NCBI GenBank assembly: GCA_003141895.1
Contig: PLNT01000016.1
Span: 124,001-188,000, forward strand
Reading direction: 5' to 3'
DNA: 64,000 bases
DNA from: Bacteroidales bacterium
Lineage (GTDB): Bacteria > Bacteroidota > Bacteroidia > Bacteroidales > VadinHA17
Shown piece by piece: positions 1-64,000 of this stretch (within the stretch, counting starts at the first letter, position 1; every line of letters begins with the position of its first letter). The notes under the pieces are model-generated. The model did not search any database and was not told the origin of the DNA. It saw only the letters and a program-made list of their open reading frames with translations. The translations under genes and the position numbers were made by a program.

Positions 1-202
1 AGTAAAGTGCTCCATTCGTCCAATCTGCAAGTTCATGTGTAAGGGGTGTTCTTATTTGCCAATCCGCAACAGCTTTCAAAATTGTTTTAACATCAGATTT
101 ATTTAAATCGGATTTAAATGAGGAAGAATGCTCTTCCTGAGAATAAACAACAGTACAGCCTGTTAGCAGAATACAAACAATAATGAATTTGATGATTTTC
201 AT
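1..202 (-). CDS. GH105/GH88-like unsaturated glucuronyl hydrolase, lipoprotein (5' end only)
   Basis: Only the first 67 codons lie in the window; the gene runs off the left edge. The start ATG is the complement of 200-202. The N-terminus is a lipoprotein signal peptide with a lipobox LTGC, so the protein is probably anchored in a membrane facing the periplasm or outside. After a short Ser-rich linker comes ADWQIRTP...ADWTNGALY, which resembles the opening of the GH105/GH88 (YteR-like) barrel that removes unsaturated uronic acid from rhamnogalacturonan or other lyase products. It is oriented away from uxaC but fits that neighbourhood, because its products would be uronates. The family call rests on a short stretch, so it is tentative. 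Confidence 0.6.
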   Translation of the reverse strand, partial: MKIIKFIIVCILLTGCTVVYSQEEHSSSFKSDLNKSDVKTILKAVADWQIRTPLTHELADWTNGALY

Positions 203-251
203 GGTTTCATTATTACGTTTAATGCGTTTTATTAGTACTCATTTTATATTC

Positions 252-405
252 GGAGATTCCTCATTTCGCTGCGCTTCATTCGGCATGACAGTATGTTTAG
301 GGTCATGGAAGGGTTAAAGTTGGCGATTTGCTGTGCAAATCGCCAACTCTAACCCTTCCTCCCACAAATACTCTATGTCATCCCGAGCGTCAGCGAGGGA
401 TCTCC
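252..405. repeat. 154-bp palindromic repeat, copy 1
   Basis: This nested inverted repeat fills most of the gap between the GH105-like gene and uxaC (203-516). The outer arms begin GGAGATTCCTCATTTCGCT and end AGCGAGGGATCTCC. The inner arms, about 307-359, centre on GGCGATTTGC/GCAAATCGCC. A second element of exactly the same length and layout lies at 55541-55694. It encodes no credible protein. Nothing else is recognised in the gap. Confidence 0.85.
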
Positions 406-516
406 ATCTAATAATCACAGAATTTTTCTTGATAAATCAATTTGTAATTCATAATTTCGTGATCGTTAACGAAGTATTTTCCAAATTTAGAAATTTTTAT
501 AACTTCTTTCAAGGAT

Positions 517-1914
517 ATGAAGCCATTTATTCATGAGAATTTTCTTCTGAATAATAAAAAAGCAGAAAAATTATATCATAATTATGCTGAGAATCAACCT
601 ATTGTTGATTTTCATTGCCACCTTTCGCCAGCTATGATAGCCAATGACTATCAATTTGAAAATCTAACCCAGGCCTGGCTTAAAGGTGATCATTACAAAT
701 GGCGGGCAATGAGAATGAATGGTATCAATGAAATATATTGTACCGGAGAAGCACCTGACAAGATTAAATTTGAAAAATGGGCTGAAACTGTTCCGGCAAC
801 AGCAGGTAATCCTCTTTATCACTGGACTCATCTTGAACTTGCCAGATATTTCAATATTACCAATCTGCTTTGTCCTTCCACCGCTGATGAAATTTATAAT
901 CTAACTTCTATCCTGCTGCAGACTAAAGAATTCAGCATAAGGTCGCTGATCAGAAAAATGGATGTTGAGATCATCTGCACAACGGATGATCCAACCGATA
1001 CCCTTGAATATCATCAAAAACTTAAGACTTCGTTTGAAATAAGAATACTGCCCACCTTTCGTCCTGATAATATCATTAAAACCGACGATCCTGAAATTTT
1101 TGTTTCATACATAAGGAAACTTGAACAGGTATCTGGAACTGAAATTCAGGACTTCGATTCACTTGTTGAGGCAATCGATAAAAGGCATTTGTTCTTCGAT
1201 CAAATGGGTTGCAGACTTTCAGATCACGGACTTGATAGATTTTATTTTTCAGGATTTACATTTACCCAAATTGATACTATCTTCAGTAAACTGCTCGGAG
1301 GTGAAAATATTTCCGCTGACGAAACTGAAAAATACAAAACGGCGATATTGCTTGAAATCTGCAGATTGAATCATAAAAGAAACTGGACACAGCAATTTCA
1401 TATCGGTGCATTAAGAAACAATAATGCCCGGATGTTCAGGCAGATGGGCCCTGATACAGGATGGGATTCTATCGGATCAACACAGGATCCAAAAAAAATA
1501 TCTGATTTTCTTAGTTTGCTCGATAATGATGACACGCTTGCCAAAACCATTCTTTATAACCTTAATCCTGCTGATGATGCAATGATGATAACAATGGCGG
1601 GTAATTTTAATGATGGTTCATCTGCCGGTAAAGTTCAGTATGGTCCTGCTTGGTGGTTCCTCGATCAGAAAAATGGAATGGAAAAGCATTTCAAAGATGT
1701 CGCATCTCTTGGATTATTAAGAAGATTTGTCGGAATGGTCACTGATTCAAGGAGCTTCCTCTCCTACCCTCGCCATGAATATTTCAGGCGTATTCTTTGT
1801 AATTTTATTGGTGATGAAGTTGAAAAAGGGCTAATCCCGGATGATGAAGAACTGCTCAAAACATTAATTGAAGGTGTTTCATATAAAAATGCAAAGGAAT
1901 ATTTTGGATTCTAA
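517..1914 (+). CDS. uxaC: Uronate isomerase (glucuronate/galacturonate isomerase)
   Basis: This 465-residue protein matches the length of UxaC, which isomerises D-glucuronate to D-fructuronate and D-galacturonate to D-tagaturonate in the cytoplasm. It is an amidohydrolase-superfamily barrel. The metal-site motif VDFHCHLSP is at about residues 30-38. Other family landmarks are the GALRNNNARMF segment near residue 306 and MVTDSRSFLSYPRHEYFRR close to the C-terminus. It is the first plus-strand gene of the uronate locus and is followed by the reductase and, further on, by UxaE, so both uronates can be channelled to fructuronate. The ATG at 517 follows a purine-rich AAGGAT. Confidence 0.97.
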   Translation: MKPFIHENFLLNNKKAEKLYHNYAENQPIVDFHCHLSPAMIANDYQFENLTQAWLKGDHYKWRAMRMNGINEIYCTGEAPDKIKFEKWAETVPATAGNPLYHWTHLELARYFNITNLLCPSTADEIYNLTSILLQTKEFSIRSLIRKMDVEIICTTDDPTDTLEYHQKLKTSFEIRILPTFRPDNIIKTDDPEIFVSYIRKLEQVSGTEIQDFDSLVEAIDKRHLFFDQMGCRLSDHGLDRFYFSGFTFTQIDTIFSKLLGGENISADETEKYKTAILLEICRLNHKRNWTQQFHIGALRNNNARMFRQMGPDTGWDSIGSTQDPKKISDFLSLLDNDDTLAKTILYNLNPADDAMMITMAGNFNDGSSAGKVQYGPAWWFLDQKNGMEKHFKDVASLGLLRRFVGMVTDSRSFLSYPRHEYFRRILCNFIGDEVEKGLIPDDEELLKTLIEGVSYKNAKEYFGF

Positions 1915-2030
1915 CCCCCATCCCAACCTTCCCCAGATGGGGGAAGGAGTGGTTGATGATAAAAGATATTTTTATAGACAAAATAGAATAAAAGTCCCTC
2001 CCCCCGGGGGAGGGATTTAGGGAGAGGTAA
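1915..2030. repeat. GC-rich intergenic palindromes
   Basis: Two short inverted repeats follow the uxaC stop: CCTTCCCCagatGGGGGAAGG and CCCTCCCCCCGGGGGAGGG, separated by about 50 AT-rich bases. They resemble the elements at 11721-11797 and 48020-48203. They could act as transcription terminators or mRNA stabilisers, but their repetition suggests a dispersed repeat family. Confidence 0.7.
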
Positions 2031-2094
2031 AAGGGAAAGACAATATTTTGGAATGTATTGAAGAACAAAAACTTAACTATGAAAACTAAAATTG

Positions 2095-2937
2095 ATGTAT
2101 GATTTGAATTTAAAAGATAAAGTTGCGGTTATTACCGGTGGGGCAGGTACAATCTGTTCATCTATGGCTAAAGCACTTGCAGCGCAAGGTGTTAAAACAG
2201 TTATTCTCGATCATAATAAAATCGGGGCATGCGAAACTGCAAATCAGATTGAAAATGAATTCAAAACGGCTTCTTTGGGAGTTGTAGCCAGTGTACTCGA
2301 CAAAAATTCACTCGAGGAAGCTAAAAAAGAAATTCATGCAAAGTTCGGTCCGATTGATATTCTGATTAATGGTGCCGGCGGAAATTCTCCATCTGCTACA
2401 ACAATAGTCGAAAAAATGGATGGCACCGAGAGCGAGAAACCTGAAGAAACTTTTTTCGGACTTAAAACTGAAGGATTCGACAGAGTATTCGACCTGAACT
2501 TTAAAGGTACTGTACTCCCATCGATGGTTTTTGGATCTGATCTGGTCAAAAAAAAATCAGGAGTTATTATTAATATTTCCTCCATGAACTCATACAGACC
2601 TCTTACAAAAATTGCTGCTTATTCTGCAGCAAAGGCTGCCGTTAATAATTTTACTCAATGGCTTGCAGTTCATTTTGCTAAAACAGGTGTAAGAGTAAAT
2701 GCTATCGCTCCAGGTTTCCTTCTCACGGATCAGAACAAGTTCCTTTTAACCGATGAAAATACCGGTGGACTGACATCCAGAGGAAAAAAAATTATCAATG
2801 GCACTCCAATGGAAAGATATTGTCTGCCCGAAGAATTAAATGGAACCCTTATATACCTGGTCTCCGATATGTCGAAATTTGTAACAGGAATTGTGATTCC
2901 TGTGGATGGAGGATTCAGTGCATATTCTGGTGTATGA
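2095..2937 (+). CDS. uxuB: SDR-type D-mannonate oxidoreductase (fructuronate reductase)
   Basis: A 280-residue short-chain dehydrogenase/reductase expected to reduce D-fructuronate to D-mannonate with NAD(P)H. The nucleotide-binding glycine motif TGGAGTI is at residues 14-20. The catalytic serine lies in NISSMNSYRP and the Tyr/Lys pair in YSAAK. It ends in PVDGGFSAYSGV, a tail typical of the Bacteroidota SDR enzyme that replaces the unrelated long-chain UxuB of enterobacteria. I take ATG 2095 rather than the TTG three bases upstream. It lies 180 bases after uxaC, with a palindromic repeat between. KduD (2-deoxygluconate dehydrogenase) is a related alternative but is usually shorter and lacks this insertion and tail. 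Confidence 0.85.
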   Translation: MYDLNLKDKVAVITGGAGTICSSMAKALAAQGVKTVILDHNKIGACETANQIENEFKTASLGVVASVLDKNSLEEAKKEIHAKFGPIDILINGAGGNSPSATTIVEKMDGTESEKPEETFFGLKTEGFDRVFDLNFKGTVLPSMVFGSDLVKKKSGVIINISSMNSYRPLTKIAAYSAAKAAVNNFTQWLAVHFAKTGVRVNAIAPGFLLTDQNKFLLTDENTGGLTSRGKKIINGTPMERYCLPEELNGTLIYLVSDMSKFVTGIVIPVDGGFSAYSGV

Positions 2938-2958
2938 GAATATTCGTACCCATCGCTC

Positions 2959-3033
2959 GAAAATCAATTTATTTACCCCAACCCCAAGGGGAGTAAATTG
3001 ATTTTCTCCGCTCCCCTTGGGGCCGGGGTAAAC
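2959..3033. repeat. Intergenic inverted repeat
   Basis: The sequence AAAATCAATTTatttaccccaaccccaaggggagtAAATTGATTTT forms a stem, and CCCCAAGGGG is repeated as CCCCTTGGGG just downstream. It separates the SDR gene from the phosphofructokinase gene. The following bases (3065-3128) contain short direct repeats of the type AACGATAAACG. Confidence 0.65.
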
Positions 3034-3128
3034 GAAGAAAATTAATTTGCGAAGCCAGGTGAAGTAAGTTATAAAGCAGACGCAAAAAATAGAACGCAAA
3101 ACGATAAACGATAAACGAAAAACGAAAA

Positions 3129-4412
3129 ATGCCAAAGAATGTAATTGTAGCTCAATCGGGTGGCCCGTCTCCTGTAATAAATAATTCATTACGCGGTATC
3201 ATTGAGGCCTGCAGAATGTTCCCGGATAAATTCGGGACAATGTATGGAGGATGGCACGGCATTGAAGGGGTATTGAAAGAAGAGCTTCTGGATCTTTCAT
3301 CTCAGAGTGAAGAAGAAATTGCTTTGTTAAGAAATACTCCGGCCGCAGGAAGCATAGGAACGTGCCGCTACAAACTCAAGGATAAACAGCAAAAAGATTT
3401 CGGGAGAATAGTGGATGTTTTCAAAGCCCACAATATCGGATTCTTTTTCTATATAGGCGGAAATGATTCCCAACACACTGCCTTTAAGGTGAGCGAAATA
3501 GCGAGGAACAGCGGACTTGATCTTACAGCTGTGGGTGTACCTAAAACAATTGATAATGATCTGGGTGACAATGAATTCAAATTGATTGACCATACACCAG
3601 GCTATGGCAGTGTTGCCAGATACTGGTCGCATATTATTCAGAATGCAAATGAAGAAAACATGGGATCTGCACCAGCAGATCCGGTATTGGTAATTCAGGC
3701 GATGGGGAGAAAAATCGGCTATATACCTGCAGCTGCACGACTTGCTGATCCCCAAAGAAAAATGCCGTTACAGATTTATCTTGCAGAGTCGAAGCTTACT
3801 CTTGATATCCTTGCAGATAATGTCAACGAGCAGCTTAAAAGAGATGGCAGATGTATAGTAGTTGTTAGTGAAGGATTTGATGTTGGCAGTATTGGTGAAC
3901 TAAAAGATTCTTTCGGACACACATCATTCGGATCGAGCCAGAACTCAGTTTACCAGATTGTGGTTAACTATCTTAACAGTAAAGGATTAAAAGCTAAGGG
4001 TGCTGCCCGTGGCCAGGTAATGGGAACTGACCAGCGGGATACCGCAGCTTATGCATCTGTTGTTGACCTTGATGAAGCATATAAAGTAGGACAAAAAGCT
4101 GCTGAAATTGCTCTTTATGAAGGGAATGGCTGGATGGCGACAATACTCAGAGATCCTGGTTTTATATATAATGTAAGATATGATAAGGTTCCTCTCGAGA
4201 AAGTTGCCCTTTCAGAGAGAACATTTCCTGAGAAATGGATCTCACAAAATCGTTATGATGTAACCGATGAATTTCTTGCATACGTCAGACCCTTGATTGG
4301 AGATGACTGGCCATCTGTCCCAATCATTAACGGAAGGCAGAGATTTGCACAATTGAATATGAAATTTGCAGATAAAAAATTATCCGATTATAAACCTGAA
4401 GCAGAAAACTAA
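3129..4412 (+). CDS. pfp: Phosphofructokinase, diphosphate-dependent type
   Basis: This 427-residue cytoplasmic protein is a PFK-family enzyme that phosphorylates fructose 6-phosphate. The donor-loop motif is GGNDS with Asp at residue 113, and the catalytic segment is PKTIDND with Lys at 139. In this family Asp and Lys at these positions, in place of the two glycines of ATP enzymes, mark use of diphosphate, so PPi dependence is predicted. PPi enzymes are reversible and often also accept sedoheptulose 7-phosphate, which would connect with Gnd and the transketolase at 57896. It lies in the uronate locus upstream of the HAD gene, with 7 bases between them. The start ATG 3129 gives the glycine-rich N-terminal strand AQSGGPSPVIN. 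Confidence 0.88.
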   Translation: MPKNVIVAQSGGPSPVINNSLRGIIEACRMFPDKFGTMYGGWHGIEGVLKEELLDLSSQSEEEIALLRNTPAAGSIGTCRYKLKDKQQKDFGRIVDVFKAHNIGFFFYIGGNDSQHTAFKVSEIARNSGLDLTAVGVPKTIDNDLGDNEFKLIDHTPGYGSVARYWSHIIQNANEENMGSAPADPVLVIQAMGRKIGYIPAAARLADPQRKMPLQIYLAESKLTLDILADNVNEQLKRDGRCIVVVSEGFDVGSIGELKDSFGHTSFGSSQNSVYQIVVNYLNSKGLKAKGAARGQVMGTDQRDTAAYASVVDLDEAYKVGQKAAEIALYEGNGWMATILRDPGFIYNVRYDKVPLEKVALSERTFPEKWISQNRYDVTDEFLAYVRPLIGDDWPSVPIINGRQRFAQLNMKFADKKLSDYKPEAEN

Positions 4413-4419
4413 CAATAAA

Positions 4420-5301
4420 ATGAATCCAATTGAACAACTGCAAGCACTAAAACCTGAAAAAGAATTTTTTATCGGAATAGATTCTGACGGTTGCGCTTTT
4501 GATACTATGGAGATAAAACAGAAAGAATGTTTCTGCCCGAATTTCATTAAGCATTTTGGACTTCAGTCAATATCAAAATATGCCAGGGAAACCTGGGAAT
4601 TTGTGAATCTCTATTCCACTAACAGGGGATGTAACCGTTTCATAGCAGTAAATGAAACTCTTAAACTCCTTGAAGCTCGTCCCGAAGTAAAAAGGAGAAA
4701 CTTCAAAATACCTTCTACCTCAGCGCTGGTTGAGTGGACTACCAGGGAAACAAAGCTTGGAAATCCTGCCTTACAAAAATATGCCTCTGAGATATCAGAT
4801 CCTTTTATTAATCTGACGCTCGAATGGTCGCTTAAAGTTAATGAGGATATCGGGAAAATGGTATTCGGAATAACGCCTTTCCTCTTTGTCAAAGAATGTC
4901 TTGAAAAAATAAAATCATCAGCTGATATCATGGTTGTTTCACAGACTCCTTTTGAAGCTTTGAAGCGTGAGTGGAAAGAAAATAAGATCGACCACTTTCT
5001 CAGAATGATTGCAGGTCAGGAACATGGTACCAAATCCGAACATCTTAAGTACGCTGCAAAAGGTAAGTATCCTGATGATAAGATCCTGATGATTGGTGAT
5101 GCAATGGGTGATCTCAAAGCTGCCAGATCAAACGGAGTGCTCTTTTTCCCTGTTAATCCTGGAAAGGAAGAAGAATCGTGGGAAAGACTTTACAATGAAG
5201 GTCTTGACAGGTTTTTTGCAGGAAAGTATAAAGGCAATTATGAAGACAAGCTAATTAAAGAATTTATAACATTTCTTCCTGAACATCCTTACTGGAAGTA
5301 G
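4420..5301 (+). CDS. HAD-superfamily hydrolase, paralogue 1
   Basis: A 293-residue HAD protein of unknown substrate. Motif I is FIGIDSDGCAFDTM (nucleophile Asp at about residue 20, acid Asp two residues later), motif II is VVSQTP near residue 190, and motif IV is MIGDAMGDLKAA. A long helical insertion after motif I forms the cap. The start ATG 4420 is preferred over an in-frame ATG at 4366 because the latter would lie inside pfp. A paralogue of nearly identical length (294 residues), about half identical by eye, is at 55914-56798. The placement between pfp and a LarA-like gene suggests a phosphorylated sugar or sugar acid as substrate, but this is only inference. Confidence 0.85.
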   Translation: MNPIEQLQALKPEKEFFIGIDSDGCAFDTMEIKQKECFCPNFIKHFGLQSISKYARETWEFVNLYSTNRGCNRFIAVNETLKLLEARPEVKRRNFKIPSTSALVEWTTRETKLGNPALQKYASEISDPFINLTLEWSLKVNEDIGKMVFGITPFLFVKECLEKIKSSADIMVVSQTPFEALKREWKENKIDHFLRMIAGQEHGTKSEHLKYAAKGKYPDDKILMIGDAMGDLKAARSNGVLFFPVNPGKEEESWERLYNEGLDRFFAGKYKGNYEDKLIKEFITFLPEHPYWK

Positions 5302-5390
5302 GCGACGGGCATCGGGCTACAGGCATCAGGGAAAACGCCAGACGCCAGAAGCCAGAAGCCGTTTGATTATAATGAATGATAATTTAAGTA

Positions 5391-6662
5391 ATGATTTATT
5401 TCAAATCAGGTTCGGAAAATACTGTTTTAGACTCAAGAGATCTTGAGAAAGGAATAATTTCTGCGCTGGAAAAGCTTGGAGTCAGGAAGAAAGTGCTTGT
5501 TGTTCCTCCTGATTGTACAAGATTTCATTCCAGGGCAGGCGAACTGACGTCTTTCATTTACAGATATTATAAAGATCGTCTTAAGGATATCCTTCCAGCT
5601 CTCGGAACTCATTCCCCCATGACACAGCTTCAGTTGAGCGAAATGTTCAAAGGAGTTCCAGGATCACTGTTCCGTGTGCACGACTGGCGACAAGATGTGG
5701 TAACGATCGGAACTGTACCTTCTGAATACATATATGAAATAACAAACGGTGCATTGAACTACTCATGGCCAGCCCAGATTAACAATCTGGTTTTCAATGG
5801 AGGACATGATCTGATCCTATCCGTGGGTCAGGTCGTTCCCCATGAAGTGATAGGTATGGCCAATTACAATAAAAATATTCTCATTGGAACCGGTGGACCC
5901 GAAAGTATTAACAAGAGCCATTTCCTCGGAGCAGTATATGGAATGGAACTCATTATGGGAAAAGCTGATAATCCGGTGAGAGCACTCCTGAATTATGCAG
6001 CAGACAGTTTCTTAAATCATCTTCCCATCATTTATGTCCATACGGTAATAGGTCGCGATGACAAAGGGAACCTAGTTGTCAGAGGGCTCTTTATTGGTAA
6101 TGATGCAGAAGTTTTCTCACTCGCGTCAGAGCTTTCATTAAAAGTAAATTTCAACGTCCTTGACAAACCATTGAAAAAAGTTGTTGTTTATCTCGATCCT
6201 GCCGAGTACAAAAGTACCTGGTTGGGAAATAAGAGCATCTACAGAACACGAATGGCAATGGCAGATAAGGGTGAACTGATTGTCCTTGCTCCTGGATTAA
6301 AGGAATTTGGAGAAGATAAAGAGATCGACAGACTCATCAGAAAATATGGTTACCGGGGTACACTTGAAACACTCAGGACCATTGATGGGAATGAAGAGCT
6401 TAGCAGAAATTTAAGTGCAGCGGCTCATCTGATCCATGGGAGTTCAGAGGGACGCTTCAAAATAACTTATTGTCCCGGTATACTGACGCAAAAGGAAATC
6501 GAATCAGTTAATTTTCAATATCGTGACCTGACCAATATGATAAAAAAATACAATCCGAAAAATCTGAAAGATGGATTTAATAAGGTAAATGATAATGAAG
6601 AAATCTTCTTTATCTCTAACCCAGCATTAGGATTGTGGGCTTCAAAGGAAAGACTTATCTGA
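5391..6662 (+). CDS. larA: LarA-family nickel-dependent hydroxyacid racemase/epimerase
   Basis: A 423-residue LarA-family protein (DUF2088 fold). All landmark residues of lactate racemase are visible: Asp41 and Arg44 in PPDCTR, His74 in GTHSP, His151 in VVPHEVIG, Lys161 that would carry the nickel-pincer cofactor, and His177 in NKSHFLG. The spacings His151-Lys161 (10) and Lys161-His177 (16) equal those of Lactobacillus LarA (174, 184, 200). The family includes racemases of lactate and malate and a D-gluconate 2-epimerase. Sitting between UxuB, which makes D-mannonate, and Gnd, a mannonate/gluconate C2-epimerase is the best contextual guess. LarE, needed for cofactor synthesis, is at 41710; LarB and LarC are not in the window. 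The substrate is not established. Confidence 0.85.
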   Translation: MIYFKSGSENTVLDSRDLEKGIISALEKLGVRKKVLVVPPDCTRFHSRAGELTSFIYRYYKDRLKDILPALGTHSPMTQLQLSEMFKGVPGSLFRVHDWRQDVVTIGTVPSEYIYEITNGALNYSWPAQINNLVFNGGHDLILSVGQVVPHEVIGMANYNKNILIGTGGPESINKSHFLGAVYGMELIMGKADNPVRALLNYAADSFLNHLPIIYVHTVIGRDDKGNLVVRGLFIGNDAEVFSLASELSLKVNFNVLDKPLKKVVVYLDPAEYKSTWLGNKSIYRTRMAMADKGELIVLAPGLKEFGEDKEIDRLIRKYGYRGTLETLRTIDGNEELSRNLSAAAHLIHGSSEGRFKITYCPGILTQKEIESVNFQYRDLTNMIKKYNPKNLKDGFNKVNDNEEIFFISNPALGLWASKERLI

Positions 6663-6681
6663 TAATTTCAAATTCATATTT

Positions 6682-7668
6682 ATGATAAACTGGGGAATGA
6701 TAGGATGTGGTAATGTCACTGAAGTAAAAAGCGGGCCTGCCTTTAATAAAGTAAAGGATTCCAGACTTTTAGCAGTAACGCGACGGAATAATGTCCTGGC
6801 TGAGGATTATGCAAAGAGGCATAATGTGCCGAAAGTTTACAGTAATGCTACAGATCTTATTAAAGATAAGGACATAAATGCCGTATATATTGCGACACCT
6901 CCATCAAGCCATGCTGAATATGCACTTGAAGTAATAAATGCCCGCAAACCGGTTTACATTGAGAAACCGATGGCATCAAGCTATGCCGAATGCCTTAAAA
7001 TAAACAAAGCTGCCGCTAAAAACAAGGTTCCGGTTTTTGTAGCTTATTACAGACGAACGCTGCCAGGATTTCTTTTTGTGAAAAATCTGATTGATACGGG
7101 TGCTATTGGGAACGTACGTTTTGTGATTCTCCAATTATTCAAGTGTCCATCACCGGATGAAAAAAGGGGGAACCTTCCATGGAGGGTTGATCCCAAAATT
7201 TCAGGTGCAGGACATTTTTACGATCTCGCATCGCATCAGCTCGATTACCTCGACCTTCTCTTCGGTCCGGTTCAGAAGGTGAGATCAATTGTTCTTAATC
7301 AGGCTGGTCTTTATAAGGCTGAAGATTATGTGTCAGCAGAATTTACTTTCTGTAATAATATTGCAGGTACCGGGATGTGGAGCTTCGCTGCTTCTCCTGA
7401 TAGCGGAAGAGATACCATTGAGATTATCGGAGAGAAAGGATCTATAAAATTCACGACATTCAGCTTTGAACCAATCGTTCTTGCAAATGAAGCAGGACGA
7501 AAAGAATTTATAAATGAGCGCCCCGAAAATGTTCAGTATTATCTTATTGAAAAGATAGTTCAATCGCTTAATGGACAAGGTGCTTCACCGAGTACTGGAA
7601 TTTCCGCAGCCCGGACAAGCAAGATTATGGAAGAAATTGTCTCAGAATATTACAAAGGAAAGAAATAG
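6682..7668 (+). CDS. Gfo/Idh/MocA family oxidoreductase
   Basis: A 328-residue NAD(P)-dependent dehydrogenase of the Gfo/Idh/MocA family. The N-terminal Rossmann domain opens with GMIGCGNV at residues 5-12, and the conserved lysine lies in the motif YIEKPMA near residue 95. The C-terminal domain has GHFYDLASHQLDYLDLLFG, which contains the usual catalytic Asp/His region. It begins 19 bases after the LarA-like gene and is probably co-transcribed. Substrates in this family include sugars, inositols and sugar acids, and the actual one cannot be read from the sequence. It has no signal peptide, so it acts in the cytoplasm. Confidence 0.9.
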   Translation: MINWGMIGCGNVTEVKSGPAFNKVKDSRLLAVTRRNNVLAEDYAKRHNVPKVYSNATDLIKDKDINAVYIATPPSSHAEYALEVINARKPVYIEKPMASSYAECLKINKAAAKNKVPVFVAYYRRTLPGFLFVKNLIDTGAIGNVRFVILQLFKCPSPDEKRGNLPWRVDPKISGAGHFYDLASHQLDYLDLLFGPVQKVRSIVLNQAGLYKAEDYVSAEFTFCNNIAGTGMWSFAASPDSGRDTIEIIGEKGSIKFTTFSFEPIVLANEAGRKEFINERPENVQYYLIEKIVQSLNGQGASPSTGISAARTSKIMEEIVSEYYKGKK

Positions 7669-7674
7669 ATACTC

Positions 7675-7747
7675 GGTGCTGGGTTCTGGATGCTGGGTTG
7701 ACAGATTACATCGGGAATCAGTTACCAAGTACCCAGTACCCAGCACC
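7675..7747. repeat. Intergenic inverted repeat, GGTGCTGGGT type
   Basis: GGTGCTGGGT and a second TGCTGGGT are followed about 30 bases later by ACCCAGTACCCAGCACC, giving a long imperfect hairpin between the Gfo/Idh gene and gnd. It differs in sequence from the other repeats in the window. Confidence 0.65.
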
Positions 7748-7806
7748 TATTAATAAAATTGAAGAATTTATAAAGGCAAAAGATATATTATTAAAACGTT
7801 CTAATT

Positions 7807-9261
7807 ATGAGCAAACTATCTGACATCGGATTAATAGGTCTCGCTGTGATGGGCGAGAATCTTGTCCTCAATATGGAGAGCAGGGGATTCACAGTTTCTG
7901 TTTTTAACAGGTCGACACAGAAAGTTGATGACTTCATCTCAGGAAGAGCTAAAGGTAAAAAGATTGTTGGCACTCATTCAATTGAAGAGCTTGTACGGTC
8001 TCTCCAATGTCCAAGGAAGGTGATGCTAATGATTAAGGCAGGTAATGCTGTTGATGAGATGATCGATATCCTGATCCCGCTTCTTTCTCCCGGAGACATT
8101 ATAATTGATGGCGGGAATACTCACTTCCCTGATACAAACCGGAGAACTGCTCTTGTTGAAAGCAAAGGGCTTCTGTATATCGGTACCGGTGTGTCTGGTG
8201 GCGAAGAAGGAGCACTGCTCGGTCCATCAATTATGCCAGGAGGATCGAAGAAGGCCTGGGAATTTGTTAAGCCCATCTTTCAGGCAATAGCTGCAAAGGT
8301 TGACAATGGGACTCCTTGTTGTGACTGGGTTGGAGAAAATGGTGCAGGCCATTTTGTAAAAATGGTTCATAATGGCATTGAATATGGAGATATGCAACTT
8401 ATTACTGAAGCATATCAGATGATGAGAGACCTCCTGCATCTTAATGCTGACGATATGCATCTCATATTTAAAAAATGGAACGAAGGTGTACTTGACAGTT
8501 ATCTTATTGAAATAACACGTGATATACTGGCTTTCAAAGATACTGACGGGAAACCACTTGTAGATAAAATTCTGGACACTGCAGGACAAAAAGGTACCGG
8601 CAAATGGACAGTTGTTTCCTCTCTTGATATGGGAATACCTCTTACGTTAATAGGAGAAGCAGTATTTTCGAGATGCCTTTCTGCATTAAAGGAAGAAAGG
8701 GTGGCTGCATCAAAAATACTTCATGGAGCAACTCCTGATTTTATTGGTGATAAAGCTAAATTTATTGAGGATATAAAACAGGCTCTTTATGCTTCAAAAA
8801 TTATATCCTACGCACAGGGTTATTCGCTTATGAAAGCTGCAGCCACAGAATATAAATGGAATCTCAATTACGGAGGTATTGCGCTGATGTGGCGTGGAGG
8901 ATGTATAATAAGATCTGCTTTTCTTATTAAAATAAAAGAGGCGTTTGATAACAATCCCGCAATTACAAATTTACTTCTTTATCCTTTCTTTAAAGATGAA
9001 ATTGAAAAAGCACAAAATGGATGGAGGAATGTTGTGTCGGCAGCAGCAATAAATGGTATTTCAATACCTGCGATATCGTCCGCTCTCGGATATTATGACG
9101 GTTATCGGTGCGAAAAGCTCCCAGCTAACCTGTTACAGGCTCAGCGCGACTATTTTGGTGCACACACCTACGAACGCATAGATAAACCAAGAGGCGAGTT
9201 TTTTCATACCAACTGGACAGGACGTGGAGGTAAAACCGCTTCCACTTCATATAATCTTTGA
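7807..9261 (+). CDS. gnd: 6-phosphogluconate dehydrogenase, decarboxylating
   Basis: A 484-residue protein of full length for the long Gnd family, which oxidises and decarboxylates 6-phosphogluconate to ribulose 5-phosphate with NADP. The dinucleotide motif GLAVMGENLVLNM is at residues 10-22. The substrate and catalytic segment is GAGHFVKMVHNGIEYGDMQ near residue 180, including the catalytic Lys. The C-terminal region has WRGGCIIRS and ends with NWTGRGGKTASTSYNL. Its presence among uronate genes is unusual, since uronates are normally catabolised through KDG. It would fit a pathway in which mannonate is converted to gluconate and then phosphorylated. Confidence 0.96.
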   Translation: MSKLSDIGLIGLAVMGENLVLNMESRGFTVSVFNRSTQKVDDFISGRAKGKKIVGTHSIEELVRSLQCPRKVMLMIKAGNAVDEMIDILIPLLSPGDIIIDGGNTHFPDTNRRTALVESKGLLYIGTGVSGGEEGALLGPSIMPGGSKKAWEFVKPIFQAIAAKVDNGTPCCDWVGENGAGHFVKMVHNGIEYGDMQLITEAYQMMRDLLHLNADDMHLIFKKWNEGVLDSYLIEITRDILAFKDTDGKPLVDKILDTAGQKGTGKWTVVSSLDMGIPLTLIGEAVFSRCLSALKEERVAASKILHGATPDFIGDKAKFIEDIKQALYASKIISYAQGYSLMKAAATEYKWNLNYGGIALMWRGGCIIRSAFLIKIKEAFDNNPAITNLLLYPFFKDEIEKAQNGWRNVVSAAAINGISIPAISSALGYYDGYRCEKLPANLLQAQRDYFGAHTYERIDKPRGEFFHTNWTGRGGKTASTSYNL

Positions 9262-9286
9262 TTAATGTTTGCTAACCAGCCATAAG

Positions 9287-10585
9287 ATGCCTGAAATAAC
9301 TAAGATCAGTAATTACAGATGGACCGTTTGTGCTTTAATATTTTTTGCAACGACCATTAACTATCTCGACAGACAAGTCATTGGAATTCTGAAACCCTTG
9401 CTTGAAAGTGACCTCAGGATTGGTGAAATTGAGTATGGAAATATTGTTACCATTTTCCAGTTGTTCTACGGTGTTTCAATGTTACTCGCTGGAAGACTGA
9501 TAGACAAATTCGGGACTAAAATTGGCTATGGAGTGTCAGTTTTGCTTTGGAGCATTGCTGCCATGGGACATGCACTGGCCAGAGGGATGATTGGATTTGG
9601 ATTCTGGAGAGCTTTATTAGGTATCAGTGAATCTGGTAACTTCCCTGCCGCTATAAAAACAATCGCCGAATGGTTCCCTAAAAAAGAAAGAGCTCTTGCA
9701 ACAGGAATATTTAATTCAGGGGCAAACGTCGGTGCTGTTATTGCCCCTGTTGCGGTTCCTGCAATTGTAATCGCATGGGGATGGCAGGCAACTTTTATCA
9801 TAACCGGAGGAATCGGATTTGTTTGGATTCTTTTGTGGTTTCTCTTCTATGAATTACCTGAAAAGAAAAGAAAACTATCCACAAACGAACTTGAATTCAT
9901 AAAAAGTGATTTAGATGAAAAAAACGAAAGTGAGAAACCTGTCCCATGGATTAAGCTTCTTAAATACCGCCAGACATGGATATTCTTTATCGGTAAAGCC
10001 TTGACAGATCCTATCTGGTGGTTTTACCTGTTCTGGATTCCAGGCTGGCTCTCAACTGTAAGAGGTACAGGTCTCGATCTTAAATCGTTTGGGCTTCCTC
10101 TGGTTGTTATTTACTCTTCTACAACAATCGGAAGCATAGGCGGAGGATGGTTATCTTCCTTCATGATACAAAAAGGTATGTCTCCATTCAGTGCCAGAAA
10201 GTACACTATGTTAATATTTGCACTTCTGGTTATACCTGTTTTCTTCGCTCAGTCGTCCGCGGTTAGCACATGGGGCGCTGTTGCATTAATAAGTTTGGCT
10301 GCGTCTTCTCATCAGGCATGGTCGGCTAATATTTTTACAACCGTTTCAGATGTCTTTCCTAAAAGAGTAGTTAGTTCTGTAACCAGCATCGGAGGAATGG
10401 CTGGCGCAGTTGGAGGCGCTTTTGTATCAATATTTGCCGGTCACCTTCTTAACTTTTTTAAGAAAGCCGGACATGTTGAAACAGGATATACGATTATGTT
10501 TACAATTGCCGCATGTTCATACATTCTGGCATGGATCATTATGAATGTGTTTGCGCCTAAAGTAAAAATAGTAATAATTGATTGA
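9287..10585 (+). CDS. MFS transporter, ACS/hexuronate-transporter-like
   Basis: This 432-residue inner-membrane protein has about 12 hydrophobic segments. It starts with the family-typical sequence RWTVCALIFFATTINYLDRQVIG, and the signature loop LIDKFGTKIGYG lies between helices 2 and 3. It resembles the anion:cation symporter branch (ExuT, hexuronate or sugar acid uptake). I choose ATG 9287; an in-frame TTG at 9269 would add six residues. It begins 25 bases after gnd and precedes the LacI regulator. Hexuronate import is inferred from the neighbours rather than from any residue. Confidence 0.88.
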   Translation: MPEITKISNYRWTVCALIFFATTINYLDRQVIGILKPLLESDLRIGEIEYGNIVTIFQLFYGVSMLLAGRLIDKFGTKIGYGVSVLLWSIAAMGHALARGMIGFGFWRALLGISESGNFPAAIKTIAEWFPKKERALATGIFNSGANVGAVIAPVAVPAIVIAWGWQATFIITGGIGFVWILLWFLFYELPEKKRKLSTNELEFIKSDLDEKNESEKPVPWIKLLKYRQTWIFFIGKALTDPIWWFYLFWIPGWLSTVRGTGLDLKSFGLPLVVIYSSTTIGSIGGGWLSSFMIQKGMSPFSARKYTMLIFALLVIPVFFAQSSAVSTWGAVALISLAASSHQAWSANIFTTVSDVFPKRVVSSVTSIGGMAGAVGGAFVSIFAGHLLNFFKKAGHVETGYTIMFTIAACSYILAWIIMNVFAPKVKIVIID

Positions 10586-10630
10586 CCACCCGGAATCTGG
10601 GGTAATAGATAATTATGAAAATCAGGTATA

Positions 10631-11686
10631 ATGTCTTCTGAAAAAACCAGGATAAAGGATATCGCCAGGCTTGCCGGAGTTTCTATCGGTACAGTTGACA
10701 GGGTAATACATAACCGAGGGGAAGTTGCGGAAAAAACAAAACAGAAAATCCAGGATATTCTGAAGGCAACCAACTACTCCCCAAACGTAATGGCACAGGC
10801 TCTTAAGACAAAGAAACGGTTCCGTCTTGTTTCACTTCTACCTGCCGTGTCAAAAGATAATTCGTTCTGGAAAAAACATCTGTTAGGGATAAGAAAAGCA
10901 TTGGATGAACTTGATCCATTTCCGGTTAATCTGAACCAGGTTACATTTGATATCCAGAGTGAAGAAGATTTTCAGGATAAAACAAGGATAGTTGCTGAGC
11001 TGAAACCAGACGGAGTATTATTTGCACCAATTTTTATGTCAGAATCTGTGTCATTTTGTACACAGCTTCAGAAACTCGGAATTCCATTTATTTTTATCGA
11101 TGGGTATCTTGAAAATACTGATTTTCTGGGCTATGTTGGCGAAGATATCTTTCAAAGCGGAAGAGTAGCCGGTCAACTTATTGATATGATAACTCATGAA
11201 AAAAGTGATATACTGATTGTAACTATTGCCAGAAACATCCGAAACGTTCATCACCTGAGTAAACGTACAGAAGGGTTCCTCAGTTATTTCAGGAATTCAG
11301 GCAGAAACCTCGGTAAAAAAATTATTCTTAATATTCCGGATCCTTCATCTGAAACAATTAAAAATTATATCGATAACACACTATCAGAAAACCCGGAAAT
11401 CAAATCAATTTTTATCACCGGCTCAAGATCATATCTTATTGCAATGTATCTCCGTAAAAGAGGATTAAAATCGATCGAGCTGGTAGGATATGATTTACTC
11501 GATTCAAATGTAAAATTTCTGAAAGCAGGAATAACAAGATTTCTAATAGGCCAAAGACCTGATGAACAAGCTTATAAAGGGGTAAAAAAATTATTTGAAT
11601 ACCTTTCACTTCATAAAATTCCAGACAAGATAGAATACCTTCCGGTTGATATAGTAACATCTGAAAATGTGGATTTCTTTTTATGA
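10631..11686 (+). CDS. LacI-family transcriptional regulator
   Basis: A 351-residue regulator. The N-terminal helix-turn-helix is TRIKDIARLAGVSIGTVDRV at about residues 6-25, followed by the hinge helix SPNVMAQALKTK. The rest is a periplasmic-binding-protein-like effector domain with VLFAPIF and FIFIDGY strands. It is probably the local regulator of the uronate and sugar-acid genes, with a sugar acid as effector. I could not identify a matching operator with confidence. It lies 45 bases after the MFS gene. Confidence 0.93.
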   Translation: MSSEKTRIKDIARLAGVSIGTVDRVIHNRGEVAEKTKQKIQDILKATNYSPNVMAQALKTKKRFRLVSLLPAVSKDNSFWKKHLLGIRKALDELDPFPVNLNQVTFDIQSEEDFQDKTRIVAELKPDGVLFAPIFMSESVSFCTQLQKLGIPFIFIDGYLENTDFLGYVGEDIFQSGRVAGQLIDMITHEKSDILIVTIARNIRNVHHLSKRTEGFLSYFRNSGRNLGKKIILNIPDPSSETIKNYIDNTLSENPEIKSIFITGSRSYLIAMYLRKRGLKSIELVGYDLLDSNVKFLKAGITRFLIGQRPDEQAYKGVKKLFEYLSLHKIPDKIEYLPVDIVTSENVDFFL

Positions 11687-11720
11687 AATCATTTAAAATC
11701 AAACCATTATTTGATGATAA

Positions 11721-11797
11721 CCCCCATCCCAACCTTCCCCCACGGGGGAAGGAGTAAATACAAACTTTCCCCCCTTGGGGGAAATTAGAAAGGGGGT
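11721..11797. repeat. GC-rich intergenic palindromes
   Basis: The sequence CCATCCCAACCTTCCCCC/GGGGGAAGG is followed by CTTTCCCCCCTTGGGGGAAA. It is nearly identical in its first half to the element at 1915-2030, which supports a dispersed family. It lies between lacI and uxaE. Confidence 0.7.
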
Positions 11798-11833
11798 AAA
11801 TATCTTAAATATCAATCTTCTGAAATTTAAAAA

Positions 11834-13087
11834 ATGAAAACTCTAGGCAAATATTCAATGGGTTTAGGTGACCGATTCGGCCATCAGGGCGGTGCGCAAT
11901 TAAGGGCAATCATAAAAGCTTCTGAAAAAGGTATTGACATAACACCGGTATGGAATAAATCTAACCGGGAACATAACATTATTGGAACTCAGCCCGCCGA
12001 TGTCAGAATTGAAGCGGATCTGGTTACAAAAAATGCCGGTTTTGATAAACCTTATTACGTTGACGCAGATCACATTAATCTCGATTCAGTAGATCGTTTT
12101 ATTGGAGCTTCCGATTTTTTTACAATTGATGTTGCTAATTATATAGGAAAGAGAGCTGATGATAAGGCAATACTTCAATATTTATCCGGAGTTGGTAAGT
12201 ATACCGGTGATCTCAAAATTCCTGGAACAAAATTGTCTTCTGAAATTTCACAATTACAGGTAAAACAAATAGCAGAAAAGTATCTCTTTGCAGCAACTAA
12301 AGCCGGTGAAGTTTACAAGAAGATTGAAAAAATAAAAGGAACAGGCAATTTTATTACTGAAGTATCAATGGATGAGGTAGCCCAGCCGCAAACCCCTGCA
12401 GAGCTTTTATTTATTCTTATGATGCTTGCTTCCGAGAACATACCTGTACAGACTATAGCACCGAGGTTTTCAGGAAGATTCAATAAAGGTGTTGAATATG
12501 CCGGCGATCCTCAATTGTTTGCGAAAGAGTTTGAAACTGATCTTATTATACTAGATTTCGCTGTTAAGGAATTTGGACTCCCGGAAAATCTTAAAATGAG
12601 CATTCATTCAGGATCAGATAAATTTTCTATTTATCCTTATATTGGCTCAATCATAAAAAAACACGACAAAGGCATTCATGTTAAAACTGCCGGCACCAGC
12701 TGGCTTGAAGAAATAATTGGTCTTGCTCAATCAGGCCGCGAGGCACTCGGTTTTGTTAAAGAATTATATTTTAAGTCACTTGAAGACATCGAAGAATTAT
12801 GTGCACCCTATGCAGACGTTATTGATATTAATATTTCTGCATTGCCCACCCGACAAGAGGTCTTAAGGTGGAAAAGTGATAAGTTTTCAAATGCGTTAAG
12901 ACATAATACGGACAACTGTGATTATAATCCAGATATGAGGCAATTAATTCACGTTGCTTACAAGATAGCGGCATCGCAGATCAATGATTATGTCAGACTT
13001 CTGGAAGCCAATGAAGAGGTTATTTCTGCATGCGTTTATGAAAATATATATAAACGTCATATCTGCAAGATCTTCGGGTTAGATTAA
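11834..13087 (+). CDS. uxaE: Tagaturonate 3-epimerase (tagaturonate-fructuronate epimerase)
   Basis: A 417-residue protein resembling UxaE, first described in Thermotoga maritima, which interconverts D-tagaturonate and D-fructuronate. Landmarks are MGLGDRFGHQGGAQL at the N-terminus, YYVDADHINLD near residue 75, the IAPRFSGRFNKGVEYAGD segment and MSIHSGSDKFSIYP, rich in possible metal-binding His and Asp. With UxaC and UxuB it completes a route by which galacturonate joins the glucuronate branch, so that UxaB and UxaA are not required. It has no signal peptide. It ends the plus-strand locus and converges on the GH35 gene. Confidence 0.85.
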   Translation: MKTLGKYSMGLGDRFGHQGGAQLRAIIKASEKGIDITPVWNKSNREHNIIGTQPADVRIEADLVTKNAGFDKPYYVDADHINLDSVDRFIGASDFFTIDVANYIGKRADDKAILQYLSGVGKYTGDLKIPGTKLSSEISQLQVKQIAEKYLFAATKAGEVYKKIEKIKGTGNFITEVSMDEVAQPQTPAELLFILMMLASENIPVQTIAPRFSGRFNKGVEYAGDPQLFAKEFETDLIILDFAVKEFGLPENLKMSIHSGSDKFSIYPYIGSIIKKHDKGIHVKTAGTSWLEEIIGLAQSGREALGFVKELYFKSLEDIEELCAPYADVIDINISALPTRQEVLRWKSDKFSNALRHNTDNCDYNPDMRQLIHVAYKIAASQINDYVRLLEANEEVISACVYENIYKRHICKIFGLD

Positions 13088-13109
13088 AAACCAAACATTC
13101 TTTTTAACG

Positions 13110-14939
13110 CTATTCAAGAGTCTTCATCCCTGAGACTGGTTTTGCTTCCGTCTGGTGAAGATCAAAAACCATGATTTCATTCATCCCCTCGCGCATCCAA
13201 GGTGCAGGGCAATACAGTCTTTTTTGCGGTCCTATATTCCAATATCGGCCCAGATTATGGCCATTGATCCATACAATCCCTTTCGTGTAATTTGACATAT
13301 CAATGAATGTGTCACATCCCACATTACCCTGAGCACTGGTCAGGAAGAAATTACCCCTGAAAAAAACTCCGGATTTCTTTACCGATTTACCAGAGGATCT
13401 GAGGTCCCAGATGAATTTTTTATCCATCGGTAGCTGATATATCTTCCAGTTCAATAATGTTGTCCCATCCAGAGTTACATTGTCAGTTATCCCTTTTCTG
13501 TCTTCAATATTCTTCCCGTAATTTATTCTTCCCATTGCTTCAACCAATATTTCAATAACTGGAGCATCGGTATTACTTACAGGGATGTCTATTGAATTTA
13601 TTCCATCCCTCCTGTCGAGTTTTCCGATATAATTTCCATTGAGAAACACGGTTGCATAATCATGGATATCATTTACCACAAGCTTTCCGCTTTTTGGTCC
13701 TGTAAGCTGGGTTTTGTACAATATGAAACCATGATCCTGTCCGAGAGCCTCAAAAGTCTGTGGTTTTTCAGAGTTTACAGGCTGAGGAAGATTATCCCAG
13801 ACAGCTGTAAAAGGCTGCATATCTATTGAAGTTAATTCCGCCGTAGGAACCGGAATTGGAACAGGAAAAAGTTTTTTTCCTTTTGGAAGATATGATCCGA
13901 TTAATTTTCTTAAAGAATAATATTTGGGAGTAGCAATCCCCTGTTCATTTACAGGTGCATCGTAATCATAACTGGTAACATCAGGTTCATAACCTTTTCC
14001 TCCCGAATTAGCACCAGCAGTATATGCAAAATTTGATCCTCCGTGAATTACATAAAAATTAAAAGATTTATTATTGTCCATCAGGAACTTTACTTCTTTT
14101 AGCAATGCTGTAGTATCGCCTTTTGCCCATTTTTCACCCCAGTGCGTAAGCCATCCCGGATAAGTCTCAGTACTTAAAACCGGAACGCCCGGGTTTATCT
14201 TCCCGGCAAGAGCAAAATCATCTGAGGAGCTGCCTGAATTTAAACCCACTGCACTTCCGGGCAACGTTCCGGCCTGCAGCATTTCTGTTGTCGGACCATC
14301 ACAAGTGAAGGTCGGAACATTTATACCCAACGATGCCCATATATCCTTAATCTTTTGAAGATAATTCTTGTCATTGCCGAAACTTCCGTATTCATTTTCG
14401 ATCTGCAACATCAGAAGAGGTCCCCCTTTCGTGACTAAAAATGGTTTAATGACTTCAGACAGTTTCGTCATATATCGTTCTGCCGCTTCCATGTAACGCG
14501 GATCCAACGTCCGTAATTTAATATCCGGTATACGCAACAGATAAGATGGTATACCCCCCAGATCCCATTCTGCGCAGACATATGGACCTGGTCTGAGTAT
14601 CAGCCACATTCCCTCTTCCTGAACAATTTGAAAGAATTCAGCCAGGTTATGGTTATCTGTAGTGAAGTCGAAAACGCCTTCCTCGGATTCATGATAATTC
14701 CAGAAGATATAAGCTGATATTGTATTACAGCCCATCGCTTTAGCCATCTGAATCCGATGCCGCCAATAAGCTTCAGGAATTCTTGCAGGATGCATTTCAC
14801 CACTTATTATCTGAAAAGGTTGCCCATCGAGCAGGAATTCTTTGGTTCCTAATTTGAAAGTATGCTTCCCTTTCTGTGCCTGGCTGGTACCCGTTGCAAA
14901 CAACATCAATATCACCAGGACTGTTCCAATGCTTCGCAT
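13110..14939 (-). CDS. Beta-galactosidase, glycoside hydrolase family 35
   Basis: A 609-residue secreted enzyme with a signal peptide of about 21 residues (hydrophobic core VLVILMLFATG, cleavage after SQA). The GH35 catalytic domain carries the acid/base Glu in LQIENEYGSF near residue 181 and the nucleophile Glu in STETYPGW near residue 257. Early landmarks include FWNYHESEEGVFDF and RPGPYVCAEWDLGG. The C-terminal half has jelly-roll domains, including GIVWINGHNLGRYWNIGPQ. It should release terminal beta-galactose from glycans in the periplasm or outside. It follows the ABC exporter gene by 11 bases on the same strand, so the two may be co-transcribed. Confidence 0.95.
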   Translation of the reverse strand: MRSIGTVLVILMLFATGTSQAQKGKHTFKLGTKEFLLDGQPFQIISGEMHPARIPEAYWRHRIQMAKAMGCNTISAYIFWNYHESEEGVFDFTTDNHNLAEFFQIVQEEGMWLILRPGPYVCAEWDLGGIPSYLLRIPDIKLRTLDPRYMEAAERYMTKLSEVIKPFLVTKGGPLLMLQIENEYGSFGNDKNYLQKIKDIWASLGINVPTFTCDGPTTEMLQAGTLPGSAVGLNSGSSSDDFALAGKINPGVPVLSTETYPGWLTHWGEKWAKGDTTALLKEVKFLMDNNKSFNFYVIHGGSNFAYTAGANSGGKGYEPDVTSYDYDAPVNEQGIATPKYYSLRKLIGSYLPKGKKLFPVPIPVPTAELTSIDMQPFTAVWDNLPQPVNSEKPQTFEALGQDHGFILYKTQLTGPKSGKLVVNDIHDYATVFLNGNYIGKLDRRDGINSIDIPVSNTDAPVIEILVEAMGRINYGKNIEDRKGITDNVTLDGTTLLNWKIYQLPMDKKFIWDLRSSGKSVKKSGVFFRGNFFLTSAQGNVGCDTFIDMSNYTKGIVWINGHNLGRYWNIGPQKRLYCPAPWMREGMNEIMVFDLHQTEAKPVSGMKTLE

Positions 14940-14950
14940 ATTTTATTTTT

Positions 14951-16771
14951 TTAAATAGCCTGAAAACTATGTAATTTTCTGTAAAATCCTTCTGATCTCA
15001 CCATGAGCTCAGCATGAGTTCCCGTTTCAACGATTCTGCCTTCATCAAGGACTACTATAAGATCAGCATGTTGAATGGTTGAAAGCCTGTGTGCAATTAC
15101 AATCGATGTCCTGCTTTTCATAAGTTTAAGTATTGCATCCTGAACAAGTCTCTCCGATTCTGTATCAAGAGCTGATGTTGCTTCATCGAGAATCAGTATT
15201 GGCGGATTTGCCATTATTGCCCTTGCAATGCTGATTCTTTGTCTCTGACCACCACTCAGTTTATTCCCCGATTCTCCGACAAGGTTCTCGTATCCTTGTT
15301 CAGTTTCCAATATAAATTCGTGGGCGTTAGCAATGCGGGCGGCATTTTCGACCTTATCCATTTCAGCAGTTTTTACTCCAAAGGCTATATTCTCTTTGAA
15401 CGAAGTATTGAATAGAATCGGTTGCTGGCTTACAATACCCATAAGATATCTCAAGTCCTTGATTTTCAGATCGCGGATATCAATACCGTCAATAAAGATG
15501 CTTCCCTTATTGCAGTCCATAAATCTTGGAAGCAAATCCGCCAGTGTTGACTTCCCGGCGCCAGATTTACCAACAATTGCAACAGTCTGACCTTTCTTTA
15601 TTTTCAGGTTGATATCCCGTAACACCGGTTCATTATTATAAGCATACCATACACCCTTAAATTCAATCGATTCTTTAAAGCCGCTGACTGCAATTGCATT
15701 TGCCTTTTCTGTTATTGTTTCCTCGGCGTTAAGAATCTGGTCTATCCGGTCAATTGAAGCCATTCCTTTCTGAATGGCAAAATATGCAGTTGTTATGTTT
15801 TTTGCAGGTTGTATGATCATCGCAAACACCGCGAGATAAACAATAAGATCTTCAGGAGACATTTTTCCCTTACCATTGAGTACCAGATCACCTCCGACGT
15901 ACATAATGAACATAATTACGATCGTCGAGAGAAATTCACTTATCGGTGAAGCCAGGTATGCTTTCCTGATAACTCTCCTGAATACTTTCGTATATTTTTC
16001 GTTTGAATCGGAAAACTGAGCCTGCATTTTTTCTTCTGCATTAAATCCTTTGACAATGCGCAAACCGGTAAGAGTTTCTTCAACAACTGTAAGTAATTTC
16101 CCCAGATTTTGCTGGCCCGACAACGAAGATGATCTCAAAGTCCGGCTGGCTCTTCCAATCAGCCATCCGCTTATTGGAAGAAGGGCAAGAGCAAACAGGG
16201 TCAATTCGTAACTTGAAACAAAAAGGTAAACCACAAAAACCATAATTGTTATAGGATCCCTGAACAGCATTGTAAGTGAAGACATTACTGAAATCTCAAT
16301 TTCCTGGACGTCATTTGAAATTCTGGTCATTACATCACCTTTGCGCGCATCTGTAAAGAATGATAATGGAAGTCTGAGTATCTTATTGTACAGTTTCTTC
16401 CGGAGATCACGGACAGTGCTTGATCTGATCAGCGCCATGCAGTTGTTTGCCAGAAAGATAAAGCCGTTTTTAAATAAACTGGCTACGGTGACAACCATTA
16501 CAGCCAAAAGCAATGCGCCCGCATGTCCGTATTTATCAATAAAAACTGATAGTAAGTAATTTGTAAATGATTTTATATACTCAGAGTTCAGATGAAAAGC
16601 TCCGGGATCTTCAACCCTACCAACACGGTCAAACAATACTGTAAGAAAGGGTCTTATCAGTGTGAAGGTGAAAAGTGCAAATACAGCGCTTAAAATGTTA
16701 TATAAAATATTTTTGATTGCCGACCACTTATAAGGGGCAATGTATTTGATTAATAATCTGATGTTGTTCAT
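14951..16771 (-). CDS. MsbA-like ABC exporter (fused permease and ATPase)
   Basis: This 606-residue half-transporter has six membrane helices in residues 1 to about 330, followed by an ATPase domain. Walker A is GKSGAGKST near residue 403, the signature LSGGQRQR is near 507, Walker B is ILILDEATSALD, and the switch histidine lies in VIAHRLS. The architecture is that of lipid A, lipid or multidrug flippases (MsbA, MdlB), and the substrate cannot be assigned. It lies 15 bases after purB and 11 bases before the GH35 gene on the same strand. Confidence 0.92.
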   Translation of the reverse strand: MNNIRLLIKYIAPYKWSAIKNILYNILSAVFALFTFTLIRPFLTVLFDRVGRVEDPGAFHLNSEYIKSFTNYLLSVFIDKYGHAGALLLAVMVVTVASLFKNGFIFLANNCMALIRSSTVRDLRKKLYNKILRLPLSFFTDARKGDVMTRISNDVQEIEISVMSSLTMLFRDPITIMVFVVYLFVSSYELTLFALALLPISGWLIGRASRTLRSSSLSGQQNLGKLLTVVEETLTGLRIVKGFNAEEKMQAQFSDSNEKYTKVFRRVIRKAYLASPISEFLSTIVIMFIMYVGGDLVLNGKGKMSPEDLIVYLAVFAMIIQPAKNITTAYFAIQKGMASIDRIDQILNAEETITEKANAIAVSGFKESIEFKGVWYAYNNEPVLRDINLKIKKGQTVAIVGKSGAGKSTLADLLPRFMDCNKGSIFIDGIDIRDLKIKDLRYLMGIVSQQPILFNTSFKENIAFGVKTAEMDKVENAARIANAHEFILETEQGYENLVGESGNKLSGGQRQRISIARAIMANPPILILDEATSALDTESERLVQDAILKLMKSRTSIVIAHRLSTIQHADLIVVLDEGRIVETGTHAELMVRSEGFYRKLHSFQAI

Positions 16772-16786
16772 CTAGGGTCTATAAGA

Positions 16787-18130
16787 TTAAAAACCTGTAT
16801 AACTGAAAGGTGTAATTGCCCTTAATTCTGCTTTTACTTCATCATTAAGTTCGAGGTTTTCAATGAAATTATTTATTGATTCAGATGTAATTTTCTGATT
16901 TGTGCGTGTCAGATCGAGAAGGGTCTCATATGGGTTCGGGTAACCCTCTCTTCGCAAAATTGTCTGGATAGCTTCCGAAACTACAGCCCAGTTATTATCC
17001 AGATCATTCTTTATTTTATCCGTATTTACTATCAGTTTATTAAGACCTTTCAAAAGAGAATTAAAGGCTATCAATGAATGACCAATCGGAACACCAATAT
17101 TTCTCAGAACTGTAGAATCGGACAGGTCGCGTTGAAGTCTTGAAATTGGCAGTTTCATGGAAAAATGTTCAAAAATTGCATTAGCATATCCAAGATTACC
17201 TTCACCATTTTCAAAATCGATCGGATTTACCTTATGAGGCATTGTTGATGATCCTATTTCTCCTTTTTTAATCTTTTGCCTGAAATAATCCATTGAGATA
17301 TATGTCCAGAAGTCACGGGCCATATCAATCAGGATTACGTTTATCCTGCGCATATTATCAAATAATGCAGCAAGGTTGTCATAATGTTCTATCTGTGTTG
17401 TGGGGTGAGACCGTTGCAGCCCAAGCTCTTCATTAACAAAATTATTTGCGAACGAGATCCAGTCTATTTCAGGGTACGCAACTTTATGTGCATTGAAATT
17501 TCCTGTTGCACCACCAAATTTAGCTGAAAATGGAATTTGTCCAAAATACTTGGTTTGTCCGTCGATTCGTGCGATAAAAACTTCTATTTCTTTGCCAAGT
17601 CTTGTTGGTGAAGCAGGCTGACCATGCGTCCTTGCAAGCATGGGGATGTCTTTCCACTCATCAGCAAAATTAGCAAGGGTTTCTCTCAACTCATACAGAG
17701 TAGGGAAATAAAGATTTATCATGGCATCCTTTATAGATAAAGGTATTGCCGTATTATTTATATCCTGAGATGTAAGTCCGAAATGGATAAATTCGCTCCA
17801 TTTTCCCCAACCCGATTGAAAAAATCTTTCTTTCAGAAAGTATTCGATAGCTTTTACATCATGATTAGTAATTTTCTCTCTCTCCTTTACTTTCTCAGCA
17901 TCCGTTAAGTCAAAGTCCTCATAGATTGATCTTAAGATCTTAAAATTATCTTTCTTAAAATCAACTAGCTGTGGAAGAGGAATACCGCAAAGGGCAATGA
18001 AATACTCAATTTCTACCATTAAACGATATTTTATCAGTCCGAATTCGGAGAAATACAGATCGAGTTCATCAACTTTGTTTCTGTACCTTCCGTCAATTGG
18101 CGATATGGCAGTTAGAAAATTTAATTCCAT
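16787..18130 (-). CDS. purB: Adenylosuccinate lyase
   Basis: This 447-residue cytoplasmic enzyme of purine synthesis cleaves SAICAR and adenylosuccinate to release fumarate. The fumarase/aspartase-superfamily signature GSSTMPHKVNP is near residue 297 and contains the flexible catalytic loop. The N-terminal LTAISPIDGRYRNKV is typical of the longer PurB form. ARTHGQPASPTRLGKE holds a catalytic His. It is divergent from mqnA and heads a minus-strand run with the ABC exporter and GH35. Confidence 0.97.
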   Translation of the reverse strand: MELNFLTAISPIDGRYRNKVDELDLYFSEFGLIKYRLMVEIEYFIALCGIPLPQLVDFKKDNFKILRSIYEDFDLTDAEKVKEREKITNHDVKAIEYFLKERFFQSGWGKWSEFIHFGLTSQDINNTAIPLSIKDAMINLYFPTLYELRETLANFADEWKDIPMLARTHGQPASPTRLGKEIEVFIARIDGQTKYFGQIPFSAKFGGATGNFNAHKVAYPEIDWISFANNFVNEELGLQRSHPTTQIEHYDNLAALFDNMRRINVILIDMARDFWTYISMDYFRQKIKKGEIGSSTMPHKVNPIDFENGEGNLGYANAIFEHFSMKLPISRLQRDLSDSTVLRNIGVPIGHSLIAFNSLLKGLNKLIVNTDKIKNDLDNNWAVVSEAIQTILRREGYPNPYETLLDLTRTNQKITSESINNFIENLELNDEVKAELRAITPFSYTGF

Positions 18131-18171
18131 TATTGTCAGATTGTGGTTTCACTTGTTATAAGTAATACATA

Positions 18172-18179
18172 CAAAAATA
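18172..18179 (-). promoter_or_regulatory. Bacteroidota -7 box for purB
   Basis: On the minus strand this reads TATTTTTG, a match to the TAnnTTTG consensus of the Bacteroidota primary sigma factor. It is 41 bases upstream of the purB ATG. No clear -33 TTTG is visible. Confidence 0.45.
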
Positions 18180-18201
18180 CTATTTTAGATGTTGTAAAAA
18201 A

Positions 18202-18963
18202 ATGGGTATGAGTAAAATCAAAATATCAGCTGTCAAATATGCAAATACCTATCCGTTTATTTATGGGTTGATGGAAAGCGGATTCGAAAATAAGGTAATA
18301 CTTGAAACTGATCATCCGGCTGATTGTGCGGCAAAACTTATCAGCGGAAAAGTTGATATAGGCCTTATACCAGTGGCTGCTCTGCCATTATTAAAGGAGT
18401 ATCAGATCATAAGTGATTTTTGTATTGGTGCAAGTGGAAATGTAAGGACCGTCATGCTTTTAAGCAATTCTTCCTTTGAAGAAATCAAAAATATTTATCT
18501 TGATTATCGTTCACGGTCCTCAATAAACTTAACCAAAGTACTTGCGAAAAATTACTGGAAGAGAGAATTTAAGTGGATTAACACATCAAAAGGTTTCGAT
18601 TTCCTGAACATTGGTCAAGATGAGGCCGTAGTCCTGATCGGTGACCAGTGTTTTGAATACGAGAATAGTTACAGGTATAAAATTGATCTGGCAAGGGAAT
18701 GGGTGAAATTCTCGGGTCTGCCATTCGTTTTTGCTTGCTGGACAGCTAATAAATTTCTGGAAAGCAGTTTTATAGAAGAATTCAATGATGCTCTGCGTAT
18801 GGGTGTGAAAAATATAGATGCAGTTGTGGAGAAATTCGGACAAACAGGAATGATAACCGGTGTAATTCTGAAGAATTACCTGACTAAGAATATCGATTTC
18901 AATTTCGATGAAAATAAGAAAAAAGGGCTCAAGTTATTTCTTGATCTGATGGGGAAACTTTGA
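18202..18963 (+). CDS. mqnA: Menaquinone biosynthesis protein MqnA (chorismate dehydratase)
   Basis: A 253-residue protein of the MqnA/MqnD fold, which resembles periplasmic binding proteins but is cytoplasmic. MqnA dehydrates chorismate in the first step of the futalosine route to menaquinone. Family features are the N-terminal KISAVKYANTYPFIYGL, the DIGLIPVAALPLL strand near residue 55, and the VLIGDQCFEYE segment near residue 150. No other mqn gene is in the window. A second ATG two codons downstream is an equally possible start. MqnD is a distant alternative. Confidence 0.88.
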   Translation: MGMSKIKISAVKYANTYPFIYGLMESGFENKVILETDHPADCAAKLISGKVDIGLIPVAALPLLKEYQIISDFCIGASGNVRTVMLLSNSSFEEIKNIYLDYRSRSSINLTKVLAKNYWKREFKWINTSKGFDFLNIGQDEAVVLIGDQCFEYENSYRYKIDLAREWVKFSGLPFVFACWTANKFLESSFIEEFNDALRMGVKNIDAVVEKFGQTGMITGVILKNYLTKNIDFNFDENKKKGLKLFLDLMGKL

Positions 18964-18971
18964 ACCGAGAC

Positions 18972-19070
18972 ACCCCTGCCGCTGCGCGGCGTCCCCCCAA
19001 AGGGGGACCAATTCGGAGCCCTTGATGAATTTATTGAAGGACTGAGAATTAACCCCCCTTTAGGGGGGCA
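18972..19070. repeat. Palindromic repeat, CCCCTGCCGCTGCGCGGC family
   Basis: The left part carries CCCCTGCCGCTGCGCGGC and a CCCCCCAAAGGGGG hairpin, and the right end carries CCCCCCTTTAGGGGGG. The same layout, two hairpins about 50 bases apart with a GCCGC..GCGGC motif on one side, recurs at 29374-29485, 30811-30920 and 46695-46800. Confidence 0.8.
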
Positions 19071-19087
19071 AAAATAGAAATTAACAA

Positions 19088-19540
19088 ATGAATGCTACAA
19101 CCCTAAATAATGACCTGATAATACGAGACTATAAGGAGGAAGATTATACTCAGATTTCGGAATTATGGATTCAGACAGGTCTGGGTAATCCCGAAAGAGG
19201 AGATAATGCAGAAACTATTAAAAGAACACTCGCATTGGGAGGGAAATTATTGGTGATAGTATCGAAAACTTCCGGAACAATTATTGGTACATCATGGATG
19301 ACATGTGATGGAAGAAGAATCCTGCTTCACCATTTCGGAATATTACCTGATTTTCAGGGGAAAGGTCTTTCAAAGATCCTTTTAAAAGAATCTCTTAAAT
19401 TCGTAAAAGAGAGTGGTATGCAAGTAAAACTTGAGGTCCATACTTCGAACATTAAAGCAATAAATCTTTACAATAAGTTCGGGTTTAAGCTTTTAAAAGA
19501 ATATTGCATATATATCATACGGGATATGTCAAATTTATAA
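19088..19540 (+). CDS. GNAT-family N-acetyltransferase
   Basis: A 150-residue single-domain GNAT protein. The acetyl-CoA-binding motif A is GILPDFQGKGLSKILL near residues 85-100 (Q/RxxGxG/A form), followed by KLEVHTSNIKAINLYNKFGFK, the usual motif B. The acceptor substrate (amino group of a small molecule or protein) is unknown. It lies between a palindromic repeat and the small DNA-binding protein gene, which has its own promoter. Confidence 0.9.
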   Translation: MNATTLNNDLIIRDYKEEDYTQISELWIQTGLGNPERGDNAETIKRTLALGGKLLVIVSKTSGTIIGTSWMTCDGRRILLHHFGILPDFQGKGLSKILLKESLKFVKESGMQVKLEVHTSNIKAINLYNKFGFKLLKEYCIYIIRDMSNL

Positions 19541-19570
19541 AATTGTTATTCAGATTGTCTTTTAAATTTT

Positions 19571-19578
19571 TACCTTTG
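19571..19578 (+). promoter_or_regulatory. Bacteroidota -7 box for the small DNA-binding protein gene
   Basis: TACCTTTG matches TAnnTTTG exactly. It is 45 bases upstream of ATG 19623, after the stop of the GNAT gene. Confidence 0.55.
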
Positions 19579-19622
19579 ATTTTTGATGTTCGTTAGATAT
19601 TAACAAACCAAGCAAAAATACC

Positions 19623-19868
19623 ATGGCTAAAACAATCACCTTTAATGAGCTCCGGAAGATAAAAGACCAGTTACCCTCCGGTAGTATGAGACAGATTGCA
19701 GAAAAACTGGATCTGAATGAGGAAACAGTCAGAAACTATTTCGGAGGGAGAAATTTTGACAAGGGACAAAGTGTTGGTATTCATTATGAACAGGGACCAG
19801 GTGGAGGTATTGTAACAATTGATGATACAACTATTCTTGATTTAGCTCAGAAAATGATTAATTTCTAA
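19623..19868 (+). CDS. Small DNA-binding protein, helix-turn-helix type
   Basis: This 81-residue protein resembles a short DNA-binding protein widespread in Bacteroidota. Residues 17-40 (PSGSMRQIAEKLDLNEETVRNYF as one helix-turn-helix) would read DNA, and the C-terminal half, with the glycine-rich GPGGGIV, may form a dimer strand. It is a single-gene unit, with its own -7 box upstream and a strong hairpin terminator downstream. Its target is unknown. Confidence 0.8.
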   Translation: MAKTITFNELRKIKDQLPSGSMRQIAEKLDLNEETVRNYFGGRNFDKGQSVGIHYEQGPGGGIVTIDDTTILDLAQKMINF

Positions 19869-19890
19869 TTTATTCTGTGATAGCCTGTTC

Positions 19891-19927
19891 AAAAAGCAAA
19901 AGGCTACGTCTTTTGCTTTTTTTATTT
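19891..19927 (+). terminator. Rho-independent terminator
   Basis: AAAAAGCAAAAG pairs with CTTTTGCTTTTT across a 7-base loop and runs into a T-rich tract. It lies 22 bases after the stop of the small DNA-binding protein gene. Confidence 0.85.
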
Positions 19928-19931
19928 TTCT

Positions 19932-20762
19932 ATGAACCTTAACAGAACAATAGAATCTGTAGAAAAACAATATAAACAGATCCTGGAAGAGTATTTCATA
20001 TCTGTTTATGCTGAAAGATCGCTTCCTTCTCATGGTATAGATCATCACAGGAGAGTATGGAATTACTCAAAGGAATTATTAGAAATCATTCCTGTTAAAA
20101 ATAAAAAACAACTTTCGATACTTACGTCTGAACTGATAATTGCCAGTTATCTGCACGATATTGGAATGTCAGTTGACCCCGGAATAAAACACGGGAAATA
20201 TAGTAAAGATCTGTGCGCCAGGTTTCTGGCAATCAATAACCTTCGAGTGAATGATTATCTCAATGTACTGGAAGCAATTGAGAATCATGATAATAAAGAG
20301 TATATCGGCAATGCAACCAGGAATGATCTCCTCACCGTACTTTCTATTTCAGATGATCTTGATGCCTTTGGATTTATTGGAATATTCCGGTATATAGAAA
20401 TTTATCTTATCAGGGAAACTGACTTTTTTAATCTTGGACATCTGATTAAGGTAAACGCAGGCAAAAGGTTCTTGAATTTTGAAAAAACTGTCGGAAAAGC
20501 AAAAAAAATAGTCAAAAAACACAAACAAAGGTATATGATCCTAGATAATTTTTTTACAAAATATAATGAGCAGGTTCTCTCCTACCAATTTGGAACATTA
20601 AACCCTTCTGGTTATTGCGGTGTTATTGAGTTGTTTGCGAATATGGTAAGAAACAAATTAGAATTAAAGGAATTATTTACGCATACTGAAAAATATTATG
20701 ATGACCCTGTCGTTCAATGGTTTTTTAATGGATTGAAGATGGAAATTGAAACTAGTAATTAA
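19932..20762 (+). CDS. HD-domain protein (putative phosphohydrolase)
   Basis: A 276-residue soluble protein with an HD-type metal site: His residues in SHGIDHHRRVW near residue 35, the HD doublet in SYLHDIGM near residue 75, and ENHD near residue 118. These are the ligands expected for a metal-dependent phosphohydrolase, although the substrate is unknown. The C-terminal third is helical with many lysines (AKKIVKKHKQRY). The ATG at 19932 is just after the terminator hairpin, so the promoter may overlap it or transcription may read through. Confidence 0.8.
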   Translation: MNLNRTIESVEKQYKQILEEYFISVYAERSLPSHGIDHHRRVWNYSKELLEIIPVKNKKQLSILTSELIIASYLHDIGMSVDPGIKHGKYSKDLCARFLAINNLRVNDYLNVLEAIENHDNKEYIGNATRNDLLTVLSISDDLDAFGFIGIFRYIEIYLIRETDFFNLGHLIKVNAGKRFLNFEKTVGKAKKIVKKHKQRYMILDNFFTKYNEQVLSYQFGTLNPSGYCGVIELFANMVRNKLELKELFTHTEKYYDDPVVQWFFNGLKMEIETSN

Positions 20763-20769
20763 AAAAAAT

Positions 20770-20860
20770 GCCACAAAGGCACTGAGACACAGAGGTTCAC
20801 AAAGGCTTAATTTATTAGATGAAATTCTTGGTATGACTTTATGCCTTTGTGTCTTGGTGG
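20770..20860. repeat. CACAAAGG-type inverted repeat
   Basis: GCCACAAAGGCACTGAGACA on the left is the imperfect complement of TGCCTTTGTGTCTTGGTGG on the right. A related run of CACAAAGGA units is at 51640-51682. This motif is found between genes of many bacteria as a dispersed repeat. Confidence 0.7.
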
Positions 20861-20875
20861 TAAAAAAAAACTTGT

Positions 20876-22336
20876 ATGACAAAAACAAAAACTAATATCC
20901 CATACCCTTTCGATCCTGAGAAATTCAGAAAAGAAGGGCATGCTCTTGTTGACCAGTTATCAGACTACCTGGGCGATGCTTTATCCGGAAAAGAAATGGC
21001 TGTCCTGCCCTGGAATGATCCTGATAAATTAGCTGAATATTTTTCGTTTGATTCGGCTGGAGGCGAAAATGAATCACTTGATGCATTTATAAAGAGAATC
21101 ATTGATCAATCGATCCATATACATCATCCGCATTATATAGGCCATCAGGTAACATCTCCCCTTCCAGCAACCGCTCTCGTACAATTCTGTACCACACTTC
21201 TTAACAATGGTGCAGCTATTTATGAAATGGGACCTGTAAATATGGCTATGGAAAGAAACGTTATAAAAAAGTTTGGATCCCTAATTGGTTTTAAACCTGG
21301 CTTCGACGGAATATTTACTCATGGAGGAACCGCTGGAAATCTTACCGCTATGCTTGCGGCCAGGCAGTCAAAAACTGATTATAATATCTGGGAAGAAGGT
21401 ATCAAAGAGAAAGAAAGACCCGGGTATATAATATCCGAACAATCACATTACAGCATCAGTCGAAATGCAAATATAATGGGATTGGGAGATGCCTCAATTA
21501 TAAAGGTACCTGTTGATAATCAATTCAGGATGAGGACTGACCTGCTTGAGAAGATAAAATCAGACGCTGAGGAAAAGGGTATACATATCATGTCTGTTGT
21601 TGCCAGTTCGTGTTCAACTGCAACCGGATCTTATGACAATCTTGAAGCTATAGCTAACTTCTGCGAAAAGTGGAATTTGTGGATGCATGTTGACGGAGCT
21701 CATGGATTGGGTGTGCTTTTCTCTGAAAAATATAAAGGCAGGATAAAGGGGATAGAAAGGGCCGATTCTATAGTAATTGATTTCCATAAAATGCTTCTTG
21801 TTCCAGCATTAAATACCCTTGTTATGTTCAGGAATGGTGAAAAATCATTCGAGACTTTTGCCCAGAAAGCTTCATACTTATTTCAGAAATCGCAGAAAAA
21901 TGTATGGTATAACAGTGCGATCAGGACTATTGAGTGCACTAAAAGTGCTTTGGGAATCATCGCATACACAGCTATGAAATATTATGGTAAAAATTATTAC
22001 AGAGAATATATTGAAAGCAGATATGATTTAGCTGTTGAATTTTCAAAATTAGTTAAATCTTCAGCCAATCTTCAAATGGCAACTGAACCGGCAAGCAACA
22101 TTGTTTGCTTCAGATTTGCCTCTGAAAAATGTTCTGACCTTTCACTAAATAAAATAAATTCTGAAATCAGGGACAGGATTATTAAAGAAGGTTCATTTTA
22201 TATTGTTCAGACTGAAATTGATGGAAATCTATGGTTAAGACTCACCATAATTAACCCGATCACTTCCATAAATGACCTCAAAGAACTTTTGAATTTAGTT
22301 GTGGAGATTGGAGATGATCTAGTCTTAAAATCTTAA
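20876..22336 (+). CDS. PLP-dependent group II amino acid decarboxylase
   Basis: A 486-residue enzyme of the group II decarboxylase family (glutamate, tyrosine, tryptophan and diaminobutyrate decarboxylases). The PLP-stacking His is in HHPHYIGHQ or the later WMHVDGAHG segment, whose Asp binds the pyridine nitrogen. The Schiff-base lysine lies in VIDFHKMLLVP near residue 304. FTHGGTAGNLTAM near residue 150 binds the phosphate. The substrate cannot be fixed; L-2,4-diaminobutyrate-like and aromatic amino acids are possible. It appears to be transcribed alone, after a CACAAAGG repeat. Confidence 0.9.
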   Translation: MTKTKTNIPYPFDPEKFRKEGHALVDQLSDYLGDALSGKEMAVLPWNDPDKLAEYFSFDSAGGENESLDAFIKRIIDQSIHIHHPHYIGHQVTSPLPATALVQFCTTLLNNGAAIYEMGPVNMAMERNVIKKFGSLIGFKPGFDGIFTHGGTAGNLTAMLAARQSKTDYNIWEEGIKEKERPGYIISEQSHYSISRNANIMGLGDASIIKVPVDNQFRMRTDLLEKIKSDAEEKGIHIMSVVASSCSTATGSYDNLEAIANFCEKWNLWMHVDGAHGLGVLFSEKYKGRIKGIERADSIVIDFHKMLLVPALNTLVMFRNGEKSFETFAQKASYLFQKSQKNVWYNSAIRTIECTKSALGIIAYTAMKYYGKNYYREYIESRYDLAVEFSKLVKSSANLQMATEPASNIVCFRFASEKCSDLSLNKINSEIRDRIIKEGSFYIVQTEIDGNLWLRLTIINPITSINDLKELLNLVVEIGDDLVLKS

Positions 22337-22379
22337 AGTCTATAAAGTATACAAAGCTGTTTGATTTTCGACTTTTGAC

Positions 22380-22796
22380 TCAGGTCTTGATTAATTCCTT
22401 AAGAGATGTTTTAGCCAAAATACTGTATGTTGAGCTATTTATCTCTTTAAATACTTTTCTTATCTGGCAGGTGGATTCGTCTTTACAGAATTCACAGGGA
22501 CGATATAAATTCTCTGAAACGCAGTACATAAGAGCTATAGTACCTTCGAAGTGATTTACAACATCAGCCAGAGATACTTCTTCGGGTTTTTTTAAGAGGT
22601 AATACCCACCTGCTTTTCCAAGATTACTACCAAGAATCCCAATTTTTTTTAATTCAAGAAGTATATTCTCAAGAAAACTTCGCGGTATCTTTTCTATTTC
22701 CGAAATTTCTCTGATCTGCATCGGACCTTTGCCATATTCGCGAGCAAGTCTTGTCAATGCAACAATTGCATATCGTGTTTTCTTGGAGAGAATCAT
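22380..22796 (-). CDS. Rrf2-family regulator with a cysteine cluster
   Basis: A 138-residue winged-helix regulator of the Rrf2 family (IscR, CymR, NsrR). The recognition helix lies in IPRSFLENILLELKKIG near residues 37-53, and the wing in GKAGGYYLLKKP. Cysteines at 92, 101, 104 and 110 (CEFCKDESTC) resemble the IscR iron-sulfur site at 92, 98 and 104, so a cluster or thiol-based sensor is likely. It is divergent from the porin, Pst-like transporter and cys genes and probably controls them in response to sulfur or cysteine supply. A near-perfect palindrome in the shared gap is a candidate operator. Confidence 0.9.
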   Translation of the reverse strand: MILSKKTRYAIVALTRLAREYGKGPMQIREISEIEKIPRSFLENILLELKKIGILGSNLGKAGGYYLLKKPEEVSLADVVNHFEGTIALMYCVSENLYRPCEFCKDESTCQIRKVFKEINSSTYSILAKTSLKELIKT

Positions 22797-22822
22797 CTAT
22801 TTCCTCATAATTTTTGATAAAG

Positions 22823-22840
22823 TTAAGTATTAATACCTAA
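22823..22840. promoter_or_regulatory. Candidate Rrf2 operator
   Basis: TTAAGTATTAATACCTAA is an 18-base palindrome with a single mismatched pair, built on a perfect GTATTAATAC core. It lies between the rrf2 start (22796) and the porin promoter (-7 box at 22885), where it could control both directions. Confidence 0.5.
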
Positions 22841-22884
22841 CGATTTGTGGTTTTTATGCCAATTAAACCGATAATAAACTGTCT

Positions 22885-22892
22885 TATATTTG
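22885..22892 (+). promoter_or_regulatory. Bacteroidota -7 box for the porin/transporter/cys operon
   Basis: TATATTTG matches TAnnTTTG. The porin ATG (22914) is 22 bases downstream, giving a short 5' UTR. Confidence 0.55.
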
Positions 22893-22913
22893 TTCACAAA
22901 TTCGATAGACATT

Positions 22914-24035
22914 ATGAAACTTGTTTTTTCACTTTTATTTTTAGTGCTATTTGCAGCAGAATCATTTTCACAATCAACAAACGACATCCTGAATCTGCTT
23001 ATTGCAAATAAAACAATAAGTCAGACACAGGCAGACTCAATAAGAGCTGATGCTGCTTTACTTCAACAACAGACAGATGCATCCCGAAAATCGTTTTTTG
23101 TCACTGCTGCACGTCAAATGCAACTTACAGGTTATTCTCAGATCAGATACCAGGCTTTTCAGGATCGTGGAAAACACAACAGTTTTGATATCCGCCGGGC
23201 CAGAGTTGATTTAAAGGGATCAATCACACCATTCTTTTCTTACAGGTTGCAGGCTGATCTTGTTGATAAACCAAAAATGATCGATGCTTATGGAGAAATA
23301 AAACTTGCTGATTATTTCTCGATTACCGCAGGTCAGTTTAAGATTCCTTTCTCAATGGAAAACTTGACCTCATCCAATAAACTTGAGATGATTGACCGTT
23401 CACAGGTTGTCGAAGCGCTTGTAGCACGCAGCAAGGATGTAATCGGGAACCAAAACGGGCGTGATATCGGAATACAGGCAGGCGGTACTTTCTTAAAAGT
23501 AAATAATGCCCCTGTTATTGAATATCGGATTGGTGTATTTAATGGATCAGGAATAAATGTGGCAGATACAGCTAATAATGAGAAAGATATTTCCGGTCGT
23601 CTTGTTATCACACCGATAAAAGGATTGTCATTTGGCGGTGACTTTTATAAAGGATTGGATAAAGCCATTAAACCTGATGTCGCCGGGCAAAGTCAAACCC
23701 GCAACCGTTTCGGGGGCGAAGTAAGCTATGTTGTTGCAGGCTTTTCTTTAAAAGCTGAATATATATCAGGAAAGGATGGAAAGACGAATAGAGCAGGATG
23801 GTACGCACAGGCCGGCTACTTTGTAATTCCCCAAAAACTTCAGATCCTTGGTAAATATGATGTGTATGATCCCAATACCTCCACCGGAAATAATATTTCA
23901 ACGAATTATGTGTTCGGTGCTAATTATAATTTCAATAACTGGTCGCGCCTTCAGGCATTTTATACTATCCGTCAGGAACAGGGACCAGCAATAGCCAATA
24001 ATTACATGGCTGTTCAATACCAGATTGGGTTCTGA
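22914..24035 (+). CDS. OprO/OprP-like outer-membrane anion porin
   Basis: A 373-residue protein with a signal peptide (KLVFSLLFLVLFAAESFSQ). A short helical segment (about residues 20-60) is followed by a 16-strand-type beta barrel with the OprO/P hallmarks GYSQIRYQAF, FDIRRARVDLKG and FSITAGQFKIPFSMENLTS. Relatives import phosphate or polyphosphate across the outer membrane. Here it opens an operon with a Pst-like transporter and sulfate activation genes, so sulfate or another oxyanion is more likely. ATG 22914 is preferred over the in-frame TTG at 22890, which overlaps the -7 box. Confidence 0.85.
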   Translation: MKLVFSLLFLVLFAAESFSQSTNDILNLLIANKTISQTQADSIRADAALLQQQTDASRKSFFVTAARQMQLTGYSQIRYQAFQDRGKHNSFDIRRARVDLKGSITPFFSYRLQADLVDKPKMIDAYGEIKLADYFSITAGQFKIPFSMENLTSSNKLEMIDRSQVVEALVARSKDVIGNQNGRDIGIQAGGTFLKVNNAPVIEYRIGVFNGSGINVADTANNEKDISGRLVITPIKGLSFGGDFYKGLDKAIKPDVAGQSQTRNRFGGEVSYVVAGFSLKAEYISGKDGKTNRAGWYAQAGYFVIPQKLQILGKYDVYDPNTSTGNNISTNYVFGANYNFNNWSRLQAFYTIRQEQGPAIANNYMAVQYQIGF

Positions 24036-24053
24036 TAATTTATAATATACTCA

Positions 24054-25007
24054 ATGAAAAAATTATATATCTCATTTTTACTTTTTACAGTTATTATTTT
24101 CTCATTATCTGCTCCCAAAACTTATGGGCAGGATAAGCGTTCTGGGCAAATAAGTATTTCAGGGGCATTCGCCCTATATCCAATGGTTATAAGATGGGCT
24201 GATGAATATCGGAAAATCAATCCAGATGTACGATTTGATATTTCGGCTGGGGGCGCCGGAAAAGGAATTTCAGATGCATTAAACGGAATGGTTGAAATAG
24301 GAATGGTTTCCAGAGAAATATATCCTGAAGAACTAAAAAAAGGAGCCTTCCCGGTAGCCGTTACCAAAGATGCAGTGGTAGCTGTAGTGAACGAATCTAA
24401 TCCTTATCTGAATGAAATATTAACAAAAGGCTTAAAGAAGGATGCTGCAAATAACATCTGGATTACTGGCAGATATACAACATGGGCACAGGCATTCGGA
24501 GCAAAACCTGGTTCCCCGATTCATATTTATACAAGATCAGATGCTTGCGGTGCTGCTGAAATGTGGGCTAAATTCTTCGGAAAAAAACAGGAAGATTTAT
24601 TGGGAGTTGGTGTGTTTGGTGACCCCGGACTGGCGCAGGCTGTTAAGAAGGATCCTCTTGGAATCGGCTTTAATAATATAGGATACGCTTATGATGCCGC
24701 AACCCGAAAGCAAATCAAAGGGTTGAAAGTTGTTCCAATCGATCTGAATAATAATGGGAAGATCGATAGTGACGAAGATTTTTATGGATCTATGAATGAT
24801 CTGATCTCTGCTATTGCGTCTGGTAAATATCCGTCACCTCCTTCCCGGGAATTATATTTCGTCATGAAGGGTAATCCAAAAAATAACAAGGTGCTGACCG
24901 AATTTATCAGATGGGTGCTCTCTGACGGACAGAAGTTTGTTAATGATGCAGGATACATTGCACTTCCCGGAGAAAGAATAAATACTGAACAAAAGAAGCT
25001 GGAATAA
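24054..25007 (+). CDS. PstS-like oxyanion-binding protein
   Basis: This 317-residue periplasmic binding protein has a signal peptide of about 25 residues. Its opening, SGQISISGAFALYPMVIRWADEY, with ISAGGAGKGISDALNGMVEIGMVSR, resembles the PstS strand-loop (SGSS-type loops) that grips tetrahedral oxyanions. It has a DACGAAEMWAKFFG segment in place of the usual RSDGSGTT loop. It lies 18 bases after the porin and 2 bases before the permease. Given the cys genes downstream, sulfate is the favoured ligand; phosphate is the conventional reading. Confidence 0.85.
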   Translation: MKKLYISFLLFTVIIFSLSAPKTYGQDKRSGQISISGAFALYPMVIRWADEYRKINPDVRFDISAGGAGKGISDALNGMVEIGMVSREIYPEELKKGAFPVAVTKDAVVAVVNESNPYLNEILTKGLKKDAANNIWITGRYTTWAQAFGAKPGSPIHIYTRSDACGAAEMWAKFFGKKQEDLLGVGVFGDPGLAQAVKKDPLGIGFNNIGYAYDAATRKQIKGLKVVPIDLNNNGKIDSDEDFYGSMNDLISAIASGKYPSPPSRELYFVMKGNPKNNKVLTEFIRWVLSDGQKFVNDAGYIALPGERINTEQKKLE

Positions 25008-25009
25008 AT

Positions 25010-25906
25010 ATGCGTCGACTCAGAAATGTAAAAGATAAAACTGCCCGGTACGTGATGCTGGGCATTGCCATTTTTACAATACTGCTTCTTATTATTATCG
25101 GACTTAGTCTGTTTTTCAAGGCTTTACCAATAATGAGAGAGAAGAACCTATGGGTCTTACTTACTTCTGCTCAATGGAAACCGTTTAAAGGTGATTTTGG
25201 CTTTTTACCATTTATACTCAGCACTTTTTATGTTTCACTTATAGCAATAATAATAGCGCTTCCGTTTTCAATTCTCACAAGTATTTATCTTAATTCCTAC
25301 GCTTCTAAAAGTGTCAAGAAGTTTTTTGAACCTGTCATTGACCTGCTCTCTGGAATACCTCCAATAATCTATGGCGTTTGGGGAACCTTAACAATTGTCC
25401 CTCTGATAGCAAATAAGATTGCGCCAAAATTTGTGGAGTTTTCCACCGGTTATACTGTCCTGGCAGGAGGAGTAGTTCTGGCAGTGATGATCATTCCTCT
25501 GTTAATCAGCATAATGGTAGAAGTTTTTCGTTCCATCCCAAAAGAAATGATTGATGCATCATTGTCAATGGGCGCTACAAAATGGCAGACTGTTAAAAAG
25601 GTCATCCTTAGGAAATCCATTTCCGGAATTATTGCTGCAACTGTGCTGGCCCTATCAAGAGCTTTTGGTGAAACTATGGCTGTTTTAATGGTCTGCGGAA
25701 ATATAACACAGATCCCTCATTCACTATTTGACGCCTGTTATCCTCTACCTGCTTTAATAGCTAATAATTATGGGGAGATGCTCTCTATGCCAAGTTATGA
25801 ATCAGCACTGATGTTCTCAGCATTCCTGCTGTTCATAATTGTGGTGTTATTTAACGGCATCTCAAGATTTACTTTGATTCAGATCGAAAAAAGATATCAA
25901 TTCTAA
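25010..25906 (+). CDS. PstC-like ABC permease
   Basis: A 298-residue inner-membrane permease with about six helices. The ABC-permease coupling loop is IDASLSMGATKWQTVKKVILR near residue 185, the EAA-type motif that contacts the ATPase. The conserved LSGIPPIIYGVWG segment is typical of PstC/PstA. It is separated by only 2 bases from the binding-protein gene, which implies translational coupling. Confidence 0.9.
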   Translation: MRRLRNVKDKTARYVMLGIAIFTILLLIIIGLSLFFKALPIMREKNLWVLLTSAQWKPFKGDFGFLPFILSTFYVSLIAIIIALPFSILTSIYLNSYASKSVKKFFEPVIDLLSGIPPIIYGVWGTLTIVPLIANKIAPKFVEFSTGYTVLAGGVVLAVMIIPLLISIMVEVFRSIPKEMIDASLSMGATKWQTVKKVILRKSISGIIAATVLALSRAFGETMAVLMVCGNITQIPHSLFDACYPLPALIANNYGEMLSMPSYESALMFSAFLLFIIVVLFNGISRFTLIQIEKRYQF

Positions 25907-25934
25907 CAAATTATAATTCGAGATAAGGTTGATC

Positions 25935-26774
25935 ATGAAATACCTGGAGGAGAAAATACTTAAAATAATTATGATCTGTGCGGCAGTTATTATACTTGCG
26001 GTCCTTCTATTTATAATCTCTACTGTTTTTTACAGAGGATTACCTGCTCTTTCTCTCGATATGGTGACTAAGCTTCCCGGAGGTGGATTCTATTTAGGCA
26101 AGGAGGGCGGAGTTCTGAACGCTATTGTCGGGTCAATATATATTATAGTTGGATCACTGGTAATCAGCATTTTTATAAGCGTTCCTCTTGTACTTTATAT
26201 TAATTTCTATCTGCCGGCAAAATCAGTTTTTTCCTCTGTCATCCGGTTTTCACTTGACATACTATTCGGGATACCTTCAATTGTTTACGGTGCATTTGGC
26301 TTCTCACTAATGATATACCTTGGATTACGGGCCTCATTACTTGGAGGAATTCTTGCCGTTGGTATGCTTATAATGCCAATAATGATGCGCTCATTTGATG
26401 AAATAACGAGGCTTTTATCCCGCGATCTGCCTGATGCTTTACTATCACTTGGCTCAACAAAATATGAGATGGCAAAAGTTATACTCAGGCAATTGATGCC
26501 AGGATTGGTTACAGCTATTTTGCTGGCAATCGGCAGAGGTGTCGGAGATGCAGCTACTGTATTGTTCACTGCTGGATATACCGACAATATCCCGTCTTCA
26601 CTTAATCAACCCGCTGCAACCCTTCCGCTTTCGATTTTCTTTCAATTGGGCAGTCCAGTTGAAGAAGTTCAGAACCGTGCGTACGCTTCAGCAATAATTC
26701 TCACAGTAATTATTCTGATTCTGAGTTTTGGAGCACGTTACTTCAGTTCAAAATTTTCAAAAAATAAAATATGA
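25935..26774 (+). CDS. PstA-like ABC permease
   Basis: A 279-residue second permease with the same fold. Its coupling loop is LPDALLSLGSTKYEMAKVILRQ, and ILFGIPSIVYGAFGF is the paired PstA-type motif. I use ATG 25935; a TTG two codons upstream is also in frame. Its stop overlaps the start of the ATPase gene by four bases (ATGA), a sign of translational coupling. Confidence 0.9.
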   Translation: MKYLEEKILKIIMICAAVIILAVLLFIISTVFYRGLPALSLDMVTKLPGGGFYLGKEGGVLNAIVGSIYIIVGSLVISIFISVPLVLYINFYLPAKSVFSSVIRFSLDILFGIPSIVYGAFGFSLMIYLGLRASLLGGILAVGMLIMPIMMRSFDEITRLLSRDLPDALLSLGSTKYEMAKVILRQLMPGLVTAILLAIGRGVGDAATVLFTAGYTDNIPSSLNQPAATLPLSIFFQLGSPVEEVQNRAYASAIILTVIILILSFGARYFSSKFSKNKI

Positions 26775-27613
26775 TAATAACAAGCCATCGTCTACAGGAA
26801 AATGAAAATATTACGTTTCCGGATACGAAGGAAATAAGCCCCCTTAAAAAATTGATTAACAGTCAGTCCATAAGAATTGAGAATCTCGATGTGTACATTG
26901 AAAATCAGCATATTCTGAAAGATGTTAATCTTATTATACCTGAAAAAAAGATTACCTGCATTATAGGACCATCAGGATGCGGAAAGTCAACCTTTCTCAA
27001 AACTCTGAACCGTATGCATGATGAAACACCCGAAGTTAAGATCAGCGGAAAAATATTTGTTGACGATGAGAATATTTATGACAACCGGGTCAACATCATA
27101 GATACACGAAAAAAGATGGGATTGCTTGCCCAGCGTCCTTGTCCTCTCCCAATGTCAATATTTGATAATGTAGCTTACGGTCCACGGATCCACGGGATGA
27201 AGAAAAAGAAAACAATTAATCAAACTGTAATCCAATATCTTCAGTATGTGGGACTTTGGGATGAAGTCAGAGACAGGGTCCGCACATCTGCCACACGATT
27301 ATCTATAGGGCAGCAACAAAGATTATGTCTGGCAAGAGGGTTGGCAATTGAACCTGAATATATCCTTGGAGATGAGGCTACATCTGCTTTAGACCCACTT
27401 TCCACAAAAAAAATCGAAGAGCTGTTTGTCAAACTTAAAGAAAAATACACCATCATACTTGTGACTCATACATTGAGACAGGCAAAACGTATTGCTGACT
27501 ATATAATATTTATGTACCTGGGTAAAATAATTGAAGCTGGGCCTACTGAGGAATTTTTCAGTAATCCAAAAAAACAGCTGACCAGAGAATATCTTTCAGG
27601 CAGCTTCAGTTAA
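26771..27613 (+). CDS. PstB-like ABC transporter ATPase
   Basis: A 280-residue ATPase of the PstB family with an extra N-terminal stretch of about 35 residues. Walker A is GPSGCGKST. PLPMSIFDNVAYGPRIHG corresponds to the PstB-specific Q-loop region. The signature reads LSIGQQQR instead of LSGGQ, and Walker B is YILGDEATSALDP rather than the MDEPxSALDP usual in PstB. The switch histidine lies in VTHTLRQAKR. These differences, and the cys genes that follow, suggest a subfamily with a changed substrate. Confidence 0.9.
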   Translation: MIITSHRLQENENITFPDTKEISPLKKLINSQSIRIENLDVYIENQHILKDVNLIIPEKKITCIIGPSGCGKSTFLKTLNRMHDETPEVKISGKIFVDDENIYDNRVNIIDTRKKMGLLAQRPCPLPMSIFDNVAYGPRIHGMKKKKTINQTVIQYLQYVGLWDEVRDRVRTSATRLSIGQQQRLCLARGLAIEPEYILGDEATSALDPLSTKKIEELFVKLKEKYTIILVTHTLRQAKRIADYIIFMYLGKIIEAGPTEEFFSNPKKQLTREYLSGSFS

Positions 27614-27645
27614 CTAACATCAATAATTACTGAAAAAAAAACTAT

Positions 27646-28371
27646 ATGGTACAAACGAAGTTAAAGAATCAACTTATAGGACTTTCAATTGAAAGTCAGT
27701 TAATGGAGCTAACTTCATTATTCCAGGGGAAAGTAGTTTTCACCACCAGTCTTGGAATTGAAGATCAGGTAATAACTCATATAATATTCAGTAACAATCT
27801 CAATATTAAAGTAGCTACACTAGATACAGGAAGACTTTTCCCCCAGACATACGATGTACTTTCAAGTACAATAATCAAATACAATAAAAAAATTGAAATT
27901 TATTTTCCTGAATATGAGTCTATTGAAAGGCTGGTTACAGAAAAAGGTCCATATAGTTTTTATCAATCAATTGAAAACAGGAAAGAATGCTGTGGAATCA
28001 GAAAAATAGTTCCTCTGAACAGGGCTCTTACTAATATGAAATGCTGGATATCCGGGATAAGGGCTGATCAATCAGATAACAGAAGCAAAATGAATTGGAT
28101 AGAATATGACGAACACAAAGATCTGTTTAAGTTTTATCCGCTTTTCACATGGTCAATGGAGGATGTAAAAAACTTCGTTAAAGACAATAATATTCCTTAT
28201 AATTCACTGCATGATAAGGGATTTCTAAGCATTGGCTGTGAACCATGCACAAAGGCAATAAAACCAGGTGAAGATTTCAGGGCAGGAAGATGGTGGTGGG
28301 AAAATGAAGGAGCAAAAGAGTGTGGTTTACATACAAAAGGCGACCCCCCAATCCCGCAAAAGCGGTACTAA
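27646..28371 (+). CDS. cysH: Adenylylsulfate (APS) reductase
   Basis: This 241-residue enzyme reduces activated sulfate to sulfite. Two cysteine pairs, CC at 115-116 and C198/C201 (CEPC), are the [4Fe-4S] ligands that distinguish APS reductases from PAPS reductases. The catalytic cysteine is Cys226 in the C-terminal KECGLH. The P-loop-like TTSLGIED motif binds the nucleotide. No APS kinase is present in the window, which agrees with direct use of APS. It is 32 bases after the transporter ATPase gene and precedes cysD and cysN, which make APS. Confidence 0.95.
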   Translation: MVQTKLKNQLIGLSIESQLMELTSLFQGKVVFTTSLGIEDQVITHIIFSNNLNIKVATLDTGRLFPQTYDVLSSTIIKYNKKIEIYFPEYESIERLVTEKGPYSFYQSIENRKECCGIRKIVPLNRALTNMKCWISGIRADQSDNRSKMNWIEYDEHKDLFKFYPLFTWSMEDVKNFVKDNNIPYNSLHDKGFLSIGCEPCTKAIKPGEDFRAGRWWWENEGAKECGLHTKGDPPIPQKRY

Positions 28372-28450
28372 AAACCACTTTTTGCCAATTGTCATCAACC
28401 GCACGCCGCAAGCCGCAAACCGGCAAACCATTAATAAGAAAATTATTTCT

Positions 28451-29365
28451 ATGAAGACTACACTAAATATAAACGATGAACATCTCAAAGAACTTGAAGC
28501 CGAAGCGATCTTTGTGATGCGTGAGGTTGCAGCTCAGTTCGAAAACAAAGTATTGTTGTTTTCCGGCGGAAAAGATTCAATATTGCTTGTCCATCTGGCT
28601 AGGAAGGCATTCTGGCCTGCAAGGATTCCTTTCAGCCTCTTGCACATCGATACAGGCCATAATTTTGAAGAGACTTTACAGTTTCGCGATGAACTTGCAA
28701 AGGAGTTCGGGGCTGAACTCATAGTAAAATATGTGCAGGACTCAATTGATAGCGGACGAGTTATTGAAGAACAGGGTGTTAATTCCAGCAGAAATAAAGC
28801 TCAATCCATCACCCTTCTTGACGCAATTGAGGAGTTAAAAATAGATGTTGCCATAGGTGGTGGCCGGCGTGACGAAGAAAAAGCCCGCGCCAAGGAGAGA
28901 TTTTTCTCACATAGAAATGAATTCGGACAATGGGACCCCAAAAATCAACGTCCTGAATTATGGAATATATTTAACGGAAGGAAAAACACCGGGGAACATT
29001 TCAGGGTTTTCCCAATTAGCAACTGGACTGAATTGGATGTATGGCAATATATTCTGAATGAAAATATTAAACTGCCAGGATTATATTATACTCACAGACG
29101 CAAAATATTCAGTCGCAACGGAGTATACCTGGCATGGGCTCCTTTTATGCAGCTGAAATCAAATGAAAAGGTTTTCGAAACCGATGTCCGCTGCCGGACG
29201 ATTGGTGATATAACCTGCACCGGGGTTACACTATCAAAAGCAACTTCGCTTGAAGAAGTAATATCTGAGATAGCGGCTACAAGAGTAACTGAAAGAGGCG
29301 GAAGGTATGATGATAAACGATCTGAGGCAGCAATGGAAGATCGTAAAAAGGAAGGGTACTTTTAG
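28451..29365 (+). CDS. cysD: Sulfate adenylyltransferase subunit 2
   Basis: A 304-residue ATP-pyrophosphatase-family subunit that adenylylates sulfate to APS. The PP-loop is LFSGGKDSI near residues 35-43. Further landmarks are HIDTGHNFEET and GGGRRDEEKARAKERFFS. The ORF is open upstream to 28268, but that region overlaps cysH in another frame. ATG 28451 gives the family-typical N-terminus LKELEAEAIFVMREVAAQF. It works with the GTPase CysN encoded downstream. Confidence 0.97.
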   Translation: MKTTLNINDEHLKELEAEAIFVMREVAAQFENKVLLFSGGKDSILLVHLARKAFWPARIPFSLLHIDTGHNFEETLQFRDELAKEFGAELIVKYVQDSIDSGRVIEEQGVNSSRNKAQSITLLDAIEELKIDVAIGGGRRDEEKARAKERFFSHRNEFGQWDPKNQRPELWNIFNGRKNTGEHFRVFPISNWTELDVWQYILNENIKLPGLYYTHRRKIFSRNGVYLAWAPFMQLKSNEKVFETDVRCRTIGDITCTGVTLSKATSLEEVISEIAATRVTERGGRYDDKRSEAAMEDRKKEGYF

Positions 29366-29373
29366 GAATTTTT

Positions 29374-29485
29374 ACCCCCCTGCCCCCCTAAAGGGGGGTT
29401 AATACTCTGGATAATAATGAGATTCTTTAAATGACTCAGAATTATCCTCCCTTTAGGGGGATGGCCGCAAAGCGGCCAGGGGGCC
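29374..29485. repeat. Palindromic repeat, CCCCCTGCC family
   Basis: ACCCCCCTGCCCCCCTAAAGGGGGGT on the left and CCTCCCTTTAGGGGGATGGCCGCAAAGCGGCCAGGGGG on the right share the layout of the copies at 18972, 30811 and 46695. The repeat lies between cysD and cysN within one operon. Translation can read through part of it in the cysN frame, but I do not regard that as part of the protein. Confidence 0.8.
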
Positions 29486-29529
29486 CTTTCGTAAATTACA
29501 CTTTTAGTAAAATTGAAAATAAAACAAGG

Positions 29530-30798
29530 ATGAAATTAAACGGAAAGAGCCAGAATAAGAGTCTGTTAAGATTCACAACTGCAGGTAGTGTGGATGATGG
29601 AAAGAGTACGCTGATCGGGAGACTTTTATATGACAGTAAATCAATATTTGAGGATCAGATGGAACATATTGTCCAGTCAGGAAAAAGACTAGGGCGGGAT
29701 GAACTTGATCTTTCCCTTTTAACAGATGGATTAAGGGCAGAACGGGAACAGGGTATTACTATCGATGTGGCATACAGATACTTTGCCACACCGGCAAGGA
29801 AGTTTATTATCGCAGATACTCCTGGTCATATTCAGTATACACGCAACATGGTAACAGGGGCAAGCACCGCTGACCTGGCGGTTATTCTTATTGATGCACG
29901 GAAAGGCGTTTTGGAGCAAACTATCAGACATTCGTACATAGCTTCACTGCTCGATATCCGTCACATAGTATTCTGTATTAACAAAATGGATATGGTAAAT
30001 TGGACAGAGTCAACATTCACCAAAATAAAAGAAGAACTTGGTTCTTTAGTTGATAAACTTAAGATTCCGGATGTTTACTATATTCCCATAAGTGCTAAAT
30101 ATGGCGATAATGTCGTTGAACGTTCGGAGAAGATGACCTGGTATGAAGGGCAGACTTTCCTGAATCTGATAGAGACAGTTGAGATAAAGAAGAATAAGAA
30201 TCCTGATTTTAAACGGTTCCCGATACAGACGGTAATTCGACCTCATTCAAAAGAATTTCACGATTACAGAGGCTACGCAGGACGTGTTGCCGGCGGCGTT
30301 TTCAGGCCTGGTGAAGAAGTAACGGTATTGCCATCTAAAATAAAATCGAAGATTAAAAGCATCGATGTACTGGGCAAAGTACTTTCAGAGTCCATTGAAG
30401 GAGATTCTGTAACAATATCTCTTGAAGACCAGATTGATATCGGAAGAGGCGATATGCTTGTAGCAGGTGATAACATGCCAGTAATAAGTCAGGACATAAA
30501 CCTTATGATTTGCTGGTTCAATGAATGCCCATTAAAGGTTGGTGGAAAATACATAATACGACTTAACAGTAATGAAGCCGGGTGCATAGTCAGGTCAGTC
30601 AATTACAGGATGAACATTAATACGCTTGAAGATGATATTAAAAACATCTCGATAAACATGAACGACATTGCAAATATCACCATTAAGACCTCAAAACCTG
30701 TGTTTTACGATAGTTATAAAAGGAACAATAACACCGGAAGTCTGATCTTTATCGATGAAGGAACAAATGAAACTGTCGCAGCCGGAATGATTGTTTAA
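29530..30798 (+). CDS. cysN: Sulfate adenylyltransferase subunit 1 (GTPase)
   Basis: A 422-residue elongation-factor-like GTPase that drives APS synthesis with CysD. G1 is GSVDDGKST, switch and G3 are ADTPGHIQYTRNM, and G4 is NKMD. Two beta-barrel domains follow. There is no fused APS kinase (CysC), which matches the APS-type CysH. I choose ATG 29530; the frame is open to 29431, but that extension is encoded by the palindromic repeat. Confidence 0.96.
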   Translation: MKLNGKSQNKSLLRFTTAGSVDDGKSTLIGRLLYDSKSIFEDQMEHIVQSGKRLGRDELDLSLLTDGLRAEREQGITIDVAYRYFATPARKFIIADTPGHIQYTRNMVTGASTADLAVILIDARKGVLEQTIRHSYIASLLDIRHIVFCINKMDMVNWTESTFTKIKEELGSLVDKLKIPDVYYIPISAKYGDNVVERSEKMTWYEGQTFLNLIETVEIKKNKNPDFKRFPIQTVIRPHSKEFHDYRGYAGRVAGGVFRPGEEVTVLPSKIKSKIKSIDVLGKVLSESIEGDSVTISLEDQIDIGRGDMLVAGDNMPVISQDINLMICWFNECPLKVGGKYIIRLNSNEAGCIVRSVNYRMNINTLEDDIKNISINMNDIANITIKTSKPVFYDSYKRNNNTGSLIFIDEGTNETVAAGMIV

Positions 30799-30810
30799 GA
30801 AACCCATTTT

Positions 30811-30920
30811 GGCCCCCCTGCCCCCCTAAAAGGGGGTAAATTCTCAGTTTGTTGCTAAATTCATCAAGGATACTGAATTAGTCCCCCTTTAGTGGGACAG
30901 CCGCGTAGCGGCAGGGGGTA
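30811..30920. repeat. Palindromic repeat, CCCCCTGCC family
   Basis: GGCCCCCCTGCCCCCCTAAAAGGGGG on the left and CCCCCTTTAGTGGGACAGCCGCGTAGCGGCAGGGGG on the right again give two hairpins about 60 bases apart. It lies in the 237-base gap after cysN. Confidence 0.8.
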
Positions 30921-31035
30921 CCAAGGGAAGTGGAAATTCAGGAGTGGATATAAAATATTTTTTAAATATCATTTCTTTATAATATAAAAAGGAATAGATT
31001 TGACTCCTATCAAAATCTAAACGCAGGATAATTGT

Positions 31036-31716
31036 ATGAGTCAAGGAAAAAGTGAAAATAAAGAAGTTTTGGTATTTGCTCCGGGATGCGCTTTAATGTT
31101 ATATAAACCTGAGCTTGCAGAAAAAATTCATAAAAAACTACAGGAAAAATTAGGAAAAATGGAAATGTTGCTGACTTGTTGCCAGCATGATCCCCAGCTT
31201 CCTCCAAATACTAAGATTATTAATGTCTGTCCTGGTTGCGACAGCCGATTCAGAAATGACTATTGGAACATTACGACAATTTCGTTATGGGAAATATTAG
31301 CCCAAAAAGATTTTCTTGAACTCCCTGATTATTCAAAGGAACAAATGTCAATCATTGACGCCTGTCCGACACGCGACCAGACAGGCATACTCAATGCAAT
31401 CAGAACTGTAATATCGAAAATGAACATTAAGCTTATTGAACCGAAAAACACAAAGGCCAAAAGCACCTGTTGCGGAGACAGCTATCATGGAATAATGCCA
31501 ACTGAGAAGGTAGTAGATCTAATGAAACAAAGGGCAGCTGAAATGCCGGTGGATGAAGTTGTTGTATATTGTATATCGTGTGTAAAAGCTGTATTCAATG
31601 GTGGTAAAAAACCAAGATACTTAATTGATCTTGTCTTTGAAGAAGAGACAATTCCAATGACTATTTATCCTGATGACTGGCATAATGAACTACGTGAATA
31701 CATAAATCTACATTAA
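31036..31716 (+). CDS. CCG-domain (HdrB-like) iron-sulfur protein
   Basis: A 226-residue soluble protein with two cysteine-rich CCG-type motifs: Cys18, Cys48-49, Cys65 and Cys68 (CPGC), then Cys110, Cys145-146 (STCCGDS), Cys179 and Cys182 (CISC). The second has the spacing of the heterodisulfide-reductase B motif, which holds a noncubane [4Fe-4S] cluster; the first is compressed. In HdrB and GlpC such domains handle disulfide or quinone-linked electrons. Placed just after the sulfate assimilation operon, it might serve an electron transfer step in sulfur metabolism, but no sulfite reductase is in the window and the function is unknown. Confidence 0.75.
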   Translation: MSQGKSENKEVLVFAPGCALMLYKPELAEKIHKKLQEKLGKMEMLLTCCQHDPQLPPNTKIINVCPGCDSRFRNDYWNITTISLWEILAQKDFLELPDYSKEQMSIIDACPTRDQTGILNAIRTVISKMNIKLIEPKNTKAKSTCCGDSYHGIMPTEKVVDLMKQRAAEMPVDEVVVYCISCVKAVFNGGKKPRYLIDLVFEEETIPMTIYPDDWHNELREYINLH

Positions 31717-31905
31717 GATCTGAACTATCTGGTTTTCAGGTTTCTTTGAACTTAATCCCTGTAATATTGTTACTTACTCACAACTTCAATCAGAATCAAA
31801 CCTGTTTGATGATCTGGATATTCATGTTTAGAGATATATGTCAATTTTATTAATTCGTTAAAAAATATTCTTTCCTTTGTAAAGACATTCCGGAAGACAA
31901 TAACA

Positions 31906-32325
31906 ATGAAAAAGGGGCTTTCCATATTTCTTTCGATAGTAATGCTTGTTGCAGTATTTCACTTTTCAGTTGCAACACATTATTGCGGTGGCATAGAAGT
32001 TGCATCGAAAGTTTCATTAACAGGAAAATTGGCTGATTGCGGAATGGAAAATCCGAAACATGAGGTACCGCTTTCAGGAACAAGCCTTAACAAACATTGC
32101 TGTGATAACTATATTCATTATTGCGGAATATATACTAATTACGTAACAGAATTTTCTTTTGTGCCGGAAACTTATCACAATATTTCCCAGATTTTCGTAA
32201 TTCCATTAAAATATTCTTTCGGCTCCCGTTTAGATTTAATTTCATTACTCACAGATACGAGTCCCCCGTGGACATTCAGGTCCACCGACGTGGACCTCTC
32301 AGGTATTTGTGTTTTCCGCATTTGA
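31906..32325 (+). CDS. HYC_CC_PP-family small exported protein
   Basis: A 139-residue protein with an N-terminal signal or anchor segment (KKGLSIFLSIVMLVAVFHFSVA). It is followed by the signature HYCGG, a KHCCDNY motif near residue 63 and a final TSPPWTF. These three features define a family of uncharacterised proteins found in Bacteroidota beside metal resistance genes. It lies 84 bases before the CusA-like pump. Cys and His residues could bind copper in the periplasm. The role is unknown. Confidence 0.8.
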   Translation: MKKGLSIFLSIVMLVAVFHFSVATHYCGGIEVASKVSLTGKLADCGMENPKHEVPLSGTSLNKHCCDNYIHYCGIYTNYVTEFSFVPETYHNISQIFVIPLKYSFGSRLDLISLLTDTSPPWTFRSTDVDLSGICVFRI

Positions 32326-32409
32326 TCTATTCTCCCCTGTTAAATATTACATCTTGGATTAAAAATCCTGTGTGTTACATTTCTTCTATTTTATTATTCA
32401 CCGTTTAAT

Positions 32410-35400
32410 ATGTTCAACAGATTAGTAAAATACTTCCTTGAGAACCGGCTGGTTACATTCATAATACTTATCGCCTTTGTGGTAATGGGATTGGTAACCA
32501 TGCCATTCAATCTGAAATCGGGTCTTCTGCCAAGAAACCCGGTACCTGTTGATGCCATTCCCGATATTGGTGAAAACCAGCAGATAGTAGCAACCGAATG
32601 GATGGGGCGTTCTCCAAGAGATATTCAGGATCAGATAAGCTATCCTCTAACTACGGCATTACTTGGTATTCCGGGAGTACAGACAATAAGAAGTACTTCC
32701 ATGTTTGGAATGTCATTTATCTATATCATTTTTAAAGATAATATAGAGTTTTACTGGAGCAGGTCCAGAATTCTTGAAAAACTCAACTCTCTCCCATCAG
32801 GTACTTTGCCTGTTGGAGTACAACCATCGCTCGGACCCGATGCAACAGCCCTTGGACAGATATACTGGTACACTCTTGAGGGTCGGGATCCCAAAACCGG
32901 GAAACCAAATGGTGGCTGGGATCCTTCAGAACTTAAAACAATTCAGGATTTTTATGTTAAATACAGTCTTTCAACAGCAGAAGGTGTATCTGAAGTTGCG
33001 TCAGTAGGTGGATTTGTCAAGGAATACCAGGTTGATCTTAATCCTGACGCTTTAAAGGCTTACAGTGTGTCAGTTATGGATGTTATGAATGCAGTGAAGC
33101 AAAGTAATCTTGACATCGGTGCTGAAACCATTGAACTTAATAATGTAGAATACATCATCCGTGGACTTGGATATGTTAAAAGTCTGAATGATTTGGAATT
33201 ATCTGTTGTAGCTGTCCGGAATAATGTTCCTGTGCGTATTAAAGATGTAGCTCATGTCAATTTTGGTCCGGCTACCCGGCGTGGTGGTCTTGATAAGGCA
33301 GGATCTGAAGCTGTTGGTGCTGTAGTTGTAGCACGATATGGCTCAAACCCGATGGAAGTAATCAACAATGTAAAAGATAAGATTAAAGAAATAGAAGCAG
33401 GATTACCACAAAAAACGCTGCCTGATGGAACAGTTTCAAAAGTGACAGTAGTCCCTTTTTATGACAGGACAGGACTGATTAAAGAAACCATAGGAACTCT
33501 CGAATCAGCACTTTCTCATGAGATCCTTATAAGCATAATTGTAATTATTGTCCTCGTGATGAACCTCCGGGCATCAATGATTGTCGCTGGATTGCTGCCT
33601 ATTGGCGTATTAATGACATTTATACTCATGCGCTTCTTTGGAATAGATGCAAATATTGTGGCTCTGTCAGGCATTGCCATTGCTATTGGTGTTATGGTAG
33701 ATATTGGTATCGTTGATGTTGAGAACATTCTCAGGCATCTTGAAATGCCTGAAAATCATGGAATACGTGGCAAGAAACTATTAGATGTAATTTACCAGGC
33801 TACAACCGAAGTAAGGGCCGCAGTTGTTACATCAATCGCTACAACGATTGTAAGTTTCCTTCCTGTATTTGCCATGCAGGCACAGGAAGGGAAACTGTTC
33901 CATCCTCTTGCATTTACTAAAACATTCGCACTTCTCTCGGCATTTATCCTTGGAATAGTTGTTTTGCCTACTCTGGTACATATTTTCTTCAACATCTCGT
34001 TTGACAGGAAGAAAATCAAGAGAGTATGGAATGGTTGTCTCATTGCCGCAGGATTCATTTTTGTTATTGTCTGGCAAATGTGGCCGGCGTTAGCATTAAT
34101 AGCTGTTGGAATAAATAACCTGCTTGATTACAGATGGTCCGAAAAACGCAAAGAGTTTCCAAACTATATAAACATATTTATTACTGTCTTTTTTGCAACG
34201 TGGTACCTCTCCATTGAATGGCTGCCATTGGGAGCACATAACAGTGAATTTGCCAACTTCCTTTTCGTCGCAGGGATTGTAACAGTAATTCTCGTAGCCT
34301 TAATGTCCATGGTTCATTTTTATGAGAAGATACTTCGCTGGGCGTTACAGAACAAATGGAAGTTCCTGATGATTCCTGCATTTACCTTGCTATTTGGTCT
34401 TTTAGCATGGCAAGGTGTTAATAAGATTTTTGGTTTTATTCCCAAAGGTGCTGAAAAAGTCGGGTGGAAAAGTTTCCGTCAAACATCTGCATGGCAAAAT
34501 GCAGTAAAAACATTTCCGGGTACGGGGAAGGAATTCATGCCATCACTGAATGAAGGATCGTTTCTGCTTATGCCTACAAGTATGCCGCACTCTAGCATTG
34601 AAAAAAACCTTGAATACATTGAAACACTCGATAAACGTCTGGCAACCATACCTGAGGTGGAAGTTGCTGTTGGTAAATGGGGGCGTGTTAATTCTGCTCT
34701 TGATCCTGCTCCCATCCAGATGTTTGAGAATACAATAAACTACCGGTCGGAGTATATCCTCGATGAAAACGGGCACCGTATGCAGTTTAAGGTTAACAAA
34801 AAGGGAAATTATATTCTAAAGAATAATACAACTTACAATCCTGAAACTAAATCTTTCAGAGTTATTCCTGCTGATAGTCTGATTCCGGATAGCAAAGGAC
34901 AATACTTTCGTCAATGGCGACCTCAGATCAAAAAACCGCTCGATATCTGGAAAGAGATTGTAAAAGTGACTGATATTCCCGGTTTGACTTCGGCTCCTAA
35001 GTTGCAGCCGATTGAAACACGTCTCATCATGCTTTCGACCGGGATGCGTGCTCCGATGGGACTAAAAGTTTATGGCCCTGATCTTAATACAATCGAACAG
35101 GCAGGAATGATGTTTGAAAAAGCTTTAAAGGATGTTCCTTCGATTAAATCTTCGGCAGTTTTCTACGACCGTGCTGTTGGTGCACCTTATCTTGAAATTA
35201 AGCTTAACAGGGAAGCAATGGCACGTTACGGAATGACAGTAACCAATGTGCAGGAAATACTTCAGGTTGCTGTTGGAGGCATGTCGCTTTCAACCTCTGT
35301 AGAAGGACGGGAAAGGTTTCCTCTCAGAGTAAGATATGCCCGCGAATTGCGCGATAATCCGGAGGATCTGAAACGCATACTCATCCCTGCAATGAATGGA

Positions 35401-36282
35401 GTTCAGATACCACTGAGCGAAATAGCCGATATTGACTATACCAGAGGTGCACAAATGATTAGAAGCGAAAATACTTTCCTTGTAGGCTTTGTAATCTTTG
35501 ATAAACTTGAAGGAAAAGCTGAAGTTGATGTAGTCGATGAGGCGAGTAAAATTTTGAAAGGCAAGATCGACTCTGGCGAAATAATGCTTCCTCCAGGTGT
35601 TACTTACAAATTTGCCGGTAATTATGAAAATCAGTTAAGAGCTACAAAAAGACTTGCTATTGTAGTCCCTATAAGCTTAATAATAATTTTGCTCTTATTG
35701 TATTTCCAATTCCGCACAATTACCGCCTCATTCATCCACTTCTCCGGCGTCTTTGTTGCATTTTCGGGTGGTTTTATAATGCTGTGGCTATATGGACAGG
35801 ACTGGTTCATGAATTTCTCAGTCGCAGGATTAAATCTTCGTGACATGTTTCAAATGCATACCATAAACCTCAGTGTGGCCGTATGGGTTGGATTCATTGC
35901 CCTATTCGGGATAGCGACAAACGATGGAGTAATTATGGGGACCTACATCCACCAGGTATTTGAAAATATGAAACCAACCACAGTTCATGACGTACGCGAA
36001 GCAGTAGTAATGGCCGGGAAAAAACGTGTGCGTCCAGCTATGATGACAACAGCAGTTGCCGTTATTGCTTTGCTTCCTGTACTATCATCTACTGGTAAAG
36101 GAGCCGATATAATGGTTCCAATGGCAATCCCAACATTTGGAGGAATGGTAATTCAGGTAATGACAGTCTTTGTTGTTCCCCTGTTCCAGGCAATGTGGAG
36201 AGAAGGGGAAGTAATCAGGAAAAATAAAGTAGCTACTCAAACTATTAATAATCAATTGGAAAATGAAAACGATAACATATAA
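32410..36282 (+). CDS. cusA: CusA/CzcA-family heavy-metal RND efflux pump
   Basis: A 1290-residue inner-membrane RND protein, longer than typical CusA (about 1050) because of an extra region of about 150 residues after the first helix block (about residues 530-680) and another at about 780-840. It has two blocks of membrane helices around two large periplasmic domains. Landmarks are VDAIPDIGENQQIV, GIAIAIGVMVDIGIVDVENI and IALFGIATNDGVIMGTYI. Methionines in TSMPHSS and RLIMLSTGM align with the Cu/Ag relay of CusA. It overlaps the TolC-like gene by 20 bases. With that gene and the CusB-like gene it forms a tripartite efflux system. Confidence 0.93.
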   Translation: MFNRLVKYFLENRLVTFIILIAFVVMGLVTMPFNLKSGLLPRNPVPVDAIPDIGENQQIVATEWMGRSPRDIQDQISYPLTTALLGIPGVQTIRSTSMFGMSFIYIIFKDNIEFYWSRSRILEKLNSLPSGTLPVGVQPSLGPDATALGQIYWYTLEGRDPKTGKPNGGWDPSELKTIQDFYVKYSLSTAEGVSEVASVGGFVKEYQVDLNPDALKAYSVSVMDVMNAVKQSNLDIGAETIELNNVEYIIRGLGYVKSLNDLELSVVAVRNNVPVRIKDVAHVNFGPATRRGGLDKAGSEAVGAVVVARYGSNPMEVINNVKDKIKEIEAGLPQKTLPDGTVSKVTVVPFYDRTGLIKETIGTLESALSHEILISIIVIIVLVMNLRASMIVAGLLPIGVLMTFILMRFFGIDANIVALSGIAIAIGVMVDIGIVDVENILRHLEMPENHGIRGKKLLDVIYQATTEVRAAVVTSIATTIVSFLPVFAMQAQEGKLFHPLAFTKTFALLSAFILGIVVLPTLVHIFFNISFDRKKIKRVWNGCLIAAGFIFVIVWQMWPALALIAVGINNLLDYRWSEKRKEFPNYINIFITVFFATWYLSIEWLPLGAHNSEFANFLFVAGIVTVILVALMSMVHFYEKILRWALQNKWKFLMIPAFTLLFGLLAWQGVNKIFGFIPKGAEKVGWKSFRQTSAWQNAVKTFPGTGKEFMPSLNEGSFLLMPTSMPHSSIEKNLEYIETLDKRLATIPEVEVAVGKWGRVNSALDPAPIQMFENTINYRSEYILDENGHRMQFKVNKKGNYILKNNTTYNPETKSFRVIPADSLIPDSKGQYFRQWRPQIKKPLDIWKEIVKVTDIPGLTSAPKLQPIETRLIMLSTGMRAPMGLKVYGPDLNTIEQAGMMFEKALKDVPSIKSSAVFYDRAVGAPYLEIKLNREAMARYGMTVTNVQEILQVAVGGMSLSTSVEGRERFPLRVRYARELRDNPEDLKRILIPAMNGVQIPLSEIADIDYTRGAQMIRSENTFLVGFVIFDKLEGKAEVDVVDEASKILKGKIDSGEIMLPPGVTYKFAGNYENQLRATKRLAIVVPISLIIILLLLYFQFRTITASFIHFSGVFVAFSGGFIMLWLYGQDWFMNFSVAGLNLRDMFQMHTINLSVAVWVGFIALFGIATNDGVIMGTYIHQVFENMKPTTVHDVREAVVMAGKKRVRPAMMTTAVAVIALLPVLSSTGKGADIMVPMAIPTFGGMVIQVMTVFVVPLFQAMWREGEVIRKNKVATQTINNQLENENDNI

Positions 36283-37717
36283 AAAATTACTAATAGCATT
36301 TATTTCTCTGAGTAGCTGGATTGTTGTCAGTAGCCAACAGTATCCTGATTCGCTTCTAAGATATCTCGAAATTGCAGCAAAAAAAAATCCAGGCGTCCTC
36401 CAGAAATACAGTGAATATCAGGCAGCACTACAAAAGATACCTCAGGTTGGCAGTCTTCCGGATCCTGAATTAAGCGCAGGAGTATTTCTTAGTCCAATGG
36501 AGCTGGTTAGTGGTAATCAGGTTGCGGATTTAAGACTGATGCAGATGTTCCCATGGTTTGGAGTTCTGAAGTATGCCAAAGATGAAATGAGTCTGATGGC
36601 AAAAGCAAAATTTGAACTTTTCCGTGATGCAAAACTTCAGGTCTTTTATGATGTTCAACGCACTTGGTACGAACTATATAAAGTTCAAAAGGATATCAGT
36701 ATTTCAGAAAAGAATATTGAGATCCTTAAATTGATTGAACGGCTTGCCCTTGTCAGATTCAAATCGGCTTCATTGGAAAACTCTCCGGCATCATCTCAAA
36801 GTACAACAACTTCATCTGTTAGTAGCAGCAGTAACAGTACCGGTTCCTCAGGAATGCAGACCATGGCTGCTGGTCAGAGCAGGACAGGTTCTTCAGGATC
36901 GAATCAGTCTTCTTCAATGCAGACCGGCACAATGGGATCCTCTTCAGGAGGTTCTGGTCTGGCAGATATTTACAGGATACAAATCGAGTCAGGTGACCTT
37001 GAAAACAATATAGCTTTATTGAAAAATCAACAAAACTCGATTATAGCAAAGTTTAACACCTACCTGAACAGGTCTGTAACATCACCGGTTCACATTAATG
37101 AAAATATAACCAGGGATTCACTTGAATTTTCATTGACAATTGTTTCGGATAGTATGCTGGCACATAACCCTATGTTGGGAATGCTGGATTTCGAAAAACA
37201 ATCATTAGAAGCCAGGGAAAAAATGGTTACACGTATGGGATACCCAATGGTAGGTTTAGGGCTGAATTATTCTATCATCAGCAAATCCTCTACCGCAATG
37301 GGAACTCCTGATATGAATGGCAAGGACATGATTATGCCAATGGTAGTTTTTACCCTGCCCATATACAGAAAAAAATATACTGCTATGCAAAACGAAGCCG
37401 AACTCATGAAAACAGCCACCTCAGAAAACTATCAGTCTACAGCTAATTCATTGCAGGCTGAATATTATCAGGCTATACTTCTGTACCAGGACGCGCAACG
37501 CAGGATTAAATTGTATGAAAATCAATTTCAACTGGCATCAAAATCTCTTGATCTTATGCTGAAAAGTTTCTCAACATCTACATCAGGGCTAACAGATGTC
37601 CTGCGCGTGAGGCAACAAACACTTGACTATGAACTCAGGCAGGTGGAAGCTGTCGCTGACTTCAACACAGCAATTGCATGGTTAAAACGTTTAATGGCTT
37701 ATTCTCAAATACAATAA
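36263..37717 (+). CDS. TolC-family outer-membrane channel protein
   Basis: A 484-residue protein with a signal peptide (LLIAFISLSSWIVVSSQQ) and the two long coiled-coil halves of the outer membrane efflux family. A Ser/Thr/Gly/Met-rich insertion of about 65 residues interrupts the first half at about residues 168-231 and contains repeated SSSGM-type units. It should form the exit duct of the CusA-like pump. Start ATG 36263 lies inside the end of cusA, so translation is coupled. Confidence 0.9.
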   Translation: MKTITYKKLLIAFISLSSWIVVSSQQYPDSLLRYLEIAAKKNPGVLQKYSEYQAALQKIPQVGSLPDPELSAGVFLSPMELVSGNQVADLRLMQMFPWFGVLKYAKDEMSLMAKAKFELFRDAKLQVFYDVQRTWYELYKVQKDISISEKNIEILKLIERLALVRFKSASLENSPASSQSTTTSSVSSSSNSTGSSGMQTMAAGQSRTGSSGSNQSSSMQTGTMGSSSGGSGLADIYRIQIESGDLENNIALLKNQQNSIIAKFNTYLNRSVTSPVHINENITRDSLEFSLTIVSDSMLAHNPMLGMLDFEKQSLEAREKMVTRMGYPMVGLGLNYSIISKSSTAMGTPDMNGKDMIMPMVVFTLPIYRKKYTAMQNEAELMKTATSENYQSTANSLQAEYYQAILLYQDAQRRIKLYENQFQLASKSLDLMLKSFSTSTSGLTDVLRVRQQTLDYELRQVEAVADFNTAIAWLKRLMAYSQIQ

Positions 37718-37729
37718 ATATGAATCACA

Positions 37730-39097
37730 ATGAAAAAACTTAGACGCTTTAAAATATTCTCTGATAAATATGTGAAGTATAGTCTCATACTGATATTGGG
37801 GACGTTTATAGGATGGTTAGTGTTCCATCCTTCTCAAAAAACCGAAGAGAAACGCGATCATTCAACAGAATTTGCCCAGGGTACAATATGGACATGCGCA
37901 ATGCACGCTCAGATAAGAATGGATCAGCCAGGTAAATGCCCGATCTGCGGAATGGAATTAATTCCTCTCGTAAAGAGCAGTACAACTTCTGTTGATCCCT
38001 CTGCAATTCATTTGAGTAAGGAGGCTGCTCAGCTTGCGAATGTCCTCACTTCTGTTGTTAATAAACAAAAGCCGGTAAAAGAGGTCCGTCTTTACGGTAA
38101 AGTGCAGGCTGATGAAAGATTGTTTCAGAGTCAGGTTGCACATGTTCCCGGACGAATAGAAAAGCTGTCAGTAAATTTTACTGGTGAAACGGTAGTTAAA
38201 GGTCAGGTACTCGCAGAAATATATTCACCTGAACTCATCACAGCACAGCAGGAATTACTGGAAACAGTTAAAACAAAACAATTACAACCTGAATTATATG
38301 AAGCTTCCAAAGAAAAACTGCGCCAATGGAAAATCACTGATGATCAGATTGCTAATGTTGAAAGTTCAGGAGTTGTCCAGAATAATTTTGAAGTGGTTTC
38401 CAATACGGCAGGTACTGTGACTGCCCGCAGGGTAAATACTGGAGATCATGTATCTCAGGGAACTGTTTTATTTGATATTGCTGATCTCTCGAAAGTCTGG
38501 ATTATGTTTGATGCCTATGAAAGTGATCTGCAGTTTTTGCACACAGGTGAAAAACTTTCATTTACTCTTCAGGCTTTACCCGGTATTGATTTTTCCGGCA
38601 ATATAATCTTTATTGATCCGGTTATTGATCCTGTTACGAGGGTTGCAAAAGTGAGGGTTGAGACAGGAAATCAATCTGGGAAACTAAAACCTGAAATGTT
38701 CGCTACAGGAATTGTCTCGACTACTCTTAATGAATATAGTGACAATATGGTTATCCCGAAAACTGCAGTACTTTGGACTGGTAAGCGGTCAGTTGTTTAT
38801 GTCAAAGAACCTGGTACTGATGAACCAATTTTTAAATTACGTGAAATTGGTCTTGGTCCAATGCTTGGAGAAAGTTATGTAATTACTGATGGTCTTACTG
38901 AAGGAGAAGAAATTGTAACAAGTGGGACATTCAGTGTCGATGCTGCTTCACAGCTCGAAGGAAAACCAAGTATGATGAATCCTGAAGGAGGAAAAGTTTC
39001 TACCATGCCAGGTATGCAGATGCCCGGTGATTCAAAACCCGGGAATGATACAAGTATGAAAGGAATGAAAATGCCGGAAGACAATAAACGGAATTAG
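37730..39097 (+). CDS. cusB: CusB-like periplasmic adaptor with heavy-metal-binding domain
   Basis: A 455-residue membrane fusion protein with an N-terminal membrane anchor (YSLILILGTFIGWLVF). It then has a heavy-metal-binding motif WTCAMHAQIR...GKCPICGMELIPL at residues 54-85. The barrel-sandwich and beta-barrel core follows, with VNFTGETVVKGQVLAEIYSPEL as the lipoyl-like half. The C-terminal tail is Met-rich (MPGMQMPG, KGMKMPE), as in Cu/Ag-handling adaptors. It links the RND pump to the TolC-like duct. It lies 12 bases after that gene. Confidence 0.92.
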   Translation: MKKLRRFKIFSDKYVKYSLILILGTFIGWLVFHPSQKTEEKRDHSTEFAQGTIWTCAMHAQIRMDQPGKCPICGMELIPLVKSSTTSVDPSAIHLSKEAAQLANVLTSVVNKQKPVKEVRLYGKVQADERLFQSQVAHVPGRIEKLSVNFTGETVVKGQVLAEIYSPELITAQQELLETVKTKQLQPELYEASKEKLRQWKITDDQIANVESSGVVQNNFEVVSNTAGTVTARRVNTGDHVSQGTVLFDIADLSKVWIMFDAYESDLQFLHTGEKLSFTLQALPGIDFSGNIIFIDPVIDPVTRVAKVRVETGNQSGKLKPEMFATGIVSTTLNEYSDNMVIPKTAVLWTGKRSVVYVKEPGTDEPIFKLREIGLGPMLGESYVITDGLTEGEEIVTSGTFSVDAASQLEGKPSMMNPEGGKVSTMPGMQMPGDSKPGNDTSMKGMKMPEDNKRN

Positions 39098-39148
39098 GAT
39101 TATAGACAATTAAAGTTTAACCTGAAGGAAATAATTTAATTTTTAAAA

Positions 39149-41656
39149 ATGACACATACATATACTGTTTACGGAATGAGCTGTAATAATTGTCGGACTC
39201 ATGTGGAGGATGCACTCAAAAAAGTTGAAAATGTGACCAGCGTTTCTGTAGATCTGCAGAAAGCAGAAGCGGTTATTACGATGGATGCGCATATATCATT
39301 GGAAAAATTTCAGGAGACTCTGAAAAATGAAGGCGGAAATTATAGCATATCACTACCCGGTGATATAGCATTTGCAAATAAATTCAAGGAAGAAAAATTA
39401 AAATTAAAATCCTCTGGCAAAGGTTCAGGAGTTTACTATTGCCCAATGCACTGCGAAGGTGAAAAAACCTACGATAAGCCTGGTGATTGCCCTGTTTGTG
39501 GAATGGATCTTGTAGAACAGCCTTCAGTTAAGAAAAATGATCAATATACCTGTCCTATGCATCCAGAAGTCATTAAGGATGTACCTGGTTCATGTCCAAT
39601 ATGCGGGATGGATCTGGTCCCCCTTGAAGCGGATTTGGAAGAGGAAGACAAAACATATAATACACTACTTCGGAAATTTAAGATTTCATTATTATTCACA
39701 GTTCCGGTTTTTCTGATCGCGATGTCAGAAATGATTCATAATAATCCGCTGATGACAGTTATGCCATGGAAGTACTGGAATTGGGTGCAGCTGCTTTTAT
39801 CAATTCCGGTGGTATTTTATACTGCCTGGATGTTTTTTGAACGTGCCTGGCGCTCTGTTAAAACCTGGAACCTGAATATGTTTACGCTTATCGGAATTGG
39901 TTCAGGAGTTGCCTGGCTTTTTAGTGTTACTTCCTTGCTTTTTCCCGGTTTCTTCCCCGATCAGTTTAAATCACATGCCGGTACAGTATATGTATATTTT
40001 GAAGCTACCACGGTAATTCTGACTCTGGTTTTACTGGGTCAGCTTCTTGAAGCCAGGGCTCACGGTAAAACCAACAGCGCGATTAAAGCGTTATTAAAGC
40101 TGGCTCCGAATAAAGCAACAAAAATCATTGATGGTAAAGAACTGGTTGTTGCCATAGATTCTATTCAGAAAGGAGATTTGTTACGAGTGAAACCTGGTGA
40201 AAAAATCCCTGTAGATGGAAGTATTCAGAACGGGGAATCATCAATTGATGAATCAATGATCTCCGGTGAACCTATTCCTGTAGATAAGAAGATTGGTGAT
40301 AAAGTAAGCTCCGGCACTATCAACGGGAACAAAACCTTTGTAATGACTGCAGAAAAGGTAGGTTCAGAAACCTTGCTTTCCCATATAATTGAAATGGTAA
40401 ATTCTGCGAGTCGTTCAAGAGCTCCAATACAGAATCTGGCTGATAAAATTTCAGGATATTTTGTTCCAGTGGTCGTTGGCATTTCAGTTGTTACTTTTAT
40501 TGTTTGGGCAATTTATGGAGGAGAGCATGCATATATATATGCACTTGTAAATGCTATCGCGGTACTTATCATTGCCTGTCCTTGTGCACTGGGTCTGGCT
40601 ACTCCAATGGCTGTTATGGTTGGAGTGGGAAAAGGAGCACAATCGGGAATATTAATCAGGAATGCAGAATCGCTTGAAAAAATGAACTCCATCGATATTG
40701 TCATTATTGATAAAACCGGAACCGTCACAGAAGGAAAACCATCAGTTGAAAAGGTGATCAGCATTACTCCAGAAATTTCCGACGATGAGGTGCTTCAGAA
40801 AATCATCTCTTTGAACAGCAGCAGTGAACATCCACTGGCTCAGGCAACCATTCGTTATGGCGCAGACAAAAAACTCGATGTGCTTCCGGTTTTTGACTTT
40901 GAAGCCCTTTCGGGAAAGGGCGTTACTGGTATGCTGAATGGAAAAAAGCTGGCACTTGGCAATGAAAAACTTATGCATGAGATTAATGCGGATATTCCTG
41001 CCGAATTGAAAAAACAGGTTTCACTGGAACAAAAACTGGGGAAAACAGTCTCCTATCTCTCTGAAGATAATAAGGCAGTAGGTTTTGTCGTTATATCAGA
41101 TAAAATAAAAGAATCAAGTAAAGAGGCTATCTATAATCTTCAGAAAGAAGGTCTGAAAGTAATAATGTTTACTGGCGATAACGAAGAAACTGCAAAAGCT
41201 GTCAGCGATGCATTGAAACTCGATGGATACAAGTCACAGATGCTTCCCGGGGATAAACTTGATGCAATAAAACAATTTCAGGCTGAAGGCAAAAAAGTAG
41301 CCATGGCAGGCGACGGCATCAATGATGCTCCGGCACTGGCACAGGCAGATATAGGGATTGCAATGGGAACCGGAACTGATGTTGCTATAGAAAGTGCCGG
41401 TATTACTCTTGTTAAAGGTGATCTTAAAGGTATTGCCAAAGCAAGATCATTAAGTCAGAAGGTTATGAAGAATATTAAAGAGAATCTCTTTTTTGCTCTT
41501 GCTTATAATACCCTTGGGATACCACTGGCAGCAGGAGTGTTATACCCCTTCTTCGGAATATTGCTTTCACCGATGATAGCTGCGCTGGCAATGAGCTTCA
41601 GCTCAGTATCGGTAATAACTAACTCATTACGATTAAGAAACGTGAAATTGATATAA
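39149..41656 (+). CDS. copA: Copper-translocating P1B-type ATPase
   Basis: An 835-residue P-type ATPase with an N-terminal HMA domain (GMSCNNC), then two tandem metal-binding motifs, CPMHCEG...CPVCGMDL and CPMHPEV...CPICGMDL. About eight membrane helices follow, with the metal-site motif CPC in IACPCALG near residue 477. The phosphorylation motif DKTGT is near 521, and the nucleotide-binding SSSEHPLA and [10 protein letters not shown] motifs follow. CPC identifies a Cu+/Ag+ exporter. It completes the copper resistance operon, 51 bases after the adaptor gene. Confidence 0.96.
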
Positions 41657-41709
41657 TCTTTGATTTATGAATATCTTTGACCTGGTAAAGAAAGAAAGAG
41701 AATAACAAC

Positions 41710-42543
41710 ATGGACGATAATTTAAATCTATTAAAAATACGACTTAAAGAATATAAAAGTGCCGTAATAGCGTTTTCGGGGGGAGTAGATAGTACATTCC
41801 TTGCCCGTATTGCAAAAGATGTTTTTGGAGACAAACTGTTACTGATAACAGCCACATCAAGTACATATCCGTTTTACGAGCTTGAAGAAGCAAAATCACT
41901 AGCTGAGTTGCTTGGAATTAAACATAAAATAATCGTTTCCGAAGAAATAGATATACCGGGGTATGCAGATAATCCTCCCGACAGATGTTATTATTGCAAG
42001 AGCGAGTTATTTGGAAAGATAAAACATATCGCATCTTTAGAAGGTTATGAAGCAGTGCTGGATGGCAGTAATGCTGACGATCTAAACGACTTTCGTCCCG
42101 GAATGAGAGCGAAGCTGGAAAAAGGAGTCATCTCTCCTCTCGCAGATTCAGGTTTTACAAAAAACGAGATAAGACGTTTATCTGCAATTCTTAATCTGCC
42201 AACAGCTACAAAACAATCTTATGCCTGTCTCGCATCAAGATTTCCTTATGGAGAAAAGATCACTAAAATTAAACTCGACAGGCTTGCAACGGCTGAATTC
42301 GAAGTTAGAAAGCTTGGATTTACTCAATTCCGAATCAGGAGTCATGAAAATCTGGCAAGATTAGAGTTTATCCCTTCTGAAATGGATAAGGCGTGGGAAA
42401 CAAAAGATATGCTCACAGCAATTTGTAAAAATTCTGGTTTTACCTTTGTCACAATTGATCTCAAAGGTTACAGAACCGGTTCAATGAATGAGGTACTACC
42501 GGAATCGGTAAAAGCAAGTTTTCTGAAAACTGATAAAAGATAA
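41710..42543 (+). CDS. larE: LarE, ATP-dependent sulfur transferase for the nickel-pincer cofactor
   Basis: A 277-residue PP-loop ATPase (AFSGGVDSTF, residues 21-30) of the LarE family. LarE converts pyridinium dicarboxylate to the dithio form that holds nickel in LarA. Cys173 in SYACLASRFPYG corresponds to the sacrificial Cys176 of Lactobacillus LarE. Cys93 and Cys96 (CYYCKSELF) add a CxxC, the three-cysteine pattern of LarE proteins that carry a [4Fe-4S] cluster and may use an external sulfur source. The likely client is the LarA-like protein at 5391. It precedes the ThiF/rhodanese gene by 19 bases. Confidence 0.92.
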   Translation: MDDNLNLLKIRLKEYKSAVIAFSGGVDSTFLARIAKDVFGDKLLLITATSSTYPFYELEEAKSLAELLGIKHKIIVSEEIDIPGYADNPPDRCYYCKSELFGKIKHIASLEGYEAVLDGSNADDLNDFRPGMRAKLEKGVISPLADSGFTKNEIRRLSAILNLPTATKQSYACLASRFPYGEKITKIKLDRLATAEFEVRKLGFTQFRIRSHENLARLEFIPSEMDKAWETKDMLTAICKNSGFTFVTIDLKGYRTGSMNEVLPESVKASFLKTDKR

Positions 42544-42562
42544 CTTTTGAAAACTAAAACGT

Positions 42563-43633
42563 ATGCGATGTAATACATTTCTTACAGTTTCGGAATTAAA
42601 CCGTTACAACAGGCAGATGCGACTTTCGGAAGTCGGGAAGGAAGGACAGGAAAAAATCAAAGGAGCCTCAGTAGTGGTTATAGGTGCAGGTGCACTGGGT
42701 TGTCCGGTATTGCAATACCTTGCTGCTGCCGGTGTAGGGATCCTGGGAATTGTCGATAATGACTGGGTCGATGAATCAAATCTTCAAAGACAACTTTTAT
42801 ATGGCGTAAAAGATATTGAAAAACCTAAACCGATTGCTGCCAGAGAGAAGCTTTTGCTTAATAATCCGGAAATTAAAATAGTCCCACATTTCATAAGATT
42901 TACGACAGACACCGCATTAAATATTATCAGAGAATATGATATAATAGTAGATTGCACTGATAATTTTGCGACACGCTATTTAATAAATGATGCAGCTGTT
43001 CTGCAGAATAAACCTGTCGTTTATGGAGCAATTCACAAATTTGCAGGCCAGGTAATGGTGCTAAATTATCTGAACGGACCAACTCTCAGATGTATCTATC
43101 CTACCCCGCCCCACCCGCTTGAAGCTCCATCATGCGACGAAGAAGGAACAATAGGTTCAATTGCTGGTACTATTGGTACCATGCAGGCAACAGAAGTGAT
43201 TAAAATAATACTCGGTCTCGATGGGGTTCTTTCCGGGAAAATGTTTTTCCTTGATTCACTGAACTTTACTTCGCAGGTATTCTCGTTTGTCCGCGACCCT
43301 GTAAATTCTATCGTAAATGAATTGGGTAATTACGAAGAATTATGCCTCTCTGAAAAGGAAATTGTGCAGGAGATTACGGCCCAGAAATTAAAGGAGATGA
43401 TATTCAATAATCCTGAACTAAAGGTTATAGATCTAAGGGATGAATCTGAAAAAACGCCAATTAGTTTTAAGACTGTATCCATTCCATTTCATGAAATAAA
43501 CCAAAAGCTTCATCTTATTCCGCAAAACGGACCCAAAGTATTTTATTGCGGGCATGGTATAAAGAGTTCTATTGTAATAAACTACTTACGAAAAGTTCAT
43601 TACATGAATGATCTTTACAGTCTGACACTTTGA
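42563..43633 (+). CDS. ThiF/MoeB-family adenylyltransferase fused to a rhodanese domain
   Basis: A 356-residue E1-like protein. Residues 1-250 form the adenylation domain with ATP-binding VIGAGALGCPVLQYLA, RQLLYG and DCTDNFATRYLIND. Residues 260-356 form a rhodanese domain whose active loop is YCGHGIKSS. In the MOCS3/MoeZ-type fusion the pair activates a ubiquitin-like sulfur carrier and passes persulfide sulfur to it. The catalytic Cys is probably in APSCDEEGTIG. The zinc CxxC pairs of MoeB are not obvious. It lies just downstream of larE and upstream of metA, so a sulfur-carrier role is plausible; the target carrier is not in the window. Confidence 0.87.
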   Translation: MRCNTFLTVSELNRYNRQMRLSEVGKEGQEKIKGASVVVIGAGALGCPVLQYLAAAGVGILGIVDNDWVDESNLQRQLLYGVKDIEKPKPIAAREKLLLNNPEIKIVPHFIRFTTDTALNIIREYDIIVDCTDNFATRYLINDAAVLQNKPVVYGAIHKFAGQVMVLNYLNGPTLRCIYPTPPHPLEAPSCDEEGTIGSIAGTIGTMQATEVIKIILGLDGVLSGKMFFLDSLNFTSQVFSFVRDPVNSIVNELGNYEELCLSEKEIVQEITAQKLKEMIFNNPELKVIDLRDESEKTPISFKTVSIPFHEINQKLHLIPQNGPKVFYCGHGIKSSIVINYLRKVHYMNDLYSLTL

Positions 43634-43711
43634 TTGTTTTCGTTAAATTACAATCTAAAGTTGTATTATTGGTAAATTTAATAAGTAATTCATCTAAATG
43701 ATTTTTCATAT

Positions 43712-44629
43712 ATGCCACTGAACATTCCCGATAAACTACCTGCGATTGAATTCCTTCAGAAGGAGAATATTTTCGTAATGGATACCTCACAGGCTTCACA
43801 TCAGGATATTCGCCCGCTTAAAATTGCAGTTCTGAATCTGATGCCTATTAAAATAACAACTGAGATAGACCTTGTCAGACTCTTATCTAATTCACCCTTG
43901 CAGATTGAGCTCGATTTTATAAGTCTGAGTTCTCATGTTTCAAAAAATACGCCAAAAGAGCATATGCTGGCATTCTACAAAGATTTCAATCTTATTATAC
44001 ATTATAAGTATGACGGACTTATAATTACAGGAGCACCGGTAGAACAAATGCCTTTTGAGGAAGTAGCTTACTGGAAAGAACTTACTGAAATATTAAACTG
44101 GGCAAAAAGCAATGTTACTTCCTCAATATTTATTTGTTGGGGTGCACAGGCAGCTCTTTATCATTATTATGGCATACCAAAGTACCCGCTCGGAAAAAAA
44201 ATGTTTGGAGTTTTTAAACATACAAAAGCTGACGCAACCAATCCGATTCTAAGAGGATTTGATGATGTTTTTTACGTTCCTCACAGTCGTCATACAGAAA
44301 TAAAAAGGGAAGATATATTGAAAGTTTCTGAATTGACAATTCTCTCGGAGTCTGAAGAATCAGGGGTATATATGGTCGCATCACGCAATGGCCGTGAATT
44401 TTTTCTTACCGGACATTCGGAGTATTCTCCTGAAACTCTTGATATAGAATATAAAAGGGATATGGCAAAAAATCTTCCTGTTGAAATGCCAAAGAATTAT
44501 TATTTAAATGATGATCCTGAAAATCCTCCGGTTGTACTATGGCGCTCACAGGCTAATATGCTTTTTGTAAACTGGCTCAACTATTATGTATATCAGAAAA
44601 CACCTTACAATATTGAAACTATCGTGTAA
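43712..44629 (+). CDS. metA: Homoserine O-acyltransferase (predicted acetyltransferase)
   Basis: A 305-residue MetA-family enzyme, normal length, acting in methionine synthesis. The class I glutamine-amidotransferase-like fold carries the nucleophile Cys in FICWGAQAALYH near residue 142 and the His/Glu pair in FLTGHSEYSPETL. Residue 111 is Glu (TGAPVEQMPFEEVAYW). In this family Glu at 111 goes with acetyl-CoA and Gly with succinyl-CoA, so O-acetylhomoserine is the predicted product. The start ATG 43712 follows a 78-base gap with no visible SAM riboswitch. Confidence 0.94.
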   Translation: MPLNIPDKLPAIEFLQKENIFVMDTSQASHQDIRPLKIAVLNLMPIKITTEIDLVRLLSNSPLQIELDFISLSSHVSKNTPKEHMLAFYKDFNLIIHYKYDGLIITGAPVEQMPFEEVAYWKELTEILNWAKSNVTSSIFICWGAQAALYHYYGIPKYPLGKKMFGVFKHTKADATNPILRGFDDVFYVPHSRHTEIKREDILKVSELTILSESEESGVYMVASRNGREFFLTGHSEYSPETLDIEYKRDMAKNLPVEMPKNYYLNDDPENPPVVLWRSQANMLFVNWLNYYVYQKTPYNIETIV

Positions 44630-44776
44630 CCAATATCATCTTATTCATCAGTTTTCACGAGTTAAACTTGCATTTCAGAAAACATTTTCTGCCGACATTT
44701 GTTGATATAGAATTGACATTAAATAAGAAATTTAATAAATTGCGTTATATTGTAATTCTTATTAACCATTCAAATC

Positions 44777-44854
44777 ATGCAGCATTCAAAAATCTATAAT
44801 ATACTTACTTGTAACAATATCCTCTGTTGTTACTGCTGCTGTTGCATCTGTTAA
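44777..44854 (+). CDS. Candidate cysteine-rich leader peptide upstream of cysE
   Basis: A 25-codon ORF with an ATG at 44777 and a TAA at 44852. It contains eight Cys codons, seven of them in the last nine (CCYCCCCIC followed by the stop). It lies 121 bases upstream of the cysE start in a 346-base gap that holds no other gene. A run of codons for the pathway's end product in a short ORF before its biosynthetic operon is the hallmark of ribosome-mediated attenuation. A weak stem can pair part of the Cys-codon run (44843-44849) with 44882-44888. No strong terminator hairpin is visible, so the mechanism is unclear. An alternative is a decayed small gene whose Ala/Val-rich frame reads as Cys out of frame. 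Confidence 0.5.
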   Translation: MQHSKIYNILTCNNILCCYCCCCIC

Positions 44855-44975
44855 AAACTTTAATTATAAGTATTTGCTTTGTAGATGTGTGTTCAAACAA
44901 TTAATTCACAACCCTTTTGCTATATAAGTGTTTTACAAATTAACATTTAACAATTAAAAATTAAAAAATCTCCAG

Positions 44976-45749
44976 ATGTCAGAATTCACTATCCCTGATA
45001 AAAAAGATGTTGAAAAGACGATCAAGTCTTTGTTCAGACTTTTGTTTCCGGCCACAAATTCCTACTCAGACACCGAGATCGAGAATAGTCTCGATCATTC
45101 ACGAGTTCTTTTGCTGGGATTATTGATTGGTCTGACCGATGAAAAAGAAAAGACTGCAAATCAGTTTCTCGAAAATCTTGACAAGATAAAAGATACACTT
45201 CTTAAGGATGCACAATTTATTCTGGAATCTGACCCTGCAGCTACAAGATTAATCGAAGTTATCGCTATTTATCCCGGCTTCTTTGCAATATTCTGCTACC
45301 GGCTTGCAAATTCACTTGCAAAATTATCAGTTCCCCTCCTGCCAAGAATGATAACTGAATATTCTCATAAGGTTACGGGAATTGATATTCATCCTCATGC
45401 CGAAATTGGGTGTCCTTTTGCGATAGACCACGGCACAGGTATTGTTATTGGCGAAACAACAAAAATCGGAAACAATGTTAAGGTTTATCAGGGAGTTACT
45501 CTTGGTGCTCTTAGTGTCGACAAAAGCAAAGCCTCAAAAAAGAGGCATCCCACAATTGAAGATAATGTAGTTCTATACTCAGGCTGCACAATTCTTGGAG
45601 GTGAAACTGTTGTCGGGAGAAACAGTATTATCGGTGGAAATGTATGGCTCACTGAGAGTATAGCCCCTTTTTCAGTGGTTTATCACAAGAGCGAAATAAT
45701 TGTCAGAAACCAGAATGGGTTTCAGGAACCTATAAACTTTATTATCTGA
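44976..45749 (+). CDS. cysE: Serine O-acetyltransferase
   Basis: A 257-residue enzyme that acetylates serine to make O-acetylserine for cysteine synthesis. The N-terminal helical domain runs to about residue 130. It is followed by the left-handed beta-helix with hexapeptide repeats: HPHAEIGCPFAIDHGTGIVIGETTKIG and VYQGVTLGAL. The catalytic His/Asp are in AIDHGTG. The C-terminal NQNGFQEPINFII could occupy CysK's active site. It precedes cysK by 26 bases, and a Cys-codon-rich short ORF lies upstream. Confidence 0.93.
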   Translation: MSEFTIPDKKDVEKTIKSLFRLLFPATNSYSDTEIENSLDHSRVLLLGLLIGLTDEKEKTANQFLENLDKIKDTLLKDAQFILESDPAATRLIEVIAIYPGFFAIFCYRLANSLAKLSVPLLPRMITEYSHKVTGIDIHPHAEIGCPFAIDHGTGIVIGETTKIGNNVKVYQGVTLGALSVDKSKASKKRHPTIEDNVVLYSGCTILGGETVVGRNSIIGGNVWLTESIAPFSVVYHKSEIIVRNQNGFQEPINFII

Positions 45750-45775
45750 ACATATTTTTATTAAACTAAAACGTC

Positions 45776-46687
45776 ATGAAACTAAATTCAATTCTCGAAT
45801 CAATCGGTAACACGCCTCATTTGAAAATCAACAGGCTTTTCGACCCTGACTATTCAGTATGGGTAAAACTGGAAAGATCAAACCCCGGGGCAAGCATTAA
45901 GGACCGCATTGCATTATCTATGATAGAGGACGCTGAAAAAAAAGGCATATTAAAACCCGGTGGCGTAATTATTGAACCGACATCCGGCAATACAGGCATT
46001 GGTCTTGCAATAGTATCAGCTGTTAAAAGGTACAGGCTTATACTGGTAATGCCTGAATCTTTTTCGTTAGAAAGAAGAAAAATTATGAGTTCGTACGGTG
46101 CAGAATTTGTACTTACTCCCCGCGAAAAAGGTATGAAAGGTGCAATTGAACGCGCCAGAGAATTAACAGCAGAAACTCCGGATTCATGGATGCCAATGCA
46201 GTTCGACAATCCAGCCAATACGGAAATTCATAGGACCGCCACAGCTCAGGAAATCCTTAAAGATTTTCCTGATGGTCTTGATTATCTGATTTCAGGTGTA
46301 GGCACAGGTGGCCATTTAACTGGCTGTGCCGAGGTTTTAAAGAAAGCGTTTCCCAAGTTGAAAGTGTATGCTGTTGAACCGGAATTATCTCCGGTACTGA
46401 GTGGTGGTTCCCCTGCTCCTCATCCGTTGCAGGGAATAGGCGCCGGGTTTGTTCCTTCAATTTTAAATACAAAAATACTTGACGGGATAATTAAAGTAAC
46501 AAAAGAAGAAGCATTCAATTTTACAAGAAGGGCTGCCAAAGAAGAAGGACTGTTTGTCGGAATATCTTCAGGAGCATCACTGGCAGCTGTAAATCAAAAG
46601 CTGAAGGAATTTCCCAAAGGCTCAAGAATTCTGACATTTAGTTACGATACAGGAGAAAGATATTTGTCAATAGAGGGGTTATTCTGA
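45776..46687 (+). CDS. cysK: Cysteine synthase A (O-acetylserine sulfhydrylase)
   Basis: A 303-residue PLP enzyme that forms cysteine from O-acetylserine and sulfide. The Schiff-base lysine is in [12 protein letters not shown] (about residue 41), and the phosphate and substrate loop is [22 protein letters not shown] binds the PLP phosphate, and [11 protein letters not shown] completes the family signature. It is slightly short but complete. With cysE it forms the terminal step for the sulfide produced from the APS pathway at 27646-30798. Confidence 0.96.
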
Positions 46688-46694
46688 AATTAAT

Positions 46695-46800
46695 GCCCCC
46701 TGCCGCTGCGCGGCTGTCCCCCTGAAGGGGGACTAATTCGGAGCCATTAATAGACTAAATAGAAACCAGAGAATTGACTTCCCTTCAAGGGCAGGGAGGC
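46695..46800. repeat. Palindromic repeat, CCCCTGCCGCTGCGCGGC family
   Basis: CCCCCTGCCGCTGCGCGGC and TCCCCCTGAAGGGGGA, then CTTCCCTTCAAGGG, in the same layout as the copy at 18972-19070. Both share the phrase GACTAATTCGGAGCC or GACCAATTCGGAGCC in the spacer. The repeat lies between cysK and dinB, which converge. Confidence 0.8.
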
Positions 46801-46848
46801 CAAAATTCGGGGTTGACGGCCATAAACTGGGGATTTGAGAAATCAATA

Positions 46849-47913
46849 TTATTCCTCAAATAAATAGAGTTGTCTATCACCACAGTCTTCGGTTTCCAGA
46901 TTTGAAATACTAAGACCTAAAAGTCTGATTCTTGATCCTTCAAACTTCATGGATTTTCGGATTGCTGAAACTTCTTTATGCAATGAATCGAAATCACGGA
47001 TATAATTCTGAAGAGTTTTACTCCGGGTAATCTGTCTGAAATCAGAAAATTTTATTTTTACCGTTATAGTCCTTCCTGTTGTCTCAGAATGCTCGAGCCT
47101 TTCCATCAGTTCCTTTTCAAGCTTGTACAATTCAGCAATAATCTCGAAGCGTGTAGTCAGATCTTTTTCATATGTAAGTTCAGTTCCGACAGACTTGCGT
47201 TCCTGATCAGGTTCAACAGCCCGGTCATCAATGCCTCTGACAATATCATAAAAAAAGATACCTGCTTTCCCAAAGTTTCTTACAAGCGAAACCCGGTCCC
47301 AATTCTTAAGGTCAGCACCTGAGTGAATTCCAAGTTTATGCATCTTTTGTGAAGTAACCTTACCAATTCCATAAAACTTCTCCACAGGCAGTGCTTCAAT
47401 GAATTTTTCAGCCTCTTCGGGCCTGATAACGAACAAACCATCGGGTTTATTAATATCGGAGGCTATCTTGGCGAGAAATTTATTAACTGAGATGCCAGCA
47501 GAGGCAGTAAGTCCGGTCCGTGATTTTATTTCACATCTTATTTTTCTGGCAATAACAGTTGCAGAACCGATACCTTGTTTGTCACATGTAACATCGAGGA
47601 AAGCTTCATCAATCGACAATGGTTCAATTAGATCAGTGTATTCTCTGAAAATTGCCAAAACATTTGCAGAAACTTCGGTATATCTTGTGAAATTATGACT
47701 TACAAATATCAGCTCGGGACATAACCGTTTTGCAATTACCGATGGCATGGCTGATCTGACTCCGAATTTTCTTGCTTCATAGCTTGCTGCTGCTACAACA
47801 CTTCTTTCTCCACTCCCCCCAACGGCTACAGGTTTTCCTCTGAGCTCGGGATTGTCGAGTTGCTCTACAGACGCAAAAAAAGCATCCATGTCGATATGAA
47901 TAATCTTTCTCAA
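46849..47913 (-). CDS. dinB: DNA polymerase IV
   Basis: A 354-residue Y-family translesion polymerase, normal length if the TTG at 47913 is the start. That start gives the conserved beginning RKIIHIDMDAFFASVEQLD. Catalytic acids lie in DMDAFF and SIDEAFLD, and the thumb and little finger domains follow. The open frame continues to 48042, but the extra 43 residues include ISAKRNEDSL, which translates a piece of dispersed repeat, so they are unlikely to be part of the protein. There is no C-terminal beta-clamp motif I can be sure of, but the tail RQLYLFEE resembles one. Confidence 0.9.
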   Translation of the reverse strand: MRKIIHIDMDAFFASVEQLDNPELRGKPVAVGGSGERSVVAAASYEARKFGVRSAMPSVIAKRLCPELIFVSHNFTRYTEVSANVLAIFREYTDLIEPLSIDEAFLDVTCDKQGIGSATVIARKIRCEIKSRTGLTASAGISVNKFLAKIASDINKPDGLFVIRPEEAEKFIEALPVEKFYGIGKVTSQKMHKLGIHSGADLKNWDRVSLVRNFGKAGIFFYDIVRGIDDRAVEPDQERKSVGTELTYEKDLTTRFEIIAELYKLEKELMERLEHSETTGRTITVKIKFSDFRQITRSKTLQNYIRDFDSLHKEVSAIRKSMKFEGSRIRLLGLSISNLETEDCGDRQLYLFEE

Positions 47914-48019
47914 TTCAGAATCAAAGCAAACAAATTTAGTCAATATGTTAATACTTTGAAGGGAGTCCTCATTCCGCTTCGCTGAAATCGTAATAACAAT
48001 CATCTTTTTCAACATTTGT

Positions 48020-48203
48020 ACCCCCTTTCTTATTTCCCCCAAGGGAGGGCGGAGCGTATAAAAATTGCCTTGTAGGCAATTTTAGCGAAGGCGCCAGACT
48101 GCCGCGTTAGCCACCTCTCTTACAGGCCCCTCCCTAAAATTAGCCAAAGGGCTAATTTCTTAACGGTCGGCCCCCCCTCTGGGGGAAGGTTGGGAAGGGG
48201 GTG
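48020..48203. repeat. Complex intergenic palindrome
   Basis: This 184-base element has complementary ends (CCCCCTTTC...CCCCCAAGGGAGGG on the left, CCCCCTCTGGGGGAAGGTTGGG on the right). Smaller hairpins lie inside it, such as AATTGCCTTGTAGGCAATT and TTAGCCAAAGGGCTAA. It fills much of the gap between dinB and the small secreted protein gene. A promoter follows at 48358. Confidence 0.75.
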
Positions 48204-48357
48204 ATAAATCAAAGACAACTAATATGTAACTGATATACAGTGTTTTACGTTATGTTATCATTAATATTGTTAGTGAGGATCTCATCTCTAAAAACAATAT
48301 TATGCTAATAAATATAAAAAAATCTTTCAACTTCAGTTTTAAAACAGAATCAGCCCA

Positions 48358-48365
48358 TAATTTTG
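48358..48365 (+). promoter_or_regulatory. Bacteroidota -7 box
   Basis: TAATTTTG matches TAnnTTTG, 42 bases upstream of the ATG of the small secreted protein gene. Confidence 0.5.
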
Positions 48366-48406
48366 TCTAAATAAAATGAAATTTCATAAACAAAAATTAA
48401 ACAAAC

Positions 48407-48625
48407 ATGAAAAAGTTATTATTAATTATTGCAGTTGTTTCTCTTTCAGTATTAACCTTTGGTCAGACGAAACAAACAACAACAACAACAACAAAAACGA
48501 AAGCTGATACCACAAAAGTAATGCATAAAAAAGCTGGAACAGCTACTGACAAAGCAGCTACCAAAACAGTTGCTCCTAAGGACATGAACAAAGCAAAAAC
48601 AGACACTACCAAAGTGAAGAAGTAG
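48407..48625 (+). CDS. Small secreted Lys/Thr-rich protein
   Basis: A 72-residue protein with a clear signal peptide (KKLLLIIAVVSLSVLTFGQ). The mature part is low in complexity and made of Thr, Lys and Ala (QTTTTTTKTKADTTK, AKTDTTKVKK). The ADTTK/KTDTTK phrase is repeated. It has its own -7 box and a strong terminator, so it is a real transcription unit. No known domain is present. A basic exported polypeptide might bind polysaccharide, nucleic acid or the envelope. Confidence 0.75.
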   Translation: MKKLLLIIAVVSLSVLTFGQTKQTTTTTTKTKADTTKVMHKKAGTATDKAATKTVAPKDMNKAKTDTTKVKK

Positions 48626-48643
48626 TAAAACCCTTCAAAAAAT

Positions 48644-48676
48644 AAAAAAGGTTTCCAATATTGGGAACCTTTTTTA
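48644..48676 (+). terminator. Rho-independent terminator
   Basis: AAAAAAGGTTTCC pairs with GGGAACCTTTTTT across the loop AATATT, followed by T-rich sequence. It ends the transcript of the small secreted protein gene. Confidence 0.88.
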
Positions 48677-48700
48677 TTTATGCTTTTTATGCTTTGATAT

Positions 48701-51628
48701 TTGACCAACATTGACCATTATTGCATATTTATTAAATTCATTGTTTTGGAGACAAGGTCAGATAAGAAGGAATTGTTCGCACTTATTTTATTCGAGCACA
48801 GACTATGGGGGTCTGTTTTAGTTCCTTATATTATTCAGAAAGAGCCTGACAGAGGCTATTATCGGTTATCAGAATGCCTTTCCCCTTTTCCTAATATTGA
48901 TACGTTAAGTACTCTAACCTCCGAAGAACGCGAGTTAGTTAAAATTATTAATGACTATTCCGACAGATCCCTTTTTAAGTTATATTCCAGGGAAAAATCA
49001 GTGAAGGAATTTCTAGAAAAAATAACTCCCGGGAAACTTGAAAACTTCATAAGACCTTATATTGAAAAAAGGCTATACAAATGTTTCACAATAGCACGGG
49101 ATGAAAATATTCCGATATACTACAGGAAGAAAAAGGCAGGGACCCTTCATCCCGAGGATCAGATCTTTCTCGTTGAAGATAATGCCGAACCAATATTCAG
49201 ATTTATAAAAGGTGATGAACAAAGCGCTTATAATCTGACGATTGAATGTTCAGGAGAACTCATCGAACTGAGAAAAGAATCAGTCGAAATTTTATGTATG
49301 GCACCTTGTATAATCAGGGACGATTACAGGATAATATTTGTTTCGGAAGTGGAAGGATCAAGATTGAAACCGTTCCTTTCCAAAGAAAATATTATTATTC
49401 CAAAAAAATCTGAACTAAATTATTTCAGCACTTTTGTCCGCAACACTATAAATAATTTTAAAGTAGAGAATTCAGGTTTTGAAATTATTGAACTGTCACC
49501 ACATAAAGAAGCCTTGTTAGAACTTGGGACAGGATTAAACGTTAAAACCGGCCTGATTTTACAGTTTGAATACCAGGGAAATAAAATTTTTTCAAATGAA
49601 ATAACGACTTCATTCACTTTATTTGAAAAAACAGGTGATCAATTCCTTTTTAAAAAATATCATCGCGATTTTAATTGGGAAAAGGAGCGTCGTAAGAAAT
49701 TAGAGGACCTTGGATTCTTTTCTGATGATGAAATTAATTTTTCCCCGATAAGTAAACGAAAAGATGAATTTTATTCAATAATTGAATTTGTTAATAATAA
49801 CTATAATGAAATTATTGATTCCGGATTTATTCTTACTTCCAGGTTAGACAATAATTTTAACCTTAAACCTGTAGACATTGAAATTAGCAGTCAGATTATA
49901 AATGATTGGTTCGATCTTAAGGCTTCCGTTAAAATTGGTGAATGGATCATTCCATTCAGTCGTTTCAGGAAGAATATTCTTGAAGGAATCAGGGAGTATA
50001 AACTGCCTGATGGTTCGATAGCTATTTTACCCGAAACATGGTTCACAAAATATAAGAATATTTTTGAGTTCGGAAAGACCACAGATGATTCTTTGAAAGT
50101 TCACAAGCAACATTTTTCTTTACTTAATGATGCTTTGAGTGAGGAAGGTAAAATAGGTTATGAAAGACTTGAAAAATTACTGATCCCCGATCAGATTCCG
50201 ATTCTACAAAATCCAAGAGGTTTGAAATGTGCAATGAGACAATACCAGTCTGAGGGTCTCAACTGGCTAAATTTCCTGCAGACTTCCGGACTAGGCGGTT
50301 GTCTGGCCGATGACATGGGATTAGGCAAAACAATTCAGACGCTGGCTCTTCTACAGCACAATAAGGAGAGTTTTGAATCGCAAAATGCCGGCTTGAAACT
50401 GACTTCACTTATTATTGTACCGGCTTCTCTCATCTATAACTGGGAGAATGAGATAAACAGATTCGTACCTGAAATGAAAGTGTATAGCTATAAGGGGAAC
50501 CAGAGAAAAAAAACAACTTCATATTTCCCTAATTATGATATTATTCTCTCGAGTTACCACACAATCAGGCAAGATATTGATTTAATATCTTCATTTTCAT
50601 TTAATTACATTATACTTGACGAGAGCCAGGTTATTAAGAATCCAACTTCAATGCTTTACCGGACTGTAACCACTTTAAAGTCTGAATATAAACTCGTACT
50701 TACAGGGACTCCTGTAGAGAATTCATTGACCGATCTTTGGACTCAATTAAATTTTGTAAATCCTGGTCTGCTTGGTGATCTTACTTTTTTCAGAAGGGAA
50801 TTTGCCAAACCTATTGAGAAACTGGGCGATGACAAAAAAGAAATCGAACTCAGAAAAATAATCAAGCCATTCATTCTGCGACGAACAAAAGAAAATGTAG
50901 CCACTGATCTGCCACCTGTAAGCGAACAAACGGTTTTTTGCGATATGACTGAGGAGCAATTTAAAGTATATGATGAAGAGAAATCATCTGTCAGGAACAG
51001 CATACTTAAAAGTATTGCATCCACTGGTCTCGAAAAATCCGCAATTGTTGTTCTTCAGGGTCTCATGAAACTCCGGCAGTTATCAAATCATCCTGTTCTG
51101 GCCAATGATGAATATTCAGCCGGTTCAGGTAAATTCGAAACTGTACTTCAGGATATAGAAAGTGTCATTTCAGAGGGACATAAAATACTTGTCTTTTCAT
51201 CATTCGTAAAGCATCTTGACCTGTATGCCGAAGAGCTGAGGAAGAAAAGAATAGGTTTTGCGATGTTAACAGGTGCCAGCACTAAAAGAGAAAAGATTGT
51301 AGACAGCTTTCAGTCGAATCCTGAGAACAAAATTTTCCTTATTTCACTCAAAGCCGGAGGAGTGGGACTTAATCTCACAGCTGCTGATTATGTATTCATC
51401 CTCGATCCATGGTGGAACCCGGCTTCTGAAATGCAGGCACTCAACAGGGCTCATCGAATAGGCCAGCATAAAAGTGTATTCGTTTACAGATATATAACCA
51501 GCAACAGCATTGAAGAAAAAATAGTCAGACTGCAGGAGAAAAAATCAAAGCTGGCTGACATATTCATCTCAAGTAATAATCCACTCAAAGAGATTGACAT
51601 ACAGCAGATACTAAATATTATCGGGTAA
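48701..51628 (+). CDS. SNF2/Swi2-family helicase-like ATPase
   Basis: A protein of up to 975 residues. The N-terminal half (to about residue 500) is not conserved enough for me to name. The C-terminal half is a SNF2 motor: Walker A DDMGLGKTIQT near residue 536, motif II DESQ (a variant of DEAH) near 640, LTGTPVEN, then the helicase C domain with SLKAGGVGLNLTAADYV and ALNRAHRIGQ. It may remodel protein-DNA complexes or RNA polymerase, like RapA. The start is uncertain: the frame opens at TTG 48701 and another TTG is at about 48749, with no ATG until far inside. Confidence 0.88.
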   Translation: MTNIDHYCIFIKFIVLETRSDKKELFALILFEHRLWGSVLVPYIIQKEPDRGYYRLSECLSPFPNIDTLSTLTSEERELVKIINDYSDRSLFKLYSREKSVKEFLEKITPGKLENFIRPYIEKRLYKCFTIARDENIPIYYRKKKAGTLHPEDQIFLVEDNAEPIFRFIKGDEQSAYNLTIECSGELIELRKESVEILCMAPCIIRDDYRIIFVSEVEGSRLKPFLSKENIIIPKKSELNYFSTFVRNTINNFKVENSGFEIIELSPHKEALLELGTGLNVKTGLILQFEYQGNKIFSNEITTSFTLFEKTGDQFLFKKYHRDFNWEKERRKKLEDLGFFSDDEINFSPISKRKDEFYSIIEFVNNNYNEIIDSGFILTSRLDNNFNLKPVDIEISSQIINDWFDLKASVKIGEWIIPFSRFRKNILEGIREYKLPDGSIAILPETWFTKYKNIFEFGKTTDDSLKVHKQHFSLLNDALSEEGKIGYERLEKLLIPDQIPILQNPRGLKCAMRQYQSEGLNWLNFLQTSGLGGCLADDMGLGKTIQTLALLQHNKESFESQNAGLKLTSLIIVPASLIYNWENEINRFVPEMKVYSYKGNQRKKTTSYFPNYDIILSSYHTIRQDIDLISSFSFNYIILDESQVIKNPTSMLYRTVTTLKSEYKLVLTGTPVENSLTDLWTQLNFVNPGLLGDLTFFRREFAKPIEKLGDDKKEIELRKIIKPFILRRTKENVATDLPPVSEQTVFCDMTEEQFKVYDEEKSSVRNSILKSIASTGLEKSAIVVLQGLMKLRQLSNHPVLANDEYSAGSGKFETVLQDIESVISEGHKILVFSSFVKHLDLYAEELRKKRIGFAMLTGASTKREKIVDSFQSNPENKIFLISLKAGGVGLNLTAADYVFILDPWWNPASEMQALNRAHRIGQHKSVFVYRYITSNSIEEKIVRLQEKKSKLADIFISSNNPLKEIDIQQILNIIG

Positions 51629-51639
51629 AGCTAAATTTA

Positions 51640-51682
51640 ACCACAAAGGACACAAAGGAGTACACAAAGGAACACAAAGGGA
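51640..51682. repeat. CACAAAGGA direct repeats
   Basis: Four copies of CACAAAGG(A/G) in a row, spaced 10-12 bases apart, follow the SNF2 gene. They are related to the inverted repeat at 20770-20860. Confidence 0.7.
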
Positions 51683-51705
51683 AGAAATAGATCCTGAAAT
51701 AAAAA

Positions 51706-51729
51706 AAGCCGGCTGAAATCAGCCGGCTT
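51706..51729 (-). terminator. Rho-independent terminator of hydCBA
   Basis: The perfect stem AAGCCGGCTG/CAGCCGGCTT with a 4-base loop is followed on the minus strand by seven T. It lies 31 bases after the hydA stop. Confidence 0.88.
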
Positions 51730-51759
51730 CTCTACAGTTTAGATCAGTTCAGGTTAATA

Positions 51760-53541
51760 TTAGTAGTTTTCACGTTCTACATAATGTGTGTGAAGCAGTT
51801 CATGCGACTTATGGCTGTTAGGCTGGTCGAGGAACTCCTTGTAGATAGCTATTACCTCAGGATTTTCGTGTGACTTACGAAGGGTCATATGTTCATCCTC
51901 AGAATAGATAGCTTTCATACGTTTTTGCCTGATTGCCAGACTTGTAGGAATTGGCTGTCCGCCACCTCCGATACAACCACCCGGGCAACCCATGATTTCG
52001 ATAAAATGATAAGTTGCTTTACCGTCTTTTACCATTTTCATCAGTTTATTGGCATTAGCCAGTCCGTGAGCAATTGCTACTTTCAGTTCAGCACCTTCCA
52101 GAAATTTCCATGCGTCAACACAGCCTTCGATCTTAATAGAAGCTTCTTTTACGCCATCCATGCCTCTTACAGGAGTAATATTCAGGTTCCCAAATGGTAC
52201 TTCACGTCCGGTCACTATTTCATAAGCGGTACGCAAGGCTGCTTCCATAACACCTCCTGTAGCACCAAAAATGACTGCTGCACCGGTTGAATCGCCCATT
52301 ATTGAATCGTATTTTGCTTCTTCAATATTTCTGAAGTCAATACCAGCCTGTTTGATCATAACAGCAAGTTCGCGGGTTGTAAGAACAAAATCCACATCTT
52401 TGTAACCACTTGCCCTCATTTCAGGTCTGTCAGCTTCAAATTTCTTCGCAATACATGGCATAATTGATACAGAAACGATCTTTGAAGGATCTATATTGCG
52501 TTTACTTGCATAATATGTTTTGGCAAGAGCCCCGAACATTTGCTGTGGAGACTTGCAGGTGGACAAATTCGGCAGATATTCAGGGTATTTGTGTTCAATA
52601 AATTTTATCCATCCCGGAGAACATGAGGTGAACATTGGTAAAGAGATCTGCTTATCACCATCAACCAGAGCTTTTTTCAGTCTTACAAGTAATTCGGTAC
52701 CTTCTTCCATAATTGTAAGGTCTGCACTAAAGTCAGTATCAAGAACTGAATTGAATCCAAGTTGTCTCAGGGCGTTGACCATTTTGCCGGTAACTCTCTC
52801 TCCGGGATCATAACCAAGATCTTCACCCAGGGCAACTCTTACAGCAGGAGCAGTTTGTACAACCACATGTTTGTCGGGATCATAAATTGCGTCCCATACC
52901 TGATCGATAGCTGTTTTCTCAACTAATGCGCCTGTCGGGCAGCGGTTTACACACTGACCGCAATTGGAACAGACAACCTGGCTCATTGGCCTATCGTGAA
53001 ATGAAGATATTTTCTGATGTGCGCCTTTGTTAGCCACAGCGATTGCAGCTATTGATTGTAATTCAGAACATGTTCTTACGCATCTCTGGCAGCGGATACA
53101 TTTACTGTCGTCCTTGATGAATGAAGGTGAAGATCTGTCAATATTGTATTTTTTATCTTCTACCAGGTCAAGGAAAACGTGATCACCAAATGCAAAATCA
53201 TTCGCGAGCTTCTGCAGTTCGCAATTCTGGTTTTTATAACATTTTGTACAATCTGATCTGTGCTCCGAAAGCAGAAGTTCAACTATATGCTTTCGTGCGT
53301 TTCTTACCTTCAGGGTATTTGTATGTATTTCCATACCTTCAGCAGCCGGAGTTGCGCAGGATGCAATAAGTGTTCGTGCACCTTTCTGTTCAACAATACA
53401 AACACGGCAATTGCCTGCAACGCAGAGGTCATCATGGTTACACAAAGTAGGAATGTTTATCTTCAGCTTCTTTGCAGCTGCCAGGACTGTTGTTCCTTCC
53501 AGAACAGAGACCTTCTGGTCATTTATAAGCAGATTTATCAT
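51760..53541 (-). CDS. hydA: NAD-linked [FeFe]-hydrogenase catalytic subunit HydA
   Basis: This 593-residue subunit of a trimeric hydrogenase has an N-terminal [2Fe-2S] ferredoxin domain (CNHDDLCVAGNCRVCIVE). Next comes a His-ligated [4Fe-4S] site (HRSDCTKCYKNQNC). Two [4Fe-4S] clusters follow (CIRCQRC and CSNCGQC). The H-cluster domain has L1 TSCSPGW near residue 307, L2 MPCIAKK near 362 and L3 MGCPGGCIGGGGQP near 518. It evolves or takes up H2 with electrons from NADH, alone or together with ferredoxin. It is last in the hydCBA operon. The maturases HydE, HydF and HydG are not in the window. Confidence 0.94.
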   Translation of the reverse strand: MINLLINDQKVSVLEGTTVLAAAKKLKINIPTLCNHDDLCVAGNCRVCIVEQKGARTLIASCATPAAEGMEIHTNTLKVRNARKHIVELLLSEHRSDCTKCYKNQNCELQKLANDFAFGDHVFLDLVEDKKYNIDRSSPSFIKDDSKCIRCQRCVRTCSELQSIAAIAVANKGAHQKISSFHDRPMSQVVCSNCGQCVNRCPTGALVEKTAIDQVWDAIYDPDKHVVVQTAPAVRVALGEDLGYDPGERVTGKMVNALRQLGFNSVLDTDFSADLTIMEEGTELLVRLKKALVDGDKQISLPMFTSCSPGWIKFIEHKYPEYLPNLSTCKSPQQMFGALAKTYYASKRNIDPSKIVSVSIMPCIAKKFEADRPEMRASGYKDVDFVLTTRELAVMIKQAGIDFRNIEEAKYDSIMGDSTGAAVIFGATGGVMEAALRTAYEIVTGREVPFGNLNITPVRGMDGVKEASIKIEGCVDAWKFLEGAELKVAIAHGLANANKLMKMVKDGKATYHFIEIMGCPGGCIGGGGQPIPTSLAIRQKRMKAIYSEDEHMTLRKSHENPEVIAIYKEFLDQPNSHKSHELLHTHYVERENY

Positions 53542-53562
53542 AATTCTTCTTTTTTTGATTGT

Positions 53563-54723
53563 TTAGTAGATGATCTCTTCCTTAAAATTGCCAACTATCG
53601 ACTTAAAGGCATTCCCGACTGACTGTCCGAGTCCGCATTTAGCAGCGATTTTCATAGTATCCGCCAACTTCATAAGTTCATTAAGGTATGTAGATTTTGC
53701 CTCACCTTTTTTTACTTTTTCTACACCTTTAAGCAATTGCTGACATCCGACACGACATGGAGTACATTGACCACATGACTCTTCAGTGAAGAATTCAAGG
53801 TAATTATGAAGAACATTATACATCGATCGTGAACTGTTGAAAAGCTTCATCGAACCTCCTGTAGGCACTCCTTCAAAACCGATAATTGTTTCTGCAAATT
53901 TTTTCCGTGGTACACAGAAGCCGGAGGCACCACCTACCTGAACAGCTTTTGTATCGCCGTCACCGAATTCATTTACAAATTGCTGTACTGTCATTCCAAG
54001 CTCAAGTTCAAAAATGCCCGGAGAAGGAGTATCCCCGGAGACTGAAAATACTTTCGATCCTCTTGAGTCTTTTGTCCCGTATTGGATGAAGTTTTTTGCG
54101 CCATGCTGAATGATCATCATAGCGGTTACAAGAGTCTCAACATTGTTAATTGAGGTCGGTTTACCAAAAACACCCGAGACTGTCGGATACGGAGGTTTAT
54201 TTCTTGGTTCCCCTCTTTTTCCTTCAATAGACTCAAAAAGAGCACTTTCCTCGCCACATATGTAAGCGCCGCTTCCCATGCGATATTCTATTTTGAAATC
54301 ATAGCCAATTTCTTTTATCATCTTATGGAATGCATCGAGCTCAATCATTAATTTGGGCAGAAGATACCTGTATTCTCCCCTGAGATAAACTATACCTTTT
54401 TTTGCTCCGATAGCTTTTCCGGCAATTGCCATACCACCATGAACCTTATTAGATACTCTGTCAAGAATCTCACGATCTTTAAACGTACCAGGTTCGCCTT
54501 CGTCGGCATTGCATACTATATATTTATCAGGGTTTTTCTCAGCTGCAGTGAATTTCCATTTCATACCTGTCGGAAATCCGGCACCTCCCCTTCCTTTGAG
54601 TCCTGAATCGAGCATCTCCTGAATGATCTCTTCCCTGGTCATTTTGAAGCCTTTGGCAAGGACTTCATGATTATCTATTTTTTCAAAAATAAGACCTACT
54701 TTATTTAATCCTTTATTTTCCAT
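53563..54723 (-). CDS. hydB: Hydrogenase flavoprotein subunit HydB (NuoF-like, short form)
   Basis: A 386-residue NuoF core. The FMN/NADH site has RGGAGFPTGMKW near residue 45 and CNADEGEPGTF. The NADH-binding CGEESALFESIEGKRGEPR follows. The [4Fe-4S] ligands are SCGQCTPCR plus Cys in AAKCGLGQS near the end. HydB of bifurcating hydrogenases is about 590-630 residues with an extra N-terminal thioredoxin-like [2Fe-2S] domain and a C-terminal domain with two [4Fe-4S] clusters. Both are absent here. That favours a simpler NADH-dependent enzyme (type A6-like) over a bifurcating one. It lies 9 bases after hydC. Confidence 0.9.
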   Translation of the reverse strand: MENKGLNKVGLIFEKIDNHEVLAKGFKMTREEIIQEMLDSGLKGRGGAGFPTGMKWKFTAAEKNPDKYIVCNADEGEPGTFKDREILDRVSNKVHGGMAIAGKAIGAKKGIVYLRGEYRYLLPKLMIELDAFHKMIKEIGYDFKIEYRMGSGAYICGEESALFESIEGKRGEPRNKPPYPTVSGVFGKPTSINNVETLVTAMMIIQHGAKNFIQYGTKDSRGSKVFSVSGDTPSPGIFELELGMTVQQFVNEFGDGDTKAVQVGGASGFCVPRKKFAETIIGFEGVPTGGSMKLFNSSRSMYNVLHNYLEFFTEESCGQCTPCRVGCQQLLKGVEKVKKGEAKSTYLNELMKLADTMKIAAKCGLGQSVGNAFKSIVGNFKEEIIY

Positions 54724-54732
54724 GGCGGATAT

Positions 54733-55197
54733 TTATTTTTGCATATAATCTTTAATAATCTCAGTCACTTTTTCAGGTGTAAGCTCAGTATATGGCAAGT
54801 CGTTAATAAGAATAGCCGGAGCTTTATGGCACCATCCGATACAGTTAGTCTCAATCAGACTGAATTGTTTGTCGGGAGTTGTTTCGCCGACTTTTATTTT
54901 AAGCATATCTTCAAGAGTATGAATTATGTCGCCTTTACCTTTCATAGAGCATGTGATTGTTTTACATACTCTTATAACGTACTTCCCTTTCACCTGAGTG
55001 TCGAGAAAAGTATAAAAAGAAGCTGTTCCGTAAACCTCAGCAGCTGAAATATCGAGTTCCCTCGCAACTTCAACCATTGCTTCATCAGTCAGATAATTGT
55101 GTTTTAGCACAATCGCCTGAAGAATTGGCATAAGGCTCTCCCGTGCATGACCATGTTTTTCGGACAATTCCTTAACTAAATTTCCTACCTGATACAT
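54733..55197 (-). CDS. hydC: Hydrogenase subunit HydC (NuoE-like)
   Basis: A 154-residue thioredoxin-like [2Fe-2S] subunit. Ligands are CKTITC and CIGWC, the NuoE pattern. It passes electrons between NADH dehydrogenase flavoprotein and the catalytic subunit. It is the first gene of hydCBA. The ATG 55197 follows an AT-rich leader. No clear TAnnTTTG box is seen upstream. Confidence 0.93.
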   Translation of the reverse strand: MYQVGNLVKELSEKHGHARESLMPILQAIVLKHNYLTDEAMVEVARELDISAAEVYGTASFYTFLDTQVKGKYVIRVCKTITCSMKGKGDIIHTLEDMLKIKVGETTPDKQFSLIETNCIGWCHKAPAILINDLPYTELTPEKVTEIIKDYMQK

Positions 55198-55540
55198 ATC
55201 TATCTTAATTTTAGGTAATTAAATAATTTTTAAATCATCAAATGCTGTTTTTTAAAGTGTTGTTAAATTAATAACAATACTTTTTAAAAAAAACTTACAA
55301 ATGTCATAGTTTTTAATTTAGAATGAAACTAAAGAATGGGATAGAGAAATTAAAGGTCTTTATCATTAGTTTAGTTTCAACACTGGAGATTACCTTCGGA
55401 CTTCGACCGACATAGTCAGCGTCCGACGAAGCAGTGAGCTCGTATTGACGCTTCATTCGGAATTGTAGATGTTACATGATTCGAGGACAAGTTTCCGAAA
55501 ATATATTATTGTATGCAATTGAAATTCAGTGAAACGATTG
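55198..55540. other. Gene-free region upstream of hydC
   Basis: The first 120 bases are AT-rich and must contain the hydC promoter. From about 55385 to 55460 there is a GC-richer stretch with a fragment related to the 154-bp repeat (GGAGATTACCTTCGGACTTC and CGCTTCATTCGG), which looks like a partial copy. I see no protein gene or RNA gene in it. Confidence 0.4.
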
Positions 55541-55694
55541 GGAGATTCCTCATTTCGCTTCGCTTCATTCGGAATGACATGCGGTTTTAGGGTGTAGGTG
55601 GGCGGAGAAGGCGATTTGCTCGGCAAATCGCCTTCTCCGCCCTGTCCCCCCCAACAAAAATAACTAGTCATCCCGAACGAAGTGAGGGATCTCC
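55541..55694. repeat. 154-bp palindromic repeat, copy 2
   Basis: The outer arms begin GGAGATTCCTCATTTCGCT and end AGTGAGGGATCTCC. The inner arms at 55600-55642, GGGCGGAGAAGGCGATTTGC and its exact complement, are separated by three bases. It has the same length as copy 1 at 252-405. The rest of the gap (55695-55913) holds another small inverted repeat (ATCCGTAGC...GCAACGGAT) and the promoter below. Confidence 0.85.
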
Positions 55695-55890
55695 AAGGGT
55701 TAACACCCAACACACATAGGTAGCACTTATCCGTGAATTAAAATTGTCTCCGAATTATCTGACATCTACAGGAATGACAAGTGTATTTGAGGATAATGTA
55801 GGAGGAAAGGTTGTTATCCGTAGCATCAGCAACGGATCTCCTTTCTTTTTTCGTTAATCCCGTGTCGAAAGTTTTTATCGCTATTTTCTT

Positions 55891-55898
55891 TACTTTTG
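55891..55898 (+). promoter_or_regulatory. Bacteroidota -7 box for the second HAD gene
   Basis: TACTTTTG matches TAnnTTTG, 16 bases before the ATG at 55914, so the 5' UTR would be very short. Confidence 0.5.
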
Positions 55899-55913
55899 AA
55901 CTTTCCGATACAA

Positions 55914-56798
55914 ATGGATTACCAATCAACTTTACGAAACCTTAAACCCCGTCATGAATTCTTTATCGGAATTGATTCTGACGGGTGTGTATTTGATACA
56001 ATGGATGTCAAGCAAAAGGAGTTTTTTATTCCTAATGCCATAAAATACTTCAATCTGTATGATATCTCAGAGGAACTCCGTGAAACTTGGGAATTCGTAA
56101 ACCTCTATTCCATTTTCAGGGGCGGAAACAGGTTTAATTCAATAGTTAAAGTATTTGAATTGCTGGAGAAAAGAAAAAAGATAAGGGATAGAAAATGCAA
56201 GCTACCTGAGATAAATTCCCTTAAAGAGTGGATAAAAAGAGAAACAAAACTGAGCAATGCTAATCTACGTATATATTTTGAATCAGCTTACGACGCGGAT
56301 CTTGAAAAGGTGCTCAATTGGACTGAAGCTGTTAATAAGGATATTACTTTATGTCTGAGGAATATTCCGCCATTTCCGCATGCCAGGTCTGCTGTGGAAC
56401 ATTTATCTTCCATTTCAGATATTGTAATTGTTTCCCAGACCCCTCTTGAAGCTCTTGAACGGGAATGGAAGGAACATGACCTGACGAAATATGTAAATAC
56501 AATAGCCGGGCAGGAACATGGAACAAAAACAGAACATCTTGCAATGGCTGCTAAAGGGAAATATTCAGGAAACAAAATTCTCATGATCGGCGATGCCAAA
56601 GGAGACCTGGAAGCCGCAAAAAATAATGATTTTCTTTTCTATCCTATTATCTCCGGAAATGAGGATGAGTCGTGGAAAGACTTCATGGATGAAGGTCTCG
56701 GGAAATTTATTAACGGTGAATATTCCGGAAAATATGAAGATAATCTTCTTAGAAAATTCGGAGAGTCTCTCCCCGAACATCCATCCTGGCAAGATTAA
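55914..56798 (+). CDS. HAD-superfamily hydrolase, paralogue 2
   Basis: A 294-residue HAD protein with the same architecture as that at 4420: motif I FIGIDSDGCVFDTM, the shared ETWEFVNLYS in the cap, motif II VVSQTP-like IVSQTPLEALEREWKE, IAGQEHGTKTEH and motif IV MIGDAKGDLEAAK. ATG 55914 gives the same N-terminal spacing as the paralogue. Unlike that copy it stands alone, with its own promoter. The substrate is unknown. Two conserved copies in one window suggest specialised roles rather than redundancy. Confidence 0.85.
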   Translation: MDYQSTLRNLKPRHEFFIGIDSDGCVFDTMDVKQKEFFIPNAIKYFNLYDISEELRETWEFVNLYSIFRGGNRFNSIVKVFELLEKRKKIRDRKCKLPEINSLKEWIKRETKLSNANLRIYFESAYDADLEKVLNWTEAVNKDITLCLRNIPPFPHARSAVEHLSSISDIVIVSQTPLEALEREWKEHDLTKYVNTIAGQEHGTKTEHLAMAAKGKYSGNKILMIGDAKGDLEAAKNNDFLFYPIISGNEDESWKDFMDEGLGKFINGEYSGKYEDNLLRKFGESLPEHPSWQD

Positions 56799-56953
56799 AC
56801 AATTTCAATACAACAGAGGAACCAAAACTTCAACACATTTTCCGACCGAATCTCCATCAGCATTATACATTTGGAATTGTCTGATGCCGGGACAGCCGCC
56901 TGAAATCCTGAAGATTAGATGATCTTTTTAAAAACGGAATCATCTTTCATTTG

Positions 56954-57694
56954 CTAAAGAATATCAAGATCTTTAAAATGCTGTCGTGGTATTTTAACTT
57001 TTACAGTTTCACTGTCTCTCGTTAGTATTATAGTGCTTTCTTTACGATCAAACATTGTAATATACTCAAAATTAATAATATGCGATCTCCCTACTCTGAT
57101 AAATCCATTTTTTGGAAGAAGTTCTTCCAGTTTCCCGAGGTTCATAGAACACAGATGTTGTTTTTTACCAGCCATAACATTAGTGTAATTACCTTCCGCT
57201 TTACAAAACAAAATATCGGCAGGATTAATAAATAAGGTTCCTGTACGTGTATTGACCCTGATCCTGGTTATCTTCCCTCCTATTTCGACCATTCTGACAG
57301 GACTGTTATCTACCAAATCTTCCCTTTTCCGTTTAATGAATCTGTCAAGACACTGTTTCAGCTCTTTGCGGTTCATTGGTTTAAGCAAGTAATCGAATGC
57401 CTGGTTTTTAATTGCTTTAACAGCATACTGGTCATAGGCTGTAACAAAAACAATCTTATATTTTTTATAGTTCTCAGGAAGATCATCGATGAAGGAAAAT
57501 CCATCTTTCCCAGGCATTTTAATATCAAGAAAAATTATATCCGGTTCAAATCGGCCTAATTCGATATAAGCCTCATCAACTGATTCTGCTGCTCTTATTT
57601 CATTGAAATAAAACGTTTCCTCAAGAAGTTTAGTAAGCAATATCCGGGCATTCTCTTCATCATCAACGATTAAAGCGTCTAGCTTTTGTTCCAT
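56954..57694 (-). CDS. LytTR-family response regulator
   Basis: A 246-residue two-domain regulator. The receiver domain has ALIVDDEENARIL, the phospho-acceptor Asp in IIFLDIKMPGKDG near residue 56, and a Lys in the later LLKPMNRKEL. The C-terminal LytTR domain (about residues 140-246) has FCKAEGNYTNV and FIRVGRSHIINFEYI. It binds DNA and normally partners a membrane LytS/YehU-type kinase, which is not adjacent; the kinase at 59980 is of a different class and is separated by transketolase. Confidence 0.93.
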   Translation of the reverse strand: MEQKLDALIVDDEENARILLTKLLEETFYFNEIRAAESVDEAYIELGRFEPDIIFLDIKMPGKDGFSFIDDLPENYKKYKIVFVTAYDQYAVKAIKNQAFDYLLKPMNRKELKQCLDRFIKRKREDLVDNSPVRMVEIGGKITRIRVNTRTGTLFINPADILFCKAEGNYTNVMAGKKQHLCSMNLGKLEELLPKNGFIRVGRSHIINFEYITMFDRKESTIILTRDSETVKVKIPRQHFKDLDIL

Positions 57695-57856
57695 ACGGCA
57701 GGCAGGTTTAGACTATTCAGGATAAATTTACATAAAGATATTTGTTTATTAACTATCTGGATAACAAATTTCTATTTATCCCTCCTTGCCGATTTTGACT
57801 TTGTAATGTTTATTATATTATGGTCATATAGTTTTTTTTCTCTCGATGAATAATTA

Positions 57857-57864
57857 TATTTTTG
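57857..57864 (+). promoter_or_regulatory. Bacteroidota -7 box for transketolase
   Basis: TATTTTTG matches TAnnTTTG, 32 bases upstream of the transketolase ATG. Confidence 0.5.
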
Positions 57865-57895
57865 TTGACCTTAATGAATCTAAAAAATAACACAG

Positions 57896-59935
57896 ATGAA
57901 TACTGACATAAATCAAAGAGCAGCTGATAATATACGCATCCTTTCGATGGCAATGGTTGAAAAATCCAAATCCGGGCATCCTGGAGGAGCTATGGGGGGT
58001 GCTGATTATATCCATATTCTTTTTTCTGAATATCTCAGTTTTGATCCTGATGATCCTACCTGGATTAATCGCGACCGATTCTTTCTCGATCCAGGACACA
58101 TGTCAGCTATGTTGTACTCAGTTCTGACGCTTACCGGTCAGTATAAGGTTGAGGAATTAAAGAATTTCCGTCAGTGGGAAAGTCACACTCCAGGTCATCC
58201 GGAGCTTAACGTTAAGAAAGGAATAGAGAATACTTCCGGACCACTTGGCCAGGGACATACTATGGCTGTAGGAGCTGCAATAACAGAAAGATTTCTCGTG
58301 GCAAGATTTGGAGAGCTATTTTCCCATAAAATATTCACATATATTTCTGATGGAGGTGTCCAGGAAGAAATTTCACAGGGTGCCGGTCGTCTGGCTGGTT
58401 TTCTTGGTTTGAGTAACCTGATAATGTTTTATGATTCCAATGATATCCAGCTTTCATCAGAAACCAAAGTAGTCACACGAGAAGATACAGGGATGAAGTA
58501 TACTGCCTGGGGCTGGAATGTTATTGAGATAAATGGGAACGACCAGACTCAGATAAGAATGGCACTTACATCAGCGATCAGTCAAAAAGAAAAACCTACT
58601 ATTATTATTGGTAAGACTACAATGGGTAAAGGTCTTCTTGACAATGAAGGTAAGAGCTTCGAGAGAAAAACCTCCACGCACGGGATGCCAGTGAGTGAAG
58701 CAGGTGGATCTTTTGAAAAATCATTGATCAATCTCGGTGGTAATATTTCCGATCCGTTCGAGGTTTTCCCTGAGGTTAAAGACTTATACAAAAAAGTGCT
58801 GGAAAATAAGCGGGGAAAAGCTTCTGAGTGGAAAAAAACAAAAGACACATGGGCCGCACAAAACAAAGAACTGGATAAGAAACTTCATTCATTTTATAAT
58901 CTGGAGCTTCCGGAAATCGATTACAAGTCAGTACTTCAGAAAGAAGGATCAGCTACAAGGGCTGCATCAGCCACTGTCCTTGGTGTCTATGCAAAAAATA
59001 TTGAAAATATGATTGTCTCTTCTGCCGATCTGTCGAACTCTGATAAGACTGACGGCTTCCTGAAAAACACTCATGCTTTTATTAAAGGAGACTTCACAGG
59101 AGCATTTCTTCAGGCAGGTGTTTCAGAACTGACAATGGCTGCAGTAATTAACGGGATGGCTCTACATGGCGGAGTTATACCTGCATGCGGGACATTCTTT
59201 GTTTTCTCCGATTATCAGAAACCGGCTATAAGATTGGCCTGTCTAATGGGGTTACCTGTTAAATACATTTGGACACATGATGCATTCCGTGTTGGTGAAG
59301 ATGGACCAACTCATCAGCCGGTAGAACAGGAAGCTCAGATAAGACTTCTTGAACATCTTAAAAACCATCATGGAGAAAATAGTATGCTTGTTTTACGACC
59401 TGCAGATTCGGCTGAGACCATCGTTGCCTGGAAAATGGCGATGGCTAACAAATCAACTCCTACTGCTTTGATTCTTTCACGCCAGAATATCAAAGACCTT
59501 CCTTCAGAAAAAAACAATCGGTTTGAAGATGCTTTAAAGTCGGAAAAAGGTGCTTACATTGTTCAGGATTGTTACGGCAAACCCGATATTATTTTGCTGG
59601 CAAGCGGATCGGAAGTCTCGACACTCGTCGAGGGAGCTCTTCTTTTAAAAAAGGATAACCTGAAAATCCGGATTGTTTCAGTCCCGTCAGAAGGTCTGTT
59701 CAGGAAACAGTCCGAAAGTTATCAAAGAACAGTAATCCCCGAAAATATTCCAATATTTGGACTAACTGCAGGATTACCGGTTACATTAACAGGACTCGTT
59801 GGAGAAAAAGGAAGAATCTGGGGGATGAACAGTTTTGGCTTTTCAGCTCCCTATAAAGTCCTCGATGAAAAACTGGGATTCACAGCTGAAAATGTTTACA
59901 AACAGGTGAAAGAGTACCTCGCGGAACTTATGTAA
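57896..59935 (+). CDS. tkt: Transketolase
   Basis: A 679-residue ThDP enzyme of the pentose phosphate pathway, full length. The N-terminal KSKSGHPGGAMGGADY and GPLGQGHTMAVGAA bind the cofactor and substrate. The ThDP motif reads ISDGGVQEE...LIMFYDSNDIQL, with Ser in place of the first Gly of the usual GDG. The pyrimidine-binding domain has the catalytic Glu in AGVSELTMAAVINGMALHGG. THDAFRVGEDGPTHQPVEQ lines the active site. It fits with Gnd and the PPi phosphofructokinase earlier in the window. It is probably monocistronic. Confidence 0.95.
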   Translation: MNTDINQRAADNIRILSMAMVEKSKSGHPGGAMGGADYIHILFSEYLSFDPDDPTWINRDRFFLDPGHMSAMLYSVLTLTGQYKVEELKNFRQWESHTPGHPELNVKKGIENTSGPLGQGHTMAVGAAITERFLVARFGELFSHKIFTYISDGGVQEEISQGAGRLAGFLGLSNLIMFYDSNDIQLSSETKVVTREDTGMKYTAWGWNVIEINGNDQTQIRMALTSAISQKEKPTIIIGKTTMGKGLLDNEGKSFERKTSTHGMPVSEAGGSFEKSLINLGGNISDPFEVFPEVKDLYKKVLENKRGKASEWKKTKDTWAAQNKELDKKLHSFYNLELPEIDYKSVLQKEGSATRAASATVLGVYAKNIENMIVSSADLSNSDKTDGFLKNTHAFIKGDFTGAFLQAGVSELTMAAVINGMALHGGVIPACGTFFVFSDYQKPAIRLACLMGLPVKYIWTHDAFRVGEDGPTHQPVEQEAQIRLLEHLKNHHGENSMLVLRPADSAETIVAWKMAMANKSTPTALILSRQNIKDLPSEKNNRFEDALKSEKGAYIVQDCYGKPDIILLASGSEVSTLVEGALLLKKDNLKIRIVSVPSEGLFRKQSESYQRTVIPENIPIFGLTAGLPVTLTGLVGEKGRIWGMNSFGFSAPYKVLDEKLGFTAENVYKQVKEYLAELM

Positions 59936-59979
59936 TTCCATCAAATCTTCTTTCTCCTAAAAACTAAAGATTTCAACAT

Positions 59980-62073
59980 TTATTTATTCTTATATGGCAT
60001 GAGAGTAATATAGAAAGTACTGCCTGTTCCTATTTCACTTTCAACCCAAATTTTACCACCAATTTGTTCAATAAATTCTTTACATAATAAAAGACCAAGG
60101 CCTGTACTCAATTCTCCGCCGGTGCCATTACGGCTGGTTTTCTCGTTTATCATAAAAAGTTTGCTTTTAAAATCGGATGACATTCCGATCCCTGAATCGA
60201 CAATTTTAACTTCAATAGAACTATCACTTTTATAATAGGCTGTAATTCCAACTTTTCCTCCTTTATAAGTAAATTTTACAGCATTCGATATCAGGTTCCT
60301 GATAACAGTCTCAAGCATATGCTTGTCTGCAAAAACGTCTAGTTCTTCCTTAATAGAAACTGAAATCTCTATTTCCTTTTTCCTTGCAGATTCAGATAAA
60401 ACATCAACACAAATATTAACATTTTGCAAAAGGTTGAGTTTTTCCATAACGATGTTGAGTCCGCCTCTTTTTAATCTCGACCATTCAAGAAGATTTTCAA
60501 GAAGACTGTAGATATTTGCAGCTGATGTCTTCATACTTGCTGCAATCTCCTTTATTTCCCCAATTCCCATCGTCTGGATCTCATCAGTCAAAATCTGGGT
60601 TGCTCCGACAAATGAACTCAAAGGCCCTCTAAGATCATGAGCAATTATCGAGAAGAATTTATCTTTTTCTGCATTTATTGTCTGCAATTGTTCATTTTTC
60701 AAATTGATTTCCTCTTCCGCTTTTTTTCTTTCAATTGCGATTGCAATCTGGCTTCCTATTGACATCAGGAATTTTACATCCTTTTCTGAGTAAACATTTT
60801 CCATTTCGTAGTGTTGCAGTACCATTACTCCGATTACCTCTGACGGAGTTTGTAAAGGGACACCTATCCAGGAAGGAGAATTTGAACCGATTAATTCAAC
60901 CTCTCCCTGTGCTTCAAGCTGATCGAAAACCTTCTGGGTCAATAGAACAGGTTTTACCGTGCGAAAGACATAGGCAGAACAACTTTTGCCCATTGAAGTA
61001 GGAGCCGGAGTCACATCAACTTTATCAATAAAATAAGGGAAGCTAAAAGTTCCGTTTTTTTTGTCATAAAGTGCAATGAAACAATTTTCAGCATAAACAA
61101 CTTTTGCCAGAGAATGATGGATCAGTTTAAGTAATTCATCAAGGTTATTTGTTGAAGTAATACCACGTGCAATTTCAAAAAGAGCGTAATTTTCGAACTC
61201 ACTTCTTTTCCGTTGAGTTATATCACGTGAAATTCCGAATGTACCGATAATTTGTCCTTCTTTATTCTGCAGGGGCATTTTAATAGCAGAAAACCAGGCA
61301 TCCGAGCGATCTTTCCTTGTCAGTTTTTCTTCTTTTAAGATAGGTTGCCCAGTTCTGATAATCATTTGCTCATCTTCATACGCCTGCATGGCAGCCTGTT
61401 CTGTGAAAAAATCAAAATCCGATTTGCCGATTAGCTGTTCGGGATTATTCAGACCGAAAGAAAGCGCATGAGCCTTGTTATTCCTGATGAAATGACTTTC
61501 AATATCCTTAAAATACACATGGTCGCTCAGATTATTCATAAGCGCATTTATCAGGAATTGCTCTTTCTCTAAAGCTTCTTCCGCTTTTATATGCGTTGTT
61601 ATATCTCTTACCACTGATAAGATGTGAGATACACCATCCAAATCGATTAATGTAGCTGAAAAAGAGCCTGTTACAATCCCTCCATCCTTTGAAATAAACT
61701 TGGCTTCGAAATCTTTGATTTTTCCGCTAGCTTTTACTATCTCAACCATCCGGGAACGGTCCCCGGGGTTAGCCCAGATGTTCATCTCGAGTGATGTTTT
61801 GCCAATAGAATCAGCCTCAGTATAACCAAGTATGTTTGTAAAACCTTCATTTATTGATACATACATCCCGTCTGTCAATCGATTAATATTAATCGAATCA
61901 GAACTGGTCATATAGGCTACCCTATATCTCTCTTCATGTTTCCTGAGCGTTTCCAGAGCCATCTTCAATTCGGATATCTCATTCAGGTATAATTCTTTCA
62001 TTGAATTATACTCATGATGTAAATCGCTAAGTTCTGCCTTGATATCTGATTCTGTCACCTTCCCGTCGTTCAT
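59980..62073 (-). CDS. PAS-PAS-GAF sensor histidine kinase
   Basis: A 697-residue cytoplasmic kinase with no membrane helix. A short coiled coil (residues 1-45) is followed by two PAS domains (about 45-165 and 170-290). A GAF domain (about 300-440) follows, then a linker and the HisKA domain with the phosphorylated His in IIAHDLRGPLSSF near residue 477. The ATPase domain has VIRNLISNAVKFTYKGG, VKIVDSGIGM and GLGLLLCKEFIEQIGG. It probably senses a soluble cue, and no response regulator is adjacent. It converges on transketolase. Confidence 0.93.
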   Translation of the reverse strand: MNDGKVTESDIKAELSDLHHEYNSMKELYLNEISELKMALETLRKHEERYRVAYMTSSDSININRLTDGMYVSINEGFTNILGYTEADSIGKTSLEMNIWANPGDRSRMVEIVKASGKIKDFEAKFISKDGGIVTGSFSATLIDLDGVSHILSVVRDITTHIKAEEALEKEQFLINALMNNLSDHVYFKDIESHFIRNNKAHALSFGLNNPEQLIGKSDFDFFTEQAAMQAYEDEQMIIRTGQPILKEEKLTRKDRSDAWFSAIKMPLQNKEGQIIGTFGISRDITQRKRSEFENYALFEIARGITSTNNLDELLKLIHHSLAKVVYAENCFIALYDKKNGTFSFPYFIDKVDVTPAPTSMGKSCSAYVFRTVKPVLLTQKVFDQLEAQGEVELIGSNSPSWIGVPLQTPSEVIGVMVLQHYEMENVYSEKDVKFLMSIGSQIAIAIERKKAEEEINLKNEQLQTINAEKDKFFSIIAHDLRGPLSSFVGATQILTDEIQTMGIGEIKEIAASMKTSAANIYSLLENLLEWSRLKRGGLNIVMEKLNLLQNVNICVDVLSESARKKEIEISVSIKEELDVFADKHMLETVIRNLISNAVKFTYKGGKVGITAYYKSDSSIEVKIVDSGIGMSSDFKSKLFMINEKTSRNGTGGELSTGLGLLLCKEFIEQIGGKIWVESEIGTGSTFYITLMPYKNK

Positions 62074-62233
62074 ACTAAATTGCTTTTTGAAAACTTATTA
62101 AAAAGGGAAATCCCTGATTCAATATGTTTAAAAAATATTCTTTTTTGAATGAAGATCATATTTAGATGAGGCAAGATACGAATTTTCAAACACCGATGTA
62201 ATTTTTTTATGTATGAATAAGTTGAAAAGTTGT

Positions 62234-62241
62234 TACATTTG
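62234..62241 (+). promoter_or_regulatory. Bacteroidota -7 box for the small HAD gene
   Basis: TACATTTG matches TAnnTTTG, 16 bases before the ATG at 62257. Confidence 0.5.
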
Positions 62242-62256
62242 CGCCAATTATAAAAA

Positions 62257-62856
62257 ATGGAATACGATATTAAGCCCGGTATAAAAGGATTGATCTTTGA
62301 TCTCGATGGTACACTCGCTGATACTATGCCCTATCACTTTAAAGGGTGGCGGCTGGCCTGTCAGAAATTTGGTGCTGATATTGATACGGATTTTCTAAGA
62401 AAACATACCGGTAGTCCTGGATGGATAATTGCTGAAGAGATTATAAGGAAATGTAACCTGGGAGAAAATGTAACAACCGGACAGATTATGGAAGAAAAGC
62501 TTATTGAATATTATAAAGACCAGCATTTGGTCAAACCAATTTTACCGGTAGTCAACATCGTAAAGAAATATTTCGGAATCCTTCCAATGGCAGTTGGAAC
62601 AGGTGGACACCGGGAGGCAGTTGAGAGAACTCTTGAGATCACGGACCTGCGTAAATACTTTGATATCGTAATTACAGCAAATGATGTGGACAATTTTAAG
62701 CCGCACCCTGAGACATTTCTTAAATGCGCATTACTTATGAATATTGAACCGCAGTTCATTGAGGTATTTGAAGATGGTGATCTTGGAATCGACGCCGCTA
62801 TCAGTGCCGGAATGTCCGCAACCGATGTACGATCATGGTATGATTCAAACTGGTAA
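62257..62856 (+). CDS. HAD-family phosphatase, beta-phosphoglucomutase-like
   Basis: A 199-residue HAD protein of the beta-phosphoglucomutase/YqaB subfamily. Motif I is LIFDLDGTLADTMPYHFKGW (nucleophile Asp at about 16), with the small helical cap following. Motif II lies in AVGTGGHRE, and motifs III and IV in NFKPHPETFLK and EVFEDGDLGIDAAISAGM. It probably dephosphorylates a sugar phosphate such as fructose 1-phosphate. It has its own promoter. Confidence 0.9.
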   Translation: MEYDIKPGIKGLIFDLDGTLADTMPYHFKGWRLACQKFGADIDTDFLRKHTGSPGWIIAEEIIRKCNLGENVTTGQIMEEKLIEYYKDQHLVKPILPVVNIVKKYFGILPMAVGTGGHREAVERTLEITDLRKYFDIVITANDVDNFKPHPETFLKCALLMNIEPQFIEVFEDGDLGIDAAISAGMSATDVRSWYDSNW

Positions 62857-62930
62857 TAGCAAGGCGCAGGGGGCAAGGGGAAGAAACCTTCAATCCTGAT
62901 TTACAGCTCCTTGCTCCATGCCATTTTAGT

Positions 62931-63872
62931 TCAGACCAGAATCTTTGTAGTTAAGTTCGTAATGCTGGTCTTGATAGCTTCAAATGGTTTGTCATCACCG
63001 GCATTGTCCTGTTCAACTATCATATATTTCATCCCCGCAATTTTTTTTGCAGCCAGGATTCTCTTGAAATCAATTAATCCCGTACCTACAGGAGCGAAAT
63101 CATCTACTCCATTTGTGGTGTATATCGGTGCCTGTTTTGTCAGCATATCTTTCATATGGAAAAGCTGGAACCTGCCAGGGTATTTATTAAAGAGTCCAAC
63201 AGGGTCAATTCCGGCTTTGGTGGCCCAGAACAGATCAAGTTCCATGGTCGTAAGGTCTTTGTCCATCTCTGGCAGGAAAACATCAAAGTAAGGTATCTTA
63301 CCCTCAACGGTATCGAACTCAAAATCGTGATTATGGTACCCGAACTGAACTCCATTTTCTTTCATGATCTTGCCAACTTTGTTCCATTCTGCAACCATCT
63401 TCTGATAACCTGCAATAGATTTACGGTCAGCCTCCTCGATCCATGGTTGCATACAGTACTTCGCTCCAACCTTTGCATGATCATCAGCCATTTTTTTAAC
63501 TTCATCGTCAGTGACACCTTTCGGATTAACACCTGCATGACTGCTAATTATATCCATTCCAAGGTCATTGACCATCTTCTTGAATTCTTCCGGTGCATAA
63601 CCATAGAATTTTCCATTTTCGTAACTCGCAAGTTCAAGGTGTTTGAATCCGATATCAGAAACTTTCTTCAGGGAACCCGGAACATCTTTTCCCATTGCAT
63701 CACGTATAGTATACAGTTGTAGCCCAATGCCAAAACTTTTGGGGTCACCAACAGTTAATCCAGCGGCTGACTTACCAAGTGACTTCCAGTCACTCTTTGA
63801 AATTACAAACGCTCCAAGAGCACCTGTTGCGGATAATCTTAAGAAATCCCTTCTTGACTGTTTCGTTTTCAT
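62931..63872 (-). CDS. Tat-exported TIM-barrel sugar isomerase/epimerase-like protein
   Basis: A 313-residue protein with a twin-arginine signal (SRRDFLRLSATGALGAFV), so it is exported folded, probably with a metal cofactor. The TIM barrel resembles xylose isomerase-like epimerases and inosose dehydratases: IGLQLYTIRDAMGKD at the start, ISSHAGV, GYHNHDFEF, TMELDLFWATKAG and FHMKD carry the expected His, Glu and Asp metal ligands. The frame continues upstream to 63980, but ATG 63872 gives a correct Tat signal at the N-terminus. The substrate is unknown. Confidence 0.9.
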   Translation of the reverse strand: MKTKQSRRDFLRLSATGALGAFVISKSDWKSLGKSAAGLTVGDPKSFGIGLQLYTIRDAMGKDVPGSLKKVSDIGFKHLELASYENGKFYGYAPEEFKKMVNDLGMDIISSHAGVNPKGVTDDEVKKMADDHAKVGAKYCMQPWIEEADRKSIAGYQKMVAEWNKVGKIMKENGVQFGYHNHDFEFDTVEGKIPYFDVFLPEMDKDLTTMELDLFWATKAGIDPVGLFNKYPGRFQLFHMKDMLTKQAPIYTTNGVDDFAPVGTGLIDFKRILAAKKIAGMKYMIVEQDNAGDDKPFEAIKTSITNLTTKILV

Positions 63873-64000
63873 GGCAATTGAATATATAATTATAGTACTA
63901 ATCTTAAGCAATATTAAGGGAATAAAAGTAATATTAATAAGGCGAAAGCAGAAAGGATAAAGTAAAAAGTTAAGAAACAAACTGGAATTTAAAATGATTC

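Follow-up and report, generated by a model that had tools for sequence, protein, structure and literature searches.

Control of cysE-cysK by cysteine leader peptides is, as a class, very probably at work in Bacteroidota, and a short ORF rich in Cys codons just upstream of cysE in a Bacteroidales genome is rather likely to be a working Cys leader. The DNA analysed, called here the window, is a stretch of 64,000 nucleotides (positions 124001-188000 of contig 13) from a 4.0 Mb host genome in 46 contigs. We infer that the window ORF is best read as a genuine, lineage-specific, terminator-less Cys leader that would act via Rho or via translation; it is probably a cysteine sensor, despite lacking the usual switch-off hairpin. 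Along the + strand the locus reads larE, a ThiF/MoeB-type gene, metA, a 346-base gap, cysE and cysK, with the following features.

43712..44629, + strand: metA, homoserine O-acetyltransferase type, the upstream neighbour of the cysE leader on the same strand.
44777..44854, + strand: Cys-codon leader ORF, MQHSKIYNILTCNNILCCYCCCCIC*, examined by composition, shuffles, genome pattern search and class enrichment.
44825..44851, + strand: presumed sensing codons, 7 Cys in 9, from codon composition.
44976..45749, + strand: cysE, serine O-acetyltransferase (TIGR01172 at 153 bits and the cysK neighbour).
45776..46687, + strand: cysK, cysteine synthase A (NCBIfam TIGR01139 at 403 bits, cut-off 351).

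The assignment of cysE, scored below the TIGR01172 cut-off of 211, also leans on the adjoining cysK. The C-terminus of the ThiF/MoeB-type gene matches MoeZ, a rhodanese.

An earlier, sequence-only reading of this DNA had described a 25-codon ORF with eight Cys codons, seven of them among the last nine, ending 121 bases before cysE, and these values proved correct when re-read from the sequence. The ORF extends from the ATG at 44777 to the TAA at 44852-44854, with Cys at codons 12, 17, 18, 20-23 and 25, and the 121 bases separate it from the cysE ATG (44976). It is translatable as judged by its sequence, and 8 of its 25 codons specify the end product of the cysE-cysK genes that it precedes. Its Cys run is not plausibly due to chance. 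When the 64 kb window was shuffled 100 times with its dinucleotides preserved, none of the six frames contained 7 or more Cys within 9 codons. A genome-wide search for the pattern TGY TGY NNN (TGY)x4 found just the leader ORF and one TGY-repeat tract. The simpler (TGY)x4, searched in any frame over the 4.0 Mb, gave 47 overlapping matches, merged by hand to 35 places that were all inspected; at 33 of these the run is overlain by a different frame that stays open for 118 aa or more, and the only two exceptions are the leader ORF and the antisense of a small Thr-rich gene of the window (48407-48625). The latter would encode a signal-peptide-like protein and reads on its antisense strand as six consecutive Cys codons, a source of false positives in searches for Cys runs.

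The sequence-only reading had named lack of conservation in relatives as a refutation, and by that measure the result within the genus goes against the ORF. None of 21 same-genus regions upstream of cysE, nor one added later, contains at least 4 Cys in 7 codons; the leader is missing from these 22 regions, and among them there is no orthologue in which its sensing codons could be conserved. In L019, which belongs to these 21, a frame with 3 or more Cys in 5 codons stops approximately 350 nt upstream and, by position, within the neighbouring gene. Comparison of the intergenic DNA with 117 genomes of the family (6 candidates scored per genome) returned only short matches of 20-47 bases, in 31 other genomes, many of them in its A/T-rich end. 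A 37-base match of L150 to the leader end lies inside a 447-aa frame of another genome and was taken as chance.

As far as the sampled data reach, the window leader is lineage-specific. We weighed its place between metA and cysE as a recent gain or arrangement, since Cys leaders are scattered over the phylum in unrelated sequence forms. This genome alone has metA next to cysE among 29 metA loci (from 28 of 58 genus genomes); beside the other 28 loci, in 27 further genomes, cysE is absent within flanks of at most 1.5 kb on each side, some of them cut by contig ends. Other genes precede cysE in the same-genus relatives, in several of these a gene that reads by eye as metY/metB-like.

The more general claim that Cys leaders precede cysE-cysK was strongly borne out for the phylum, the part of it that failed being the conservation of this particular ORF in its genus. 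With 4 or more Cys in 7 codons as the threshold, Cys-run sORFs were found upstream of cysE on the strand of the gene in 22 of 256 regions versus 3 on the opposite strand. Both counts were already reached in the first 212 regions, to which the shuffles are confined and for which 50 shuffled sets gave a mean of 0.52 and a maximum of 2. The hits in these 212 regions fall on the own genome (1/1), the order (1/6), named genomes (10/76) and the phylum draw (10/108), with 0/21 in the genus; one of the 22, in L029, probably falls within the upstream gene. At the named loci, 10 of 73 cysE genes have a Cys-run sORF ahead of them; among 247 other genes 2 do, and one of those sORFs leads a Flavobacterium sulfatase-cysE-cysK operon. 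Runs of Leu (51 versus a mean of 35 and a maximum of 44) and of Ser (24 versus 13 and 21) also exceed the shuffles, far less than those of Cys (22 versus 0.5), and the Ser enrichment is equally high on the opposite strand (28).

It should be noted how these regions were assembled. The 212 are distinct regions, near-identical ones having been merged, from the own genome, the genus, the order, named genomes and a phylum draw; L002-L111 were picked by cysE similarity and not randomly, and some of the named ones are probably of the same genus. The phylum draw matched in 145 of 296 genomes at 149 places, and 109 loci (29 + 80) entered the first count. The set added later comprised 8 other listed loci and 38 of the 39 further phylum-draw places (family f42 accounts for 36 of the 39, a single same-order genome for two and a contig edge for one). 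Two of these 46 loci had too little upstream DNA, and the remaining 44 regions were searched both at the enrichment threshold and at that used for the terminator counts (at least 3 Cys in 5): neither strand of any of them showed 4 or more in 7, two had at least 3 in 5, and no strict terminator was present. The cysE starts given by coordinates and by BLAST agree in 25 of the 30 loci having both. A 50-aa query meant for a codon-level comparison in Flavobacterium matched only 2 of 41 genomes.

An intrinsic terminator stands behind the sORF in 15 of 37 Cys-sORF regions versus 8 of 219 regions without such an sORF (256 in all). Before the added regions, the counts were 15 of 35 (at least 3 Cys in 5) versus 8 of 177 others, with a Fisher p of 2e-8 under a terminator rule drawn up after examples had been seen. 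Among the 8 terminator regions without a called Cys sORF, L056 and L195 clearly have Cys leaders and L028 perhaps does; these were missed by the start and length rules, and the contrast is therefore understated. At 19 loci with both leader and terminator (near-copies L203 and L329 excluded), we looked at pairing of the 5' arm of the terminator near the leader end, and this antiterminator gave p ≤0.05 versus shuffles in 14 of the 19; the combined p of 3e-14 is too small because related species are among the 19. Its first paired base lies in an interval that reaches from 36 nt ahead of the end of the leader stop codon to 5 nt past it, and its partners vary among species with complementarity kept. 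At L039 (Chitinophagaceae bacterium DXS), for example, one reads ATG..TGT TGT TGT TGC..TAA, AGAGAGAA, CCCTTCTCTC..GAGAAGGG, a run of T's, then cysE. In family f36 (of G330), which we take to be Spirosomaceae and which holds Runella-like leaders, 28 loci were newly fetched, one of them without upstream DNA; a strict terminator was found at 4, all behind a CCC or CCCC leader, and at none of 23.

Attenuators of the trp/his type combine a leader rich in the end-product amino acid, an antiterminator near the leader end and a terminator before the gene. This layout is matched in the 19 Bacteroidota loci examined. Leaders with end-product codons, terminator and antiterminator do occur together at cysE loci other than that of the window, whose copy, by contrast, has no terminator and hence no antiterminator. 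Their anatomy suggests that the terminator-type leaders would act as classical attenuators. In several Chitinophagaceae, in Runella and in part of Flavobacterium, the cut-off would be an intrinsic terminator opposed by an antiterminator near the leader end; many of the antiterminator segments would be covered by a ribosome at the stop codon, and many would stay accessible while the ribosome is stalled in the Cys run. Upstream of the leaders of L039, L040, L050, L055 and L056, the motif TAGTCYAC is shared and in most of the five is followed by a TAnnTTTG-like box approximately 25 nt before the leader ATG, a pair that could represent promoter plus operator of terminator-type leaders.

Other Bacteroidota leaders have no terminator. 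The Flavobacterium leaders ending ..YNTFCYMCSCC* before cysE (L110, L237 and L238) have no strict terminator behind them, nor does L312, of the same type with one Cys changed to Gly. The ending ..FCYMCSCC* also precedes a sulfatase-cysE-cysK operon at L089:901-987 and L106:957-1043 (sulfatase read from the translation; both outside the terminator scan). When folded, these Flavobacterium ..FCYMCSCC* leaders form a hairpin at the Cys codons that in most cases is no stronger than in shuffles. In a Melioribacteraceae-like family, a Cys-bearing frame precedes cysE in all 9 genomes of the phylum draw with a cysE match, and none has a strict terminator behind it. The runs in 6 of the 9 are of the types CCCC, CCC, CCCC..TCC, CICCCN and CCCCN; the other frames (L189, L200 and L206) end in TCIC*, with two Cys codons only, 60-157 nt before the first in-frame cysE ATG, a start codon being established for one. 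Within the window's own order, 2 of 9 added regions carry a candidate Cys leader, again with no terminator: L384 (MLKRIVKHMFCCCMASQTGLCFDLYD, ..HMFCCCMAS.., run CCC, 60 nt before cysE) and L387 (MRNLFRGQCICCHAVGRQG, ..QCICCHAV.., run CICC, 81 nt before cysE). These two frames are possibly kin to the window's leader, which ends CCCCIC* and belongs with the terminator-less Cys leaders of Bacteroidota.

At the window copy, two scans, one of them with relaxed limits, detected no intrinsic terminator between the leader and cysE, which upholds the earlier remark that a strong terminator hairpin is absent. Attenuation by an intrinsic terminator is excluded at this copy, there being no terminator for an antiterminator to compete with. 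The weak stem earlier noticed between part of the Cys codons and 44882-44888 is present as a 5-6 bp match, and a stronger stem was found inside the ORF. Two RNA features were retained.

44811..44833, + strand: hairpin in the leader ORF, GTAACAATA / TGTTGTTAC, fold versus shuffles p 0.018 and 0.033.
44845..44850, + strand: CATCTG at the leader end, complementary to CAGATG at 44973-44978, which contains the cysE start codon.

In the hairpin, 44811-44819 pairs with 44825-44833 and the stem is extended by 44779-44784 with 44834-44839, giving -14.5 kcal/mol; the first codons of the Cys run fall within it. A longer A/T-rich pairing of the leader end with the cysE start reaches -12.7 kcal/mol (p 0.009 in a single post hoc test), and the CATCTG/CAGATG pairing could possibly sequester the cysE start from translation. 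Sequestration was rejected as a feature of the class, results from 16 other leaders without a strict terminator being inconsistent (median p 0.29, combined p 0.016). The fold of the whole leader is unremarkable (z -0.58), and Rfam gave no match up to E 1 within 44600-45100. The best Bacteroidota-type promoter before the leader scores 8/10, the commonest value in shuffles, and a TTGACA-17-TAAATT site at 44713-44741 is one of 4 found versus 3.4 expected.

We propose that the translated leader peptide (uORF) would sense charged tRNA-Cys for the cysE-cysK operon. With cysteine short, the ribosome would stall in the Cys run, the downstream RNA or termination state would change and cysE-cysK would be turned on; with cysteine ample, the ribosome would reach the stop codon and cysE-cysK expression would be cut. 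As the terminator is absent in the window, the output would most likely be Rho-dependent termination in the untranslated 121-nt gap, or masking and unmasking of the cysE start by the 3' end of the leader.

The region between the leader and cysE holds one further element.

44905..44937, no strand assigned: degenerate copy of a palindrome, TGTACAACACTT-N9/10-AAGTGTTGTACA, with 20/24 arm positions, from scoring against the genus palindrome.

This copy stands 38 nt before cysE. The genus palindrome measures 33-34 bases and ends 28-39 nt before the cysE start codon in some relatives. Of 18 regions scored, 6 reach at least 20/24 (window 20, L012 21, L004 23, and 24 in L006, L009 and L010) and 12 score only 13-17; in mononucleotide shuffles with a 9-base spacing, a score of 18 is reached in 0.05%. 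A palindrome before cysE was seen in L342 too. Five of the 58 genus genomes (5/58) each hold a single copy of the exact core, in all five just before cysE as located by tblastn, and the right arm overlaps a TAnnTTT(G/A) box in L004, L006, L010 and L012. We take such boxes to be the -7 elements of Bacteroidota; the -7-like box of the window, TACAAATT, departs from TAnnTTTG. The palindrome is likely to be the ancestral cysE operator/promoter, resembling an operator dedicated to this operon and overlapping the -7 region. Because its degenerate copy lies between the leader and cysE, some cysE transcripts may begin downstream of the leader; either a leader above the old promoter would govern nothing but read-through, or transcription would now begin at a newer site above the leader.

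The palindrome gives substance to one rival explanation, in which the leader ORF is a vestige or bystander, the inherited palindromic operator/promoter at 44905-44937 and a DNA-binding regulator drive cysE-cysK, and the leader touches at most metA read-through. The constant location of the exact core before cysE, the scores seldom approached by shuffles and the overlap of the right arm with the box in four relatives all favour it. In the window, however, the arms are degenerate and the -7-like box is altered, so that the promoter may be the decayed part, and a bystander with such a Cys run would be a remarkable coincidence; we hold this explanation to be unlikely. Still less likely, and in our judgement improbable, is the view that the Cys run arose by chance or is read out of frame, the +1 frame (..KSIIYLLVTISSVVTAAVASVKN..) being the remnant of a small signal-peptide protein; the sequence-only reading had raised a decayed gene in that frame. 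The frame is open over 51 codons and, judged by eye, resembles a signal peptide, and the 33 of 35 (TGY)x4 places lying under long frames mean that Cys runs in this genome are usually out-of-frame views. However, no ATG, GTG or TTG stands in that frame ahead of the hydrophobic stretch, the frame (44766-44918) has no Pfam match and a best genus match of E 0.02 at 41% identity, the 117 family genomes gave short matches and no other related DNA, and the class enrichment is tied to the strand of the gene and far strongest for Cys.

A broader picture may be drawn, which we offer tentatively as plausible and somewhat short of probable: Bacteroidota would share an unnamed cysteine attenuator of cysE-cysK that has been re-invented repeatedly and whose output takes two forms, through an intrinsic terminator or without one. 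The window would then be a recent gain in a lineage that otherwise relies on the palindromic operator, RNA control replacing or being layered on control by a transcription factor. The window, a terminator-less case beside a decaying operator, is a place where such a switch of regulatory mode might be caught. The full cysE-cysK attenuators offer a mechanism open to direct test in named isolates, such as Runella limosa DSM 17973 (L045), Chitinophagaceae bacterium DXS (L039), Flavobacterium jejuense (L059) and F. luminosum (L085).

Cys-run leader peptides have been described, in the accessible part of PMC1262725, before cys operons of Mycobacterium and Propionibacterium acnes and before cbs of Bifidobacterium longum; they have no conserved terminator, and Rho was proposed by the authors. 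Like these, the window has a short ORF with a Cys run near its stop, cysteine genes next to it and no terminator. Unlike them, it belongs to Bacteroidota and precedes cysE-cysK, and many of its Bacteroidota relatives have terminator and antiterminator. Mycobacterial polycysteine leaderless sORFs are reported to be cysteine-responsive attenuators of downstream genes (Canestrari et al. 2020, as cited in a portion of PMC13236596). A polycysteine sORF as a proposed cysteine-responsive attenuator is common to both cases; the mycobacterial ones, according to the same portion, lie on leaderless mRNAs and are described as acting by translation attenuation, whereas the window is known from sequence alone. 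The uORFC-8-2 motif before cysS in Rhodobacterales comprises a uORF with tandem Cys codons, two stems and a terminator-like U run (available part of PMC8632094). Its logic is that of the terminator-bearing Bacteroidota leaders, and it differs in controlling a cysteinyl-tRNA synthetase, in having two Cys codons and in belonging to alpha-proteobacteria. Within Bacteroidota, a transcriptome of Flavobacterium psychrophilum gave clues of leader-peptide attenuation before amino-acid operons, cysteine biosynthesis not being named in the accessible part (PMC9723704), and a map of B. thetaiotaomicron listed sORFs reminiscent of attenuation leaders, with no cysteine genes mentioned in the part available (PMC7366714). 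No description of Cys leaders in Bacteroidota was found in the literature searched, whose coverage leaves out most subscription papers and of which some sources were accessible only in part; classic attenuation before cysE-cysK is apparently undescribed in this phylum, where control of cysteine synthesis is poorly documented in the literature found.

Finally, larE (41710-42543 of the window) is close to cysE in two same-genus relatives as well: it lies directly upstream of cysE in L007, as read by eye, and was found by tblastn, in two pieces, in L341. It may for this reason be an old neighbour of cysE-cysK.
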